This document shows positions 1-64,000 of a stretch of DNA of 64,000 nucleotides, one piece after another. The stretch is from Synechocystis sp. PCC 6714 (GTDB lineage Bacteria; Cyanobacteriota; Cyanobacteriia; Cyanobacteriales; Microcystaceae). Both the position numbers and the translations under genes were made by a program. Under the pieces are notes generated by a model. The model saw only the letters and a list, made by a program, of their open reading frames with translations. It had not been told where the DNA came from and did no database searches. Numbering within the stretch: position 1 is the stretch's first letter; every line of letters begins with the position of its first letter. The stretch is from the NCBI RefSeq assembly GCF_000478825.2, contig NZ_CP007542.1:2728001-2792000 (forward strand), given 5' to 3'.

Positions 1-740
1 TCGGTGCTTCCCAAACCACTGGGACCTACCTACTGCCCCGGATGATTGGTATGTTCCGCCAGCAATATCCCGACGTAACGGTACAATTACAGGTCCATTC
101 CACCCGGAGAACAGCTTGGGGAGTGGCCAATGGCCAGGTAGATTTGGCCATTATTGGCGGAGAAGTACCGGCGGAGTTGCAGGAAACTTTAACCGTATTG
201 CCCTACGCCGAAGATGAATTAGCCCTGATTTTGCCGGTCTTTCATCCTTTGGCCCAGGCAGAAACTATCCAAAAAGAAGACCTATACAAGCTTAAGTTTA
301 TTAGCCTCGATTCCCAGTCCACCATCCGCAAAGTAATTGATAAGGTGTTGAGCCAGGGGGAAATTGACACTAAACGCCTGAAAATTGAAATGGAACTCAA
401 CTCCATTGAAGCAATTAAAAATGCTGTGCAATCCGGTTTAGGGGCGGCTTTCGTTTCCACAACGGCCATCGAAAAGGAATTGGAAATGAATGTGCTCCAC
501 ATCGCTCCGATTAAAAATGTGGAAATTCGCCGGGTTCTTTCCGTCATCATTAACCCCAACCGTTATCGTTCCAAGGCTTCTGCCGCTTTCATTCGGGAAG
601 TCCTTCCTCAATTTTCCACCCATCCCGATGCCCTAGATCCGGAACGGTTATTGACTAATCCCTACAGCACCGCTAACGGCGATCGCCAAACGGACAATAA
701 GGATAGCAAAGGGGGCATTGAAATTGACCCAGTTACCTAA
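1..740 (+). CDS. rbcR: LysR-family regulator RbcR, 3' part (5' end outside window)
   Basis: This is the C-terminal part of a LysR-type transcription factor. The frame is open from base 3, and the N-terminal helix-turn-helix lies upstream of the window. What is visible is the LysR substrate-binding domain. It opens with the [13 protein letters not shown] stretch typical of the CbbR/RbcR/NdhR subfamily and runs through the usual two-lobed periplasmic-binding-like fold ([19 protein letters not shown], then SGLGAAFVS). Family members sense metabolites such as 2-phosphoglycolate, 2-oxoglutarate or RuBP and control Rubisco or inorganic-carbon genes. From memory the sequence matches Synechocystis RbcR (ycf30) better than NdhR or CmpR. 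A short polar tail follows the domain. The gene ends facing an ABC1-kinase gene, with a tandem inverted-repeat element between them. Confidence 0.85.
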
Positions 741-847
741 ACGTAGATAGGCCAAAGACAGAGGGAAGTTCATTAGCCCTAAGGCAGAGAACTTGATTCT
801 GGTTGTGATTGGGCTTAATTATTTAAATCCAAAAAATTATAGCTGAT

Positions 848-944
848 TTATAGTTGATTTAATTAAAAGTAAGACACTGAACAGAGCTAAAAGCATCTTT
901 GGTAAAGACTTTGGTTGTCTTAATCTTACTTTAATTGACTATAA
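848..944. repeat. 97-bp MITE-like inverted-repeat element, copy 1
   Basis: The ends are imperfect inverted repeats: TTATAGTTGA on the left, and TTGACTATAA on the right, which reads TTATAGTCAA on the other strand. Inside them are AGTAAGAC on the left and GTCTTAATCTTACTT on the right. Bases 863-944 are repeated directly as the next 82 bp. A relative of exactly the same length lies at 31123-31219. It has no coding capacity. Confidence 0.6.
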
Positions 945-1026
945 TTGAAAGTAAGACACTGACCGGAGCTAAAAGCCTCTTTGGTAAAGACCTTAGCCGT
1001 CTCAACCTTATTTTGATTGACTATAA
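945..1026. repeat. Second 82-bp unit of the tandem element
   Basis: By hand alignment this unit matches 863-944 base for base without gaps, with 12 differences in 82 (about 85%), most of them transitions. It shares the outer end TTGACTATAA and the inner AGTAAGACACTGA and GAGCTAAAAGC blocks. It ends 8 bp before the stop codon of the convergent ABC1-kinase gene, so it may fold in the 3' ends of both rbcR and that gene's transcripts. Confidence 0.6.
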
Positions 1027-1033
1027 GCAAATT

Positions 1034-2869
1034 TCACCGTTGCGGCAGAATGGTGCTTACACCGGCCAGGGAAAATTCCCGCACCGCATTCCAGGCCACA
1101 TTGACCAACTCCTGGGGTTTAAAGTCATCTTTTACCAAACCCCAAATCCGTTGTACTTCATCGGTATGCAGGCGATCATCCTCCGTTAAAGCCAGCAAAA
1201 TTTGTCGCCGTAAATATAAACCTTCCTCAGAAAAAAGGAATTGTAAACCTAATTGGGCGGTGGGTAAAAGATCAAATTGGCGATCGGAACGGGCAATGCT
1301 GAGCATATTTTCCAGCCGTTGCCATTGGAATTTGCCATCCTTGAACAACACATCGATTAATTGTCGTCGCAGTTGGGGAGATTCTCCGGTTAACAAACGC
1401 CTGGCCACGTAGGGATAGGCCACTTCGACAATTTTAAAATTGGGATCTAAGCTTAAAGCCAATCCTTCCTGGGTGACCAAAGAACGGATAATCAACGCAA
1501 ATTTGGCCGGCACCCGGAAAGGATAATCGTACATTAACTCCGAAAAATCATCGGTGATGGTTTTAAAGTTAAAGTCCTGGACGCTCTGACCAATGGCACC
1601 ACCAAACACATTTTCTAGGGCAGGAATAATGGGGGTAATGTCTGTGTTAGGAGCGAGAAAACCGAGGGCAATAAAATCTTCCGTTAGGGCCAAGTAATCT
1701 TTGTTGATTAACTGGACAATGGAACTGGCAATGGTTTCTTTTGTCCCTGGCTCTAGTTGATCCATCATGCCAAAGTCAATGTAAGCCATGCGGCCGTCTA
1801 GGGTAGCAAACAGATTACCGGGATGGGGATCAGCGTGGAAAAAGCCATGTTCTAACAGTTGCCTTAAACCGGAAGTAACCCCAATGCGGATGATATCACT
1901 GGGGTCTAGTCCCGCGGCCCGAATTTTATCCGTATCGGTTAACTTAAAGCCTTGAATCCATTCCAGGGTGAGAACTTTTTGATTGCTATATTGCCAATAA
2001 ATACAAGGAACTTTGACTTCGGGATCACCGTGGAAATTTTCCGCAAACTTCTCGGCATTACGCCCTTCGTTTAAATAGTCAATTTCTTCAAACAATTTAA
2101 TGCCAAATTCATCGACAATTAGGGTTAAATCATGGCCTAAGTTCAAAGGTAAAAACCGCCCGAATTTCTGTGCCCCCAACCGCATCAAATATAAATCTAA
2201 ACTCAGCCTTGGTCTTAAATTGGGCCGTTGTACTTTTACTGCCACTTCTTCGCCGCTAAATAGCATAGCTCGATACACTTGGCCCAAACTGGCCGCGGCC
2301 ACGGGATGGGCAGAAATTTCCCGGTAGGCTTCGTCTACTTTCATGCCCAGTTGCTCTTCCATTAGCCGGAAAGCAAGGTCATTATCAAATGGGGGCAGTT
2401 GATCCTGAAGTTTAATTAATTCTTCTAAAAAATCCCGGCGCACTAGGTCGGGCCGGGTGGATAGGGCTTGGCCGACCTTAATAAAGGTGGGGCCCAGTTT
2501 GGTCAGCAATTCCCGTAAATCCTCCGCCCGTTGCCGTTTGTAATATTCAACCTGATGGGTCCATTGATCCCAGAGGAGACAGGTGAGGAAAAAGCCAAAA
2601 GACCAGAGCACTTCCAGGGCACGCCCCATCACTTTCCAAGGACGACGACGGTAATAGTTGGCGATCGCCTGGGCATCATAGCGACGGATGTTATCTAGTT
2701 CCGATTGGGGGGGTAAGGGTTTGGGATTAGGCACAGGATGGGGACGGAGATTTATGGACTTCGAACTAAAATCTTCAATCAGGGGAAACTTAAGAAATGT
2801 AAAAACCGCGACATTTTTCTTAATGTTAGCATTGCTTTTCTCAGCAGTAAGCTTAGGGAACCGACCCAT
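1034..2869 (-). CDS. ABC1/UbiB-family atypical protein kinase
   Basis: ABC1K/UbiB proteins are atypical kinases or ATPases linked to quinone and prenyl-lipid metabolism, and in cyanobacteria and plastids to plastoquinone, tocopherol and stress responses. Visible family marks are the KxGQ motif in PTFIKVGQALSTRPD, the alanine-rich nucleotide loop AAASLGQVYRA, the VAVKVQRP lysine, HADPHPGN and the metal-binding AYIDFGMMD. A hydrophobic patch precedes the KxGQ helix (WSFGFFLTCLLW). The open frame gives 611 residues from 2869. That start lies only 11 bp from the divergent neighbour's start, and the first ~45 residues look unlike the family. A GTG at 2734 would give 566 residues, the length I recall for Synechocystis Slr1919, and is the more plausible start. 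The next gene family in this group, CPP1-like, lies at 8079. Confidence 0.9.
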   Translation of the reverse strand: MGRFPKLTAEKSNANIKKNVAVFTFLKFPLIEDFSSKSINLRPHPVPNPKPLPPQSELDNIRRYDAQAIANYYRRRPWKVMGRALEVLWSFGFFLTCLLWDQWTHQVEYYKRQRAEDLRELLTKLGPTFIKVGQALSTRPDLVRRDFLEELIKLQDQLPPFDNDLAFRLMEEQLGMKVDEAYREISAHPVAAASLGQVYRAMLFSGEEVAVKVQRPNLRPRLSLDLYLMRLGAQKFGRFLPLNLGHDLTLIVDEFGIKLFEEIDYLNEGRNAEKFAENFHGDPEVKVPCIYWQYSNQKVLTLEWIQGFKLTDTDKIRAAGLDPSDIIRIGVTSGLRQLLEHGFFHADPHPGNLFATLDGRMAYIDFGMMDQLEPGTKETIASSIVQLINKDYLALTEDFIALGFLAPNTDITPIIPALENVFGGAIGQSVQDFNFKTITDDFSELMYDYPFRVPAKFALIIRSLVTQEGLALSLDPNFKIVEVAYPYVARRLLTGESPQLRRQLIDVLFKDGKFQWQRLENMLSIARSDRQFDLLPTAQLGLQFLFSEEGLYLRRQILLALTEDDRLHTDEVQRIWGLVKDDFKPQELVNVAWNAVREFSLAGVSTILPQR

Positions 2870-2880
2870 GCAAAGACAAA

Positions 2881-3957
2881 ATGATCAATCGCCAAGACCT
2901 CAAGCAATTACAATCTTTAACTCCAGTTCCCGCTCTCTCCATTCTGTTGCCCACCCATAGAACTTCCCCGGACAATAAACAAGACCCCATTGTGGTTAAG
3001 AATTTGGTGAGTGAAGCCAAAAACCGATTGGGGGAAGAGTATTCCCAGCGGGAATTGGAGCCTCTGCTGAAGAATTTAGATGGCTTGGTGGAGACCATTG
3101 ATTACAACTATGGCCTTTGCGGTTTAGCTTTGTATGTCAGCCATGATTTTGCCAAATTGTACTATCTTCCCTTTCCCGTTCAGGCTCGAGTTGTGATCGA
3201 TAAAACCTTTGCCACCAGGGATTTAGTCTATGGTTTGCATCGGCAATTGCAATATTGGGTACTGCTGTTGAGCCGGGGGTCCAGTCGCTTACTGGCCGGT
3301 ACCGGGGATATTTTGGAAGAAGTGGTAGATGATTACTTCACCCTAGCTATGACGGGGCCTGGGGGAACGGAAGCGTTACCGGCGGACACCGATTCTAGTT
3401 ATCGAGACGATCGCCAACGTCGTTTTATTCAAGAAGTGGACCGGGTTTTTAGCACCTATAACGGAGCGGAAAACTTACCTTTGGTAGTGGGCGGTGTGGA
3501 TCGTTTAGTGTCTTTTTTCCAGGAAGTGTCCCAACATTCAGCGGCGATCGCCGGTACGTTACTGGGCAATTTTGACCGGGCTAGCATCAGCGAGCTTACG
3601 CCCCAGGTGTGGGAGATTATGCAAACGGTCAGGGAAGCCAAGCAAAATCAAGCTTTAACCGCTTTGGATGAGGCAGTTAGTGCCCGAAAATTTGTTTCCA
3701 CCGTCGGGGAAACCTGGCGTTTAGCCCAGGAAGGTCGGGGTAAATTGCTGGTAGTCGAAAAAGGCTATCACGAGCCGGCTATTCTCTCCGCTAACGGAGG
3801 CATTGAATTGGTGGCGGAACCCGGTGGCACAGAAGTAATCGACGACGCAGTGGACGAAATCATCGAAGCAGTGCTGGCCAATGGTGGAGAAGTAGCTTTA
3901 GTCGAAGACGGCACCCTCCCCCAACATCAACGCATTGCTTTGGTTTTACGCTACTGA
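2881..3957 (+). CDS. eRF1-like (baeRF family) protein
   Basis: This 358-residue protein resembles bacterial members of the archaeo-eukaryotic release-factor superfamily (baeRF). These share the eRF1 middle and C-terminal fold and are thought to act on stalled ribosomes or peptidyl-tRNA. The N-terminal part (LTPVPALSILLPTHRTSP) is typical of the family. The C-terminal domain ends with the L7Ae/eRF1-like strand pattern around GKLLVVEKGYHEPA and GGEVALVEDGTLPQHQRIALVLRY. I see no canonical GGQ tripeptide, so peptide release by the eRF1 mechanism cannot be claimed. The gene is divergent from the ABC1 kinase, and the two must share a very small promoter region unless the kinase starts further in. 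Confidence 0.7.
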   Translation: MINRQDLKQLQSLTPVPALSILLPTHRTSPDNKQDPIVVKNLVSEAKNRLGEEYSQRELEPLLKNLDGLVETIDYNYGLCGLALYVSHDFAKLYYLPFPVQARVVIDKTFATRDLVYGLHRQLQYWVLLLSRGSSRLLAGTGDILEEVVDDYFTLAMTGPGGTEALPADTDSSYRDDRQRRFIQEVDRVFSTYNGAENLPLVVGGVDRLVSFFQEVSQHSAAIAGTLLGNFDRASISELTPQVWEIMQTVREAKQNQALTALDEAVSARKFVSTVGETWRLAQEGRGKLLVVEKGYHEPAILSANGGIELVAEPGGTEVIDDAVDEIIEAVLANGGEVALVEDGTLPQHQRIALVLRY

Positions 3958-4053
3958 TGCCAGTATGCCATTGATGAAGTTAGGGGTGGATTGACGGTTT
4001 CAGACTGGGAAAAAGTGTGATCATAGGGGACAGTGTTTTTCCCCATCGTCCCT

Positions 4054-5415
4054 ATGTCGGCTCCCCCTTCCTTCACAGCCTTGGCCCAGGCCGTCAACCA
4101 GCCCGAAATTGGCTTTGATTCCCAAAATCCCCCCCCCCAGGCCGTGTTGGATAGCTGTGTCCACTGCGGCTTTTGCTTAAATACCTGCCCCAGCTACCGG
4201 ATTATTGGCAAGGAAACCGATTCCCCCCGGGGCCGCATTTATCTAATGAATGGCATTAACCAAGGCCAAGCCAGTTTGGATGCCACCACCATTCAGCATT
4301 TTGACAGTTGCTTAGGTTGTTTGGCCTGCGTCAGCGCCTGTCCTTCCGGGGTGCAGTATGACCGGTTGATCTCCGCCACCCGGCCCCAGGTAGAGCGTAA
4401 CTATAACCGTCCCTTTGGCGATCGCCTATTGCGGGGGATCATTTTTAACTTATTTCCCTATCCCTGGCGGTTGCGCTTATTGTTGCCCCTGCTCTGGGTT
4501 TACCAAAATTGTGGTTTACAAAAATTAGTCCAGGCCACGGGCTTATTAAGCAGATTTTTCCCCCGTTTAGCGGCCATGGAAAGTATTTTGCCCCGGGTTA
4601 CGGCCGCTTCTTTTCGAGACAATTACCCCACGGAAATTCCAGCCCAGGGGGAAAAGCGTTACCGAGTGGGGGTAATTCTTGGTTGCGTACAAAGATTGTT
4701 TTTCTCCCCCGTCAATGAAGCCACTGTCCGGGTTTTAACCGCCAACGGTTGTGAAGTGGTGATCCCCAAATCCCAAGGTTGTTGCGCTGCCCTCCCCGCC
4801 CACCAAGGACAAACAGACCAAGCCCAGGCGATCGCCAGGCAAATGATCGACAGCTTTGCCGACACAGAGGTGGACTACATTGTCATTAATGCCGCTGGTT
4901 GTGGCCATACATTGAAGGAATATCATCATATCTTGGCCGACGATGCCGAATATTTGCCCAAAGCCCAAGCCTTTGTTAGTAAAGTACGAGACATTAATGA
5001 GTTTCTCATCGAAGTAGGGTTAACTGAGGATCTCCAACCTGTCACGACAGAAACGATCCCAGTGGTGTACCAAGACGCCTGTCATCTGATCCACGGTCAA
5101 AAAATCAGTCTCCAACCCCGACAGTTAATTGCCCAAATTCCCCATTTACAATTGCGGGAACCCTTGGATGCGGCCCTCTGTTGTGGCAGTGCCGGAGTCT
5201 ATAACATGCTCCAACCGGCCGTAGCGGAGGAATTGGGACAGCAAAAAGTCAATAATCTCCGTCAAACCGGTGCCCGATTGATTATTTCCAGCAACCCTGG
5301 CTGTTCCCTACAAATCCAAAAACACCTGAAAAAACAAGGTCATAATCTAGGGGTTATTCACCCCATTCAATTGCTTGATCTCTCAATTCGGGGTGAGAAA
5401 CTAACCAATCTTTAA
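4054..5415 (+). CDS. glcF: Glycolate oxidase iron-sulfur subunit GlcF
   Basis: GlcF passes electrons from the flavin subunits of glycolate dehydrogenase towards the quinone pool during photorespiratory glycolate oxidation. Two 4Fe-4S ferredoxin motifs sit near the N-terminus: CVHCGFCLNTCPSY (about residues 35-48) and CLGCLACVSACPSG (about 87-100). Two cysteine-rich CCG domains follow: GCVQRL to QGCCAALPAHQG to NAAGCGH, and YQDACHLIHGQK to ALCCGSAGVYN to SSNPGCSLQ. ATG 4054 (MSAPPSF) was chosen over a GTG at 4033. Length (453 residues) fits the family. A related function as a lactate-utilisation LutA-type or heterodisulfide reductase-like subunit is possible, but GlcF is the closest fit. The catalytic GlcD is not in this window. 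Confidence 0.85.
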   Translation: MSAPPSFTALAQAVNQPEIGFDSQNPPPQAVLDSCVHCGFCLNTCPSYRIIGKETDSPRGRIYLMNGINQGQASLDATTIQHFDSCLGCLACVSACPSGVQYDRLISATRPQVERNYNRPFGDRLLRGIIFNLFPYPWRLRLLLPLLWVYQNCGLQKLVQATGLLSRFFPRLAAMESILPRVTAASFRDNYPTEIPAQGEKRYRVGVILGCVQRLFFSPVNEATVRVLTANGCEVVIPKSQGCCAALPAHQGQTDQAQAIARQMIDSFADTEVDYIVINAAGCGHTLKEYHHILADDAEYLPKAQAFVSKVRDINEFLIEVGLTEDLQPVTTETIPVVYQDACHLIHGQKISLQPRQLIAQIPHLQLREPLDAALCCGSAGVYNMLQPAVAEELGQQKVNNLRQTGARLIISSNPGCSLQIQKHLKKQGHNLGVIHPIQLLDLSIRGEKLTNL

Positions 5416-5740
5416 GGCTTGGTCTCCCGCATTCGCCGCTAGTTTGCCTTGTTACAAACCGGCACCAAAGGTTGGGTATCCAGGTTGAAATCTAGTCATA
5501 ATCAGTGATCCCCAATTCATCCTGCCAAAAAATCCAACTTATGATGTCAAATTTGCGCTGACAAAACTGTCCATAACCGCTGCTAATTTTTTCCACCAAC
5601 TAACAGGTCTTGGAAACCAAAAAGTCATTTTCATCGACATTCTCCTAAAAGTTTCCCCCCCAAGACCCAATTCTGTCCCATTGCCGCTAAAGTGAAGACA
5701 ATTCACCCACCACACTTTTGTAGTCCTAACTAACCCTTAT
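5416..5740. other. Intergenic 325 bp upstream of the ftsL-like/ftsI pair
   Basis: I see no supported gene here. The stretch should hold the promoter for the downstream division gene pair. I could not assign a confident -35/-10 pair or hairpin. Confidence 0.4.
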
Positions 5741-6202
5741 ATGTCTGCCTTACCTAAACCGTCCTTTCCCCCTCGCCGCACCGCCGTAATTTCCCCGGTA
5801 CCTACGCCCATAGCAAATTCCACCCGGGAGTCCCTGCCCACGTCCTTACAGGTGTTATTGCGGTTTCAACAGGTAACTTCTTGTATTACCTTGGGAGTGA
5901 TGGCAACGGTTTTGGGAGTCTATGGTTGGACGGTATATACTCCCACCCTCTGGAGTAGGGAATATCAACAACTTAAAGCCCTCCAGCAAACCGAACGCCA
6001 ACTGATCACCAACACTGAGGCGATCAAACACCAATTAGCCCAGGAAGCTAACCAACCCAGCTCCGGTCTAGTCAAAGCTAGCCCCAGCCAAAACATTTTT
6101 CTGCCGGCCCAGCCTACTTCCGTCCCGTCGGCCGAAAATGATGTTGCGGCCGTTGCCTCTGTTGCTAATTTCAATCTTGCCACTGGCCCCGTTGCCTACT
6201 AA
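5741..6202 (+). CDS. Small bitopic coiled-coil protein upstream of ftsI (FtsL-like candidate)
   Basis: This 153-residue protein has no strong family match that I recognise. The layout is a proline-rich N-terminus of ~45 residues (PPRRTAVISPVPTP), one membrane segment at about 50-72 (SCITLGVMATVLGVYGWTVYT), then a coiled-coil-prone stretch (YQQLKALQQTERQLITNTEA) and a low-complexity Pro/Ser/Ala tail. A short cytoplasmic part, one membrane helix and a periplasmic coiled coil is the topology of FtsL/DivIC. In many bacteria ftsL sits directly before ftsI, and here the next gene is ftsI, 12 bp downstream. FtsL function is inference from topology and position, not from sequence identity. It could instead be another envelope protein. 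Confidence 0.6.
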   Translation: MSALPKPSFPPRRTAVISPVPTPIANSTRESLPTSLQVLLRFQQVTSCITLGVMATVLGVYGWTVYTPTLWSREYQQLKALQQTERQLITNTEAIKHQLAQEANQPSSGLVKASPSQNIFLPAQPTSVPSAENDVAAVASVANFNLATGPVAY

Positions 6203-6214
6203 ACAATTCGAGCC

Positions 6215-8038
6215 ATGGACTCCTCCCACCTTAAATTAAATTCTTCAAAAGGCAATTCATCTCCTTTCACCAAGCACATTTCCCGGCAGGAAAGACAAAA
6301 ACAAAAATCCCAACAACAGGGAGTGCCGGTATTTCGTCTGCTATTGGTCTGGGGAATTCTTCTTTTGGCCATGGGGGGTTTAGCTTACCGTCTTTATCAA
6401 TTGCAAGTGGTGCAGGCCAATCGGCTTCAACGCATGGCTAAAGCTCAACAGAGCACTAGCATGCAACCCTATGTACCCCGCCGCTCCATTGTGGATAGCC
6501 AGGGCAATGTTTTAGCCACCGATCGCCTAACTTATACTTTGTTTGTCCATCCCCGTTACTTTGAAGCCACCAAGGAAATTACCAACCCCACGGACTACAT
6601 TGCCAGAGAACTAGCAACTATCTTAGGAGATGTAACCCCCGAACAGCTCAAAGAAAAATTTAAAGAAAAGGAATCGGGCATTAAACTAGCCACCGGCCTG
6701 AATGAGTCCCAAGCTGTCCGCATTGGTGCCCTGAGAATGGGGGGAGTGGATCTAGAAAAGCAATACAGTCGCTACTATCCCCAGGATGAAATGGCGGCGG
6801 ACATTGTTGGCTACGTGGATGGGGAACACCAGGGACAAGCGGGACTGGAACTGAGCCAAAGGGAGATTTTGGAGCGGGAAGTGGAAACCTACGCCATTCG
6901 CCGCACAGGGAAAGGGGTTGTTCTGCCGGATTCTTTACCGGATAACCTATTGCAGTCCAATGATTGGCAACTGCAGTTAACCATTGATATGCGTTTACAA
7001 AGGGCGGCCCGGGAATTGCTCAAAGCCCAGGTCAGTCAGCAAAAGGCTAAGCGGGGTACGGTGTTGGTGATGGACGCCCAGGATGGAGCCATCCTCGCCA
7101 TGGTCAATGAACCCACCTTTAACCCCAATGAATATTACAAAGCCAGGGTGGAATATTTCAAAAACTGGGCGGTGAGCGATCTGTACGAGCCGGGATCAAC
7201 CTTTAAGCCGGTGATTGTTGCCCTAGCGATGAATGAAGGGGCGGTCAAACCGAAAGATCGGCTCAATGATAGCGGTTCGATACGGGTGGGCCCCTGGACC
7301 ATTTCCAATGCTAGTAAAAGCGGAGCCGGTTTAATTACCGTTACCGAGGCCATTCGCTATTCCAGTAACGTGGTCATGGTGGCGATCGCCCGTCGTCTCA
7401 AGCCGGAACGGTACTATGAATTGTTGCAGGAAGTGGGTTTAGATAGCAGAACCGGCATTGATTTACCAGGGGAAGCAACCAATTACCTCAAGCCCAGACA
7501 AAGTTTTATGGACGATCCCATCGAACAGGCCACCACTTCCTTTGGCCAGGGTCTTTCCCTAACTCCTATCAAATTACTGCAACTCAACGCCATGTTGGCC
7601 AACGGCGGCAAGTTAGTTACGCCCCATGTGGTAAAAGGTTTGGTGGATGCCCGCAACCATCTCCACTGGCAACCGGATCATCCCATTAAACAAGTGGTGA
7701 AACCGGAAGTAGCCCATTCCGTAGTGCAAATGATGGAATCCGTGGTTAGCGGCGATGGTGGTACCGGTAAAGCAGCTCTGATTCCCGGTTATCGGGTGGG
7801 GGGAAAAACTGGTACAGCCCAAAAGGCCGGGCCTAGGGGAGGTTACCTAGCCAACGCCAAAATTACTAGCTTTGTTTCAGTGCTCCCGGTGGATAATCCC
7901 CGCTATGTGGTGGTAGCCATTATTGACGAACCGAAAGGAGCCAACGCCTATGGGGGAACAGTGGCCGCCCCAGTGGTAAAAAGTGTAATGGAAGCCCTAA
8001 TCGCCATTAAAGGCATTCCCCCCTCCCAAGCCAAATAG
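6215..8038 (+). CDS. ftsI: Penicillin-binding protein, FtsI/PBP3-type transpeptidase
   Basis: This is a class B PBP of 607 residues that cross-links septal peptidoglycan. It has a basic cytoplasmic N-terminus, one membrane helix at about 42-62 (LLLVWGILLLAMGGLAYRLY), a pedestal domain with RRSIVDSQGN and DIVGYVDGEHQGQAGLE, and the transpeptidase domain. The active-site motifs are present: STFK (serine nucleophile, in YEPGSTFKPV), SSN (in IRYSSNVVMV) and KTG (in VGGKTGTAQK). It lies 12 bp after the bitopic coiled-coil gene and is very likely co-transcribed with it. The length and absence of a glycosyltransferase domain match FtsI. A SpoVD-like PASTA tail is absent. Confidence 0.93.
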   Translation: MDSSHLKLNSSKGNSSPFTKHISRQERQKQKSQQQGVPVFRLLLVWGILLLAMGGLAYRLYQLQVVQANRLQRMAKAQQSTSMQPYVPRRSIVDSQGNVLATDRLTYTLFVHPRYFEATKEITNPTDYIARELATILGDVTPEQLKEKFKEKESGIKLATGLNESQAVRIGALRMGGVDLEKQYSRYYPQDEMAADIVGYVDGEHQGQAGLELSQREILEREVETYAIRRTGKGVVLPDSLPDNLLQSNDWQLQLTIDMRLQRAARELLKAQVSQQKAKRGTVLVMDAQDGAILAMVNEPTFNPNEYYKARVEYFKNWAVSDLYEPGSTFKPVIVALAMNEGAVKPKDRLNDSGSIRVGPWTISNASKSGAGLITVTEAIRYSSNVVMVAIARRLKPERYYELLQEVGLDSRTGIDLPGEATNYLKPRQSFMDDPIEQATTSFGQGLSLTPIKLLQLNAMLANGGKLVTPHVVKGLVDARNHLHWQPDHPIKQVVKPEVAHSVVQMMESVVSGDGGTGKAALIPGYRVGGKTGTAQKAGPRGGYLANAKITSFVSVLPVDNPRYVVVAIIDEPKGANAYGGTVAAPVVKSVMEALIAIKGIPPSQAK

Positions 8039-8078
8039 TGTGAACTAACAGTCAGGATTCTAAGTTGGGGGAATCCAA

Positions 8079-8708
8079 TCAGCGGACAAAGCTGCTAATG
8101 AGCCAGAGGATAATAAAAGTAATGGTGGCGGAAATTTGTTCTTGGTTGGAGCCGATCGCCACGTTAGCGCTCAGTAACAACTGCCCCAGTACGGTACCAA
8201 GAATAATCCCCACCAACAGGGCCCCTAGGCTGAGTAATAGGGCTTTACCAAATTTTCGTTGTTTACGATTGAGGAAGAAAATATTACCGAAAACCCCCAC
8301 CACCAACAGCAAAGACTGGATGGAACCACCGGCTCCCTGGGTGAACCAACTGACCAAGATAAGACCGGCAAAAAACGCAGCGGGCCAAAGAATATCGTTT
8401 TGGGAAGGCGTATCAAGGGAATTAGCTAACCAACTGGGGGCTGTGGGGGCTGGAATTGAGGGGAAACCATTGCCAGTACTTTCAGCTTGCCGTTCGGGGA
8501 AGCGAATTTTTTCCGGTACTTTAATTTTTCCTTCCTGCCGTAGTCGTAGACGCTCCATAATAATCGCATCGTAGGCCGCCTCCACCTCTTCCAACAACTG
8601 GGTGTTTCCCTCATATTCCCGAAGCAGGCGAACTTTCACTGCTTGGATATCTTCAAAGGTTGCTTCCTCCGATATGCCCAACATCTGATAGGGAGTTTGT
8701 TCACCCAT
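8079..8708 (-). CDS. CPP1-like membrane protein with J-like domain (DUF3353)
   Basis: CPP1 is a chaperone-like protein that stabilises light-dependent protochlorophyllide oxidoreductase in plant plastids. Cyanobacterial homologues are shorter membrane proteins. The first ~75 residues resemble a degenerate J-domain (PYQMLGISEEATFEDIQAVK...VEAAYDAIIMERLRLR) without the HPD tripeptide. A linker and three to four hydrophobic segments follow (ILWPAAFFAGLILVSW, SLLLVVGVFGNIFFL, LLSLGALLVGIILGTVLG, ATITFIILWLISSF). The gene converges on ftsI with a 40 bp gap. Family membership is fairly clear; the link to chlorophyll synthesis is known only from homologues. Confidence 0.75.
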   Translation of the reverse strand: MGEQTPYQMLGISEEATFEDIQAVKVRLLREYEGNTQLLEEVEAAYDAIIMERLRLRQEGKIKVPEKIRFPERQAESTGNGFPSIPAPTAPSWLANSLDTPSQNDILWPAAFFAGLILVSWFTQGAGGSIQSLLLVVGVFGNIFFLNRKQRKFGKALLLSLGALLVGIILGTVLGQLLLSANVAIGSNQEQISATITFIILWLISSFVR

Positions 8709-8894
8709 CGCCCTAAACCTCCTCTGGTTGATTTCCTTAAATACTTAATTGGGAGTGCTGACATCCAGTATGCCCAAAGATCTTACCATTGACCAAGAAG
8801 CATGGGATACAAGCCCCGTCTTCCAGCACAACTTTTGACAGATTGGGATGGTCACCATGCATATCCTTACCTAGCAAGGCACTGGCACGTTCCG

Positions 8895-9524
8895 TCACAA
8901 CAGTGATTGCCAAGCCTTAATAATTTGTTGCTCTAAGTCTGCAATCTGTCCAGAATTGTCCAACACCACATCCGCTTGGGCCACCTTCTCCGCCAAGGGC
9001 ATCTGACTGGTAATGCGGGCTAAAGCCTGTTCTTCGGTCAAACTATTGCGTTGCATTAATCTTTGCACCTGTTGGGCCGGTTCACAGGTAACCACCCAAA
9101 TGTCCGTCACCCAATCCGTTAACTGGGCTTCAAATAGCAGGGGAATACTTAGCACCACAATTTGTTTTTTTTGTAGCTCTGTCAGAGCAGACCTAAAGCG
9201 TTGTTTAACAAAGGGGTGAATCTGAGACTCCAGCCATTGTTTTTCCTGGGTGTTTGGGAAAATAATTTCCCCCAAAGCTTGTCGCCGTAATTGCCCCTGT
9301 TGATCCAATATTTCTGGGCCGTAACGCTCGGCGATCGCCGTCAAAATTGCTGAGCCGGCTTCCACTGCTTGGTGAGCATAGAGGTCAGCATCAAGGATAG
9401 GGGCAGAGTATTTTTGGTGTAAATAGTCCGTAACAGTAGTTTTTCCTGTGGCAATGCCCCCCGTCAAACCAATTAACCGTTGTCGAGGGGGCTCATTATC
9501 CATGGGAAAATATGGTTGATGCAA
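8895..9524 (-). CDS. coaE: Dephospho-CoA kinase
   Basis: CoaE phosphorylates dephospho-CoA, the last step of coenzyme A synthesis. The P-loop GLTGGIATGKTTV is near the N-terminus. DADLYAHQAVEAG and the lid region (HPFVKQRF) follow, then IPLLFEAQLTDWVTDIWVV and the RNSLTEEQALARI motif. At 209 residues it is the usual size. Either ATG 9524 or ATG 9503 (MDNEPPRQR) could be the start, and neither has a clear Shine-Dalgarno. It stands 97 bp downstream of the conserved unknown gene at 9622. Confidence 0.92.
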   Translation of the reverse strand: MHQPYFPMDNEPPRQRLIGLTGGIATGKTTVTDYLHQKYSAPILDADLYAHQAVEAGSAILTAIAERYGPEILDQQGQLRRQALGEIIFPNTQEKQWLESQIHPFVKQRFRSALTELQKKQIVVLSIPLLFEAQLTDWVTDIWVVTCEPAQQVQRLMQRNSLTEEQALARITSQMPLAEKVAQADVVLDNSGQIADLEQQIIKAWQSLL

Positions 9525-9621
9525 TGTACTGTTAACCGTTCGCCTAATACCCAGACTGGGTTAACTTTAAACTAAGTTTTGAAACTTACGTTTTAGTTTG
9601 GCCCATACCCATTAGGTTGGA

Positions 9622-10356
9622 TCAACCAAACACTGTTTGGGGCTGTTGTTCTGCCAGGAATTTTTCGTGGACAATGCCCCGGAAAGTATCCAAGTCCGAT
9701 TGCCACGCTTCAATGTACTGTTTAGCCACATTGACCCGTTCCTGGGGATTGGGATTATTCAAGCTGTAATTGAAATTACCCGTAAATAGCAACGCACTCA
9801 CCGCCTGGCGATCGGGAATTTGCAAAGTAGCCTGGTTAACTTTGAGGTTAAACTGACAACCTTCCAGCAGATAGGTAAACTCCACTGCTGCTTGTACAGG
9901 AGCTTTGCCCAAATCCTGCCAGGCACCAGAAGCCAGTAATGTGCCGGTGATAAACTTGCGGGCTCCATCGTTTTGATTCGGTAAAGGAATTAAACATTTA
10001 GGCGTCACCACCACGCCGTTATAGTGGGCATTGGGTAATTTTTCCACAAAGGCACTGGCGACTTTCCCCACGGTTACTACCTCCGCCGTTTTATCATTCA
10101 TCCCTTCCAAAAACATCAAAGAACGGGGCTGGGCCACAATACTGAGCCCATTTTTAAACACCAGTTGGGAACCAGCTTTGCTCACCACGGGTTGTTGGTT
10201 CAACTCCCATTCGTTGGGTACAATACCGCTGAACTTTAAAAACTGTTCATTGACCAGGCTCGGGTCTAATTCCTTGACTGCAATGCTGATGGAAATTTCC
10301 AGAATTTCATTGGGGAGAGTAACAGATTCTTGGGGGGTGGGAATAACAGTGGACAT
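9622..10356 (-). CDS. Conserved cyanobacterial protein of unknown function
   Basis: I do not recognise a named family in this 244-residue protein. It has no signal peptide or membrane helix and looks like a compact soluble alpha/beta protein. Conspicuous stretches are ISISIAVKELDPSLVNEQFL, SLMFLEGMNDKTAEVV and YNGVVVTPKCLIPLPNQ. It follows rnj on the same strand after 84 bp and may be co-transcribed with it. From memory an equivalent gene sits next to rnj in Synechocystis PCC 6803, so the pairing seems conserved in the genus. Confidence 0.8.
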   Translation of the reverse strand: MSTVIPTPQESVTLPNEILEISISIAVKELDPSLVNEQFLKFSGIVPNEWELNQQPVVSKAGSQLVFKNGLSIVAQPRSLMFLEGMNDKTAEVVTVGKVASAFVEKLPNAHYNGVVVTPKCLIPLPNQNDGARKFITGTLLASGAWQDLGKAPVQAAVEFTYLLEGCQFNLKVNQATLQIPDRQAVSALLFTGNFNYSLNNPNPQERVNVAKQYIEAWQSDLDTFRGIVHEKFLAEQQPQTVFG

Positions 10357-10440
10357 TGATTTCGCTCAAAAATTACCGAAGTTGCAACGCAGGAAACTGG
10401 GATCTTTAAACACAGACCCCAGCCAAAACCATACTGGATA

Positions 10441-12363
10441 TTAGGAAGAAACAGAAGTGGTGGAACGTTTGCGGCTACGACGATAAACCTTAGTGGTACT
10501 GACCGGTTGGACACTAGGCTCAGCAGTGGTCACCACTTTTTTCTCTGGTTTAGCTTTCACCTTTGGCTCCGCAGTCTTAGTGAGCACCACCTTTTTGCGG
10601 GGTGCTGGGGTAGTAGAGGCAACGCCAACAGTGCTTACACTCTGGGGAACCTGATCCAATTCGATTGGAGTATCGGTTTGTAGCATCAGCAACACCATGG
10701 GGCTACTCTGCAATTCCCGTTTGATCAGCCGTTGTAGGCTAGATTCCAATTCTTTTTGCAGAGCATTCCAACTGACCTCCGTGGAGCCATTGGAACCATG
10801 GGTGAACTCAGACCACCGCTCTGTTAGGAAATTCTCGATGGTACGTACGATTAGTTCTTCCAGCAATTTGGGCTGGATGGTCATCACCACCCCCCGACAG
10901 TGAACTTCGGGATAGGCTAACAATTTGCCCGTTTTACTCAGGGCGGTGGCCACCGTTACCAGGCCGTCCTCTGCCATTTGTTGCCGTTCGGCCATGGTGC
11001 TTTCGTGGACAATGCCTGCTTGATCCACCAATTCAATGCCGGAAGGAACTTGTCCTGCCACCCGGATCCGATCGCCGGTTAGTTCAATTACATCGCCGTT
11101 ATTGACAATGACAATGTTCTCGCTGGGAATTCCCTGGGCTTGGGCCATCTGGGAATGTTTGACCAACATGCGGTGTTCGCCATGGACGGGCACAAAGAAT
11201 TTGGGCCGAGTAAGAGCCAACAACATTTTGTGTTCTTCCTGGGAAGCATGGCCAGAAACGTGGATGCCCTGGTGCTTACCGTAAATTACATTGGCCCCCT
11301 GCATCATCAGGCGATCGATGGTGTTGACCACCGCAATGGTATTGCCAGGGATGGGATTGGCAGAAAAGACGACCGTATCCCCCTGACGAATTTTAATCTG
11401 GGGATGCTCACCGTTGGAAATGCGGGTCATGGCCGCCAGGGGTTCTCCCTGGGAGCCGGTGGTTAAAATTAGCTGTTGCTGATCGGGCAAATTCCGAGCC
11501 GCTTTAAGGGGCACAAACAGGTTATCCGGGCATTTGATGTAACCCAACTTACGGGCATGGGCGATGACGTTGAGCATCGATCGCCCCACCACCGCCACTT
11601 TCCGCTGATGCTTTTGGGCCAAGCTGAGGATGATATTGACCCGGTGTACCGAAGAAGCAAAGGTGGTCACCATCAAACGGCCTTCCGCTTGGGAAAAAAC
11701 CCGGTCCAGGTTGGGAATAACAGAGGCTTCGGAGGGGGTAATACCAGGCACTTCCGCATTGGTGGAGTCACTGAGTAAACAGAGCACTCCTTTTTCGCCG
11801 TACTCCGCCACCTTTTGGAGGTCGAAAAATTCCCCGTCAATGGGGGTATGGTCGATTTTAAAATCTCCGCTGTGCATCACTACCCCCAGGGGGGTGTGGA
11901 TGGCTAGACAATAACTATCGGCGATGGAGTGGGTGTTACGAATAAACTCCACCACAAAGGATTTGCCCAAACGGACCATTTCCCGGGGAGAGACGGTTTG
12001 CAAGTTGGTGCGCTCCAACATGCCCGCTTCCTCCAGCTTGTCCCGCAATAGGGCCATGGCTAGCCGAGGACCGTAAATGATGGGAATGTCAAATTGCTTG
12101 AGATGGTAGGCAATGCCGCCAATGTGGTCTTCGTGGCCGTGGGTGACCACCATGCCTTTAATTTTTTCTCGGTTTTCCCTCAGGTAGGTCATGTCCGGTA
12201 GTACAACATTGACACCGTGCATATCATCAGTGGGAAAAGCTAGTCCTGCATCAAGAAGAAGAATTTCATCGTCATACTCAAAGACACAGGTATTTTTACC
12301 AATTTCGTGTAAGCCACCAAGGGGCAGAATTTTGAGAGCTTGGGGTTGGGTATTTTTAGCCAT
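10441..12363 (-). CDS. rnj: Ribonuclease J
   Basis: RNase J is a metallo-beta-lactamase/beta-CASP nuclease with 5'-to-3' exonuclease and endonuclease activity in mRNA decay. The zinc site HGHEDHIGG and the downstream MHSGDFKID are present, as are the beta-CASP motifs: LSDSTNAE, TTFASSVHRV, VPVHGEHRML and VSGHASQEEHK. At 640 residues it is longer than Bacillus RNase J (about 555). The extra part is a basic, Ala/Pro/Lys/Thr-rich tail from about residue 580 (PAPRKKVVLTK...VYRRSRKRS), likely unstructured, as I recall for cyanobacterial RNase J. The gene has a 686-bp leader gap upstream, room for a long 5' UTR. Confidence 0.95.
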   Translation of the reverse strand: MAKNTQPQALKILPLGGLHEIGKNTCVFEYDDEILLLDAGLAFPTDDMHGVNVVLPDMTYLRENREKIKGMVVTHGHEDHIGGIAYHLKQFDIPIIYGPRLAMALLRDKLEEAGMLERTNLQTVSPREMVRLGKSFVVEFIRNTHSIADSYCLAIHTPLGVVMHSGDFKIDHTPIDGEFFDLQKVAEYGEKGVLCLLSDSTNAEVPGITPSEASVIPNLDRVFSQAEGRLMVTTFASSVHRVNIILSLAQKHQRKVAVVGRSMLNVIAHARKLGYIKCPDNLFVPLKAARNLPDQQQLILTTGSQGEPLAAMTRISNGEHPQIKIRQGDTVVFSANPIPGNTIAVVNTIDRLMMQGANVIYGKHQGIHVSGHASQEEHKMLLALTRPKFFVPVHGEHRMLVKHSQMAQAQGIPSENIVIVNNGDVIELTGDRIRVAGQVPSGIELVDQAGIVHESTMAERQQMAEDGLVTVATALSKTGKLLAYPEVHCRGVVMTIQPKLLEELIVRTIENFLTERWSEFTHGSNGSTEVSWNALQKELESSLQRLIKRELQSSPMVLLMLQTDTPIELDQVPQSVSTVGVASTTPAPRKKVVLTKTAEPKVKAKPEKKVVTTAEPSVQPVSTTKVYRRSRKRSTTSVSS

Positions 12364-13049
12364 ATGGATAAAGAAAAAAACGTTGTAATTTAGCTAGGAA
12401 AATTCAAAAGTTGCAGCACAACTCGAAGAAAAAATCAATACTTGTGGAGAAATAAAGACAGAGCCAAAGAGCCAGAAAATAACCGACAAGATCCAATGTT
12501 TGGGCTGCTATACCGTCTTGTTTTTTGGTCAAAGAGAATGGACGGAAAACGAATTTGGGCACAACCCCAGGGCGCGAGCGTATTTTTGGTCTGTAAAGCC
12601 AAGGGGGAGGTAAAGCTCCGGTAATGGGACACAAAGACGAAGATTAAAGGCAAAAAACTTAGCTCATCTTAGGCTCTGACACTATCGAATACTGGAAAAA
12701 AACGCTAAAGCCGGTAGCTAATCGGTGTAATGAACTAGCTTGCATAGAGGATGGATATCTGTTCAGGTTTGGACGGAATCGAAAAACTTACTTCGCTCTT
12801 AAGTTCATGTCATTCTAGCACACACTTCCCTAATAGGTAACTGTTCCAAGAAAAAAAACAGAGAAGTTATCAATGTGAGGTTCAGGGTTAGTAGTAGGTC
12901 TTATCTTTGGCAAAAGCCCTTGGCAAAAAATTGATTTTGAAACCATTAATACTGGCAATCCAAGTTCCTCTGGGGGAGAGAATAACTCAAACACTTGGGC
13001 TGTCTACTTCCCTCAGATCAAGTAAACAGTTACCCCCGATTTCCCTCTC
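12364..13049. other. Intergenic 686 bp between dapA and rnj
   Basis: I see no convincing gene in this stretch. Short frames at 12404-12653 have no start signals or family resemblance. I found no tRNA cloverleaf, riboswitch core or strong terminator. Because dapA ends at its right edge and rnj starts at its left edge on the same strand, it most likely holds the rnj promoter and an unusually long leader. A small RNA is possible but not shown. Confidence 0.4.
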
Positions 13050-13955
13050 CTAGGAAAGTAATGCCAGATTCTCTAGTACGGTTTGCAGTTGTTCAATTTG
13101 GCTTGGAGATAGCGCGCAGAGGGGAGGCCTTAGAGACCCCACAGACCATCCCTGTAGTCCTAGAGCAGTTTTAACCGGGATGGGATTGGTGGCACAGAAA
13201 AGAATTTTAAACAGTGGAATTAACTGCAAATGGATTTCCAGGGCTTGATTTGTCGCTCCCTGGGCAAAATGCCGCACCATGGTCTGCAGGCGATCGCCAA
13301 CGAGATGACTGGCTACACTAACTACCCCAGCTCCCCCCACCGCCAACATAGGTAAAGTAAGCACATCATCTCCGGCATAGATGGCAAAGTCGTCTGGAGT
13401 GTGGACCCGAATTAGGGAAGCCTGTTCCAAACTACCAGTGGCCTCTTTGATGGCCACAATGTTTTCCACTTCTGCCAGCCGATAAACTGTTTCCGGGGCT
13501 AAGCTCTGGCCCGTTCTGCCGGGAATGTTGTACAACATCAGGGGTAATTCCGGGGCACAGCTGGCGATCGCCTGGAAATGGGCTAATAGGCCCTCCTGGG
13601 GGGGCTTATTGTAATAGGGGACCACCTGGAGGGAACCATCTACCCCTAACTTAGCTGCAATTTGAGTTGCCTCCATGGCCTCCCGGGTGCAATTGGAACC
13701 GGTGCCTGCTATGACAGACCCCCGATCGCCGACGGTTTGCTTAATTACCCGGAACAGTTCATGCTCCTCCTCCCAGGACAGGGTGGGAGATTCCCCCGTA
13801 GTGCCACAAACCACAAGACCGTCACTGCCATGGGTAATGAGATGGTCAGCTAACTTTTCCGCTACCCCATAATCCACTCCACCTTCGGCATTAAAGGGGG
13901 TGATCATAGCAGTTAATATCGGGCCAAAGGGGGAAGCGTTTACAAAATCAGCCAT
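13050..13955 (-). CDS. dapA: 4-hydroxy-tetrahydrodipicolinate synthase
   Basis: DapA condenses pyruvate with aspartate semialdehyde, the first committed step to diaminopimelate and lysine. The 301-residue protein has the TIM-barrel family marks: [15 protein letters not shown] for substrate binding, YYNKPPQEG with the catalytic tyrosine, YNIPGRTG, and the Schiff-base lysine in [10 protein letters not shown]. Its upstream neighbour asd makes the aspartate semialdehyde substrate, and the 66-bp gap suggests one operon. The start [11 protein letters not shown] fits the family. Confidence 0.95.
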
Positions 13956-14021
13956 AGACTATCTCGATGGAAAAAGGGCAATGGGTAACTTGACCAAGGA
14001 CGGGAAGGGTTTGAGAAGATT

Positions 14022-15038
14022 CTACAGCCAACCCCGTTCCACCAATAGCTCGGCAATTTGCACCGCATTGAGGGCGGCCCCTTTACGAATCTGATCACCG
14101 CACAACCACAGGTCTAAACCATTAGGGTGGGAAATATCCTGGCGAATGCGTCCCACCAACACATCATCCTGTCCCGTGGCATCTATGGGCATGGGGAAAT
14201 AATTTTTCTGCCAATCCTCCACTAGTTTGACCCCAGGGGCCTTGGCGATCGCCGTCTTGGCCAGTTCCACCGGGAACGGAGTAGCAAATTCCAGGTTAAC
14301 GGCTTCCGAGTGGGCCCGGAGCACGGGTACCCGCACACAGGTAGCTGTAATGCGTATATCTTCCGCGGCAAAAATCTTGCGAGTTTCGTGCACCATCTTC
14401 ATCTCCTCCTCACAGTAGTGGTTAGCAGTGATGGGGGAATTATGGGGAAAGAGGTTAAAGGCCAGGGGATAGGGGAGAATTTCAGCCTGGGGAGTTTTCC
14501 CTGCCAGGATTTCCCGACTTTGGTGCTTGACCTCTTCCATGGCCATGGCCCCGGCCCCACTGGCGGACTGGTAAGTCGCCACTACAATGCGCTGAATGGG
14601 CTGAATTTGATGCAGGGGATAGATGGCTACCCCCATGAGGATAGTGGTACAGTTGGGGTTGGCAATGATCCCTTGATGGTTCTGGGCCGCCTCAGGATTA
14701 ATTTCCGGCACCACCAGGGGAACTTCCGGCACCATGCGAAAGGCACTGGAATTATCTATCATTACCGCTCCGGCTTTGGTGATCGCCTCGGCCCAACGTT
14801 TGGAGGTGGAACCGCCGGCGGAAGCCAACACCAAGTCACAATCTTGAAAAGCCGTTTCATCCACCGCCTGAATTGGCAACTTTTCCCCCTGAAATTCCAG
14901 GGTTTTACCGGCGGAACGGGGGGATGCTAACAGTTTTAAATTCGCCAGGGGAAAGCCTCGGCTTGCTAATAGCTCCAGTAGTTCGGTGCCGACGGCCCCG
15001 GTGGCGCCCAGGATGGCAACTCGTATCGGTGATGGCAA
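14022..15038 (-). CDS. asd: Aspartate-semialdehyde dehydrogenase
   Basis: Asd reduces aspartyl phosphate to aspartate semialdehyde with NADPH, feeding lysine, threonine and methionine synthesis. The 338-residue protein opens with the Rossmann motif ILGATGAVGTELLELL. It carries the catalytic cysteine in NPNCTTI, the SGAGA loop and the conserved RVPVLRAHSEAVNLE with the catalytic histidine. The gene sits immediately upstream of dapA on the same strand. It is divergent from tig across a 485-bp region. Confidence 0.95.
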   Translation of the reverse strand: MPSPIRVAILGATGAVGTELLELLASRGFPLANLKLLASPRSAGKTLEFQGEKLPIQAVDETAFQDCDLVLASAGGSTSKRWAEAITKAGAVMIDNSSAFRMVPEVPLVVPEINPEAAQNHQGIIANPNCTTILMGVAIYPLHQIQPIQRIVVATYQSASGAGAMAMEEVKHQSREILAGKTPQAEILPYPLAFNLFPHNSPITANHYCEEEMKMVHETRKIFAAEDIRITATCVRVPVLRAHSEAVNLEFATPFPVELAKTAIAKAPGVKLVEDWQKNYFPMPIDATGQDDVLVGRIRQDISHPNGLDLWLCGDQIRKGAALNAVQIAELLVERGWL

Positions 15039-15523
15039 GGGTTACTCCTCCGGTAACAGTGAAAATGAAAGGATTAGAAAATGGTTAGAAAGTCTTTATG
15101 GGTGGAACGGAAAGAAAAAAAACTAGATTTCGGTTTTGGCAATTTGCCTTTAGCGGACAATTTTGCGGTGAGATATACCTTAATCAAAAAGTTGTTGACT
15201 CCACCTAATTCGATTAAACCAGTTCCGGCGGCCATCCTGGGCAAAAAAGAAGCTGAAACAACAATGGGGCAGGGGTAAAGATTCTGGCCCCAGGGAAAAA
15301 TGGCACCCGGCTTATATTATGATCAGTTGGGTTGACCGCCACAGGTCTTTGCCGAGTCATAGCGTAGCGGGGCAAAAAGGGGAACATTTCCCTTGGTCTA
15401 AGTGAGCCTAGCATAGCACGACGGGAAGGGCACCCAGACCTATCTCTGCAGTCCTTCCCAGTCCCCAGGGGCCAGCTTAGTAGCCACGTGCCCCCACTGT
15501 TTCACCATCGAGATTTCCCATCA
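15039..15523. other. Divergent regulatory region between asd and tig
   Basis: These 485 bp hold no supported gene and must contain the promoters of both asd and the tig-clpP-clpX cluster. A G/C-rich stretch just before the tig start (CTTCCCAGTCCCCAGGGG) could pair locally. I could not assign promoter boxes with confidence. Confidence 0.4.
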
Positions 15524-16933
15524 ATGAAAGTTATCCAGGAAAAATTGCCAGATAGTCAAGTTGGACTAGAAATTGAAATTCCCGCCACAGCATCGAAAAA
15601 GGTTTACGAGAACGTCGTCAAGAAGTTAACCCGCACCGTTAACATTCCTGGGTTTCGTCGGGGTAAGGTGCCCCGGGCCATTGTTATCCAGCGTTTAGGC
15701 CAAAGCTATATCAAAGCCACTGCCATCGAGGAGTTGATCGATGACAGCATCAAAGCCGCAGTCAAACAAGAGGAATTGGCCATCATTGGCAATTTTTCCT
15801 TACGCTCGGATATGGAGGATTTACTCCAGGCCTTTGACCCCGAGGCCCCTTTGACCATCAAAGTGGCTGCGGACGTGTTCCCTGAAGCGGAGTATGAACC
15901 GGAGAGTTACAAAACAATCACCACCCAAGCCGAAGAAATTGAGTACAGTGCCGACGCTGTAGACCAATGGCTCAAGGGGGAACAGGAAAAAAGGGCTACC
16001 CTCGTTCCCGTTGAGGATCGTCCGGCGGCCATGGGGGATGTGGCCATTGTGGACTATGCCGCCTTTGAACTGGCGGAAGGGGGAGAATCCGGAGAGGCGA
16101 TCGCCGAAGTCAAGGGGTCTGATTTTGAAGTGACCCTAGAAGAAGGTCGTTTTGTCGCTGGCATTGTGGACGGTATTGCCGGCATGGCGATCGATGAAAC
16201 CAAGCTCATTCCCGTAACTTTTCCAGAGGACTATCCCCTGGAGGCAGTGGCCGGGGAGAATGTACTGTTTGAAATCAAGCTCAAAGAAATTAAATTCCGG
16301 GAATTACCGGAGCTAGATGATGACTTCGCTGAAGACGTCAGTGAGTTTGAAACCCTGGCCGAACTCAGGGCTGATCTGGAAAAACAATTCCAAGAACAGG
16401 CTGAAGAGCGCACCAACAACAACATCAAGGCCGCCATTAAGGGAAAATTAGGCGAACTGTTCACCGGAGCTTTACCGGAGACCATGATCAAGCAGGAATG
16501 CGATCGCCTAGTGGCTCAAACCGCCATGGAGCTAGAACGCATGGGGTTAGATGTCTCTCAATTGTTCCGTCAGGGGGACGATATGCTCCAAACCCTCAAG
16601 AATAATGCCCGCCCGGAGGCGATCGCCAACCTCAAAACTCAACTGATGATCGGGGCCATTGCCAAAGAAGAAAAAATTGAGCCCACCGAAGCGGAAATTA
16701 AGGAGCGCTGTGATGAACTACGCCGGGAATTCAAGGGAGAAAAAATCGACGAATCCCGGTTGTTGAGTTTTGTGGAAAGTTCCCTGGTAGAGGACAAAGT
16801 GCTTAATCTCCTTAAGGAATGGGCCACCGTCGAACTATTGCCGGAGGGTAGTCTCAGTCAAACAGAGGAAACTGATGACAACGACGATGGAGAAGGGGCC
16901 CCCATTGACGTGGAGGCGGACTCTGAAGCCTAG
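15524..16933 (+). CDS. tig: Trigger factor (ribosome-associated chaperone, peptidyl-prolyl isomerase)
   Basis: Trigger factor binds nascent chains at the ribosome exit tunnel. ATG 15524 (MKVIQEKLPDSQ) is chosen over an upstream in-frame start, because trigger factors begin directly with this strand. The order is the N-terminal ribosome-binding domain with the GFRRGKVPR signature (about residues 44-52), the FKBP-like isomerase domain, and the long helical C-terminal arms. The C-terminus carries an acidic tail (EETDDNDDGEG...DVEADSEA) probably flexible. The gene precedes clpP and clpX, the arrangement common in bacteria, so folding and degradation genes are neighbours. Confidence 0.95.
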   Translation: MKVIQEKLPDSQVGLEIEIPATASKKVYENVVKKLTRTVNIPGFRRGKVPRAIVIQRLGQSYIKATAIEELIDDSIKAAVKQEELAIIGNFSLRSDMEDLLQAFDPEAPLTIKVAADVFPEAEYEPESYKTITTQAEEIEYSADAVDQWLKGEQEKRATLVPVEDRPAAMGDVAIVDYAAFELAEGGESGEAIAEVKGSDFEVTLEEGRFVAGIVDGIAGMAIDETKLIPVTFPEDYPLEAVAGENVLFEIKLKEIKFRELPELDDDFAEDVSEFETLAELRADLEKQFQEQAEERTNNNIKAAIKGKLGELFTGALPETMIKQECDRLVAQTAMELERMGLDVSQLFRQGDDMLQTLKNNARPEAIANLKTQLMIGAIAKEEKIEPTEAEIKERCDELRREFKGEKIDESRLLSFVESSLVEDKVLNLLKEWATVELLPEGSLSQTEETDDNDDGEGAPIDVEADSEA

Positions 16934-17212
16934 GTCGACTCTCTCCCTTACCGGACTCTCCGCAAACCAGAGAGCAAAACCCCTAGAGTTAGCAAATTTA
17001 TGGGGCAGACTAAGCCCCTGCCCTGTCCCTCCTAAAACGGTAAAGCCCCAAAGCTCAAGCAAATCTAGCTAAGATGAAGCCATATCAAAAACAAAGTTGA
17101 GTTAATCTGAAGGCAAGAAAAAATCGTTTTCTTCCCCATAACGAACTGGACGCCAGTTTTGCCGCCGTCCTGCTTTTCGCCTAATTTTCCCTACCTTCCT
17201 ATCCCCGAACCC

Positions 17213-17893
17213 ATGGTCAACTCCCGTTCTCCTTACCATTCTCCCCTCAGCACCCTGGGGCACCGTGAAGTCCAAAGCGTTGTTCCCATGGTGGTGGAAC
17301 AGTCTGGCATGGGGGAGAGAGCCTTCGACATCTATTCCCGTCTGCTTAGAGAAAGAATCATCTTTTTGGGTACCCCAGTGGACGACCAGGTGGCGGATTC
17401 CATTGTGGCGCAACTGCTATTTCTAGATGCAGAGGATCCAGAAAAAGATATCCAACTCTACATCAACTCTCCGGGAGGCTCCGTGTATGCCGGTTTAGCT
17501 ATCTACGACACCATGCAACAGATTCGCCCTGATGTGGTGACAATTTGTTTCGGTTTGGCCGCCAGCATGGGCGCTTTTTTACTGTCCGGCGGCTGTAAGG
17601 GTAAGCGTATGGCCCTGCCCAGTGCCCGCATTATGATCCACCAACCCCTAGGGGGAGCCCAAGGCCAAGCGGTGGAGATCGAAATTCAAGCTCGGGAGAT
17701 TTTATACATCAAGGATCGCCTCAACACGATGCTGGTGGAGCACACCGGTCAACCTATGGAAAAACTCCAGGAAGACACGGAAAGGGATTTCTTTATGTCT
17801 GCGGAAGAAGCCAAGGAATATGGCCTCATTGACCAAGTAATTTCCCGACCCAACCTTCCCGACCCCACTACCCCCGTTACCTCCCTCGGTTAG
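17213..17893 (+). CDS. clpP: ATP-dependent Clp protease proteolytic subunit (ClpP2-type)
   Basis: ClpP forms the serine-protease barrel that degrades substrates unfolded by ClpX or ClpC. The catalytic triad is visible: serine in [12 protein letters not shown], histidine in [11 protein letters not shown] and aspartate in EDTERDFF. Also visible are the [14 protein letters not shown] oxyanion strand and [16 protein letters not shown] 17213 ([10 protein letters not shown]) gives an N-terminal stretch of ~25 residues before the usual [10 protein letters not shown] start of mature ClpP. This could be a propeptide, or the true start could be further in. The gap to clpX is 4 bp, so the two are translated from one mRNA. 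Confidence 0.94.
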
Positions 17894-17897
17894 TTTT

Positions 17898-19235
17898 ATG
17901 CCCAAATATGACTCCCATCTGAAATGTTCCTTTTGTGGTAAATCCCAGGAGCAAGTCCGCAAGTTGATTGCTGGCCCTGGTGTCTATATTTGTGATGAGT
18001 GTGTGGAACTCTGCAACGACATTTTGGATGAGGAGCTACTGGATACCCCCGCCGCCGCCCCTGGGGAAAGGGATGGGACAGGTCAAAAACAAAAAAAATC
18101 TGGTCAGCCCCGTCGCCGCCTTACTCTGGAGGAGTTACCCAAACCAACGGCCATCAAGCAGTACCTGGATGAGTACGTAATTGGCCAAGATGAAGCTAAA
18201 AAAGTCTTATCTGTGGCGGTTTATAACCATTACAAACGGTTAAACTTGCTGGAACGTAATCAAGAAGTAGATCCAGGCGAGGCGGTGGAACTACAGAAAT
18301 CAAATATTTTACTGGTGGGGCCCACCGGTTCTGGTAAAACCCTGCTAGCCCAGACGTTGGCCAAGATTTTGGAAGTGCCCTTTGCCGTGGCCGATGCCAC
18401 CACCCTAACGGAAGCGGGTTATGTGGGGGAAGATGTAGAAAATATTTTGCTCAGACTTTTACAAGTGGCGGATTTGGATGTGGAAGAAGCCCAGCGGGGC
18501 ATTATCTACATCGATGAAATTGATAAAATTGCTCGCAAAAGTGAAAATCCCTCCATCACTAGGGATGTGTCTGGGGAAGGGGTACAACAGGCTTTACTAA
18601 AAATGTTGGAGGGAACAGTGGCCAATGTGCCGCCCCAGGGGGGAAGAAAACATCCTTACCAGGATTGTATTCAAATTGATACTAGTAATATTCTTTTTAT
18701 CTGTGGTGGTGCCTTTGTCGGCTTAGAAAAAGTGATCGAACAAAGGTTTGGCAAAAAGTCCATGGGCTTTGTACGGCCTGGGGAAGGCCCCAGCAAAGAG
18801 AAGCGTACCGCCGATGTACTCCGTCAGGCAGAGCCGGATGACTTGGTCAAATTTGGTTTGATTCCTGAGTTTATTGGTCGTATTCCGGTCATGGCCTGCC
18901 TTAATCCCCTGGATGAGGATGCTTTAATTGCTATTTTGACCCAACCGCGCAATGCCATTGTCAAGCAATATCAAACTCTTTTGGGCATGGATCACGTAAA
19001 GTTGGATTTTCAACCCGATGCGGTGCGGGCGATCGCCACGGAGGCCCACCGTCGTAAAACCGGAGCTAGGGCATTACGGGGCATTGTGGAGGAATTAATG
19101 CTGGATGTGATGTATGAGTTGCCTTCCCGGGAAGATTTAACCCATTGCTTAATTACGAGGGAAATGGTGGAAAAACGCTCCACAGCAGAATTATTGCTCC
19201 ATCCTTCTTCTTTGCCTAAACCCGAATCCGCCTAG
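17898..19235 (+). CDS. clpX: ATP-dependent Clp protease ATP-binding subunit ClpX
   Basis: ClpX is the AAA+ unfoldase partner of ClpP. The N-terminal C4 zinc-binding domain (CSFCGKSQ ... [10 protein letters not shown]) recruits substrates. A spacer rich in Gln/Lys/Pro precedes the AAA+ core. Walker A is GPTGSGKT, Walker B is [10 protein letters not shown], and the sensor region [11 protein letters not shown] and the arginine-rich [15 protein letters not shown] are present. The ClpP-docking loop reads MGF where many proteobacterial ClpX proteins have IGF. The 445-residue length is normal. The gene lies directly after clpP. Confidence 0.96.
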
Positions 19236-19298
19236 GTTCCCCCTTTTGTTTTTTTAAGTAGTCAAAGACTGGTTGGAATTGCTATAACCCAAAACTTC

Positions 19299-19339
19299 CA
19301 CATTAAATGAATACAGGCTGAGTTCGTGAGTTTAATGTG
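19299..19339. repeat. Inverted repeat downstream of clpX
   Basis: CACATTAAA (19299-19307) and TTTAATGTG (19331-19339) are perfect 9-bp arms separated by 23 bases. There is no run of T after it on either strand, so it is not a classical intrinsic terminator. It lies between clpX and the broken DUF29 gene and may be an operator-like site or mRNA end structure. Confidence 0.45.
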
Positions 19340-19419
19340 AACATAGTTAGTAATTGCAAGTGGGACTAAATCGCTGCTGAGATTTGCGTTTTTTTATAGT
19401 TTTATCTGGAGTTAATGCC

Positions 19420-19890
19420 ATGGCAAAAACTGCTATAAAGCCAACAACCCTCTACGAGATTGATTATTTACTTTGGACTGAAGAAATAATCGCCCAACTG
19501 AAAGCCAGGGATTTTGAACATCTAGATGTGGAAAATTTAATTGATGAAATTGAAGATTTGGGGCGATCGCAAAAACGAGAATTGAGACAACGCTTAGGTA
19601 CTTTACTGGAGCATTTGCTAAAGCGAATCTATGTAGAAATGCCCCAAGAATATAATGGCTAGAAGCGGACCATTCGAGAACAACGCCGTCAGATTAGGCT
19701 AGAAATTAAAGCCTCCCCCAGCTTGAAGTCAATTTGGGAAGAATCCTTTGCTTTACTTTGGGAATTTGCCTTAGAAACCGTTCGTGATGACTATGCTAAT
19801 TTTAATTTCCCTGACCCATGGCCATTCGAGTCCGATATCAATACCCTCTTGACAGTTAATTTTTGGGAAATTGGGTCAATCACGTCCTGA
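19420..19890 (+). pseudogene. DUF29-family gene interrupted by one in-frame amber codon
   Basis: DUF29 proteins are small cyanobacteria-rich proteins of unknown function, often found in many copies and near mobile DNA. The start at 19420 (MAKTAIKPTTLYE) follows GGAG. The frame reads the typical DFEHLDVENLIDEIEDLGRS and LLEHLLKRIY, then stops at TAG 19660-19662. Reading on in the same frame gives KRTIREQRRQIRLEIKASPS and a further 60 residues to TGA 19888-19890, which is the normal DUF29 C-terminal half. The stop sits where the family commonly has a tryptophan (GW then RTI), so TGG to TAG is the simplest explanation. The gene is probably inactive, though a sequencing error or readthrough is possible. 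Confidence 0.8.
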
Positions 19891-20018
19891 TTTCAGCTCC
19901 CTTTGCTGGAATGGCGATTTTAAAATTTAGTGTCCCTCGCCACAATTTTCTAAATCAAGGTTGATAAACTTCCCATACGAGGCCTATTTTGCCCATCCCG
20001 GGCTTCCCGGTTCAACCT

Positions 20019-21089
20019 ATGGGGGATTCCAATCAGCGGCTCAAGCTGGGGGTACTGTTTTTCGTGGTCACCCTGGTGTTAGCTACCCTTGGCTACATCT
20101 GCTTTGGTTGGACGACAACGGAAGCGGTGTACATGGTGGTCATTACCGTTTTTGGGGTGGGCTACGGGGAAGTACGGCCCCTGACTACTCCGGCGGAAAG
20201 ATTTTTTACCATGGGGGTAATTCTGGCGGGCACCACCTCGGCGGTTTATATTGTCGGAGCATTTGTGCAAATGGTGACGGAGGGGGAAATCCATCGGGCA
20301 TTGGATAATCAGCAACGGCAACGGCAAATTGCCAATTTAACCGACCACACTATTATTTGTGGTTTTGGCCGCATGGGGCAGGTGTTAGCCAAGCAATTAA
20401 AGCAGTCCGGTTTGCCCTTTAGCATCATTGATAATCAACCAAGCCAAGTGGCGATCGCCGAAGAATTAGGATATTTAGCCCATTGTGGAGATGCTACCAG
20501 GGAAGAGCAATTACAAATGTTGGGGGTAATGAAAGCAAAGACCTTGGCCACGGTTTTGCCGGAGGATGCCACCAATGTTTTTATTACCCTGACTGCGAGG
20601 GAACTCAACTCCCGCTTGACCATTTTGGCCCGGGGAGAAATTCCTGAAACGGAGAGAAAACTGCGACTGGCAGGGGCAGACCAGGTGATTTTACCCTTGA
20701 CGGTGGGGGCAATCCAGATGGCGGATTTAATCACCCAGTCAAATCGCCGGGATTTTCTCAATCGGCCCGATGAACGAGGTTTTTTGAATGATCTGTTGGC
20801 CAATGTGGAAGTGCAAATGGATGAACTGATTGTGGCGCCGGAGTCTCCCGCCATGGGTCGTACCATTATGGAAATGGAAGTTCGTAGTAAGGGAGCTTTT
20901 ATCGTCATTGCCCTGCGCCGGGCCGATGGCAGTACCATTCTCCATCCCCACCCCTCGCAAATTTTGAATGAGAACGACACCATCATTGTCATTGGCCACC
21001 GTTCGGAAATTCCCCGCTTTGCCCAGCAGTATCAGTTCAAACGCAAACACCTCAAAGCCCGTTGGCAACAGGCGGCTCTAACCCCATGA
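20019..21089 (+). CDS. Two-helix potassium channel with RCK (TrkA-N/TrkA-C) domains
   Basis: This is a Kch/MthK-like channel that lets K+ through the plasma membrane under control of a cytoplasmic nucleotide-binding ring. ATG 20019 (MGDSNQRLKLG) is preferred to a TTG at 19989. The order is helix 1 (GVLFFVVTLVLATLGYICFG), the pore loop with filter sequence VFGVGYGE, helix 2 (FFTMGVILAGTTSAVYIVGAF), then TrkA-N with IICGFGRMGQVLAKQL and TrkA-C from about residue 255 (VEVQMDELIVAP). The filter is GVGYGE, a variant of the classical TVGYGD. Its stop codon overlaps the start of the ammonium transporter gene (ATGA), so the two are translationally coupled. Confidence 0.88.
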   Translation: MGDSNQRLKLGVLFFVVTLVLATLGYICFGWTTTEAVYMVVITVFGVGYGEVRPLTTPAERFFTMGVILAGTTSAVYIVGAFVQMVTEGEIHRALDNQQRQRQIANLTDHTIICGFGRMGQVLAKQLKQSGLPFSIIDNQPSQVAIAEELGYLAHCGDATREEQLQMLGVMKAKTLATVLPEDATNVFITLTARELNSRLTILARGEIPETERKLRLAGADQVILPLTVGAIQMADLITQSNRRDFLNRPDERGFLNDLLANVEVQMDELIVAPESPAMGRTIMEMEVRSKGAFIVIALRRADGSTILHPHPSQILNENDTIIVIGHRSEIPRFAQQYQFKRKHLKARWQQAALTP

Positions 21090-22711
21090 CCTCCATCGAT
21101 ACACTTTGGGTTCTGCTTTGTGCTGGCTTAGTTTTTTTTATGCAAGCCGGTTTTATGTGCTTGGAGTCGGGCCTGACCCGTTCTAAAAACAGCATTAACG
21201 TTGCCATTAAAAATTTTGCCGACTTTGGCATTTCCGTTGCCCTTTTTTGGGCCTTTGGTTTCAGCATTATGTTTGGACTGTCCCAGGGAGGCTGGTGGGG
21301 CACAGGCTATAGCTTTGTTGACATGGGGGGAGAACCCACCCTAGCGGTGTTTTTTTTGTTTCAGGCCATGTTCTGCGGCACCGCTACCACGATTATTTCC
21401 GGCGCGGCGGCGGAACGGTTGAAATTTTCCGCTTATTTATTGGTGGCGGGGCTAGCTTCTGGGCTTATTTATCCCCTCTTTGGCGATTGGGCTTGGAATG
21501 GCCTGGCCACAGTGGCAAGTATAGAAACCCCAGGGGGCTGGTTAGAAAATTTGGGCTTTCGGGATTTTGCCGGTTCAACGGTGGTGCATAGCGTCGGGGC
21601 TTGGGTCGGTTTGGCCACCATTCTCGTTGTCGGCCCCCGCCAAGGTCGTTTTCCAAAAACGGGTAAAACCTTAAAAATTCAGGGTTCTAATATGCCCTTT
21701 TCCGTTCTGGGCACTTTGATTCTCTGGTTTGGTTGGTTAGGCTTCAATGGTGGCAGTACCTTTGGCTTAACACCAGAGGTGCCGAGCATTATGGTCAACA
21801 CCGTTTTGGCCGGGGTGGGGGGCATGTTGATGGCGGGGTTAATTAGCCTCCTGGAGGACAAAATGATCCAAGTGGAACCCTTGATGAATGGTTCCCTGGC
21901 CGGTTTGGTGGCCATTACTGCCAGCGCCAATGTGGTCATAACACCGATCGCCATGGTGATTGGAGCTACGGGCTCGGCGATCGCCTATCTGGTGGGCAAA
22001 AAAATGTTGCACTGGGGAGTGGATGATGCGGTGGATGCAGTGGCCGTCCATGGTGGGGCTGGGGTCTGGGGCACTATCTGTGTGGGATTATTCGGTCAAT
22101 TGCCGTTGGTGGATACGGGGCTAAGTCGTTGGCAACAATGCGGGGCACAATTGCTGGGCATTGGCGTTTGTGCGCTTTGGGCCTTTGGGTTAGCCTGGGT
22201 ACTCTTAACGTTGCTCAATCGGGTTTTTCCCCTGCGCATTTCCCCCGAAGATGAGGAAATTGGCCTCAATGTGTCGGAGCACCAAGCCACCACAGAAACC
22301 TATGAACTTTTTCAGGTGATGGACCGCCAAGCCAAAACCCATGATTTAAGTTTGCGGGTGCCCGTTAACCCTTTTACTGAAGTGGGCCACATTGCCGGTC
22401 GCTATAACCAAGTGATGGATGCCTTTGAAGCCCGGCACCACCGTAGCGTGGAGGATCTAGCTCAAATTTATTACGTCACAGCGGCCATCGCCGCCGCCAT
22501 TGAAAATAACAGTTTTAAAGCAGACCAGTTGGGTTTGGAGGAAGTGACCAATCGGGCCGATGAACTGGGAGCCTTAGCCAGAACTATTCAACAAATGGCG
22601 GAAATGCTCCAGCAGCGGGACCAAGAATTAATTGCTGTTAAACAACAATTGGTGCTCCAACAACAAAAACATCACCATGGCAACGTCGAATCAGTGGATT
22701 TGTCGCCCTAG
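21086..22711 (+). CDS. Amt-family ammonium transporter with C-terminal HAMP-like extension
   Basis: Amt proteins carry ammonium or ammonia across the membrane as trimers. ATG 21086 overlaps the channel stop by 4 bp. Eleven membrane segments can be traced. Family marks are FFLFQAMFCGTATTIISGA, the twin pore histidines in STVVHSVGAWVG and AVHGGAGVWGT, and NGGSTFGL. After the transporter core (to about residue 400) come ~140 extra residues: SEHQATTETYELFQVMDRQ, a HAMP-like stretch (LRVPVNPFTEVGHIAGRYNQ) and a helical, Gln-rich coiled-coil end. Such tails are uncommon among Amt proteins and suggest sensing or coupling to a partner. From memory PCC 6803 Amt3 is similar. Confidence 0.9.
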   Translation: MTSIDTLWVLLCAGLVFFMQAGFMCLESGLTRSKNSINVAIKNFADFGISVALFWAFGFSIMFGLSQGGWWGTGYSFVDMGGEPTLAVFFLFQAMFCGTATTIISGAAAERLKFSAYLLVAGLASGLIYPLFGDWAWNGLATVASIETPGGWLENLGFRDFAGSTVVHSVGAWVGLATILVVGPRQGRFPKTGKTLKIQGSNMPFSVLGTLILWFGWLGFNGGSTFGLTPEVPSIMVNTVLAGVGGMLMAGLISLLEDKMIQVEPLMNGSLAGLVAITASANVVITPIAMVIGATGSAIAYLVGKKMLHWGVDDAVDAVAVHGGAGVWGTICVGLFGQLPLVDTGLSRWQQCGAQLLGIGVCALWAFGLAWVLLTLLNRVFPLRISPEDEEIGLNVSEHQATTETYELFQVMDRQAKTHDLSLRVPVNPFTEVGHIAGRYNQVMDAFEARHHRSVEDLAQIYYVTAAIAAAIENNSFKADQLGLEEVTNRADELGALARTIQQMAEMLQQRDQELIAVKQQLVLQQQKHHHGNVESVDLSP

Positions 22712-22726
22712 GTATTACTGCCCCAA

Positions 22727-23614
22727 CTAAACTTCACCGTACAAAGCGGCGATCGCCTGTTGGGGATCTGGTTGCTTGACAAGGGATTCTCCCACTAATA
22801 CGGCCCGGGCCCCAGCCTGCTGTAATCTTTGCAAATCAGCTAATTCATAAATACCGGATTCACTGATTAAGGTGATGTCCGCTTGGGTTAATTGTTGCCG
22901 TCGCTGGCCAAAAAGATCCTCTGTGGTTTGCAGATCAACGGTAAAGGTTTGCAGATCCCGGTTATTAACTCCGATTAATTGCACCCCGTCCAAAGCCAAA
23001 ACCCGGTCCATTTCTTCCAAGGTATGGACTTCCACCAATGCGGCCATGCTCAAACCCTGGATAATTTTGAGAAAATAGCGCAAATCCTTATCGCTGAGAA
23101 TGGCGGCAATTAACAGCACCGCATCGGCCCCCTGACTCCGGGCTAGATAGATTTGATAGGGATAAATAATAAATTCCTTGCAGAGCAGAGGTAATTGCAC
23201 CGCCGAGCGCACCAACTGCAAATTTTCAAAACTGCCCTGGAAAAATTTCTCGTCCGTCAACACTGACAAACAATTGGCTCCCCCCGCCTCATAGGCCCTG
23301 GCGATCGCCACTGGGTCAAAATCCGCCCGAATAATGCCCTTACTAGGGGAAGCTTTTTTTACTTCAGCAATCAAGGCCGGTTGCCGCTGACTCTGGCGCA
23401 ATGCCCCCACAAAATCCAATGGGGGCGCCATTTCTTTGACTAGACTTTGGAGTTCGACCAGGGGGACTAATTCCCGCCGTTGGGCCACTTCCTTTTCCTT
23501 CTGCCAAACAATTTCCTCCAGAATATGACGGGGAGCCGCTTCTGGGTGCTTAATTTGATACTGAAGAATATCAACGTTGATGGGGGGATTAGGGGGCCGG
23601 CGGCGAATTTCCAT
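22727..23614 (-). CDS. trpC: Indole-3-glycerol phosphate synthase
   Basis: TrpC closes the indole ring in tryptophan synthesis. The 295-residue TIM-barrel protein shows the family signature [44 protein letters not shown] with the catalytic lysine, [24 protein letters not shown] and ISESGIY. The first ~35 residues ([20 protein letters not shown]) are a typical cyanobacterial N-terminal extension. The gene converges on the ammonium transporter with a 15-bp gap. Confidence 0.95.
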
Positions 23615-23689
23615 AAATTGGCGGTCAATGCAGGGGATATTTTTGCGGCTAAAGGGTTAAATTAGCTCAGTCTCACTTTAAATAGTAGG

Positions 23690-23791
23690 ATGGAAGCGTT
23701 GGTTTTGCTGCCTAAACTCCGCCGGCAATTAGTTGCATTTAGCCTTGGTTTGTCGATGTGGATTGCCCTGAATCTGGAAATTTTCCCGTGA
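23690..23791 (+). CDS. Candidate tiny membrane ORF 1 (33 aa)
   Basis: ATG 23690 opens a 33-codon frame: a basic N-terminal half (PKLRRQL), then one hydrophobic stretch (LVAFSLGLSMWIALNLEIF). It is preceded by AATAGTAGG, a possible weak ribosome-binding site. Its TGA overlaps the GTG of the next small frame as GTGA. It is too short for homology by eye, and support is only its layout. Confidence 0.3.
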   Translation: MEALVLLPKLRRQLVAFSLGLSMWIALNLEIFP

Positions 23792-23919
23792 GTCCACTGT
23801 GGAGTGATTACGAAAAAGTACTTTTGCGAATTGTGCTCACCAGCTTGACGGCCCTGATTGTCTTATTCTGCCTTTGTCTGGGCTATCGTTTGGTACGCTT
23901 CACCCTGCTCGGATTTTGA
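23788..23919 (+). CDS. Candidate tiny membrane ORF 2 (43 aa), coupled to ORF 1
   Basis: GTG 23788 overlaps the stop of the previous frame by four bases, the arrangement of translationally coupled genes. The product would be 43 residues: a short polar start (SPLWSDYEKVLLR), one clear membrane helix (IVLTSLTALIVLFCLCLGY) and a basic end (RLVRFTLLGF). This topology fits small photosystem- or respiratory-complex subunits and other bacterial small membrane proteins, but no family is recognised. Confidence 0.4.
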   Translation: MSPLWSDYEKVLLRIVLTSLTALIVLFCLCLGYRLVRFTLLGF

Positions 23920-24046
23920 GCGAACCCGTCCTGGAGGATTTAAGAAAAGGCTGGGGTAAACTTCCTGGGGAAATCCAACCTAGGCTGAAGGTGATCATCT
24001 GGGATAGACTGCTGGTCTGATTTTCGCTTCCACTGCATTTATTTTT

Positions 24047-24940
24047 ATGGTCAATAGCAACCTGTTACCCAACCTTGATTCCTGTTTAACCACTCTGCGG
24101 ACCGTAGGTTGGGAGGCGATGGCAATCCTACAGTCCTACTACAGCGGCGATAATCAAACTAACCTAAATGCCAACGAGAATAAACAAGATGGCCCTGTAA
24201 CAGCGGCGGATTTGGCAGCAAATCAATATATTTTGGCCACTTTGCAGACTGCCTTTAGCCCGGAAGAGTTTGGCTATCTGAGCGAAGAAACCCACCAAGG
24301 CACTGATCCCTTAGCCCAGGATTGGGTTTGGATTATTGACCCCCTCGATAGCACCAGGGATTTCATTGATAAAACCGGGGAATATGCTCTGCACATTGCT
24401 TTGACCTATCGCCAGCGGCCGGTGTTGGCCCTAGTGGGGATGCCGGAAGCCCAAAAGCTTTACTATGCCATCCAAGGTCAGGGCTGTTTTCAGGAAACCA
24501 AAGCAGGGGAAATAACCCCGGTGAAAGTCAGTCCCAAGTCTGATTCCAGTCCTTTAACCCTAGTGGTGAGTCGTAGCCATCGAGATCAACGTTTCCAAGA
24601 TTTGATTGACCGTTTACCCTTTGGCGATCGCCATTATGTGGGCAGTGTGGGTTGTAAGATTGTCACCATTTTGGGGGGGCAAAGCGATGTTTACATTTCC
24701 CTATCCGGTAAATCAGCGGCGAAGGATTGGGACTTTGCGGCCCCGGAATTAATCCTCACTGAAGCGGGGGGAAAGTTTACCTATTTTGACCAGACCCCAG
24801 TGTTGTACAACCGGGGCGACGTGCGACAATGGGGCGGCATCATGGCTACTAACGATTCTCGCCATGGAGCTTTGTGTGAGCAAGCAGTGGGAATCCTAGC
24901 TGAACTAGATCAAAATAGTAAACCCAATGGATCAAACTGA
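24047..24940 (+). CDS. cysQ: Inositol-monophosphatase-family phosphatase, CysQ-like
   Basis: CysQ removes the 3' phosphate of PAP/PAPS in sulfur assimilation. The family also includes inositol monophosphatases. Metal-site motifs are visible: EETH (about residue 84), DPLDSTRDF (about 105, the DPLDxT motif) and DWDFAAPELILTEAGG near the C-terminus. DPLDSTRDF and the overall shape fit the 3'(2'),5'-bisphosphate nucleotidase branch better than classical IMPase (DPLDGT), but substrate cannot be fixed from sequence alone. The 3' end overlaps ruvC by 14 bp, suggesting one transcript. Confidence 0.82.
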   Translation: MVNSNLLPNLDSCLTTLRTVGWEAMAILQSYYSGDNQTNLNANENKQDGPVTAADLAANQYILATLQTAFSPEEFGYLSEETHQGTDPLAQDWVWIIDPLDSTRDFIDKTGEYALHIALTYRQRPVLALVGMPEAQKLYYAIQGQGCFQETKAGEITPVKVSPKSDSSPLTLVVSRSHRDQRFQDLIDRLPFGDRHYVGSVGCKIVTILGGQSDVYISLSGKSAAKDWDFAAPELILTEAGGKFTYFDQTPVLYNRGDVRQWGGIMATNDSRHGALCEQAVGILAELDQNSKPNGSN

Positions 24941-25430
24941 AGCGGCCCAACGGTGGTTAGGCATTGATCCTGGCTTAGCCATCATCGGTTGGGCTATTCT
25001 CGATGGGCAGCCGGATTTATCGGCCCACTTGGTGGACTACGGCATCATCGAAACCTCCAAGCACCTCAGTACCCCGGAAAGACTAGTGGAAATTGAGCAA
25101 GACATCCACGCCCTATTGGAGGAATTTGCTCCCCAGGCGATCGCCATGGAAATGCCATTTTTTAGCCGACAAATTAAGGCGGCCGGTGGCGTTATGCAAG
25201 CTCTGGGGGTAATCAACCTGGTTATCTACCGGGAAAAAGGTATTCAACCCGTTTTTTTACATCAATCCAGTTGGAAATGCCATTTAGGTCATGGTAAAGC
25301 TGATAAAGCAGAGGTGGCTGCCATGGTGCAGAATTTTTTTGGTCTAGAAGACCTACCCATCGACGATAGTGTGGATGCCATTGCCATCGCCCTAGCTGGT
25401 CTGAACGGAGTCCGCAACGACATTGGCTGA
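24927..25430 (+). CDS. ruvC: Crossover junction endodeoxyribonuclease RuvC
   Basis: RuvC cuts Holliday junctions after RuvAB branch migration. The 167-residue protein carries the catalytic acidic residues in LGIDPGLAIIGWA (first Asp), AMEMPFF (Glu) and the C-terminal DDSVDAIAIALAG (Asp pair). GVMQALGVINLVIYREKG and GHGKADKAEVAAMVQ are typical. It overlaps the CysQ-like gene by 14 bp and is separated from dnaJ by 106 bp. Confidence 0.92.
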   Translation: MDQTEAAQRWLGIDPGLAIIGWAILDGQPDLSAHLVDYGIIETSKHLSTPERLVEIEQDIHALLEEFAPQAIAMEMPFFSRQIKAAGGVMQALGVINLVIYREKGIQPVFLHQSSWKCHLGHGKADKAEVAAMVQNFFGLEDLPIDDSVDAIAIALAGLNGVRNDIG

Positions 25431-25536
25431 GATGCGGAGGTGGGGATTTCTGGGCAACCATCTGGGGGCGAGAGTTTGCTACAGTAAACACTACAGAAGT
25501 CTTGTCAATTATTGTTAAGCAAAACATCGACGCATT

Positions 25537-26670
25537 ATGCCTGGGGATTATTACCAAACGCTTGGAGTGACGCGGGATGCCAATAAAGATGAAATCAAAC
25601 GAGCCTACCGTCGGTTAGCCCGTAAATATCATCCTGACGTTAATAAAGAACCAGGGGCAGAAGAAAAATTTAAAGAAATTAGCCGGGCCTACGAAGTGCT
25701 ATCGGAGCCAGAAATCCGCCAGCGCTACGATCAATTTGGCGAAGCAGGAGTTAGTGGTGGTGGTGCCCAGGGCTTTGATGTGGGCAATATGGGCGATTTT
25801 GCCGATATTTTTGAAACCATTTTTGGCGGTTTTGGCGGTGGCATGGGCGGCCAGCAACGGGGTCGTCGTCGGGCCAATGGCCCCACCAGGGGAGATGATC
25901 TACGGCTAGATCTACAGTTAACTTTCCAGGAAGCCGTTTTTGGCGGCGAAAAAGAAATTCGCATTCCCCACCTGGAGTCCTGTCAAGTCTGTGACGGCAC
26001 CGGAGCCAAACCAGGCACAGGCGTAAAAACCTGTGGCACCTGTAATGGAGCTGGCCAGGTTCGTCGGGCCACTCGCACCCCCTTTGGTAGTTTTGCCCAA
26101 GTTTCCACTTGTCCCACCTGCAATGGCACTGGGGAAGTCATTGAACAGAAATGTGAAGCCTGCAACGGAGTGGGCCGGAAACAGGAAACGAAAAAGCTTA
26201 AAATCACCATTCCGGCCGGGGTGGACGATGGCACCCGTCTACGGGTAGGTAAAGAAGGAGATGCTGGTTTACGGGGAGGGCCAGCGGGGGATTTATATGT
26301 TTTCTTGATGGTGGAAAAGGATAAACACTTTGTTCGAGAAGGGATGAATATTCGCTCGGACCTAGAACTGAGTTATCTACAAGCTATTCTCGGTTCCCGT
26401 CTGGAGGTAGACACGGTGGATGGTAAAGCGGAGTTGACTGTTCCGCCAGGGACCCAACCCAATACCGTTTTAACCCTGGAAAATAAGGGGGTGCCCAAGC
26501 TAGGCAACGCTACCATTCGGGGTGACCATCTAATTACCATTAAGGTGCAAATTCCCACCCGCATTAACTCCGAAGAACGGGAGTTATTGGAACGATTGGC
26601 TACCATCAAAGGAGAAAGCCACGGCAAAGGTGGATTAGAAGGATTTCTAGGGGGATTATTTCATAAATGA
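25537..26670 (+). CDS. dnaJ: Type I DnaJ/Hsp40 co-chaperone
   Basis: DnaJ stimulates DnaK ATPase and delivers substrates. The order is the J-domain with HPD ([11 protein letters not shown]), a Gly-rich linker ([16 protein letters not shown]), a zinc-finger domain with four CxxCxGxG-type repeats ([37 protein letters not shown]), and the C-terminal beta domains ([14 protein letters not shown]). All four zinc repeats are intact, so it is a complete class A DnaJ of 377 residues. The stop codon overlaps the start of the downstream TusA-like gene (ATGA). Confidence 0.95.
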
Positions 26671-26930
26671 GCCAAGCAACCGAACGGATTTTGCTAGATC
26701 TACGGGGAACTCCCTGTCCGATTAATTTTGTTCGCACTAAGCTCAAGCTGTCCCAAATGGGGCCAGGGCAGGTGCTGGAAGTGTGGCTAGATGAAGGGGA
26801 GCCGGTGGAGCAGGTGCCCCATAGCCTGGAGTTAGAAGGCTACACAGAACAGTCCCTCCAGTCGTTGCAAGAAGAGTCGGCTTACTGCCTGACCATCACT
26901 GTCCCAGCACAAGCTCCCCAACGAGCTTAG
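26667..26930 (+). CDS. TusA/SirA-like sulfur-carrier family protein
   Basis: TusA-family proteins carry persulfide sulfur on a conserved cysteine to tRNA thiolation, molybdopterin and other paths. The 87-residue protein has the family strand [17 protein letters not shown]. The signature here is CPIN rather than the usual CPxP, so the cysteine is kept but the second proline is not. It starts within the dnaJ stop (ATGA), and rsgA starts 10 bp after it. The dnaJ-tusA-rsgA order is probably one operon. Confidence 0.8.
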
Positions 26931-26940
26931 GGGTTAACCA

Positions 26941-28071
26941 ATGGCCAAGGTGACGGATGACGGGACAGTCATTGCCATTCAAGCTAATTACTATTGGGTG
27001 CGCTTGCAAAATGTGACCTCTGAGCCCCTCCTTTGCACCCGTCGCACTCGTCTAAAAAAGGTAGGACAAAAGGTAATGGTGGGGGATCAAGTCCGAGTCG
27101 AGTTACCCCCCTCTTTGCAGTTGTTCATAGATGGAAACGATAACGGTACTAAAAATCGAAAGGTTCCCCTGGCGGCGGAGGGAGATTTAGGGGCGATCGC
27201 CAAAGTTTATCCCCGCCGTACAGTGCTAGAACGGCCTCCGGTGGCCAATGCTGAACAAATTTGCCTGGTTTTTTCCCTGGCGGATCCTCCCCTGGAGGAA
27301 TGGCAGTTGAGTCGATTTTTGGTGCAAGCGGAAGCCACGGGCTTAGAAATTAGTCTTTGTCTCAATAAACAGGATTTGGTGGATGAGACAGAAGTTGACC
27401 ATTGGGGCCATCGCCTGGGAGCGTGGGGCTACACACCAATTCTACTCAGTGTGCAAAACCGCTGGGGTTTGGAAAAATTACAACGAAAATTAACACGCCG
27501 CATCAGCCTCATGGCGGGCCCTTCTGGGGTGGGCAAATCCAGCCTGATCAATTTGTTGGTGCCAGGGGTAGAACAGCAGGTGAAAAAAGTGTCCGGTAAA
27601 TTACGCAAAGGCCGCCACACCACTCGCCATGTGGAACTATTTGACCTCCCCGATGGAGGGCTATTGGCAGACACCCCAGGTTTCAACCAGCCGGACTTGG
27701 CCGTTGAGCCTTCCCAATTAATTAACCTTTTCCCTGAAGGACGACAGCGATTACAGGGGCGGGAATGTTTTTTTAAAGATTGCTTACACCGGGGAGAGCC
27801 AGACTGTGCGGTGGGACAGAACTGGGAAAGGTATGAACATTATCTAACTTTTCTGGAGGAAGTTTTGGCTCGGCAAAGCCTCGAACAGCAAAGGGAAACG
27901 GATACGGGCCTAAAAACTAAAACAGGCAGTGACGGCCAGGAGTACGATGAACCGAAGCTGGAAACCAAAAAATACCGTCGCCATTCCCGCCGCCAGGAGC
28001 ACCAAGAACTGCAAAGTTACTGCGAGCAAACGGACCTAAACAGTTTGCAGGGGAACTGGGATTGGGAATAA
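26941..28071 (+). CDS. rsgA: Ribosome small-subunit GTPase RsgA
   Basis: RsgA is a circularly permuted GTPase that helps 30S maturation. The G-motif order is permuted as expected: G4 NKQD, then G1 GPSGVGKSS, then G3 DTPGF. It has an N-terminal OB-fold (GTVIAIQANYYWVRLQN) and the C-terminal zinc knuckle CFFKDCLHRGEPDC. A 60-residue charged tail (KTGSDGQEYDEPKLETKKYRRHSRRQ) is longer than in E. coli RsgA. The start ATG 26941 is 10 bp after the TusA-like stop. Confidence 0.93.
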   Translation: MAKVTDDGTVIAIQANYYWVRLQNVTSEPLLCTRRTRLKKVGQKVMVGDQVRVELPPSLQLFIDGNDNGTKNRKVPLAAEGDLGAIAKVYPRRTVLERPPVANAEQICLVFSLADPPLEEWQLSRFLVQAEATGLEISLCLNKQDLVDETEVDHWGHRLGAWGYTPILLSVQNRWGLEKLQRKLTRRISLMAGPSGVGKSSLINLLVPGVEQQVKKVSGKLRKGRHTTRHVELFDLPDGGLLADTPGFNQPDLAVEPSQLINLFPEGRQRLQGRECFFKDCLHRGEPDCAVGQNWERYEHYLTFLEEVLARQSLEQQRETDTGLKTKTGSDGQEYDEPKLETKKYRRHSRRQEHQELQSYCEQTDLNSLQGNWDWE

Positions 28072-28165
28072 ACCCAGGGGAGCAAATTAAAAAAACACAA
28101 CAAAAACCCAGTCAATGACTCAACCAGACTAAGCCTAGGTTGGTTCACCAACCATTTCAAAGCAA

Positions 28166-28408
28166 TTAGTCATTTTCCCAGCATTCAGAGGACATCAAAT
28201 CACCAATCTGATCTCGGAGTAGATAATCATTTCTTTCTAACTCACATTCCACACAGACCCATTCCCGGGCAGGAATATACTGACAGAGGACGTAAATAGG
28301 CTGGTGACGACTCACCGTGCCTTGCTCCACTAATAAGCGGGCTTCATCCTTGAGCATATTGATGTTGTAGTCGAAGGAGGAAAGGGGAGTTAAAGTTGCC
28401 GCACTCAT
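28166..28408 (-). CDS. DUF4327-family small protein
   Basis: This ~80-residue protein resembles the cyanobacterial DUF4327 family of unknown function: YNINMLKDEARLLVEQG, then QPIYVLCQYIPAREWVCVE and LLRDQIGDLMSSE. It has no signal or membrane helix. Start ATG 28408 (MSAATLTPLS) is preferred over 28420. It is divergent from glmU across ~260 bp. Confidence 0.75.
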   Translation of the reverse strand: MSAATLTPLSSFDYNINMLKDEARLLVEQGTVSRHQPIYVLCQYIPAREWVCVECELERNDYLLRDQIGDLMSSECWEND

Positions 28409-28667
28409 AAAATCCACCAAAATTGGGAATCAAAACCTAAACACAACTATAGCCTAACCCCAGATACAAACAAAGGGGGGCTTTGCTGTATGATCCATTA
28501 CAATTCTTTAGTCTTCCGCATAAATACTTATATCTTCTGGGATTCGGCCAACCCTAAAATTTTTATTAAGTTTTTGTATCCTGGTCTGGGGCAGGAGTTC
28601 AGCGCCAAAATTTGCCTTGCCCCAATCGCGATATACTCAATGGCGACGATCAGGACAAAAAACCATT

Positions 28668-30038
28668 ATGGTGGCGGTTGCAGTGTTGGCGGCGGGGAAA
28701 GGCACCCGCATGAAATCGGATTTACCCAAAGTGCTCCATCAATTGGGGGGTTACAGTTTGGTGGAAAGGGTGTTGCAAAGTTGCCGTCCCCTGGCCCCGG
28801 AAAGACAAATATTGATTGTGGGCTACCAGGCCACCGCCGTGGAATCATCCCTGGCCGGGCGATCGGATGTGGAATTTGTGGAACAAAGGGAACAATTGGG
28901 CACTGGCCACGCCATTCAGCAGTTACTGCCTTGCCTCAAAGACTATCAGGGTGATTTGTTGGTGCTCAACGGCGATGCGCCCCTACTGCGGTCGGCAACT
29001 TTGGAAAATTTAATTGCCACCCACCAACGCCACGGCAATGCGGCCACCCTGCTGACGGCCCATTTGCCGGATCCTAAGGGTTACGGCCGGGTATTTTGCA
29101 ACGGCGATAATCGGGTTACCCAAATTGTGGAAGACCGGGATTGCAATGCGGCCCAGCGCCAGAACCATCGGGTCAATGGCGGCATTTATTGTTTCCACTG
29201 GCCAAGGCTGGCGGAGGCTTTACCCAAATTATCTGCCAATAATGACCAACAGGAATACTACCTAACGGAAGTGGTAGATTACCTGGACCAAGTGATGGCG
29301 GTGGATGTGGAAGATTATTTAGAGATTAATGGTATTAACGACCGCAAGCAGTTGGCGGCAGCCAATGATATTCTCCAAAATCGTATTAAGGATGGCTGGA
29401 TGGCTAAGGGCATTACTCTCATCAATCCTGACAGCATCACCATTGACGATACGGTGATTTTGGAAGCGGATGTCATCATCGAACCCAACACCCATCTGCG
29501 GGGTAAAACTGTCATTGGTCGGGGTAGTCGCATTGGCCCCGGTAGTTTAATCGAGGACAGCTTGATCGGCGCGGGCACGTCAGTCCTGTTTTCCGTAGTG
29601 AATCAAAGTCAGATCGGCGATAATTGTCGCCTTGGTCCCTATAGTCATATTCGTGGGGAAGCAGATATTCAGGCCGATTGTCGCATTGGCAATTTTGTCG
29701 AGGTGAAAAAGTCTGTCATTGGTTGCCAATCCAATGTGGCCCACCTTAGTTACCTCGGGGATGCGGTCCTTGGCGATGGGGTCAATGTGGGGGCAGGCAC
29801 CATTACTGCCAACTATGATGGGGTGAGCAAGCATCAAACGGTCATCGGCAGTGGCACCAAAACCGGGGCTAATAGTGTATTTGTAGCTCCGGTACAGGTA
29901 GGAGCAGGGGTAACAGTGGCGGCGGGTTCGGTGATTAATCGGGATGTGCCAGCGGGATCCTTGGCGATCGCCAGGCCCCGGCAACGTATCATTGATAATT
30001 GGCAAGTGCCCCCAGCCCCGCAGTCGGGTCAATCTTAA
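28668..30038 (+). CDS. glmU: Bifunctional UDP-N-acetylglucosamine pyrophosphorylase / glucosamine-1-phosphate acetyltransferase
   Basis: GlmU makes UDP-GlcNAc for peptidoglycan and surface polysaccharide. ATG 28668 starts at [21 protein letters not shown], the nucleotidyl-transferase signature, so upstream in-frame codons are not needed. GDAPLL and GTGHAIQQ belong to the pyrophosphorylase half. The left-handed beta-helix half shows hexapeptide repeats and the acetyltransferase marks [16 protein letters not shown] and NYDGVSKH. Length (456 residues) is standard. hisG starts 6 bp after its stop. Confidence 0.95.
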
Positions 30039-30044
30039 ATTGTT

Positions 30045-30677
30045 ATGCTCACCATTGCTTTACCAAAAGGCTCGTTGTTGCGGGATAGTATCGACCGTTT
30101 TCAGCAAATTGGCCTGGATTTTTCTGCTTTCTTGGAACCGAAGAACCGTCAGTTACAAATTGTTGATCCCACCAATCGAGCTAAGGCTTTACTGGTGAGG
30201 GCTTGGGACGTGCCGGTGTATGTGGAATACGGCCAGGCCCAATTGGGCATTGTGGGCTACGATATTCTGCGGGAAAAAAAGCCAGCGGTGGCTCAATTGG
30301 CAGATTTAAATTTTGGCGACTGCCGTCTTTCCGTTGCCGTGCCCCAGGCCAGTCCCTACCGGCGATCGGTTGATTTGCCGCCCCATGGCCGGGTAGCTTC
30401 CAAATTTGTCCACTGTGCCTTGGAGCACTTCCGTCGTCTAGATTTACCGGTGGAGATTATTCCCCTCTACGGTTCGGTGGAACTGGGACCCATCACCGGC
30501 ATGTCCGAGGCGATTGTGGATCTGGTTTCCACCGGCCGCACTTTGCAGGAAAACGGCTTGGTGGAAATTGAGGTTTTATTCGACAGTAGTGCCCGCCTCA
30601 TTGCCCATCCCCTCAGTTACCGCATCAACGGCGATCGCCTGTTGGATTGGGTGGAGAAATTGCGGTCAGTGATTTAG
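30045..30677 (+). CDS. hisG: ATP phosphoribosyltransferase, short form
   Basis: HisG joins ATP and PRPP in the first step of histidine synthesis. At 210 residues it is the short HisG type, which lacks the C-terminal regulatory domain and normally needs HisZ as partner. No hisZ is present in the window. Motifs are [11 protein letters not shown] at the start, [19 protein letters not shown] and [22 protein letters not shown]. It sits 6 bp after glmU. Confidence 0.94.
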
Positions 30678-30747
30678 GACTGATTAACTCTCTAGGCCCC
30701 AATAAGTCTCGACAAAATACAAAATACGAATAATCTTTGGTTTTCGC

Positions 30748-31026
30748 CTAATCTTCTGGGTCAGGCCAGAGCAAGCGCAGGGCCATGATTGTGAAACCGA
30801 GGGCCGCCAGAGCCTTGAGCAATTTGGTAGGCAAAAACTGAGCTAGACTACCCCCAGCTAAAACCCCGAGGAAGCTGGCTAGGATCAATGCTGTCACGGA
30901 ACCGAAAAATACGGCCCGGGGAGATTTAGCACTACTCCCCAAAGCGATCGCCGCCAATTGACTTTTGTCGCCAATTTCCGCTAAAAAAACGGTGATAAAA
31001 CTCAGCCCAAACAATTGCCAATCCAT
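30748..31026 (-). CDS. Half-size UPF0016/GDT1-family cation transporter
   Basis: UPF0016 proteins (plant PAM71, yeast Gdt1, cyanobacterial Mnx) export Mn2+ or Ca2+. They usually have two copies of a three-helix unit with the motif E-x-G-D-K-S/T. This 92-residue protein has only one: FLAEIGDKSQ, with three membrane segments (LSFITVFLAE, VTALILASFLGVLAGGS, LLKALAALGFTIMALRL). It should work as a dimer or with a second half encoded elsewhere. I found no second half in the flanking 300 bp. Manganese export is an inference from the family. Confidence 0.85.
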   Translation of the reverse strand: MDWQLFGLSFITVFLAEIGDKSQLAAIALGSSAKSPRAVFFGSVTALILASFLGVLAGGSLAQFLPTKLLKALAALGFTIMALRLLWPDPED

Positions 31027-31122
31027 GGTGTTAGGGAAAAAAGATTTTCGATGAACGGTTACCCCACAACTTTAAGCGGTCCATGGCAATTGTAGGAGTG
31101 GGCTCGCGGCAAATTATTCGAT

Positions 31123-31219
31123 TTATAGTCGTTTTTAGTAAGACTGAGACATTCAAATTCACCGAAAAGCTTGTCAATAAAGACTTAAGCAGTCTCGAAA
31201 TTATTTGAAATGACGATAA
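31123..31219. repeat. 97-bp inverted-repeat element, dispersed copy
   Basis: It has the same length as the element at 848-944 and begins TTATAGTCG and ends TGACGATAA. Inner arms are AGTAAGACTGAGAC on the left and GTCTCGAAATTATTTGAAAT on the right, so GAGAC and GTCTC can pair. The centre carries CGAAAAGCTTG and AAAGACTTAAGC, echoing AAAAGC and AAAGACTT in the first copy. It lies between two small genes and has no coding capacity. Confidence 0.5.
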
Positions 31220-31238
31220 AGAAGGTCACGCTAAGTTC

Positions 31239-31628
31239 CTAGCGGGGAGTGGTGAGCATTTGCTCCAGCTGACGCAGTAATTCAGGGTTCTTCTGGAAAT
31301 AGTCAGTAATGCCAGCACCTTGGCGGGCCATTTCATTCATCAACCCTGGCATGGCTTGAATTTCTTGGATCAAAGTGGGGTTATTCCTCAATATCTGCTC
31401 CATGGTTTTAATCACCAGGTCCGGATTTTCCCGCAGTAATTGCTCCGCCTGTTGGATCAGCTGGGGATTTTGCTCCAGTTGTCGTTGCACTTCATTGAGG
31501 TCGATCGCCTGGGCCTGAAGAGTGGAGGAAATAGGGCGAATAATTTGAGTAGGTTCGGTTGCGACCCCCCCCACAGGACCAAGGGCTAGAGTGAGGGTTA
31601 AACCACCGGAGAGCAGGGAGGAAAACAT
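31239..31628 (-). CDS. Secreted helical-repeat protein of unknown function
   Basis: This is a 129-residue protein with an N-terminal signal peptide or anchor (MFSSLLSGGLTLTLALGPVG). The rest is a series of near-repeats built around Asn-Pro: EQNPQLIQQAEQLLREN, then ENPDLVIKTMEQILRNN, then NNPTLIQEIQAMPGLMNE, and later KNPELLRQLEQML. The Asn-Pro-x-Leu cap followed by an amphipathic helix suggests a stacked helical hairpin. I do not recognise a named family. It lies 36 bp downstream of the Gly/Met-repeat protein on the same strand. Confidence 0.65.
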   Translation of the reverse strand: MFSSLLSGGLTLTLALGPVGGVATEPTQIIRPISSTLQAQAIDLNEVQRQLEQNPQLIQQAEQLLRENPDLVIKTMEQILRNNPTLIQEIQAMPGLMNEMARQGAGITDYFQKNPELLRQLEQMLTTPR

Positions 31629-31664
31629 AGAATTTAGGGCGAAGGAGTTTTCCCAATTCTAGCT

Positions 31665-32051
31665 TTAGTGATTGCTGTGCTCCATGGGTTTTTCCATGGG
31701 CTGGTCGGTCATGGGCATTTCCTGAGTGGGCACTGCACCATGGCCCTTGCCCCCTTTGTGGCCACCAAAATAGGACATATTAACTTCACCAAACGCCACC
31801 ATCCCCATGGTGACAAAACCAGCGGCGATCGCCCCCATACCCACCATGCCAACGGAAATCACTCCCATGGGCACAATACCAATGGCCACCACCCCCATGG
31901 GAGCTACTCCCACCGCCACATATCCCGTCGGCGTAATACCAAAGGAAAAGAGACGGGCTTGGTACCATTTGCGGGAAGGATCCCCGTTGCTGCAATCCAA
32001 AGACTGATTGTTTTCCGGGGACTTGGTTTCGATGGGGCTTTCCATGGACAT
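31665..32051 (-). CDS. Gly/Met-rich hydrophobic repeat protein
   Basis: The product is 128 residues. After a polar N-terminus of ~30 residues (SCSNGD-like, with one Cys) comes a continuous stretch of about 60 residues in an irregular xGhhxhGhxPMG pattern: GYVAVGVAPMGVVAIGIVPM, then GVISVGMVGMGAIAAGFVTM. Then comes a His/Gly/Met-rich tail (GGHKGGKGHG, MPMTDQPMEKPMEHSNH). The middle may be two membrane helices or a regular small-residue repeat. The Met/His tail could bind metal. I recognise no named family. The composition alone explains long frames on the opposite strand, so this frame is preferred. Confidence 0.6.
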   Translation of the reverse strand: MSMESPIETKSPENNQSLDCSNGDPSRKWYQARLFSFGITPTGYVAVGVAPMGVVAIGIVPMGVISVGMVGMGAIAAGFVTMGMVAFGEVNMSYFGGHKGGKGHGAVPTQEMPMTDQPMEKPMEHSNH

Positions 32052-32147
32052 GGGGAAACTTAGTAAATTCCTGCTAAAAGAATGCTCCCCATCCTAGGCA
32101 AAATATTGGCAAAGGGTCAAAAGACAGACTGTCAAACTTGCTCATTC

Positions 32148-33128
32148 CTAATGAATCCATTTGCGCGGCTCGCTGGTCCGGCGGATATTGCGCCAAATTT
32201 GGGTGGCGGCCAGGGTGCCATCGGCCACCGCTACGGACACTTGGTTTAAACCCTTTTTCAAATCTCCCAGGGCAAAAATACGGGGATGGCTAGTCTGGGC
32301 CATATCATTGGTGACTAAATTTTCCCCATCCCATTCCAAACCTTCAATGCCCTTGAGGTAATGGTTGTGATACACAGACCCCATGTTGATCAAACCAGTG
32401 GTAGCTTCCACCACCGTGCCGTCCACCAATTCCACCCCACTCATTTTGTGGTCTTCCCCCAAAAATTTGGCGATCGCCGCCTCGTAGAGGGGATAACCGT
32501 GGTCGGCCAATTTTGCTTTCATCCCCTCACTGACAGTGCAAAGCCCATGGGTCAACACAGAAATATAGGGGGTAAACCAATTCAAAACAAAGGCGGCATT
32601 AATTTGTCCCTCGGTGCCCGCAATCAAGACAGCTTTTTGATCCCACATGTCAAACCCGTCACAAATCATGCAAACGTGGAGGGTGTAACCAGCATAATCA
32701 TAGACATTTTGCATGTCCTCCAACTGGGGCAAGTTATCGATAATACCTGTGGCGGCGATGACATATTTAGCTCGAAAAACTGGATAAAGACTATCCTTTT
32801 TGCCCACTTTCACCTTCACTGCCATGGTTTCCCCTTCATCGGTCACATCTTCCACGTAACCCCGCAACAAATCTGCGCCCCAATGGAGAGCTTGCTGGCT
32901 ACTGTGGTTGATAATGTCCCGTCCTGGGGTATCGGGATCTAGCCCCACATAGTTGCGTAAATCCTGCATCCAAAAGGAGCGACCCCGGCCTTTCTCCACC
33001 ACCAGACATTTCAAGCCGTAGCGGGCCAGATAGATAGCCGCCGACAATCCCCCCATGCCCCCGCCTAGCACAATGGCGTCATAAACCGTGTCGAGACGGG
33101 CATCTATGTTTTTGCTGGATAATTTCAT
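32148..33128 (-). CDS. Thioredoxin-reductase-like flavoprotein (DDOR-type) with altered NADPH site
   Basis: The 326-residue protein has the two-domain thioredoxin reductase fold. The FAD motif GGGMGGLSAAIYLARYG and the C-terminal FALGDLKKGLNQVS are clear, and there is a redox CxxC in CMICDG. The expected NADPH loop GxGxxA is replaced by AGTEGQINAAF, and no HRR pair follows. This pattern matches the diflavin-linked disulfide oxidoreductase described for Synechocystis Slr0600, which binds a second flavin instead of NADPH. Assigning it to that enzyme is memory plus motif reading. The reductant and substrate are not evident. Confidence 0.85.
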   Translation of the reverse strand: MKLSSKNIDARLDTVYDAIVLGGGMGGLSAAIYLARYGLKCLVVEKGRGRSFWMQDLRNYVGLDPDTPGRDIINHSSQQALHWGADLLRGYVEDVTDEGETMAVKVKVGKKDSLYPVFRAKYVIAATGIIDNLPQLEDMQNVYDYAGYTLHVCMICDGFDMWDQKAVLIAGTEGQINAAFVLNWFTPYISVLTHGLCTVSEGMKAKLADHGYPLYEAAIAKFLGEDHKMSGVELVDGTVVEATTGLINMGSVYHNHYLKGIEGLEWDGENLVTNDMAQTSHPRIFALGDLKKGLNQVSVAVADGTLAATQIWRNIRRTSEPRKWIH

Positions 33129-33237
33129 GGGGCGTCTCCTCGGCTTAATGTTGGCTAATTATTGACAGAGTGAATGAAACGACGGACATGGAGCTAGGTT
33201 TTCGCTCGCCCATAGTTTCCATTTTTAGTATAAATCC

Positions 33238-34839
33238 CTAATTTTGCTCGGGGTCAATGGGTTTTTCCGCCGCTGGGGGGGCCGGCAGGTTGGGCTGAGT
33301 CCCGGTACTGGGATTTTCCGGTGGGGGGATCACTGGCACTGTATTCCCGGGCTGGGGAGTGGGGGCAATCTGGGGAGGAGTGGTCGGCTTGGGGGTGGGA
33401 GAAGGACTGGGTTTTGGTGTAGGAGCAGGGGTAACGGGAATAGAAATAGTTGGTGATGGTTGGGGGCTAATGGTAGGGGATGGACTAGGCTTGGGCTCGG
33501 GTATGGGGGCAGGATTGTCCAAACTAGGTTCTGGCTCCATGGGAGTCAGTGTATCTTCTGTCGGAGTTGGAGTCGGTTCTGGGGTGGGACTGGGAGTTGG
33601 CTCCGGGCTGGGGGTTGCTGGAGTGGGAATAGGGCTAGGGGTTTCAAATAAATTGGGTCTGGGTTCCAAAGAGGGCAGGGGAGTGGGAGTTTCCTCTGTG
33701 GGTTCTTCCACCGCTGGAGGAGGATTATTGCGCCGTTGACTGGTTACCCAAAACCCCGCCGCCATGCCACCGCCAATAACTAGCAGTACGACAAGGGGCA
33801 TAACAACCCATTTCATCAGTGGTGAACCCTCCTGGGTTTCGGTATATCCAGTAAATTCCTGACTGTAAACTTTAGTGGCTTGGGTGTCGTTGGCATTGTA
33901 GGGGGTGCCCACCACTAGGGTTGGGGCAGTGGGTTGGTGGCTAGGTTTGGCCTTGCCATTGGCAACGGTATTTCCCTGGCGATCGCCTTTGGTCATGGGC
34001 ACAGTGCTGAAATTTCCCTGGAGGGCCTGGGCCATGGCAGTGGCGGAACTAAATCTTTCCCGGGGATGGTAGCGCACTGCCTGGTCTAAAACCTGGGCCA
34101 ACGTCGGACTGATCTGCGGTGCCCCCTGTCGCCAAAGAATTTCCCCGGTGCGGCTGTCACTGGTTAGATACTGGGGCGTTTTGCCGGTGAGCAAAAAAAT
34201 TGCTGTTAGGCCCAAACTGTACAAGTCACTGGAAAAAACAGGTCGCCCCGCCGCCTGCTCTGAAGCCATGTAACCGGGGGTACCCAACGCCACGGAATAG
34301 GCACTGCGGCCATCGGGATTGACCAATGTGCCCATGGTTTCTTTAATAATGCCAAAATCAATCAAAATTGGCTTACCATCGGTCTCCCGCAGAATGATAT
34401 TGTCGGGCTTAATGTCCCGGTGGATAATGCGCCGTTGATGGATAAATTCCAACACAGGCAGAATTCCCAATAACAGTTCCTCCACCGCTGTGCTAGAAAA
34501 ATTCCCCCTTTGGGCATGGGCTTGGGTGAGGGTCAAACCGGGAATCCATTCCTGTACTAGGTAAAAGTCTTCCCCTTCATTGAAATAGGCGTACAGTTGG
34601 GGAATTTGTGGGTGGTTTTCTCCCAATTCTTCTAGGATAGCCGCCTCTCGATGGAATCTTTCCCTTAACCATTGGGGGATTTCAGGATTTTCCAACACCG
34701 GCTGGAGGCGTTTGATCACGCATTTGCGGGCTGAGGGCATATGGATGTCCTGGGCCAAGAAAGTTTCCCCAAATCCACCCCTGCCCAGGGTTTCAAGAAT
34801 TTTGTAGCGGTTGTTGAGTAGTCTCAATGGGGTAACCAT
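33238..34839 (-). CDS. spkC: Membrane Ser/Thr protein kinase with Pro/Thr-rich C-terminus (SpkC-type)
   Basis: This is a eukaryotic-type Hanks kinase. The catalytic domain covers residues ~10-270: glycine loop [10 protein letters not shown], the lysine in [24 protein letters not shown] in place of DFG-x, and APE region [14 protein letters not shown] linker, one membrane segment ([21 protein letters not shown], ~350) and then ~160 residues of Pro/Thr/Ser/Glu low complexity follow, probably outside the membrane. From memory this corresponds to SpkC of PCC 6803. The opposite-strand Gly/Val-rich frame at 33359-33739 is a shadow of the repeat tail. Confidence 0.9.
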
Positions 34840-34872
34840 GGCAATGCCCTGTGCTCCTAGCTTTTCCAGCTT

Positions 34873-35181
34873 TCAAATGAACCATTCTGCGGCCCTGGCC
34901 CCAAGCTCCAGGGGGATGCTAACAGCTTTACCTAAGCGGGGTTTCTCTTTAGTTTGGCTAATAAATTTCTGCACTTGGTCTGCCCCTCCCCAGGCCTGGA
35001 GATACTGGGCGATCGCCTCTAGGTTAGCGAAATAATCTTCTTCCGAGAGGGGAAAGGATGCCTGTTCCAGGTACCGCCACATAATCTGTAGAAAAATACG
35101 ATCTTTGATGCGCCGCAACTGCACATCGAAGGAGTAGCCCCATTTATCCACAATCCATTGGTGTAACTGTTTACCGGTCAT
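34873..35181 (-). CDS. DUF3067-family protein
   Basis: This 102-residue soluble protein resembles the cyanobacteria/plastid DUF3067 family of unknown function (GKQLHQWIVDKWGYSFDVQL, RIFLQIMWRYLEQASFPLSE, then the loop GGADQVQKFI). It lies 33 bp upstream of the kinase gene and is probably co-transcribed. It is divergent from the methyltransferase gene. Confidence 0.75.
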   Translation of the reverse strand: MTGKQLHQWIVDKWGYSFDVQLRRIKDRIFLQIMWRYLEQASFPLSEEDYFANLEAIAQYLQAWGGADQVQKFISQTKEKPRLGKAVSIPLELGARAAEWFI

Positions 35182-35285
35182 AGTTCCACACCGAAATTGC
35201 CCCAGGCGATCGCCGCTTGATGCCCACGCCTAGACAGGTTTGGATTTTTCAGCGACAATTTTCCCTAGTCCCATTAAAGCATTCC

Positions 35286-36209
35286 ATGACTGTCAGCACC
35301 GCCACCCCTGCCCCCACCCCCATGAGCCAGGTCGTCAATGGACTATTGGCTGTCAAGCCTTTGTGGAATGTGGCCAAATGGCAGGCCCGCTCCATGATGA
35401 TCAAACGGGCGGAAAGATTGGGCATTCCCTGGCGGGAAACGGTGAAACATTATCAACAGCAGGACTGGCAAAACCATTGGCGATCGGTGGTGGATGAAGA
35501 TTTAACCTATCCTGATTATTACAACGCTTCCTTCCATGGCTACGACCAGGGACATATGTGTTGGGACGCGGCCTTTGAATTTGAAGTGGCGGCCAACGCT
35601 GTCCACTCCAGCCTTTACCCAGAAGCAGGGGCCCAGGGGGACGCCGAGTTACGACGTAGTTACCACGATGTTTTATTGGCCCAATTGCCCCAAGCCCCCG
35701 AAACTATCCTTGATTTACATTGCACCGTCGGCCTGAGTAGCTTTACTTTGCAGAGCTATTATCCAGAGGCAAAATTAACTGGGCTAGATTTCTCCCCCTA
35801 TTACGTCACCCTCGCCCATCACCATGGCCAGGAAAAGGGAGCAACGATAAACTGGATCCATGCTTTGCCCGAGGCCACTGGGTTAGAAACCCAAAGCTTT
35901 GACCTAGTTTCAGCTTTTCTACTGTTCCACGAAATGCCCCAGGAACCCACCCGCCGCATTTTCCGGGAAGCTCGGCGCTTAGTCAAAACCGGTGGTCATT
36001 TTACTTTTATGGATATGAATCCCCGTTCCCAAGCCTATCTGACCATGGCTCCCCACATTATGACCCTGCTCAAAAGTACGGAACCATTTATGGACCAGTA
36101 TTTCGCCTTGGATGTGGAACAGGAGTTACTATCCGCCGGTTTCGACCAGGTGACCATCCAGCCTAATAGTCCCCGGCACCGCACTGTCATCGCTTCCGTA
36201 CATCCTTAG
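35286..36209 (+). CDS. Class I SAM-dependent methyltransferase
   Basis: This 307-residue protein has a helical N-terminal part of ~120 residues (KPLWNVAKWQARSMMIKRAE, YPDYYNASFHGYDQGHMCW) and a methyltransferase domain. The SAM loop is ILDLHCTVGLSSF, with CTVG where DxGxG is usual. Motif II is LTGLDFSPYYV and the later strands are LVSAFLLFHEMPQ and GGHFTFMDMNP. The arrangement resembles UbiE/Coq5-like enzymes but no substrate can be named. ATG 35286 (MTVSTATP) is used instead of 35217, leaving ~100 bp for the divergent promoter. Confidence 0.75.
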   Translation: MTVSTATPAPTPMSQVVNGLLAVKPLWNVAKWQARSMMIKRAERLGIPWRETVKHYQQQDWQNHWRSVVDEDLTYPDYYNASFHGYDQGHMCWDAAFEFEVAANAVHSSLYPEAGAQGDAELRRSYHDVLLAQLPQAPETILDLHCTVGLSSFTLQSYYPEAKLTGLDFSPYYVTLAHHHGQEKGATINWIHALPEATGLETQSFDLVSAFLLFHEMPQEPTRRIFREARRLVKTGGHFTFMDMNPRSQAYLTMAPHIMTLLKSTEPFMDQYFALDVEQELLSAGFDQVTIQPNSPRHRTVIASVHP

Positions 36210-36244
36210 GGACTATTCCTAACTTCGACCCGTCCTAACTTGCT

Positions 36245-36646
36245 ATGGAAGAAACTTTTGTCGCACCGAACGGAGATAGTGATAGCAATTTTGGCTTGGC
36301 TCTGGCCGCACTGACCCAGTCTTTGCAAAAATTGCAGACCCGTTACGACGAAGTTCAGTCCCAAAGGGCCAAGCAACAGCAGATCCAAGAGTATCGGGCC
36401 GATGTGGAAACTAAGCTTCAGGAATCCCCCCAGGTGGAGTTAGAAGAGGAATTGGCCCGCATTCAGTCGGAATTAGAAGCGTTATCCTTGGAATTGGAAA
36501 GTGAACTGTTAACCGATCGCCAGTTGCAAAAAATGTTTTGGGATGGTCTACGGCGAGGCCTGATGGGGGATGTGTTTTGGCAGATCATTCGCTTTGGGGG
36601 CCTGGGTTTAATCCTTGGCTGGGGCCTAAAAAGTTGGTTGGGGTGA
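36245..36646 (+). CDS. Coiled-coil protein with C-terminal membrane anchor, unknown
   Basis: This 133-residue protein has a long, charged coiled coil (residues ~20-95: LQKLQTRYDEVQSQRAKQQQ, VELEEELARIQSELEALSLE) and a short C-terminal hydrophobic segment (VFWQIIRFGGLGLILGWGLKSW). It looks like a tail-anchored protein. No family is recognised. It starts 35 bp after the methyltransferase and converges on purH. Confidence 0.65.
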   Translation: MEETFVAPNGDSDSNFGLALAALTQSLQKLQTRYDEVQSQRAKQQQIQEYRADVETKLQESPQVELEEELARIQSELEALSLELESELLTDRQLQKMFWDGLRRGLMGDVFWQIIRFGGLGLILGWGLKSWLG

Positions 36647-36705
36647 GTCTGAAACCGAATAAATCGTCCCATGTGCCCACCCACAACGGTTAACACTCAA
36701 TTGAC

Positions 36706-38241
36706 CTAGTGGAGGAAATGCCGCACTCCGGTGAAAATCATCACTAAACCCAATTCATTGGCCGCTTGGATGGAATCCTTGTCCCGTAAAGATCCCCCCG
36801 GTTGAATGATGGTGGTAATGCCAGCGGCGGCGGCGGTGCGGACGGAATCGTCAAAAGGAAAAAACGCATCACTGGCTAGGCAAGCTCCCTGGGCTTCTAT
36901 CCCTGCTTGTTTAAGGGCAATTTCCACGGAGCCGACCCGATTCATTTGCCCTGCCCCTACCCCCAGGGTGGTTTTGTTTTTGGTGATGGTGATGGCGTTG
37001 GATTTAACGTGTTTGCAAACTTTCCAGGCAAAAGCTAATTCCGCCAACTCTGCCGCACTGGGTTCTTTTTCGGTCACCACCTGCCAAGTGCCGGGATCTT
37101 CCCGTTCATCGTCCGCTGACTGCACCAACAATCCCCCGGCGATCGCCTTAATGGTTTGGCTGGGGCCAGTGGCCAGATCGGAGAGGATCAATACCCGCAA
37201 ATTATTTTTCTTCGCTAAAATTTCCCGGGCTTCAGCATTACAACCAGGGGCGACAATACATTCCAAAAAGGTTTTGACCATGGCCGTCGCCGTGGGGCCG
37301 TCCAGGGGTTGATTTAGGGCCACAATGCCCCCAAAAGCGGAAGTTGCATCGGCATTAAAAGCCTTTTGATAGGCTTCTACCAATGTGGGAGCCAAGGCTA
37401 CGCCACAGGGATTGGTGTGCTTTAGAATCACTGCCGCCGGTTCACTGACATCGAATTCGTTGATAATACGCCGGGCCGCTTCCAAATCCACCAAATTGTT
37501 ATAGCTCAGTTCCTTGCCCTGGAGTTTCTCCGCCTTAGCCCAACCCGTCGCCTCCCTGCCCGTTTGATACCAACCTGCACTCTGGTGGGGATTTTCCCCG
37601 TACCGCAATGGTTGCCGCAATGTACCGCTAATGCCAAATCGGGCCGCACTATCCCCGCTTAAGGTACTGAAATAATTGGCGATCGCCTGGTCATAGGCAT
37701 TGGTCAGGGCAAAGGCTTCCCCGGCAAATTGTTGGCGCAAAGCCAAGGGAATTTCTCCCTCTTCTTGCAAGGCCCCTAGATAGGCTTCGTACTGGTTAGG
37801 GTTGGTAAGGACAGTGGTATGGGCGAAGTTTTTCGCCGTCGCTCGAATCATGGCCGGCCCACCAATATCAATCTGTTCCACTGCCTCGGCAACGGTGACC
37901 CCCGGTTTAGCAATGGTGGCTTCAAAGGGATAAAGATTAACCACCACCAAATCTAAAGGCCGAATATCGTTGGCTTGTAAATCCGCCTGGTCGCTGGGCA
38001 AATCCCGCCGGGCTAAAATGCCCCCATGGATGCGGGGATGTAACGTTTTGACCCGTCCACCCAAAATTTCCGGCGCCCCGGTGTAATCACTCACTTTAGT
38101 GACGGGAACCCCTGCTTCTTTGAGGGTTTTGGCCGTACCACCACTACTGATCAGGTCAAACTGAAATTCATCCACTAGCCGTCGGGCCAGTTCCACAATG
38201 CCACTTTTGTCGGACACACTCAGCAGGGCTAAACGGGCCAT
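36706..38241 (-). CDS. purH: Bifunctional AICAR transformylase / IMP cyclohydrolase
   Basis: PurH performs the last two steps of IMP synthesis. The 511-residue protein has the N-terminal MGS-like cyclohydrolase domain (LISSGGTAKTLKEAGVPVTKV, KTLHPRIHGGILARR, DLVVVNLYPF) and the transformylase domain (RYGENPHQSAGWY, ILKHTNPCGVA, SNAITITKNKTTLGVGAGQMN). The end GLVMIFTGVRHFLH is the usual C-terminus. All parts of a full-length enzyme are present. Confidence 0.96.
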   Translation of the reverse strand: MARLALLSVSDKSGIVELARRLVDEFQFDLISSGGTAKTLKEAGVPVTKVSDYTGAPEILGGRVKTLHPRIHGGILARRDLPSDQADLQANDIRPLDLVVVNLYPFEATIAKPGVTVAEAVEQIDIGGPAMIRATAKNFAHTTVLTNPNQYEAYLGALQEEGEIPLALRQQFAGEAFALTNAYDQAIANYFSTLSGDSAARFGISGTLRQPLRYGENPHQSAGWYQTGREATGWAKAEKLQGKELSYNNLVDLEAARRIINEFDVSEPAAVILKHTNPCGVALAPTLVEAYQKAFNADATSAFGGIVALNQPLDGPTATAMVKTFLECIVAPGCNAEAREILAKKNNLRVLILSDLATGPSQTIKAIAGGLLVQSADDEREDPGTWQVVTEKEPSAAELAELAFAWKVCKHVKSNAITITKNKTTLGVGAGQMNRVGSVEIALKQAGIEAQGACLASDAFFPFDDSVRTAAAAGITTIIQPGGSLRDKDSIQAANELGLVMIFTGVRHFLH

Positions 38242-38300
38242 TGCCTTCTCCTCTTGGTAATTTTTCCATCCCCCATTATCCCCCAGGAGTTTCGTCTGCC

Positions 38301-39119
38301 CTAAACTTTCCCTAGACTAGGCGGTTGGAAGTGATACACCGCCTCGATCGCCTGGCGACAACCATCGGCCAGACAATTGAGTAAAACCTCTCCTTTTTCC
38401 CTAGTGGCTACGGTGGCATCCCCCATCACCCCACTGCGACTAACTTCTTTAGTCAACCAGGCAAAGGGCAAACTTCCCTCCATGCTCAGCAGTTCTCCGT
38501 CGGCGGGAATGCCCTGGGGAAACTCCTTAACTAAACGATTTTCCCGGACCAGCTCCGGCCAGAGGGCCATCATCAAACTGGTTTCCGCGTCCCCCGCATG
38601 GATGCCATGGGTCATTTCTTTTTTGGTGAGTACATCCGCCGCACAGTGGGGCATCCGCCAGGTAAAAAAGGGGAAAATTTGTAGGTCTGGATAAATTTGG
38701 TGCAGATCCCTGGCCGCAATTTCCAACACCTGAATCTGACCACCGTGGGAATTGAGCAGAATCCATTTACGAAAACCTGATTGATACAAACTAGCCGCTA
38801 CTTCCCTGAGAATACCCAACAAGGTTTCCGCTCCGAGGGTAATGACCCCAGGAAAACCTATGTGTTCATTGGATTTTCCATAGTACAAAGTCGGGAGCAC
38901 GTAGGCGGGAATTTCCGTTGTTAAAGTCTGTAATGCTTTACCCAAAACCCCTTCAGAAATGGCCGCATCCACCATCAATGGTAAATGGGGGCCATGCTGT
39001 TCAATGGAACCCAGGGGTTGAATAATAATGGTTTTGTCCTTATCAGGCAGAGCCTCAATGTCCGTCCAAGTTAGGTAAGCAAAATAACGCTGGGGGGGAA
39101 TGGCCGCGGGATGGAGCAT
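38301..39119 (-). CDS. Creatininase-family amidohydrolase
   Basis: The family contains creatinine amidohydrolase and MftE- or ArfB-like enzymes that open cyclic amides with a metal pair. Visible metal-binding motifs are PLGSIEQHGPHLPLMVDA (E and H), LLNSHGGQIQ, and HAGDAETSLMM near residue 175. At 272 residues it is usual size. The substrate in cyanobacteria is unknown; creatinine itself is unlikely. The gene lies 59 bp downstream of the purH start region but is a separate unit on the same strand, and a histidine-kinase gene follows after ~150 bp. Confidence 0.85.
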   Translation of the reverse strand: MLHPAAIPPQRYFAYLTWTDIEALPDKDKTIIIQPLGSIEQHGPHLPLMVDAAISEGVLGKALQTLTTEIPAYVLPTLYYGKSNEHIGFPGVITLGAETLLGILREVAASLYQSGFRKWILLNSHGGQIQVLEIAARDLHQIYPDLQIFPFFTWRMPHCAADVLTKKEMTHGIHAGDAETSLMMALWPELVRENRLVKEFPQGIPADGELLSMEGSLPFAWLTKEVSRSGVMGDATVATREKGEVLLNCLADGCRQAIEAVYHFQPPSLGKV

Positions 39120-39270
39120 GGTCTAGCTTTTAGGTATTCTTTAACCTTAACTAAATTTGTTGGTCTTGTCGGCCCTGTGCCTTTATGGCCAAAGTCTCCG
39201 TAACATCAACAACGTTTACTCACCAAAGAATTTTTGTCGGCACGATTAGCAATTTTCACTGGTTTCATGG

Positions 39271-40584
39271 TCAGATTGAATCACTTTTTCTGGATTTTTT
39301 TAGGGGAAGAATAGCAGAAAAACGACTACCAATCCCAGGAGTTGAAGTTAATTCAATGTCACCGCCATGGAGTTGGGCCAAACGACGGGAAAGGGCTAAT
39401 CCTAGGCCAGTACCTTTTTCAGCAAAACCAGGGGGATGGTAAAATTGTTTGAACGGCTGGAATAAATTCTTTTGATCTGTTGGGCTAATGCCGATGCCAG
39501 TGTCAATCACAGAAAAGATTAGTGCTTTTTCCTTGGCTTCCACGGTAAGGGTGACGCTCCCTTGGGGAGTAAATTTAATGCCGTTGGAGAGGAGATTGAT
39601 TAGGATTTGTTTCCATCTTTTTTGGTCCACATAGCAAAAATCAACCCCGTCAGCAATTTCTAAATTTAAATCCAGTTGTTTTTCTTTAGCTTTAGTGTGC
39701 ACCATGGAAATCACCGAAAGGCACAGGTCTTCCACTGCCACTAATTCGCAGAATAACTCTTCACAATTGGCCTCAATTTTAGACAGATCAAGAAAGTCAT
39801 TTACCAGAGATAGTAAATGATCGGCAGAGTTTAAAATTCCCCCCACATATTGATGTTGTTTAGGGTTTAAATTGCCATAGAGTTCATCCTCCAACATCCG
39901 GGCAAAACCGATAATTGCGCTGAGAGGTGTTCTAAATTCATGGTGGATGTGGCTTAGGTTCATCACCATGGGGGAATGGCGTTGGTCGGAGTCACAATTT
40001 TCCCTGGAAGACCATACTTTTGTCGTATTCCGGTGCTGGTAGGCAAACACTTTTCCCACTTCTTGTAAAAAAAAGTATTGATCAAGGTTCCATTGACCAT
40101 TGGGTAACCCCAAGCAAATACCTCCCACATATTGATCCTGTTTAAAGACGGGTAATAAAAGATAGGGCAAACTACCATTAACTGACCCTAAGTTATGGGA
40201 GGAAGCAACATTGTCCACAGTTAACGATCGCCAGTCCCAGTTAAAGTCCGTTACTAAAATCTTTCCCCCTTGAAAATCTTGCTGGCGATCGCCGATAAAT
40301 TTCTGACAGTTTTCTGGCACCGACCATGGGGGAGGCCCAGATTGGAGAGCAATGGAAACGGTGGGGAAAGTTTCAGCTTTGTCTGAATCAACACCTAGAT
40401 ACCAATAATAAATTTCCGTTGCCGGGATAATGCTCAAAATTAATCTAGATATGGATTGCTCGAATCCATGCCCTGTTGTTGGCAAATCTTTGCTGATGGG
40501 GGCATCGGGACCCATAGTCATGATCAGAGCAAAAAAATATTGGTGCCATGAAGCGTACTCGGCGATCGTATCTATATTAACCAA
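39271..40584 (-). CDS. Two-component sensor histidine kinase with GAF-like sensor
   Basis: This 437-residue protein has an N-terminal GAF-like sensor (residues ~30-195: ILSIIPATEIYYWYLGVDSD, PYLLLPVFKQDQYVGGICLG), no membrane helix, then the phospho-acceptor domain SHIHHEFRTPLSAIIGFA (H-box), N-box ILINLLSNGIKF, G1 DTGIGI and G2 GTGLGLALSR. It should act in the cytoplasm. No response regulator is adjacent, so its partner is unknown. A start at codon 23 (MTMGPDAPI) is also possible. Confidence 0.9.
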   Translation of the reverse strand: MVNIDTIAEYASWHQYFFALIMTMGPDAPISKDLPTTGHGFEQSISRLILSIIPATEIYYWYLGVDSDKAETFPTVSIALQSGPPPWSVPENCQKFIGDRQQDFQGGKILVTDFNWDWRSLTVDNVASSHNLGSVNGSLPYLLLPVFKQDQYVGGICLGLPNGQWNLDQYFFLQEVGKVFAYQHRNTTKVWSSRENCDSDQRHSPMVMNLSHIHHEFRTPLSAIIGFARMLEDELYGNLNPKQHQYVGGILNSADHLLSLVNDFLDLSKIEANCEELFCELVAVEDLCLSVISMVHTKAKEKQLDLNLEIADGVDFCYVDQKRWKQILINLLSNGIKFTPQGSVTLTVEAKEKALIFSVIDTGIGISPTDQKNLFQPFKQFYHPPGFAEKGTGLGLALSRRLAQLHGGDIELTSTPGIGSRFSAILPLKKSRKSDSI

Positions 40585-40642
40585 TTATCTTGATTTCCGT
40601 TCATTATCCCTCCCCTAGCCGCTTTTCCTAAAGAGCGAATGA

Positions 40643-40672
40643 AAAACAAAAAAACCGCCCCCGGAGGGACGG
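40643..40672 (-). terminator. Intrinsic terminator of the S-layer gene
   Basis: On the minus strand CCGTCCC, loop TCCG and GGGGCGG form a 7-bp stem with one G-U pair, followed by a run of eight or more T residues interrupted once. It lies about 60 bp after the stop codon of the S-layer gene and 58 bp before the histidine-kinase start, so it should insulate that gene from S-layer transcription. Confidence 0.8.
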
Positions 40673-40731
40673 CTGTAACTAAATCTGTTTATTCAGTTTA
40701 GGTAAACTACACCAAACTAAGCTTCGATATA

Positions 40732-43700
40732 TTAAACATTGAATTGACGAACCTCGAAGTTTTCAGTGAGAGGAATTGCACCACCGAAGGTACCGGTAAT
40801 ACCGGTGATTTCCGCGAGGAAATCATCTTGGGTGTTAACTTCACCGACGCCATCGTTGATGAACAAGAACTGACGTCCTGCCAAAGCTCCAGATGTAACA
40901 TTGATTTGCTGCATCTGAAGGTTGGAAGCCGTAACACCAGCAAAGGCGAAGAATGGGAAGCCCACTTGGGGAACAAATACGGGGGCACCACCAGAGCTAG
41001 ATGCCGTTGTATTTGTCACTGCCTCAAATACGTTGTTCAAATTATTCGCGAAGGCGTTGGTCACCGTCGGAGCAATATTGAAGGTAGTACCATTGACAGC
41101 GATTGGGGAGGGAACAAGGGGCACAAAGGGCAGGGGAGACCAACCAATCACCGTCTCAGCAGGAGTAGCCTGGAGGTTGAGGTTAGCCAAGAAGTTCCCC
41201 GCACCAGAAGCAAAGACAAACTGGTCATTGATGGTGTTGAAACCAGTGATAACGTCAACATTAGCGCCGTTACGGGCTGCGTTTTCGGAAGCACCGTTCA
41301 TGTACCAGAGTTCATTGTTGCCGTTGAGACCTTCCCCAAAGGGATCGGTGATGTTGTTGCCAAGAAGAATGGTGTCTATGCCGCCACCACCGTAATAGAT
41401 GTCGTCACCTTTACCACCATCTAGTAGGTCTTCACCACCAGCCAGGCTGAATTTGGCAGCGTTGGAAAGGCTAACAAGGTTAGCATCGCCGAAGTCCGCA
41501 CCGTCATCAATTCGGAAGGCAAAGTCACCAACCAACAGGTCTTCACCATCGCCACCAAGAATAGTGTCGTTACCGCCAATTAGGGTGAGTTTGGTGACAG
41601 TTGCAAGGGTAGGAAGATTGTCCGTGCGGAAGAACAAGTCACCAAAGATATTGTTACCAGCATCGCCACCAATGATGAAATCGTTGCCGACAGTAACATC
41701 ACCAGTATCTAGATCAAATTTACCGAACTTCAATCCATTAATAGTGAGGTCGTCAGAGTCAACAAAGGCATCACCAAATAGGAATTCACGGTTGATGGCT
41801 TGACTTACTATCAGGTCATTGCCACCGAACAGGGTGTAATCGGTCAGGGTCACTAACCCGCCAGAACTGATCGACAAGTCACCAAAGATGTTGTTACCAC
41901 CATCGCCGGTACCTCCCTCAATGATGTCGTCACCACCGGTAAGGGTACTGTTAGTAATTGTGACCGTGCCAGCGCCGATCATGACATCACCGGCAATTTC
42001 GTCACTGCCGATACCGCCGACAATACTGTCGATACCACCAGTAAGGGTGCTGTTCGTAATAGTGACAGAGCCAGCACCAATCATCAGGTCACCAGCAATT
42101 TCATCATTGCCGGAACCACCGTCGATGAAGTCGTTTCCACCGGTAAAGCTACTGCCCGTAATGGTGACTGCACCAGCACCAAGCCTTACATCACCGGTGA
42201 TTTCATCATCATCAGCACCGCCGAGAATACTGTCATTTCCGCCGATAACGGAGCTATTGGTGATTGTGATGTTCCCGGCGCCAATCCAGAGGTCACCAGC
42301 GATTTCGTCTTCCCCAGTACCGCCATCAATGGTGTCATTGCCACCAGCAAAAGCAAGACCATTTGCATTAACCGCAGCACCGCCGAGGCGCAGATCGCCG
42401 ACTAGTTCGTCGTCATCAGCACCACCACTGATGATGTCATCACCAAGACCGCCATCGATTTCATCTTCACCAATGCCACCAGATAGAGTGTCATCGTCAA
42501 GACTACCAATGATGGTGTCATCACCCACGTTGCCCACAACTGTAAAACCGAAGGTGGGAGGAGGAGTCGCAATAGTGTTAGCGTCAGACAAGTCGACAAG
42601 AAGGCCAAGAGGACTAGCAATCTCTAGATTTGCGGTTCCCTTATTCCATGTACCGTTGATGCCACCAGTAGCCACAAAATCGCCTACTACGGCAATGTTG
42701 GCAATGGCATTCACAGAAACTTGGAAGCGGTCGTCGTCGGGATTTGTGCTGTTGCCCAGGTCGCCGATGAAGTCAATACCAGCATCAACAATAAACAGGT
42801 CAGCACCTTCGTCACCGAACATGGTGTCGTCACCTTCGCCGCCGGTCAGGGTGTCGTCGCCGTCACCACCAATCAGGAAATCATCGTCGTCACCACCAGA
42901 GAGGACATCATCACCAGCCGCACCAACGAGAGTATCCTCGCCGTCGCCACCGAAGAAGCTAACGTCGCCGATGCCAGTCATAACGATGAGGTCATCGCCA
43001 TCATCGCCAAAGGCAATGTGATCGCCATCGCCACTGAGCAAGATTTCATCATCACCAGATCCACCGGTGACAAAGTGACCACCGAAGGACAGAACATCAC
43101 CGCTAATATCAATGACGTCATTGCCTTCGCCACCATTGACTGTATGACCAGCAAAATCAAATCCGCCAACTGCCTGAGCATCGCCGCTAATATCAATGAT
43201 GTCATCACCATCACCACCATCAACGCTGTGACCAGCGAAGGCATCACCAAGTGCAGAGAAAGCGATAGCATCGCCACTAATGTCAATGATGTCACCACCA
43301 CCACCACCATCAACGCTGTGGCCAGCGACCGCAACATCGCCTATAAGAGCAGTTGAAGCATCAGCATTACCAGTAATCAAAACAATGTCATCATCATCGC
43401 CGGCATCAACTACGTGACCAGCTTCGGAGTTGATCGCAATGGCATTACCACTGATGTCGATTAAGTCTTCACCTTTACCACCGAAGACAACGTGCCCAGC
43501 AGACGAGCCAATGGCATCACCTTCAATGATGATAATGTCGTCACCATCACCACCAACTTCAGCAAAGACGCCACCACCGATATCAAAGCCGTTGACAACG
43601 TGACCAGCAATGGGGCCATCAGCAACACCTGTGAGAAGAATAAAGTCGTCTCCCTCACCACCAATAACGGTGTGACCAGCATCAAATGCGCTAAATGCGT

Positions 43701-46700
43701 CACCAGTGATAGTTAATAAATCATCGCCGGCACCACCATCGAGAATGTGACCAGCGGTTAGAGCGTCCCGAGAGATGGAAATCACATCGTCGCCGGAGCC
43801 ACTCAGGAAGAGCATGTCACCGCCAGGAGTATCAACGAAGGCATTCAAATCACCTTCGAAGTTAGAAGCATCAACAACGGTGGTAGAGCTTATGAGGGAA
43901 GTAGCCAGAGTGAGATTTTCATTTCCAGTGATGCCGATGAATTCAACTGCGACAATGCCGTCAATTTCTACCGTGTTGGTAATGCCTTTCGACGTGGTGC
44001 TAACACCAGACTGAATAAGCAAGTTTTCATAGCCACCTGTACCAGAGAAGTCACTGACATTAACGCGGGTATTGCCACCTTTGCTAGCTGTAACTTGGTC
44101 AAGGGTTAGCCCCAGAACATCATCATCCCCAGCGAGGAAAGGATCACCAATGGTAACGTTGACATCATCACCAAAGAAGTAATTCTGAACGGTAATGGTT
44201 TCCAGAGTGCTTTGGAGATCAACGATAGAAAAGTCGCCGTTGACACTACCACTGGCTTTCAGATTCTTCACATCTGTGACGGTAACGCCACCGGGATTAT
44301 TCGCAAAGATAAAAAGGTCATCTTGGAGCAAAGTGACGTTGAGGTCTTCCACCCCTTTCATCTGCAATTGGACTAGGTTACTGCCAAAGGTACTTGCCAC
44401 CCAGCTCACGGTCAGGCTTGTATCTTCACCAATACCAGTCAATCTGTCGCCGGTGTTTAAAGTATTTGCAGTGAGACCACCGATGGCCAACTCAGGAGCA
44501 GCAATGAACGTTGTGGCAGAAACGATGTCATTACCAATGGTGAGGTTAACAATACTGCCATCACCGGGACCATCCAGAATAGCGAGACCACCTAGGTCAA
44601 ACACAGCACCGGCAGCGGAACCGGAGATGGTAACAACAACGCTGAACCCTTCAGTCAACTCAGCAATACCGTCCAGGAAGGGAGAGTAATCGACGGATGC
44701 CGAAAGCTCACCAGCAGGAATAATCACCGTAATGGGATTGAACTGACCACCAATGAAGTCGTTCGTGTTGGACTCATCGGTGCCAGTGTCAGGAGCCGTG
44801 GGGTCACCAGGAGTCAAGAAGAAGGTTACGGTTGTATCTGTTGCCTGAGCTTCGCTCAAAGTAACGAGAATTTCAGTTACGGAACCCTCATTCACCTGGG
44901 GACGGGAAGCCGTAATGTCAACGGTGGTGAAGGTAAAGTCAGCGGCATTAATGGCATTCTGAACCAAGATCTGTTGTTCGTCAGAAACAATGCCGAGATT
45001 ACCTGGAGCATTGGTCAACTCATAGCCAGTGGAATCAATCAACAACTGGGAAGGAGCATCAGTGAGATTAGCCAAAGTGTCGGCAATGGCATAAATGCCG
45101 TCGAAATTGCCCAGACCTTGCAGAGTTTCAGCACCGGCAACGGTCACACCTACACCGGGGTCAGATAGGGAAACACTGGTGGCATCCAGTACCACAGGGG
45201 AAGAAGCGTCAGCCAAAATATTCGCCGAAGTATCTTCAATCGCGTAAACACCATCAAACCCAGGAATACCCAGAAGAACTTCAGCCTCAGCAATGGTAAC
45301 GGGAGTACCAGCATTGGACAGTTCAACACTGGTGGCATTAAGGACCGCAGGGGTAGTAGCGGCAGCCAAAATGTTGGCAGAGGTATCTTGGATGTGGTAG
45401 GGACCAACGAAGTTGCCCAAACCTTGGAGGGTTTCGGCACCGTCAACAGTTACAGGTACACCGGGGTCAGACAGAGTCACGCTATCAGCATCCAGTACCG
45501 CACCAGTGGTGGCAGCAGCAAGAATAGCAGCGGAGGTGTCTTCGATGTTGTAGGGACCAACAAAGTTGCCCAAACCTTGGAGGGTTTCGGCACCGTCAAC
45601 AGTTACAGGTACACCGGGGTTGGATAGCTCCACACTTGTGGCATCAAGCACCGCAGGGGTAGTAGCCGCCGCCAGAATGTTGGCGGAAGTATCTTCAATG
45701 TGGTAGGGACCTTCAAAGTTACCTAGACCTTGGAGAGTTTGGGCACCAGCAACACTTACGGGTACGCCGGGGTTGGATAGCTCCACACTTGTGGCATCAA
45801 GCACCGCAGGGGTAGTAGCCGCCGCCAGAATGTTGGCGGAAGTATCTTCAATGTGGTAGGGACCTTCAAAGTTACCTAGACCTTGGAGAGTTTGGGCACC
45901 AGCAACACTTACGGGTACGCCGGGATCGGATAGGATGACACTCTCGGCGTTGAGTACTGCAGCGGAGGTGGCATTACCCAAGATGGCAGCGGAAGTGTCT
46001 TCGATGTTGTAGGGACCACCAAAGTTACCAAGATCTTGCAGGGTTTTTGCATCGCCAACGGTTATGGCCACATCGGGGTCAGACAGAGTTACGCTGGTGG
46101 CATCGAGGACCGCAGGGGACGTAGCAGCGCCCAGAATGTTAGCGGAGGTGTCCTCAATCGCATAGGGACCTTCAAAGTTACCCAAGCCCTGGAGAACTTC
46201 AGCATCAGCAACTGTTACGGGAACCGAGGAATTGGACAGGGTAACGCTGTCAGCACCGAGCACTGCGGGAGAAGTAGCCGCTGCCAGGATGTTGGCAGAA
46301 GTATCCAGAATGTTGTAGGCACCACCAAAATTCCCTAGTCCCTGAAGAACTTCGGCATCAGCAACAGTTATTCCCACAAAGGGATTAGAAAGAACTACAC
46401 TGTCAGCACCAAGTACTGCGGTGGAGGTTGCCGCCGCCAAGATATTGGCGGAAGTGTCCAGGATGTTATAAGGACCCTCGAAGTTACCCAAGCCTTGGAG
46501 AGTTTCAGCGCCGGCAACGGTAACGGGGGCAGATGGGTTGGACAGAATGATGGTGTCAGCACCCAGAAGTACAGGAGAAGTGGCGGCAGCCAAGATATTG
46601 GCAGAGGTATCGGCAATATTGTAGGGACCCTCAAAATTTCCTAAGCCCTGAAGAACTCCAGCTTCAGCGACAGTGACGGGAGTGGAGGGATTAGACAATA

Positions 46701-47988
46701 CAACACTGTCAGCAGCCAATAGAGCAGGGGATGTTTCTGCAGCCAGAATGTTAGCGGCAGTATCGGAGATGTTGTAAGGACCTTCGAAGTTACCTAAGCC
46801 TTGTAGAGTTTCGGCATCAGCAACGGTGACAGCTACTTCGGGGTCAGTAAGCGTAACACTAGTGGCACCAGCCGCAACTTCAGTGTTGGCAAGGATAGCT
46901 GCAGAAGTATCCTCAATGTTGTAGGGACCTTCGAAGTTGCCTAAGCCTTGTAGAGTCTCAGCATCAGCAACGGTGACAGCTACTTCGGGGTCAGTAAGCG
47001 TAACACTAGTGGCACCGCCCGCAACTTCAGTGTTGGCAAGAATAGCCGCAGAAGTATCTTCGATGGCGTAGATACCGTCAAAGTTGTCTAGACCCACCAA
47101 TTGCTCGGCAGTAGCAACATCAACAAAGGTGTCGGTGATGCCTACACTAGCGGCACCAGATACAGCATCACCACCATCAAGGACGGCGGTGGCGGAATCG
47201 AGAATATCCCAGGTAACACCAGGAGCTAGAGAATCAGCGGTAGCAAGCAGTGTTTCTGCGTCTTCCACGCTCAAAGGAGCGGCTGGGGATTGGTCAGCAA
47301 TGACAGCGGTAGCTCCAACCACAACGGGGTCAGCAGTGCCAGCAATTAAATTATCGGCGCTGTCACTGATGGTGTAGAGAGGAGGAAGGTTGGGGGTAGC
47401 CTCGGCTTCGGCGATGGTAAAGACATTTACGCCAGCCGCTAACTCGATAATTTGGGCTTCCGCAGCCAGAACACTTTCAATGGTGCCATCAACGCCGGAA
47501 ATGATTTCACTAGCTTCAGCGTACTGTTCGGGAGTGAAGGTGTTAACACCAACACTGGAGAAAACTTCGGCAAAAGACAGGGAGACATCAGTCTTGTTGG
47601 TCAGCGCTTCCAGACGGTCAGTCAGACCAGCAGCAGCGGAAGCATTGTTCAACGCGTTAGGAAAGTCTAGGTAGTTGTCCGGAGACAGTGACAACCAGTT
47701 GATCCAGTAATCCAACTCTTCCGTGGGGACCAGATCGGTATCGTTAATGTCAATGTTGTAGAGATTGGCAAAAACTTCAGCAATGTACTGCAGCTTGTCC
47801 GCTGTCTGGGGTGCTTGAAAAAAGGGATACTTAGCGGCGGCATCGGCGCTGTTGGCAAAGAGGGCAACGGCTTCCTCGTAGGTGATATTTGCTCCCTCCG
47901 TGGCCCACCAGTTCAGGTCACTCGCGGATACACCACGGCCGGTGTACATAATCTGCAGAGCCGCAATTACGTTAGGACTTAGTGCCAT
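40732..47988 (-). CDS. Giant S-layer/hemolysin-like RTX protein with 51-residue repeats
   Basis: This acidic 2418-residue protein is a likely surface-layer or type I secreted protein, similar in its ends to the PCC 6803 hemolysin-like S-layer protein Sll1951 (1741 residues as I recall), but longer. The order is an N-terminal helical domain (1-~200, YTGRGVSASDLNWW, DUF4214/RsaA-like), about fourteen 51-residue repeats (~290-990), a Calx-beta-like domain (~1019-1116), a beta-rich region (~1150-1400), AGH-x-V-x-GG repeats (~1410-1650), RTX nonapeptides GGDGDDTLTGGEGDD (~1665-1740), then GAGxVTITNS-type repeats and more RTX (~1815-2205) and a C-terminal ~210 residues ending FEVRQFNV, suited to a type I secretion signal. 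RTX repeats bind Ca2+. No cysteine was noticed. AAGAGG precedes ATG 47988. It has its own promoter and terminator. Confidence 0.92.
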   Translation of the reverse strand: MALSPNVIAALQIMYTGRGVSASDLNWWATEGANITYEEAVALFANSADAAAKYPFFQAPQTADKLQYIAEVFANLYNIDINDTDLVPTEELDYWINWLSLSPDNYLDFPNALNNASAAAGLTDRLEALTNKTDVSLSFAEVFSSVGVNTFTPEQYAEASEIISGVDGTIESVLAAEAQIIELAAGVNVFTIAEAEATPNLPPLYTISDSADNLIAGTADPVVVGATAVIADQSPAAPLSVEDAETLLATADSLAPGVTWDILDSATAVLDGGDAVSGAASVGITDTFVDVATAEQLVGLDNFDGIYAIEDTSAAILANTEVAGGATSVTLTDPEVAVTVADAETLQGLGNFEGPYNIEDTSAAILANTEVAAGATSVTLTDPEVAVTVADAETLQGLGNFEGPYNISDTAANILAAETSPALLAADSVVLSNPSTPVTVAEAGVLQGLGNFEGPYNIADTSANILAAATSPVLLGADTIILSNPSAPVTVAGAETLQGLGNFEGPYNILDTSANILAAATSTAVLGADSVVLSNPFVGITVADAEVLQGLGNFGGAYNILDTSANILAAATSPAVLGADSVTLSNSSVPVTVADAEVLQGLGNFEGPYAIEDTSANILGAATSPAVLDATSVTLSDPDVAITVGDAKTLQDLGNFGGPYNIEDTSAAILGNATSAAVLNAESVILSDPGVPVSVAGAQTLQGLGNFEGPYHIEDTSANILAAATTPAVLDATSVELSNPGVPVSVAGAQTLQGLGNFEGPYHIEDTSANILAAATTPAVLDATSVELSNPGVPVTVDGAETLQGLGNFVGPYNIEDTSAAILAAATTGAVLDADSVTLSDPGVPVTVDGAETLQGLGNFVGPYHIQDTSANILAAATTPAVLNATSVELSNAGTPVTIAEAEVLLGIPGFDGVYAIEDTSANILADASSPVVLDATSVSLSDPGVGVTVAGAETLQGLGNFDGIYAIADTLANLTDAPSQLLIDSTGYELTNAPGNLGIVSDEQQILVQNAINAADFTFTTVDITASRPQVNEGSVTEILVTLSEAQATDTTVTFFLTPGDPTAPDTGTDESNTNDFIGGQFNPITVIIPAGELSASVDYSPFLDGIAELTEGFSVVVTISGSAAGAVFDLGGLAILDGPGDGSIVNLTIGNDIVSATTFIAAPELAIGGLTANTLNTGDRLTGIGEDTSLTVSWVASTFGSNLVQLQMKGVEDLNVTLLQDDLFIFANNPGGVTVTDVKNLKASGSVNGDFSIVDLQSTLETITVQNYFFGDDVNVTIGDPFLAGDDDVLGLTLDQVTASKGGNTRVNVSDFSGTGGYENLLIQSGVSTTSKGITNTVEIDGIVAVEFIGITGNENLTLATSLISSTTVVDASNFEGDLNAFVDTPGGDMLFLSGSGDDVISISRDALTAGHILDGGAGDDLLTITGDAFSAFDAGHTVIGGEGDDFILLTGVADGPIAGHVVNGFDIGGGVFAEVGGDGDDIIIIEGDAIGSSAGHVVFGGKGEDLIDISGNAIAINSEAGHVVDAGDDDDIVLITGNADASTALIGDVAVAGHSVDGGGGGDIIDISGDAIAFSALGDAFAGHSVDGGDGDDIIDISGDAQAVGGFDFAGHTVNGGEGNDVIDISGDVLSFGGHFVTGGSGDDEILLSGDGDHIAFGDDGDDLIVMTGIGDVSFFGGDGEDTLVGAAGDDVLSGGDDDDFLIGGDGDDTLTGGEGDDTMFGDEGADLFIVDAGIDFIGDLGNSTNPDDDRFQVSVNAIANIAVVGDFVATGGINGTWNKGTANLEIASPLGLLVDLSDANTIATPPPTFGFTVVGNVGDDTIIGSLDDDTLSGGIGEDEIDGGLGDDIISGGADDDELVGDLRLGGAAVNANGLAFAGGNDTIDGGTGEDEIAGDLWIGAGNITITNSSVIGGNDSILGGADDDEITGDVRLGAGAVTITGSSFTGGNDFIDGGSGNDEIAGDLMIGAGSVTITNSTLTGGIDSIVGGIGSDEIAGDVMIGAGTVTITNSTLTGGDDIIEGGTGDGGNNIFGDLSISSGGLVTLTDYTLFGGNDLIVSQAINREFLFGDAFVDSDDLTINGLKFGKFDLDTGDVTVGNDFIIGGDAGNNIFGDLFFRTDNLPTLATVTKLTLIGGNDTILGGDGEDLLVGDFAFRIDDGADFGDANLVSLSNAAKFSLAGGEDLLDGGKGDDIYYGGGGIDTILLGNNITDPFGEGLNGNNELWYMNGASENAARNGANVDVITGFNTINDQFVFASGAGNFLANLNLQATPAETVIGWSPLPFVPLVPSPIAVNGTTFNIAPTVTNAFANNLNNVFEAVTNTTASSSGGAPVFVPQVGFPFFAFAGVTASNLQMQQINVTSGALAGRQFLFINDGVGEVNTQDDFLAEITGITGTFGGAIPLTENFEVRQFNV
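45016..47130 (-). repeat. Array of about fourteen 153-bp (51-aa) tandem repeats within the S-layer gene
   Basis: The translated unit runs VTVADAETLQGLGNFEGPYN, then IEDTSANILAAATSPAVLDA, then TSVTLSDPGVP, 51 residues in the complete units I counted. Fixed positions are LQGLGNF, GPY, DTSA-ILA and the closing LS(N/D)P. Units range from very similar to about 60% alike. The start and end coordinates are approximate. Confidence 0.85.
45620..45924 (-). repeat. Two base-identical adjacent 153-bp repeat units
   Basis: 45620-45772 and 45773-45924 match base for base by hand reading with offset 153. The first difference is at 45925 (A instead of G). This is a very recent duplication or gene-conversion event within the array. 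Confidence 0.9.
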
Positions 47989-48074
47989 AGGACCTCTTAA
48001 AACTCCTCAGTTTTTACGGTAAAAAATATACAAAACAAGGTCCATCTATGTGTGTCTCGGAGTTGCTTAGGGTA

Positions 48075-48102
48075 ATCATAGCAAGGATTGCCCTACTGTC
48101 AA
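48075..48102 (-). promoter_or_regulatory. Near-consensus sigma-70 promoter of the S-layer gene
   Basis: On the minus strand TTGACA (48102-48097) and TATGAT (48080-48075) are separated by 16 bases. The start of transcription would be near 48068, giving a leader of about 80 nt before ATG 47988. Such a strong promoter fits an abundant surface protein. Confidence 0.7.
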
Positions 48103-48388
48103 GACTGAAAACAAAGGAATACCGACGGACGGTCCTTCGCCCTCGACTGACATTGTTTTACGGGGAGAAACTTTGCGTTCTTCTCAGTAAATAGGATTAG
48201 CAATCCACTGAATCACACACTAGAATTGCTACTTGAGGCAAATTATAGCCTAAGAATCAGGAAATGCAGAGATATTTTTCCATCCAGCGTCTGAAAATCG
48301 AAAATGGCTGGATCGGTAGCCAGCGAATTCAGTCCCACGGGAGTTAATTTTACCTAATTCCCCTTGATAGGACAGAAAAACTAGCAAG

Positions 48389-49186
48389 CTAATAGTACCA
48401 ACTTGGACTTAGGCCGGCCGCAGTGTTGATAAAAATACAATCTAGGGTGGTCAATTCCCCCTGGGGACCGCGGTAGGGTTCAGAAACGTCCCAGAGACGA
48501 AAATTGAGGGGCAATAACCAATGGGCAATTTCAGTCAATAGGGGAGTGGCAGGGCCATAACCCCGGTAGAGCCAGCACTCCAGAAATAAAACGTCAACTC
48601 TGGTCAACGTTTGGGTGGCCCCCTGGAGGATGGACAACTCATTACCCTGGGTGTCAATTTTAATGACCTGGGGTTGGGGCAAATTGAGCTTGACTAGGGC
48701 CGAATCCAACGTAAGCATAGGAACTGACACCGGTGTGGTGGGGGGACAACCTTCTGGCATGGGTAAGGTAGTGCTACTGGCCGGGTCGTTAAAAACATTG
48801 ACTGTTACAGTGCCGTCACGATCGCCGAGAGCATATTTATGGAGATGGAATGAGGGATAAACCCGCAACACCTCTGCCATTAAACCTTGATAATCCGGCA
48901 CATGGTCCACCAAAGGTTCGAACAAGTGGAAATCCGCCTCCTTCACCACTTGGCTCATATAGTAGGACCAGCCGCCATTGGAAGCACCCACATCAAAAAT
49001 CACCTGGGGTTGGTAACCCAAGCGGGCTAGGCGGCGAAATACCTGGCGGTCTAGCTGGAGCACCTGGCCATCCAGATAATCAAGCATTTTTTGGTAATGG
49101 GGAGCAAGGCTGGGGAAAGACATATTTGAATGGGGAGAACCACACTCCCGCCACTGTACAGCCAGTTTGGCCATGGGGGGTACCAA
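48389..49186 (-). CDS. FkbM-family methyltransferase
   Basis: FkbM-type enzymes methylate hydroxyl groups of sugars or polyketides. The protein shows the SAM motif VIFDVGASNGGWSYYM, FHLFEPLVDH, LTLDSALVKL, VIKIDTQGNELSILQGA and a final VLFLECWLYRGYG. The substrate is unknown, but its position next to the S-layer gene is compatible with surface-glycan modification. The start is uncertain: ATG 49186, 49174 or 49123 (MSFPSLAPHY) are all possible. 200-400 bp separate it from the S-layer gene start. Confidence 0.85.
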   Translation of the reverse strand: MVPPMAKLAVQWRECGSPHSNMSFPSLAPHYQKMLDYLDGQVLQLDRQVFRRLARLGYQPQVIFDVGASNGGWSYYMSQVVKEADFHLFEPLVDHVPDYQGLMAEVLRVYPSFHLHKYALGDRDGTVTVNVFNDPASSTTLPMPEGCPPTTPVSVPMLTLDSALVKLNLPQPQVIKIDTQGNELSILQGATQTLTRVDVLFLECWLYRGYGPATPLLTEIAHWLLPLNFRLWDVSEPYRGPQGELTTLDCIFINTAAGLSPSWYY

Positions 49187-49276
49187 GTTTAAGGATTAGA
49201 CTGCGCCAAAGGGCAGGATTTTTCGACCCATTTTTTCGATAAAGTGTTGGAGCGGATATTTTTCTAGGGAAGTTCA

Positions 49277-49954
49277 GTGAATTCTGACATCAGTAATAGT
49301 CGTGGGTTGACAACTCCCCGCCCAAGGGAAACGTTGCTTAATCTGGCCCTCTACCGGGGTTTAAAGTGGGGCGTAGTGCGGCCACTGCTCCATGGACTGT
49401 TCCAAGCTAAGGTGTACGGACAAGAATTGGTTCCGTCCCAAGGCCCAGCATTGGTGGTAAGCAACCATGCCAGTTACTTCGACCCACCTTTTTTGTCCTG
49501 TGCCATGGCCCGCCCCGTCGCTTTTATGGCCAAAGAAGAATTATTTAATGTGCCCCTGTTGGGGCCTGCCATTCGTCTCTATGGAGCTTACCCAGTCAAA
49601 CGGAGCAGTGGTGATCGGGGGGCGTTACGGGCAGCATTAACGGCCTTGGGGGATGGTTGGTTAGTGGGGGTATTTTTGGAGGGAACCAGAACTGATGACG
49701 GCCGCATTCACCAACCAAAATTGGGGGCGGCAATGATTGCGGCGAAAGCCCAGGTGCCCATTATTCCGGTCAGTCTGGGGGGGGTGGAAGGAATTTTTCA
49801 GCCCGGTTCTGGCTGGCCTCATCCAGTTCCTTTAACCATTCGCATCGGCCAGGCGATCGCTCCTCCGGCAAAGAATAAGAAGCCTGAATTGGAAGCTGTC
49901 ACCAGGATTTGTCAGGAGCAAATTAACCAGATGTTGGATCTGGGACGCAATTAG
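49277..49954 (+). CDS. plsC: 1-acyl-sn-glycerol-3-phosphate acyltransferase (PlsC family)
   Basis: PlsC acylates lysophosphatidate in membrane lipid synthesis. The 225-residue protein shows the HX4D motif NHASYFDPPFL, then GAYPVKRSSGDRGAL and the EGTR motif LEGTRTDDGRIHQ, followed by VPIIPVSLGG. There is no strong N-terminal membrane helix, as is common in cyanobacterial members. It may acylate another lipid; the family assignment is sure, the exact substrate not. Confidence 0.9.
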   Translation: MNSDISNSRGLTTPRPRETLLNLALYRGLKWGVVRPLLHGLFQAKVYGQELVPSQGPALVVSNHASYFDPPFLSCAMARPVAFMAKEELFNVPLLGPAIRLYGAYPVKRSSGDRGALRAALTALGDGWLVGVFLEGTRTDDGRIHQPKLGAAMIAAKAQVPIIPVSLGGVEGIFQPGSGWPHPVPLTIRIGQAIAPPAKNKKPELEAVTRICQEQINQMLDLGRN

Positions 49955-50052
49955 CAGCGGTACCCGAGGAATTTTTTCTGTGGAAAACCACTGCTGAAAA
50001 TGTGGAAAAACTTACTTTTGTGGGGAAATAGACCGGGGAAATTTTTCTTGGG

Positions 50053-51114
50053 CTAACCTTGGAGGCTTGCCAATTGTTCGGGGGCAACGGCCCCTTGCTC
50101 TGTGATAATGGCGGTGATCAGACTGGCGGGGGTGACATCGAAAGCGGGATTATAAAATTCGGCCCCCTCCGGAGTGATGCGAGTTTCCCCCAGTTGATAA
50201 ACTTCCGCTGGATCCCTTTCTTCGATGGGAATTTGGGTACCATCGTCCAAGGCAAAGTCCACCGTGGATAGGGGGGCCGCCACGAAAAAGGGGATGGCAT
50301 GCATTTTTGCTAACACAGCTAGGCCATAGGTGCCGATTTTGTTGGCCGTATCACCATTTCTGGCAATGCGATCTGCCCCTACCACCACAGCATCAATACG
50401 TCGTTGTTGCATACAATGGGCGGCCATATTGTCCGTAATTAGGGTAACGGGAATGCCTCCTTGTACACATTCCCAGACAGTCAACTTAGCCCCCTGTAAC
50501 CTAGGCCGGGTTTCGTCGGCATAGACCCTGGCTAATCTGCCGGCAGACCAAGCGGCCCGGATGACCCCGATCGCCGTACCGTAACCAGCGGTGGCCAAGG
50601 CACCGGCATTACAGTGGGTCAAAATGGTCAGCTTTTGGGGATAATCTGGTAATACTTTTAAACCTCTAGCTCCAATGGATTGACAGGTGCGGAGATCATC
50701 GAGTTGAATTTGTTTGGCTTGGGTCAGCAGGTTAGCCTTAACCTGTTCAACATTTTCCCCACTTTGATAAGCCACATTTAGCATTTGTTCAATGGCCCAA
50801 AAGAGGTTTACCGCAGTGGGTCGGGTTTGGCGCAATTGATCCGCCACAAACTCCAAATGGGCCACAAATTCTCTCAACTCCGTGGTTTGAATTCTCCGGG
50901 CGCTCAAATATATACCATAGGCCGCCGCTACCCCAATGGCCGGTGCCCCCCGCACTACCATGGACTTAATGGCATGGCCCATCGCTTCATAATCGGCGAT
51001 CGCCACCTCCCTATATTCCGCAGGTAAACGGGTCTGGTCAATGAGAATTACCTGATCGTCCCGCCACTGTACAGGATAAATATCAGCAAAATTGGGCGGT
51101 TGGGTTTCAGTCAT
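50053..51114 (-). CDS. mtnA: Methylthioribose-1-phosphate isomerase
   Basis: MtnA converts methylthioribose-1-phosphate to methylthioribulose-1-phosphate in methionine salvage. It belongs to the eIF2B-alpha-like family. The 353-residue protein shows [13 protein letters not shown], the catalytic cysteine in [29 protein letters not shown] and the catalytic aspartate in [19 protein letters not shown]. Older annotations call such proteins translation initiation factor eIF-2B; motifs support the isomerase. It converges on plsC. Confidence 0.93.
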
Positions 51115-51364
51115 GGACAGCTTTAATTTTGGTCGCGGAAAAAATCCAGAAAACTAATCGTTTTCCCGTCCTAATCATACCTTTCAGCCTTTGATTGAGA
51201 CAGTCTCTGGTAACTGAACTTTGCCCACAGAATCATCAAGGGGGCACCGCCAGGGATACCATTAAGAATTGTGAAAAGCGCCCGAGAAATTTCCCCCGGG
51301 GAAAGCATTGCGTCAGCCAAATCAAATTTTCAGTTCACCTTTGCCCATTCAGTCAACCATTGCC

Positions 51365-52375
51365 ATGGAAAAGCCACGCATCCTTTCTGGAGTCCAGCCC
51401 ACAGGAAATCTTCATCTGGGCAATTATCTGGGGGCTATCCGTAGCTGGGTTGAACAACAGCAAAACTACGATAACTTTTTCTGCGTGGTCGATCTCCACG
51501 CCATCACCGTCCCCCACAATAGCCAAACCTTAGCCCAGGACACCCTCACCATTGCGGCCCTATACCTGGCCTGTGGCATTGATTTGCAATACTCCACTAT
51601 TTTTGTCCAATCCCACGTGCCCGCCCACAGTGAGTTAGCCTGGTTGCTTAATTGCATCACCCCCCTCAATTGGCTAGAACGAATGATTCAGTTCAAAGAA
51701 AAGGCTGTCAAACAGGGGGAAAATGTCAGCGTGGGGCTATTGGACTACCCTGTGCTGATGGCGGCGGACATCCTACTCTACGATGCCGATAAGGTGCCCG
51801 TGGGGGAAGACCAAAAACAACATTTAGAACTAACCAGGGACATTGTCATTCGCATCAACGATAAGTTTGGCCGGGAAGATGCTCCGGTATTGAAGCTCCC
51901 CGAACCTCTAATTCGTAAAGAAGGAGCGAGGGTAATGAGCCTCGCCGATGGCACAAAGAAAATGTCCAAGTCCGATGAGTCAGAGCTGAGCCGCATTAAT
52001 CTTTTAGATCCGCCGGATGTGATTCAAAAGAAAATTAAAAAATGTAAGACCGATCCCCAGCGGGGTTTGTGGTTTGATGATCCAGAACGGCCTGAGTGCC
52101 ATAACTTACTAACTTTGTACACACTGTTGAGCAATCAAACTAAGGAAGCGGTGGCCAAGGAATGCGCCGAGATGGGTTGGGGTCAATTTAAACCTCTCTT
52201 GACTGCAACGGCGATCGCCGCCCTGGAGCCAATTCAGCAAAAATATGCAGAGATTCTGGCCGATGCGGGGGAATTACAACGCATTATCCAAGCGGGTAAC
52301 GCCAAAGCTAACGAAACAGCCGACAAAACCCTCACCAGAGTACGGGATGCCCTGGGCTTTCTAGCCGCTCCCTAG
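51365..52375 (+). CDS. trpS: Tryptophanyl-tRNA synthetase
   Basis: TrpS charges tRNA-Trp. ATG 51365 gives MEKPRILSGVQPTGNLHLGN, the usual TrpS start with the HIGH-like NLHLGN motif; upstream in-frame codons are not needed. The KMSKS loop is KKMSKSDESE. DYPVLMAADILLYDAD and PVGEDQKQHLELTRDI are signature segments. The length of 336 residues is standard. It is divergent from mtnA. Confidence 0.95.
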   Translation: MEKPRILSGVQPTGNLHLGNYLGAIRSWVEQQQNYDNFFCVVDLHAITVPHNSQTLAQDTLTIAALYLACGIDLQYSTIFVQSHVPAHSELAWLLNCITPLNWLERMIQFKEKAVKQGENVSVGLLDYPVLMAADILLYDADKVPVGEDQKQHLELTRDIVIRINDKFGREDAPVLKLPEPLIRKEGARVMSLADGTKKMSKSDESELSRINLLDPPDVIQKKIKKCKTDPQRGLWFDDPERPECHNLLTLYTLLSNQTKEAVAKECAEMGWGQFKPLLTATAIAALEPIQQKYAEILADAGELQRIIQAGNAKANETADKTLTRVRDALGFLAAP

Positions 52376-52475
52376 GGAGTGCCGACTTTCCGCTAATTCC
52401 TTTAACTGTACTGTGATGTGGAAACCTTAGATTGTGAAGTCTAAAAATCTCCATCCTTTGGGGCGGCAAAAGGTG

Positions 52476-52988
52476 TCAATTGCTGGTGAAATTGACTGAA
52501 TTTTTCCCCGTTTGCAATAACCATACCCCCGTAGTGGTTACCCCCGAATTATCCGGTTGGAGCCAGAGAAAATGTAAGCCTTTTGCTTTTTGTTGCCGTT
52601 GGCTAAATATCCCCGCCGCGGTGGCCATTTCCCCATCTTTAAAAGTAACCATTACCCATCGATCGCCGCTTTGGCTGTGAAGAACTAGACCCCCGGATTG
52701 GCGGGGATCTTCAGCAATATAAACCAGGCTCTTTGGTTTTTGTTCCGTTAACCATTCACCGATGAAACGGCATTGACGACCGCCGTAAATCACCACCCCT
52801 GGAATGGGTAAATCCGCCGCCAAACCCAACTCTAGGGGAGATAAATGAATGGGCATGGATTGGTAACGCATGGGGCGATCGCCAAAGTAGGGCCAGAGAT
52901 CCTGGGCTGGAAGAGCGATAAATTGCCAACTTTCCCCCAACAGGCGATCGGGCAGGGGTTGGGGCGGAGCAGGAAGATTATTGGCCAT
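52476..52988 (-). CDS. Stand-alone C-terminal half of a Tab2-like (DUF1092) protein
   Basis: Tab2/ATAB2 proteins are RNA-binding factors needed for translation of photosystem subunits. Cyanobacterial homologues usually have ~270-300 residues as I recall. This 170-residue protein starts where the second half begins (LPDRLLGESWQF) and carries FGDRPMRYQ, IPGVVIYGGRQCRFIGEWL, DRWVMVTFKDGE and GLHFLWLQPDNSG. The N-terminal half is missing, since the upstream DNA codes for the ankyrin gene in another frame. Its ATG overlaps the ankyrin stop by 11 bp. It may be a remnant, or a domain that works in trans. Recognition is from memory. Confidence 0.7.
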   Translation of the reverse strand: MANNLPAPPQPLPDRLLGESWQFIALPAQDLWPYFGDRPMRYQSMPIHLSPLELGLAADLPIPGVVIYGGRQCRFIGEWLTEQKPKSLVYIAEDPRQSGGLVLHSQSGDRWVMVTFKDGEMATAAGIFSQRQQKAKGLHFLWLQPDNSGVTTTGVWLLQTGKNSVNFTSN

Positions 52989-54321
52989 GGCTTGGATGGG
53001 ATTTCAAGAAAGCAACTATTGCTTGCCGGTGATTGAGGTGGGCAAGGTGGAGGGCAGTTTGGCCCCCGTTGTTTTTCACGTTAACGTCCATAGCAGGAAA
53101 ATTATCCAGCAAAGCTTTAACCACTTCCAGGTGTCCCCGATGGCAAGCCCACATTAAAGCCGTGGAACCCGATGGATCAGTTTGGTTGGGGTCAGCGCCG
53201 TGGTTCGCCAGCAAGGAAATTAGGTCGGCCAAATTTAAGTTAGCCGCCACCATTAGAGGGGTTTTATCTTCCCATAGGCATTGATTTGCAGAAACCCCCG
53301 CCTTGAATAAGGCCTGGACAATTTCCCTTTGGACTTGGCTGCCTAAGCTGTCCATCGTCAAAGCGGTCATTAGAGGCGATTCCCCAGTCACCGAAAAATT
53401 GGGATTTGCCCCAGCTTTTAATAACTGCCCCACAATGGCCAATTGTCCCTGGGCGATCGCCAAGATCAGAGGAGTATCCCCAGCCTGATTTACCACATCG
53501 AGGGGAGCTTGATGGGCTAACAATATCTGCACCATCTTTTCATAACCTTCCAAACAAGCAATGTGCAGAGCAGTATCTCCCGTGTCCCCAGGCTCTGTTA
53601 TGGGGTAACCAGCTTCAATCAAAGCTTGCACCGGGGCAATTTTTCCTTCCTCCACAGCGGTAAACCAACTCTCTTGATCCCAGGGAGCGCCGGCCCTGAG
53701 CAAACTATCAACGATGTCGTGGTCATCTATTTTGATGGCCAAAGTTAGGGGCAAATTACCGTCCCCATCCCGGAGGTCCAACCGGGCTTGTCCTTGCAAG
53801 AGTGCTTGCACCATAGCTAAATTCCGGTGTTTAATCGCCCACTCTAAAGCCGTTGTGCCTTGCCGATCCTGAACTTGGCAGTCCGCTCCTCCCGCCAAGA
53901 AGATTTGCACCAATGGAAGGTTATTGCGATAGGCTGCCATCATCAAAGCAGTGGTGCCGTCGTCGTTTTGCCGATTTACCTCTGCCCCAAATTCCAGCAA
54001 TATTTTGGCCATGCCGCAGAGATTTTCTCGCCTCTGCTCCTGTTTATTGGAGTAATTTAAGTCATTGGTATTATTATGAGGAAGTCCCGCCAGCAACATC
54101 AGCGGAGTAATGTCGTGGGGCGGTCGGGACAAATTGGGGTCAACCCCAGCTTGCAGCAATTGTTTGACAGTGGGAACTTCTAGAGCTGTTACGCCATACA
54201 TCAAAGCTGTTAAACCCCGTTCATCCCTTTGATTAACCTGGTCTAGCGTGGCAGTAAACAAATGTTTTTGCACTAATTGCCATTGACCCTGTTTAGCCGC
54301 CACCACAATGGGATTGACCAT
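52978..54321 (-). CDS. Ankyrin-repeat protein
   Basis: The 447-residue protein is made almost entirely of ankyrin repeats, about 12 units of ~33 residues: GLTALMYGVTALEVPTVKQL, DGTTALMMAAYRNNLPLVQI, GNLPLTLAIKIDDHDIVDSL, GDTALHIACLEGYEKMVQIL, GSTALMWACHRGHLEVVKAL. No signal peptide or membrane segment is visible. It is a scaffold for protein binding; the partner is unknown. The last 11 bp overlap the Tab2-like gene, suggesting that the two are made from one mRNA and perhaps act together. Confidence 0.92.
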   Translation of the reverse strand: MVNPIVVAAKQGQWQLVQKHLFTATLDQVNQRDERGLTALMYGVTALEVPTVKQLLQAGVDPNLSRPPHDITPLMLLAGLPHNNTNDLNYSNKQEQRRENLCGMAKILLEFGAEVNRQNDDGTTALMMAAYRNNLPLVQIFLAGGADCQVQDRQGTTALEWAIKHRNLAMVQALLQGQARLDLRDGDGNLPLTLAIKIDDHDIVDSLLRAGAPWDQESWFTAVEEGKIAPVQALIEAGYPITEPGDTGDTALHIACLEGYEKMVQILLAHQAPLDVVNQAGDTPLILAIAQGQLAIVGQLLKAGANPNFSVTGESPLMTALTMDSLGSQVQREIVQALFKAGVSANQCLWEDKTPLMVAANLNLADLISLLANHGADPNQTDPSGSTALMWACHRGHLEVVKALLDNFPAMDVNVKNNGGQTALHLAHLNHRQAIVAFLKSHPSHGQ

Positions 54322-54423
54322 GGTTTTGTCAATTGTTTAGTAAAAGAGTTTTGATTTTTGGTCAAGTTAAATTATCCATAACCATTTTAGGTCAAGTGGA
54401 GAAACCTGCCTCTGGCCCCTGGC

Positions 54424-54445
54424 TAGTTGATAATATTATCAACTA
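54424..54445. promoter_or_regulatory. 22-bp perfect palindrome, candidate metal-regulator operator
   Basis: TAGTTGATAATATTATCAACTA is its own reverse complement. The core TGATAATATTATCA is one base short of the 7-1-7 Fur-type box (TGATAATnATTATCA). Just after it, TTGAAAGCTATTCTCAA is a weaker inverted repeat. Both precede the porin gene by 80-110 bp, where an operator would sit. The regulator (Fur, Zur or other) is not shown. Confidence 0.5.
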
Positions 54446-54532
54446 AATTGAAAGCTATTCTCAATTGTGATAGCCTGCTAAAAGTTCAAAATCAAATAGT
54501 TAGCATTGATCTCTGTGTGGGGAGTAAAATTT

Positions 54533-56188
54533 ATGGGAATAATTTCTCAGGGCTTTTTGCGCCCAAATTTAGCATTTCTGGCAATTTTGTTGGCTTTTAC
54601 CCCAGATGTGAAGGCTCAAAATTTTAATTCGGCAGCATTTGTGGATGATTTCAAGAAAAATCTTTTGCAACAGCAGTTTCCCTATTTGACTGAGACTAGT
54701 AACTTGTTGTCAAACTTGGATACCTCCCAGGGAAGCATGGCTCAAATCACCAATGTGTCGGAACTAAGGGATGTGTCTCCCAATGCCTGGGCCTATGAAG
54801 CCTTAAAAAGTTTGGTGGAACGCTATGGTTGTATTGTGGGTTATCCAGACCGCACTTTCCGTGGCGATCGGGCCCTCAGCCGTTGGGAGTTTGCAGCGGG
54901 TTTAAACGCCTGCCTCAACACGATGGAAAGGCTATTGCAGGAAAATATTGCCATCGTACAAGGGGATCTAGATGCTCTCAAGCGTCTGGCTCAGGAGTTC
55001 CAGGGAGAATTGGCCGCTTTGGGGGCCCGGGTCGATAATTTGGAAATGCGCACAGCCTATTTGGAGGACCACCAATTTTCCACCACCACCAAGTTGAATG
55101 GGGAAGTAATTCTCGCCCCCGCCAATGCCTTTGGTAGTGAGATGGCCAATGCCGCCCAAAGCCCTTTAGAGAGTCAGTTTACCTTGGGCTACCGTGCTCG
55201 GTTGAATTTCGATACTAGCTTTACGGGCAAAGATCGACTAAGAACCCGTTTACAAGCTGGCAATTTGCCTAACTTTAGCCAAGTCACTGGCACTGATATG
55301 TCTCGATTATCCTTTGACACCAACACCAACAATAGCGTTGTGGTGGACGAGTTACAGTACCGTTTTCCGATTGGCAATCAAGTGACTGCTTGGGTGGGAG
55401 CAAGGGCCCTGAACCTAGACCATATTTTCCCGGTTCTTAATCCTTACCTAGAAAGTGACTCCACCGGAACATTAACCCGCTTTGGCCGCCGTAATCCATT
55501 GGTTTATCGGGGACCTGAAGGGGCTGGGGCCGGTATCCGTTATGCTCCTAATCGTCAATTTCACTTTGCGGCCCTATATTTGGCTGATGGAGATACAGCT
55601 AATAGCCCGGATGAAGGTCGGGGATTATTTAACGGTTCTTTTAGTACTGGGGCTCAGATTGGCTTTAAGCCCTTTGACAATTGGGAATTGGCGGCCACCT
55701 ATGTTCACAGCTATCAAACTGCGGAGCGGGTTAACCTCACCGGCAGTACCGGCAGTCCTATTTCCAACCGTCCCTTTGGCCGAGTGCCCACCACAGCGGA
55801 TCGTTTTGGACTTCAGACCACTTGGCAAATTACCTCCAGTGTCAACGTAGCGGGGTGGGTTGGTTATGCCAATGCCACAGCCCAGGGGGGCAACCGTCAG
55901 GGGGATAATGCTGACCTCTGGACTTGGAATGCCAATGTTTCTTTTGTGGACGCATTTACGGAGGGGGGAGTGCTCTCATTAGGTGGGGGAATGCCGCCCC
56001 GCGCTCGGGGAGTGGATGGGGGACCCAGTGATCCGGGCACATCCTATATTCTGGAAGCTCAATACCGTTATCCTCTGAGCAAAAATATCACCTTGACCCC
56101 TGGCTTTTTTGTGGTGCTTAATCCCAATAACAACAACGACAACAGTGCTATTTGGGTGGCAACAGTAAGAACGACATTTAAGTTTTAG
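54533..56188 (+). CDS. SLH-domain OprB-type outer-membrane porin
   Basis: This is a major outer-membrane porin typical of cyanobacteria. ATG 54533 follows GGGGAG and starts a signal peptide (LRPNLAFLAILLAFTPDVKA, cleavage before QN). Then come an SLH domain (residues ~65-130: VSPNAWAYEALKSLVERYGC, RTFRGDRALSRWEFAAGLNA) that binds the peptidoglycan, a coiled coil (DALKRLAQEFQGELAALGAR), and the beta-barrel (FTLGYRARLNFDTSFTGKD to the C-terminal VRTTFKF, ending in an aromatic residue as porins do). Members in PCC 6803 take up iron or small ions. The palindrome upstream could link it to metal supply. Confidence 0.9.
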   Translation: MGIISQGFLRPNLAFLAILLAFTPDVKAQNFNSAAFVDDFKKNLLQQQFPYLTETSNLLSNLDTSQGSMAQITNVSELRDVSPNAWAYEALKSLVERYGCIVGYPDRTFRGDRALSRWEFAAGLNACLNTMERLLQENIAIVQGDLDALKRLAQEFQGELAALGARVDNLEMRTAYLEDHQFSTTTKLNGEVILAPANAFGSEMANAAQSPLESQFTLGYRARLNFDTSFTGKDRLRTRLQAGNLPNFSQVTGTDMSRLSFDTNTNNSVVVDELQYRFPIGNQVTAWVGARALNLDHIFPVLNPYLESDSTGTLTRFGRRNPLVYRGPEGAGAGIRYAPNRQFHFAALYLADGDTANSPDEGRGLFNGSFSTGAQIGFKPFDNWELAATYVHSYQTAERVNLTGSTGSPISNRPFGRVPTTADRFGLQTTWQITSSVNVAGWVGYANATAQGGNRQGDNADLWTWNANVSFVDAFTEGGVLSLGGGMPPRARGVDGGPSDPGTSYILEAQYRYPLSKNITLTPGFFVVLNPNNNNDNSAIWVATVRTTFKF

Positions 56189-56241
56189 AACAATCCGTGG
56201 GATAAAGCCAAAGGCTCACACCAAGATTCCTCGCAACTATG

Positions 56242-56266
56242 CCCTACCTAAAAGGTAGGGTTTTTT
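56242..56266 (+). terminator. Intrinsic terminator after the porin gene
   Basis: CCCTACCT and AGGTAGGG form a perfect 8-bp stem around AAA, followed directly by TTTTTT. It is ~55 bp after the porin stop. Confidence 0.9.
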
Positions 56267-56496
56267 CTGCTCCTTTTTACCGTTTCCCTAATTTCATTTA
56301 GTTTTAGTATAGGGATCTACAGAGACGGTGATTAGAAATGGCTGGGATCAAAATTAGGGAATTGTTTGTAACAAAAAGCAACATTGCCACCAAATCTCGA
56401 TAAAAGTTGCCCTCTATTACTTAGGAACTGCTTTAAACTAGGCTTAATGTCTAATTTTATGGCGATCGCACTCCACCACGAGAGGTAACTACGAGC

Positions 56497-57981
56497 ATGG
56501 GCAAACCCACTGGTTTTCTGGAATATACCCGCGAAATTCCCCAAGAGTTAAGCCCCGGCGATCGCCTGAGAAATTGGGATGAATTTCACCTCACCATGCC
56601 GGATAAACAGGTGGAAACCCAGGGAGCCCGTTGTATGGACTGCGGCACTCCCTTTTGTCATACGGGAACTTTAATTAGTGGCATGGCCAGTGGTTGTCCC
56701 ATCAATAACCTAATCCCCGAATTCAATGACCTAGTCTATCGGGGGCTATGGCGAGAAGCTTTGGATAGACTTCACAAAACCAACAACTTTCCTGAATTTA
56801 CCGGCCGAGTTTGCCCTGCCCCTTGCGAAGGGTCCTGTGTATTGGGCATTAATAATCCCCCGGTGACCATCAAAAATATTGAATATTCCATCATTGAAAA
56901 GGGCTGGCAGGAAGGTTGGGTTACTCCGGAACCGCCCGCAAAACGCACGGGTAAAAAAGTGGCCGTGGTAGGGTCTGGCCCCGCCGGTTTGGCCGCCGCC
57001 GCCCAGTTAAATAAAGCCGGCCATTGGGTAACGGTGTATGAACGGGAAGACCGCCCCGGTGGTTTGCTCATGTACGGCATCCCCAACATGAAGTTGGACA
57101 AGGAAGAAGTGGTACTCCGGCGGTTGAATGTGCTGGAGGCAGAAGGGGTGACCTTTGTTTGCAGTACCGAAATTGGCAAGGACCTTCCCCCAGAAACTTT
57201 GCTCAAGGATTACGATGCAGTGGTGCTTTGTACCGGAGCCACTAAACCCAGGGATTTAGCTATTGAGGGACGGGAATTACAGGGCATTCACTTTGCCATG
57301 GAGTTTTTAACCGCCAATACCAAAGCTATTTTGAATAAAACCCCTGGCCCCGATTTTATTAGTGCCAAAGACAAAGACGTGGTGATCATCGGTGGAGGAG
57401 ATACAGGCACCGACTGCGTGGGCACTTCCCTGCGCCACGGTTGCAGAAGCTTAGTGCAACTGGAAATTATGCCTAAACCACCGGAGGAAAGGGCCGCTAA
57501 CAATCCCTGGCCAGAATGGCCTAAGGTGTACAAAATGGATTACGGTCAGGAAGAAGCCGCCGCGGTCTATGGCCATGACCCCCGCAGTTACCTCACCACC
57601 GCCACCAAAATTGAAGGGGATGACCAGGGTCGGGTTAAAGCAGTCCACACTGTCGATGTCCGTTGGGAAAAAGATGATCAAGGGCGATTCATCCCCCAGC
57701 AAATAGCAGGTACCGAACAGGTCAGGCCGGCCCAATTGGTACTGCTGGCCATGGGCTTTCTCGGGCCAGAAAGTCAACTTTTGGATGCGATGAAATTGGA
57801 TAAAGATGCCCGGGGCAATATCAAAGCAGAATATGGCCAGTATGAAACCAGCATTCCCGGGGTATTCGCCGCTGGGGATTGTCGCCGGGGGCAAAGTTTG
57901 GTGGTTTGGGCGTTTAACGAAGGTCGAGGGGCGGCCAAAGCCTGTGATCTTTACCTGATGGGAGAAACGGATTTACCCTAA
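56497..57981 (+). CDS. gltD: Glutamate synthase small subunit (GltD)
   Basis: GltD is the NAD(P)H-oxidising beta subunit of glutamate synthase, passing electrons to the large subunit. The 494-residue protein begins [13 protein letters not shown]. It has Fe-S cysteine motifs ([24 protein letters not shown]), an FAD-binding [13 protein letters not shown], an NAD(P)H-binding [11 protein letters not shown] and the C-terminal [22 protein letters not shown] upstream is a ribosome-binding site. No large-subunit gene gltB is visible nearby. The carboxysome operon follows on the same strand after 488 bp. Confidence 0.93.
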
Positions 57982-58469
57982 ATTTTTGTCCAGTTGACAG
58001 TTATTAACCAATATGACGGCCGCTATCCCCCTGGTTATCTTCTGGCTGGGGGATCTTGATGCCAAGCAGCCTGGCAATGGCAGACGTTTGATTAGTAATG
58101 TTGAATAATCGAATTAAAAAATATCATAATCCCTTATATTGTCAAAGGGCCCAAGGTTTCCTATGCTTTTCATAGGGTAGATAATCAAATTTTTATTTAT
58201 CTTCACCAACTTAACCTCAACGGCAGGAAAGGCTATCAAGAGCCGACGCTCAATGTGTCGGGTGTTTGCCCTGGGTTCCTAAAACTCGTTCTGCATTCTC
58301 TTGATTTTTCCGTTCACCAAGCTGTTACTGTGGACTGTTAGGCAATCAATCGGGTTCTGGGTTTTGCTCCCTTAGTGGGAATGGCCAGATCCGGCTCTGC
58401 CCCTGACCACAGTCAAAATCGCTTGCTAACTTTTACCCGAACTTTCACGATTCTAGGAGACTATCCCCC
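57982..58469. other. Upstream region of the carboxysome operon
   Basis: These 488 bp hold no supported gene and should include the promoter of ccmK2. AGGAGA directly precedes the ccmK2 ATG. I did not find a convincing CmpR/NdhR-type operator or terminator. Confidence 0.4.
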
Positions 58470-58781
58470 ATGTCCATTGCAGTTGGAATGATCGAAACCC
58501 GTGGCTTCCCCGCTGTTGTAGAAGCAGCCGATTCCATGGTTAAAGCCGCTCGGGTTACCCTGGTGGGCTACGAGAAAATTGGTAGCGGTCGGGTCACCGT
58601 TATTGTGCGGGGGGATGTGTCCGAAGTACAAGCTTCTGTTTCCGCTGGTATTGAAGCTGCCAACCGAGTCAACGGTGGGGAAGTGCTTTCTACCCACATC
58701 ATTGCCCGTCCCCACGAAAACTTGGAGTACGTCCTTCCCATTCGCTACACCGAAGAAGTTGAGCAGTTTCGGACATATTAA
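58470..58781 (+). CDS. ccmK2: Carboxysome shell hexamer protein CcmK2
   Basis: CcmK proteins form hexamers that tile the beta-carboxysome shell. The 103-residue BMC-domain protein reads [20 protein letters not shown] and has the pore segment [10 protein letters not shown]. It lacks the longer C-terminal tail of CcmK1. AGGAGA precedes the start by ~10 bp. CcmK1 follows after 128 bp, and the 3' halves of the two genes are almost identical at DNA level. Confidence 0.97.
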
Positions 58782-58909
58782 TTCCCTTCCCCTTGGCGAT
58801 CGGTAGTCAACTACACGGAATGACCGGGACTGCCGAGCTAGACCGAGAGAATTAGATGGGCTTAATTTTAGTTTTTTGATTTGATATTCCCTGGGAGTAA
58901 CTTAAACCT

Positions 58910-59245
58910 ATGTCAATTGCAGTTGGAATGATCGAAACCCTTGGGTTTCCCGCCGTTGTGGAGGCCGCTGACTCCATGGTGAAAGCCGCCCGGGTTACCC
59001 TGGTGGGCTACGAAAAAATTGGTAGTGGTCGGGTTACCGTCATTGTGCGGGGCGACGTGTCTGAAGTTCAAGCCTCTGTTACCGCTGGCATTGAAAATAT
59101 TCGCCGGGTCAATGGTGGTGAAGTTTTGTCTAACCACATCATTGCCCGTCCCCACGAAAACTTGGAGTATGTCCTTCCCATTCGCTACACCGAGGCGGTG
59201 GAGCAGTTCCGGGAAATTGTTAATCCTTCTATTATCCGCCGTTAA
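58910..59245 (+). CDS. ccmK1: Carboxysome shell hexamer protein CcmK1
   Basis: This is a second BMC-domain shell hexamer, 111 residues. It differs from CcmK2 by a few positions ([17 protein letters not shown]) and by an eight-residue C-terminal tail (IVNPSIIRR) that CcmK2 lacks. The 51-bp coding block for [19 protein letters not shown] differs by one base from CcmK2. CcmL starts 30 bp downstream. Confidence 0.97.
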
Positions 59246-59275
59246 TTTTCCCTATAATTTGAGCTCAATTAAGCC

Positions 59276-59578
59276 ATGCAACTTGCCAAAGTTTTAGGGA
59301 CTGTGGTCAGCACCTCGAAGACACCGAACTTGACTGGCGTTAAGCTGCTCCTAGTTCAGTTTCTCGATACCCACGGCCAACCCCTAGAGCGCTATGAGGT
59401 GGCCGGTGATGTGGTGGGAGCAGGCTTGAATGAATGGGTGCTGGTGGCCCGGGGAAGCGCCGCCCGTAAGGAACGGGGTAATGGCGATCGCCCTTTGGAT
59501 GCCATGGTGGTGGGCATTATCGACACGGTTAATGTGGCTAGTGGTTCCCTTTACAACAAAAGGGACGATGGGAGATAG
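59276..59578 (+). CDS. ccmL: Carboxysome shell vertex pentamer CcmL
   Basis: CcmL is the pentameric protein that closes the vertices of the icosahedral carboxysome shell. The 100-residue protein reads MQLAKVLGTVVSTSKTPNL and shows KLLLVQFLD and VGAGLNEWVLVARGSAAR, the EutN/CcmL-fold signature. It lies between ccmK1 and ccmM in the order normal for beta-cyanobacteria. Confidence 0.97.
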   Translation: MQLAKVLGTVVSTSKTPNLTGVKLLLVQFLDTHGQPLERYEVAGDVVGAGLNEWVLVARGSAARKERGNGDRPLDAMVVGIIDTVNVASGSLYNKRDDGR

Positions 59579-59708
59579 CATTCTCTCCTGATCCCCTTTT
59601 ATCCCCGACCCAGGGAATGGGGTTTTGCTTGGGACTTATTTTGAACCCGATGCAGTGCTAGCAGTGCCACTAGGCTGGTTTTTCGCTGTATCTAGGAGGA
59701 ATAATTGC

Positions 59709-61712
59709 ATGGGATCTCGCACCGCCTTGGCTTCCAGGCCTTGGTCTAAACATTTGGCAGACCCCCAGATTGACCCGGCGGCCTACGTTCATTCGTTTGC
59801 CAATGTGGTGGGGGATGTGCGTATTCAGCCTGGGGTCAGTGTTGCCCCCGGTAGCTCCATTCGGGCGGACGAGGGAACACCCTTTTGGATTGGCAGTAAT
59901 GTACTGATTCAACATGGGGTGGTGGTCCATGGTCTAGAAACTGGTCGAGTGCTGGGGGATGATGACCGGGAATATTCCGTTTGGATTGGGCCGGGCACCT
60001 GTGTGGCCCATTTGGCGTTGATCCACGGCCCTGTGTACCTGGGCAATAATTGTTTCATTGGTTTCCGTTCCACCGTGCTTAATGCCCGGGTGGGGGATGG
60101 GGCGGTGGTGATGATGCATTCCCTGGTGCAGGATGTGGAGATTCCTCCCAACAAGTTGGTTCCTTCCGGTGCCATGATTACCCAGCAACACCAAGCGGAC
60201 AGTTTGCCCGATGTCCAGGCTGGTGATCGCCGTTTTGTGCAACAGATTGCTTCCATGCAGGGGCAGAGTGCTTCTCCAACCCAGGGAACTAATCCCACCG
60301 TGTGTGTTTTACCGGAGTCCCTCCCCGCTGTTACCCCCGTTACCGAAACTCCCTATATAAATTCCATAGACAACATGACTATTAATTCTGACATTACCAA
60401 CCAGATTCGCTCCCTCCTGGCCCAGGGCTATGGCATCGGTGCAGAGCACGCCAACGAACGGCGTTTTAAAACCAAATCCTGGCAGAGTTGTGGCACAGCT
60501 GAAGGTTTCCGCCCCGACCAAGTTATTGCCACAGTGGAAGGTTGGCTCCAGGAGTTTGCGGGGGAATACGTACGGCTGATTGGCATTGACCAGGGGGCTA
60601 AGCGCAGGGTAGTGGAAGTGATTATCCAACGCCCCGGCGATGTGCCCGGTTCCCCCAGTCGGGGTACCACCACCACCAAAGCTTTGAGCAGTGGCGGTAG
60701 CGGCCGTAGTACCGCTGGCCAGGCAGGCAGTTTAGCGGGAGACGGTGCTAATCAGTTGCGGGCTTTACTCCACCAGGGTTGCAAAATTGGCTTGGAATAT
60801 GCCACCGCCCGTCGCTTCAAAACCGGTTCTTGGCTCACTGGGGGCACCATCACTAGCCATCGGGAAGGGGAAGCGCTCCAAGAATTGAATCGGTTTTTAG
60901 CTGATCACAGTAATGAGTATGTCCGCATTATTGGCATTGATGCCAATGGAAAACGGCGGGTGGCGGAAATTGTGGTGCAGCGGCCCAACGGTAATGGAAA
61001 TGGTAAATCTTCGGGTTCCAGCAGTTCCATTGGCCATAAATCTACCTCCGTGGGCTCCGCCGGAGGCTCTAAGGCTGGTGGCTTGACTCCGGAGGTGGTG
61101 GAAACAATCCGGGGATTACTGGCCAGTGGTTACAGTATTGGCACCGAACACACGGATAAACGTCGCTTTAAAGCCAAATCTTGGGATACTTGCCCCACCA
61201 TTGACGGCGGCCGGGAAGCGGAGGTTTTGGCGAAATTGGAAACTTGCTTAGCAGACCATGCTGGCGAATATGTGCGGATTATCGGCATTGACCGGGTCGG
61301 TAAACGACGGGTGTTAGAACAAATTATCCAACGTCCCGGGGATAGTGTTGCCGCTGGGCGATCGTCATCTTCCGCCAGCACCAGCGCGGCCAATAACTCC
61401 CCTAGCAATGGCTTCGGTGGTGGCAATGGTGGTTACAGCAACTCCGCTGTGCGCCTAGATAACAGTGTGGTTACCCAGGTGCGGTCCCTCCTGGCCCAGG
61501 GCTACAAAATTGGCACCGAGCACACGGATAAGCGCCGCTTTAAAGCTAAATCCTGGCAAAGCTGTGCCCCCATTACCAGCACCCATGAATCGGAAGTGTT
61601 GCGGGCATTGGAGGGTTGCTTGGCAGAGCACAATGGCGAATACGTACGTTTACTGGGCATTGATCCTGCAGCTAAGCGACGGGTGTTGGAAACCATTATT
61701 CAGCGTCCCTAG
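59709..61712 (+). CDS. ccmM: Carboxysome scaffold protein CcmM with four small-subunit-like modules
   Basis: CcmM links Rubisco into the carboxysome core. ATG 59709 is preceded by a strong GGAGGA site; upstream in-frame codons would have no such signal. Residues ~1-200 form a gamma-carbonic-anhydrase domain ([30 protein letters not shown]-type [10 protein letters not shown]). Then come four Rubisco small-subunit-like modules at DNA ~60392-60640, 60748-60986, 61096-61338 and 61469-61711, separated by Ser/Gly/Asn linkers. Modules 3 and 4 carry two cysteines (DTC and ETC; QSC and EGC); module 1 has one, and module 2 has none. A shorter form without the anhydrase domain is likely made from an internal start; candidates are ATG 60255 and 60375. 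Confidence 0.96.
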
Positions 61713-61745
61713 TAGCAACTAGTTGACCAGCCTCCGGATTTTGCC

Positions 61746-62480
61746 ATGCAGTTACCGCCCGTTCACAGTGTTAGTGTTTCTGAATATTTTGTGAGTGGTA
61801 ACGTGATCATTCACGAAACGGCGGTGATTGCTCCGGGGGTTATTTTGGAAGCGGCTCCAGATTGTCAAGTTACCATTGATGCTGGGGTCTGTATTGGTTT
61901 GGGCAGTGTGATTACAGCCCATGCCGGTGATGTGAAAATTCAGGAGCAGGTGGCGATCGCCCCTGGTTGTTTACTAATTGGACCAGTAACCATTGGGCAA
62001 GCGGCATGCCTTGGTTCCCGTAGCACCATTTTTCAGCAAAATATCGATGCCCAGGCTCTCATTCCCCCAGGCTCTCTATTAATTAATCCCATTGCCGATA
62101 TCCGGACAGAAACGGAAACTGTTAACCGAGAAAACCCTCCTCCCGCTCCGGAAGCCATTGATCCCATTCCTTCCCCCTGGGATAGCGAAGCTCCTGAAAA
62201 AGAGAGAGATTGGCGGAAAAAGAGACAAAAAGACTCTATTTCCAGTGGCCTCAAGGACTCTGATAAATCTCCAACAGCAGGGCCAACATCCCCAGCTCAA
62301 ACAGAAAAACAACCTCCACCCGGTCAAAATACTGAAAAACTAGTTTCCACTTCCCCAGTGGTAATGGATACCGCACCGTTAGTTGAAGAAATACAGGAAA
62401 AACCCCCAGTGGTGGGGCAGGTTTATATTAATCAGTTGTTATTAACTTTATTTCCGGAACGTAAATATTTTAGTTCTTAA
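61746..62480 (+). CDS. ccmN: Carboxysome assembly adaptor CcmN
   Basis: CcmN binds CcmM and recruits the shell. The first ~125 residues form a left-handed beta-helix of hexapeptide repeats (NVIIHETAVIAPGVILEAA, VTIDAGVCIGLGSVI, LLIGPVTIGQAACLGS). A Pro/Ser/Lys-rich linker follows, and the last ~17 residues (QVYINQLLLTLFPERKYF) form the amphipathic encapsulation peptide that binds CcmK2. It is 244 residues. The gap after ccmM is 33 bp. All parts expected in a working CcmN are present. Confidence 0.95.
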   Translation: MQLPPVHSVSVSEYFVSGNVIIHETAVIAPGVILEAAPDCQVTIDAGVCIGLGSVITAHAGDVKIQEQVAIAPGCLLIGPVTIGQAACLGSRSTIFQQNIDAQALIPPGSLLINPIADIRTETETVNRENPPPAPEAIDPIPSPWDSEAPEKERDWRKKRQKDSISSGLKDSDKSPTAGPTSPAQTEKQPPPGQNTEKLVSTSPVVMDTAPLVEEIQEKPPVVGQVYINQLLLTLFPERKYFSS

Positions 62481-62818
62481 TCGAATTCCCAGCTAAGCAT
62501 AGTTGGCAGTACAAAAGCAAAATTGTTCATTACCATACTATCCACTGCCCATTGTGTGGTTGTGCAGGTGAGGTAATTCCCACAAAAATAGAGTTGGTTG
62601 AGGCAGTGTCGAATTTTTGAGCTAAGGTATTTACCATGGGAGGGAATAACCTTTAAAAGTTACTATCTCCCTAAAAATTAATCCCCGTTCGCCGATAGTC
62701 ATAATTTCCGCATCGGCCCATCACTGTTCTTTGTTTTATGGGCAAAGTGGGTCAATTTCGAGAAAAACCGGTAGTTGCCGGCACTGGTTACCGCAGTCCA
62801 TTGCGTCTTTCCTGAATT
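62481..62818. other. Intergenic 338 bp after ccmN
   Basis: I see no supported gene, hairpin terminator or RNA here. The region may hold the promoter of the next gene. Confidence 0.4.
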
Positions 62819-64000
62819 ATGTTAATTTGTCCCCAATGCTCCGCCGAAAATCCTAACCGTAACAGCATTTGCCAAAAGTGCGGTGCATCCCTAAAGGAAC
62901 ATCCCTGTGGGCAATGTGGAGAGACGGTACAGTACGGAGAGGCCTATTGTCCTCACTGTGGGGCGATCGCCGGCCGGGTGCTAACGGTGTTGGTTAAGGT
63001 ACCGGTGGCGGTGGGACCAGACGGAGAACCGGAGCAGGAATTTGCCCCCCAACATATTAAGCTGTACGAAAATTGCATTGATGTAGGACAAAGATATCAG
63101 TTGCTGGCACCAGGGGAAGAAAGTACCTTTACCATTGATGACCCTGGCAATGGAGACCAGATTACCTTCCACAGTAGGGTGGTAGATTGCCAACCCCTAC
63201 AACCGTCAGTTCTAAAAGTGTTGCTTTCCCAACAGGGGGAATTTTTAGCCCAGTGGCCCCAAATGTCCAATGGGGAAATTATTGCCAAGGACATCTGGTC
63301 CAGCCTAAATTTACCCAAGGAAATTATTCCCTATTTCCGTTTCCCTGAATTGGTGCCCAAAATTCCCGAAGTCTATGATGCTTGGTGTGATGGAGACCAT
63401 AGTTTTCTCTTGTTAGAGGATCGCTCCGAATGGGATTTGTTAGTAGACATTTTGCATGACCAGGGTGATTCTCTACCGGGGTTGGAAATTGTCTTTTGGA
63501 TTAATCAACTCTTCCAACTTTGGCATCAGTTGGCCCCCGCGGGTTGGGCGCGGAGTTTGTTACTAGAGCAAAATCTCCGGGTGGATGAAGACCAAAATAT
63601 TGCCTTGGCACAGATTTATAGCGATTGCCATACCGAAGTTTCCCTAGAGGAATTTGGCCATTTGTTGCACGGATATTTCAGTCCGGTGCCTTCCGCTGGG
63701 GAAGAACTGCTGGCCATATTGGAAAAAGCCGCCCAGGGTCAGTATCAAAATATGGACGATTTATTTACGGAAATTGAAGATTTAGTAATTACCGTAGAGG
63801 AAGAAACGGAAGATTTCACTGTCCATGAAGTGGATTTTGAGCAGATACCAGAGGAAGTGTTTGCGGCGATCGAAAGTAGCGAAAATAGTCTATCGAGGGA
63901 TGAAGGAAACCCCGGCAGTAACCCAATAACCATGCCCGATGTCAATGTATTTGACTCGGAGGAAGTGGATGACATACCCACCGCCGTACTCCCCATGCAG
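62819..64000 (+). CDS. Zinc-ribbon protein, N-terminal part, probable PP2C-type phosphatase (3' end outside window)
   Basis: The frame runs open from ATG 62819 to the window end, 394 codons. It begins with two zinc-ribbon pairs (CPQCSAENPN ... CQKCGAS; CGQCGETV ... YCPHCGAIAG). Then comes a region with LLLEDRSEWDLLVDILHD and FWINQLFQLWHQLAPAGW, a pattern like a kinase-fold hinge without catalytic residues. An acidic stretch (DFTVHEVDFEQIPEEV) follows. From memory the gene after ccmN in PCC 6803 is annotated as a protein phosphatase, so a PP2C domain is expected beyond the window. It is not visible here, so the catalytic function is unproven. Confidence 0.65.
   Translation, partial: MLICPQCSAENPNRNSICQKCGASLKEHPCGQCGETVQYGEAYCPHCGAIAGRVLTVLVKVPVAVGPDGEPEQEFAPQHIKLYENCIDVGQRYQLLAPGEESTFTIDDPGNGDQITFHSRVVDCQPLQPSVLKVLLSQQGEFLAQWPQMSNGEIIAKDIWSSLNLPKEIIPYFRFPELVPKIPEVYDAWCDGDHSFLLLEDRSEWDLLVDILHDQGDSLPGLEIVFWINQLFQLWHQLAPAGWARSLLLEQNLRVDEDQNIALAQIYSDCHTEVSLEEFGHLLHGYFSPVPSAGEELLAILEKAAQGQYQNMDDLFTEIEDLVITVEEETEDFTVHEVDFEQIPEEVFAAIESSENSLSRDEGNPGSNPITMPDVNVFDSEEVDDIPTAVLPMQ

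Follow-up and report, generated by a model that had tools for sequence, protein, structure and literature searches.

Does the cell division machinery of cyanobacteria include FtsL? The question is raised by a small gene directly before ftsI in Synechocystis sp. PCC 6714. The stretch of DNA analysed here, called the window below, comprises 64,000 nucleotides of this genome. We take its class to be Cyanobacteriia and the other classes of the phylum to be non-photosynthetic sister classes. According to excerpts of two papers, cyanobacteria lack FtsL and FtsB, or neither has been detected in them (PMC7766704, PMC4748335). A table in the first of these gives FtsW and FtsQ of Synechocystis PCC 6803 as Slr1267 and Sll1632. 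An excerpt of a third states that cyanobacteria generally have every dcw gene but mraZ and ftsA; without naming the gene, it implies that ftsL is generally present but dispersed (PMC8871954). A table in the available part of a Prochlorothrix draft-genome report lists ftsL and ftsB along with ftsA and ZipA (PMC5069947). The latter two partial sources therefore count against full novelty of a cyanobacterial ftsL. Within the open-licence literature, no paper was found that assigns the gene treated here. On the gene order and sequence comparisons described below, this gene is very probably the cyanobacterial ftsL, orthologous to the gene between rsmH (mraW) and ftsI in the dcw cluster.

The candidate ftsL occupies positions 5741-6202 of the window on the forward strand; it starts with ATG, encodes a bitopic protein of 153 amino acids, and its TAA stop codon ends at 6202. 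The ATG of the next gene follows at 6215, leaving a gap of 12 nt. This conserved downstream partner (6215-8038, forward strand, 607 amino acids) is ftsI, encoding the septal class B PBP, as judged from Pfam Transpeptidase (6.6e-91) and PBP_dimer (1.2e-17); by sequence, the solved chain nearest to it (8.8e-76) is an FtsI that entry 8bh1 also contains. The preliminary description of this DNA had reported a bitopic frame of 153 residues 12 nt before ftsI, and the coordinates and the Pfam matches bear this out. Around the candidate, the ftsI side of the dcw slot is present in the window without the rsmH side. Positions 4033-5415 encode an Fe-S protein with Pfam CCG and Fer4, presumably a GlcF-type protein (glycolate oxidase); on the opposite strand, 8079-8708 encodes a CPP1-like protein (Pfam 1.6e-67). 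The candidate is a single-copy gene in the source genome (3.74 Mb). Since its product is a member of a conserved protein family, the frame is, judged by its relatives, more than a chance ORF.

Domain libraries do not name this product. Pfam and NCBIfam scans gave nothing over cut-off for it, Pfam FtsL (PF04999) had no match in it, and its weak library matches, all below cut-off, were GspM (E 0.014), TPR_21 (0.069) and Coa3_cc (0.32). A PDB sequence search with the family profile found two weak matches, both to unrelated proteins (best E 0.53). The Pfam FtsL model seldom passes its cut-off in control genomes either, which may account for FtsL having been missed: PF04999 was over cut-off in 0/146 genomes of the phylum, but also in just 1/14 control genomes, three of the 14 being archaea, so that a miss carries little weight. 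Pfam also names none of five proteins found at the corresponding place in other classes of the phylum.

The layout of the candidate is that of FtsL, with a short N-terminus, a membrane helix that runs on into a periplasmic helix, and an extended end. As read from the sequence, an N-terminus of about 44 amino acids with four Arg (residues 1-44, 5741-5872), gap-rich and variable in alignments, precedes the one hydrophobic stretch, a membrane helix at about residues 45-65 (5873-5935); the N-terminus would lie inside the cell. After it come a periplasmic helix of residues 66-104 (5936-6052), delimited by alignments and an AlphaFold2 model, an extended proline-bearing segment of residues 110-125 (LVKASPSQNIFLPAQP; 6068-6115), which hhalign pairs with the region that follows the helix in FtsL, and a disordered, variable tail of low pLDDT (residues 126-153, 6116-6199) ending in -VAY (6191-6199). 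All these elements are on the forward strand. AlphaFold2, run on a 32-row alignment, predicts a single helix 34-104 that includes the membrane helix, with mean pLDDT of 92-98 in 10-residue blocks over residues 31-100; a part at about pLDDT 71-75 and then a low-confidence tail follow, and the model contains no second helix of at least 4 residues and no strand of at least 3. A membrane helix followed by a periplasmic coiled coil had been proposed for this protein. The single helix agrees with that proposal, but the stretch beyond the membrane that might form a coiled coil is short, about residues 66-104, and the remainder is extended or disordered.

Few residues are invariant. In an alignment of 43 rows the sole invariant residue is W71, a few residues above the membrane; in the 32-row alignment W71 is not invariant, and L78 and Y153 are. 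Among 17 nearer relatives, Y61, T64 and V65 of the membrane helix and P115, F120 and L121 of the extended segment do not vary. In the Pseudomonas aeruginosa structure, as given in an excerpt of its description, FtsL has, besides its membrane helix, a long periplasmic helix in contact with the FtsI pedestal; its conserved R38 sits between FtsW and the anchor of FtsI, and a short helix and a strand lie at FtsQ and at the transpeptidase domain of FtsI (PMC7614612). The order of elements in the modelled candidate agrees with that of this FtsL, and one might guess that W71 is the counterpart of R38. In addition, a read-through FtsL-FtsI model was built from an alignment of six in-frame read-through rows and 20 FtsI-only rows. 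It reached pTM 0.72, with pLDDT of about 70 for the candidate helix. Foldseek and VIA-align listed FtsI-type chains for this model; the VIA ranges span the FtsI part alone, and the matches are therefore silent on the FtsL part.

The family is found throughout the class. Below, X denotes the candidate ftsL gene or its counterparts before ftsI, and L and G numbers denote sampled loci and genomes. With the single protein as query, 142/386 genomes of the phylum gave a match at E<=0.01; even at the weak end (E 0.001-0.01), several matches, such as those in G378, G372 and G324, lay beside ftsI. An ftsI match at 1e-90 was present in 187/386 genomes, 186 of them in the class of the window. In the genomes inspected of family f25, which we read as marine picocyanobacteria, a bitopic ORF of 142-177 amino acids lies upstream of ftsI; most of these genomes had no match to the single protein. 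A profile of 43 members (A1) detected X in 184/186 sampled genomes of the class, a count that is partly circular because the 43 rows come from these genomes; the weakest match was 1.2e-13, and the two misses were a genome in which the contig ends (G048) and one with no X near ftsI (G118). Among named cyanobacterial loci fetched through ftsI, X was present in 31 of 33, one exception starting at a contig end (L155) and the other having no X nearby (L178). Unicellular Prochlorococcus and Synechococcus also have the family.

One line of evidence for FtsL is position. The linkage to ftsI that the preliminary description had asked to see conserved is found across cyanobacteria: the matches listed place both genes in 166 genomes of the class, and in 155 of these X precedes ftsI on its strand by no more than 2.5 kb, whereas in 11 it lies away from ftsI. 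An earlier count gave 121/132, with a median distance of 283 bases between the X and ftsI matches and a largest of 1660. In Hormoscilla sp. GUM202 (L160:791-1543), X is about 2 kb upstream of ftsI and does not adjoin it. The classical place of ftsL between rsmH and ftsI is seen in full in six cyanobacterial loci, namely Candidatus Cyanaurora vandensis (L179) and 5/5 sampled genomes of family f24 (L271, L272, L273, L274, L279). In two more, the 2/2 sampled members of family f27 (L108 = G177, L284 = G332), X follows rsmH and ftsI is elsewhere, so that in these loci the dcw cluster is broken on the other side. Of 56 loci searched for rsmH, 9 (8 genomes) have it, in each case adjoining X. Eight of the other nine unlinked copies of X were inspected (L283 was left out), and all of them lie among other genes. 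Against the FtsL reading stand the 11 genomes with X away from ftsI, the recovery of rsmH in no more than 9 of 56 loci, and L178 and G118, where X is missing near ftsI.

The same arrangement occurs outside the class. In six (L081, L084-L088) of ten ftsI loci from other classes, a bitopic ORF lies between rsmH and ftsI. Three f31 genomes of another class (L079, L080, L082) have neither rsmH nor a bitopic gene in the roughly 1.4 kb before ftsI, and one locus (L083) has 153 bases upstream of ftsI, too few for gene order to be judged. rsmH was confirmed in all eight other-class loci with X. Being linked to ftsI and, elsewhere, to rsmH, X is tied to both flanks of the classical ftsL slot. The gene might instead encode a conserved membrane protein with a role outside the divisome, for example in secretion or the envelope, that is merely co-transcribed with ftsI, and its sole weak library matches, GspM, TPR_21 and Coa3_cc, would suit such a protein. 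Linkage to two separate dcw genes in different lineages argues against this, as does the homology to FtsL, and we hold it to be extremely improbable.

That homology, another line of evidence for the FtsL assignment, was seen by searches with and without reference to position. A position-blind search with the cyanobacterial profile recovered the rsmH-X-ftsI gene in three of eight other-class genomes: G050 (E 7.3e-5), G010 (6.8e-4) and G038 (0.083). The first two of these are the best two profile matches outside the class. At the X locus of the other five genomes (G001, G004, G007, G021, G026) the profile had no match. Eight outside-class genomes in all had a profile match at E<=0.1; in those other than G050, G010 and G038, five in number, the matches were short frames of 36-86 amino acids, and a decoy, a lipoprotein in G004, scored E 0.001. 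Comparison of profiles by hhalign gave a probability of 84 for the 43-member profile against five other-class X proteins. With trimmed profiles it was 92.9 (score 45.9) against seven other-class X proteins, L088 having been left out of this set, and 64 (score 31.8) against 27 proteins at the FtsL position in other phyla; untrimmed, the two values were 92.1 and 56.4. The score was reached by 0/150 shuffles in either comparison (maximum 31.5 and 24.4, respectively), where column permutation was confined to each of four blocks (N-terminal, membrane, coil and tail). In the comparison with other phyla, what aligns comes after the membrane helix, so this is not a membrane-helix match. The two yardstick sets, compared with each other, gave a probability of 98. 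The other-phyla set came from 47 non-cyanobacterial loci, in which 30 upstream genes were picked (17 loci had no pick under the filters) and three (L200, L202, L218) were removed by eye as not FtsL-like.

These comparisons also bear on convergence. The protein could be a partner of FtsI specific to cyanobacteria, sharing topology and position with FtsL and no common descent. It has no Pfam FtsL match, the A..LGM signature of the other-phyla set, the canonical FtsL motif, is not visible in the cyanobacterial family, the match to other phyla is modest, and X escaped the position-blind search in five of eight genomes. Against this stand the other-class genes recovered without position, including the two best matches outside the class, the shuffles, none of which reached the score with membrane and coil blocks kept, and a C-terminal aromatic residue common to cyanobacterial and other-class X. 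On balance we consider such convergence very unlikely, and common descent with FtsL explains the candidate better.

A closer relative has to be weighed as well, since FtsB (DivIC) and FtsL are both short bitopic proteins and distant relatives. A combined yardstick profile (A7), which takes 28 of 34 proteins overall and 21 of the 27 from other phyla, matches solved FtsB chains (3.9e-7) slightly better than FtsL chains (7.7e-6). The two families are thus close by sequence, and therefore the name FtsL rests on position and on the profile comparison with DivIC. Could the candidate be the cyanobacterial FtsB/DivIC? Pfam DivIC is over cut-off in 67/146 genomes of the phylum, comprising 0/64 in the class of the window and 67/82 in other classes, so one of the two proteins is missing there, and this would fit. 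Within the class, weak DivIC matches reach 1.3e-4 at best; the control Synechococcus elongatus has a DivIC match that may or may not exceed the cut-off. The window protein itself gave no DivIC row up to E 10 with filters on. In hhalign, a set of 30 other-class DivIC proteins, which includes one wrong ORF (L233), scored 17.8 (probability 1.5) against the cyanobacterial profile, compared with 45.9 for the other-class X proteins. In 12 seven-member subsets of each set, the mean score was 22.9 for FtsL of other phyla and 14.3 for DivIC. Moreover, the place of the gene is that of ftsL, and five of the eight other-class genomes with X (G004, G010, G021, G026, G038) also carry DivIC over cut-off. An FtsB/DivIC identity is therefore very unlikely in our estimate. 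The FtsL candidacy put forward in the preliminary description draws support from gene order and from profile homology to FtsL and none to DivIC/FtsB. As for FtsB, either it was lost when the class arose, or it lies beyond recognition by the Pfam model.

A further feature of the family, new to this work, is the conserved [GA]Y end of cyanobacterial X. All 32 aligned members (the window sequence and HMM-picked loci) finish in Tyr, preceded by Gly (29) or Ala (3), whereas positions further in from the C-terminus are variable. Members from L001-L102 were left out of this count, since an [AGS][YF] ending had been required when they were chosen; a few of them end in SY. The codons of the end show synonymous variation, and each of the 11 copies unlinked to ftsI ends in GY; the end is thus conserved as protein sequence and is no side effect of the start of ftsI. 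X proteins of other classes have a C-terminal aromatic residue in 8/8 cases (GF, AY, AY, GF, GF, AW, GY, GF), compared with 1/27 in the set from other phyla. As speculation on its partner and role, the free Gly/Ala-aromatic end on its long, variable periplasmic tail could be a phylum-specific short linear motif of this FtsL. It would dock on a protein in the periplasm, such as FtsQ, FtsW or a PDZ-type protease governing the FtsL level, and would take over part of the activation by FtsB and FtsN, FtsB having been lost. We offer this as a tentative possibility that is rather doubtful at present.

How the candidate FtsL would work, including its binding, midcell localization and essentiality, we infer from FtsL of other bacteria. 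It would reside in the plasma membrane with its N-terminus inside, and its periplasmic helix would pack against both FtsW and the pedestal of FtsI. The extended segment that follows may lie near the FtsI transpeptidase domain and FtsQ. The protein would recruit FtsWI and switch on septal synthesis, probably without a recognisable FtsB. As to the gene, the dcw cluster was presumably broken in most cyanobacteria, and the ftsL-ftsI pair alone may have stayed together. Should FtsL indeed occur across the whole class, cyanobacteria would have a standard FtsL-type activator of FtsWI in their divisome, and the question would shift to FtsB. The gene is small and was found by position, and its role can be tested in Synechocystis or Synechococcus.

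Finally, the candidate can be set beside known systems. It shares with FtsL of the FtsWIQBL core, solved in 8bh1 from P. aeruginosa and in 8hhf, which we take to be from E. coli, the succession of an N-terminal membrane helix, a periplasmic helix and an extended segment, and a gene that adjoins ftsI, in some cyanobacteria between rsmH and ftsI. Unlike that FtsL, it stays below the Pfam cut-off, has no visible A..LGM and no recognisable FtsB partner, and carries an added variable tail with the conserved C-terminal Gly/Ala-Tyr. CyDiv (All2320) of Anabaena, a proposed FtsB/DivIC-like protein, resembles the candidate in its proposed division role and in having one membrane helix and a coiled coil, according to an excerpt of its description (PMC4748335). 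In the same excerpt, the membrane helix of CyDiv is near the C-terminus, its N-terminus is periplasmic and its gene is exclusive to filamentous cyanobacteria (PMC4748335). The candidate is set apart from CyDiv so described, since its membrane helix is in the first half of the protein and its family occurs also in unicellular strains. The other-class counterpart, encoded between rsmH and ftsI, differs from the candidate in having an A..LGM-like region after the helix and in the DivIC over cut-off that accompanies it in five of eight genomes, but it is of similar length, it matches the cyanobacterial profile with the hhalign probability of 92.9 given above, and in all eight cases it shares the C-terminal aromatic residue.
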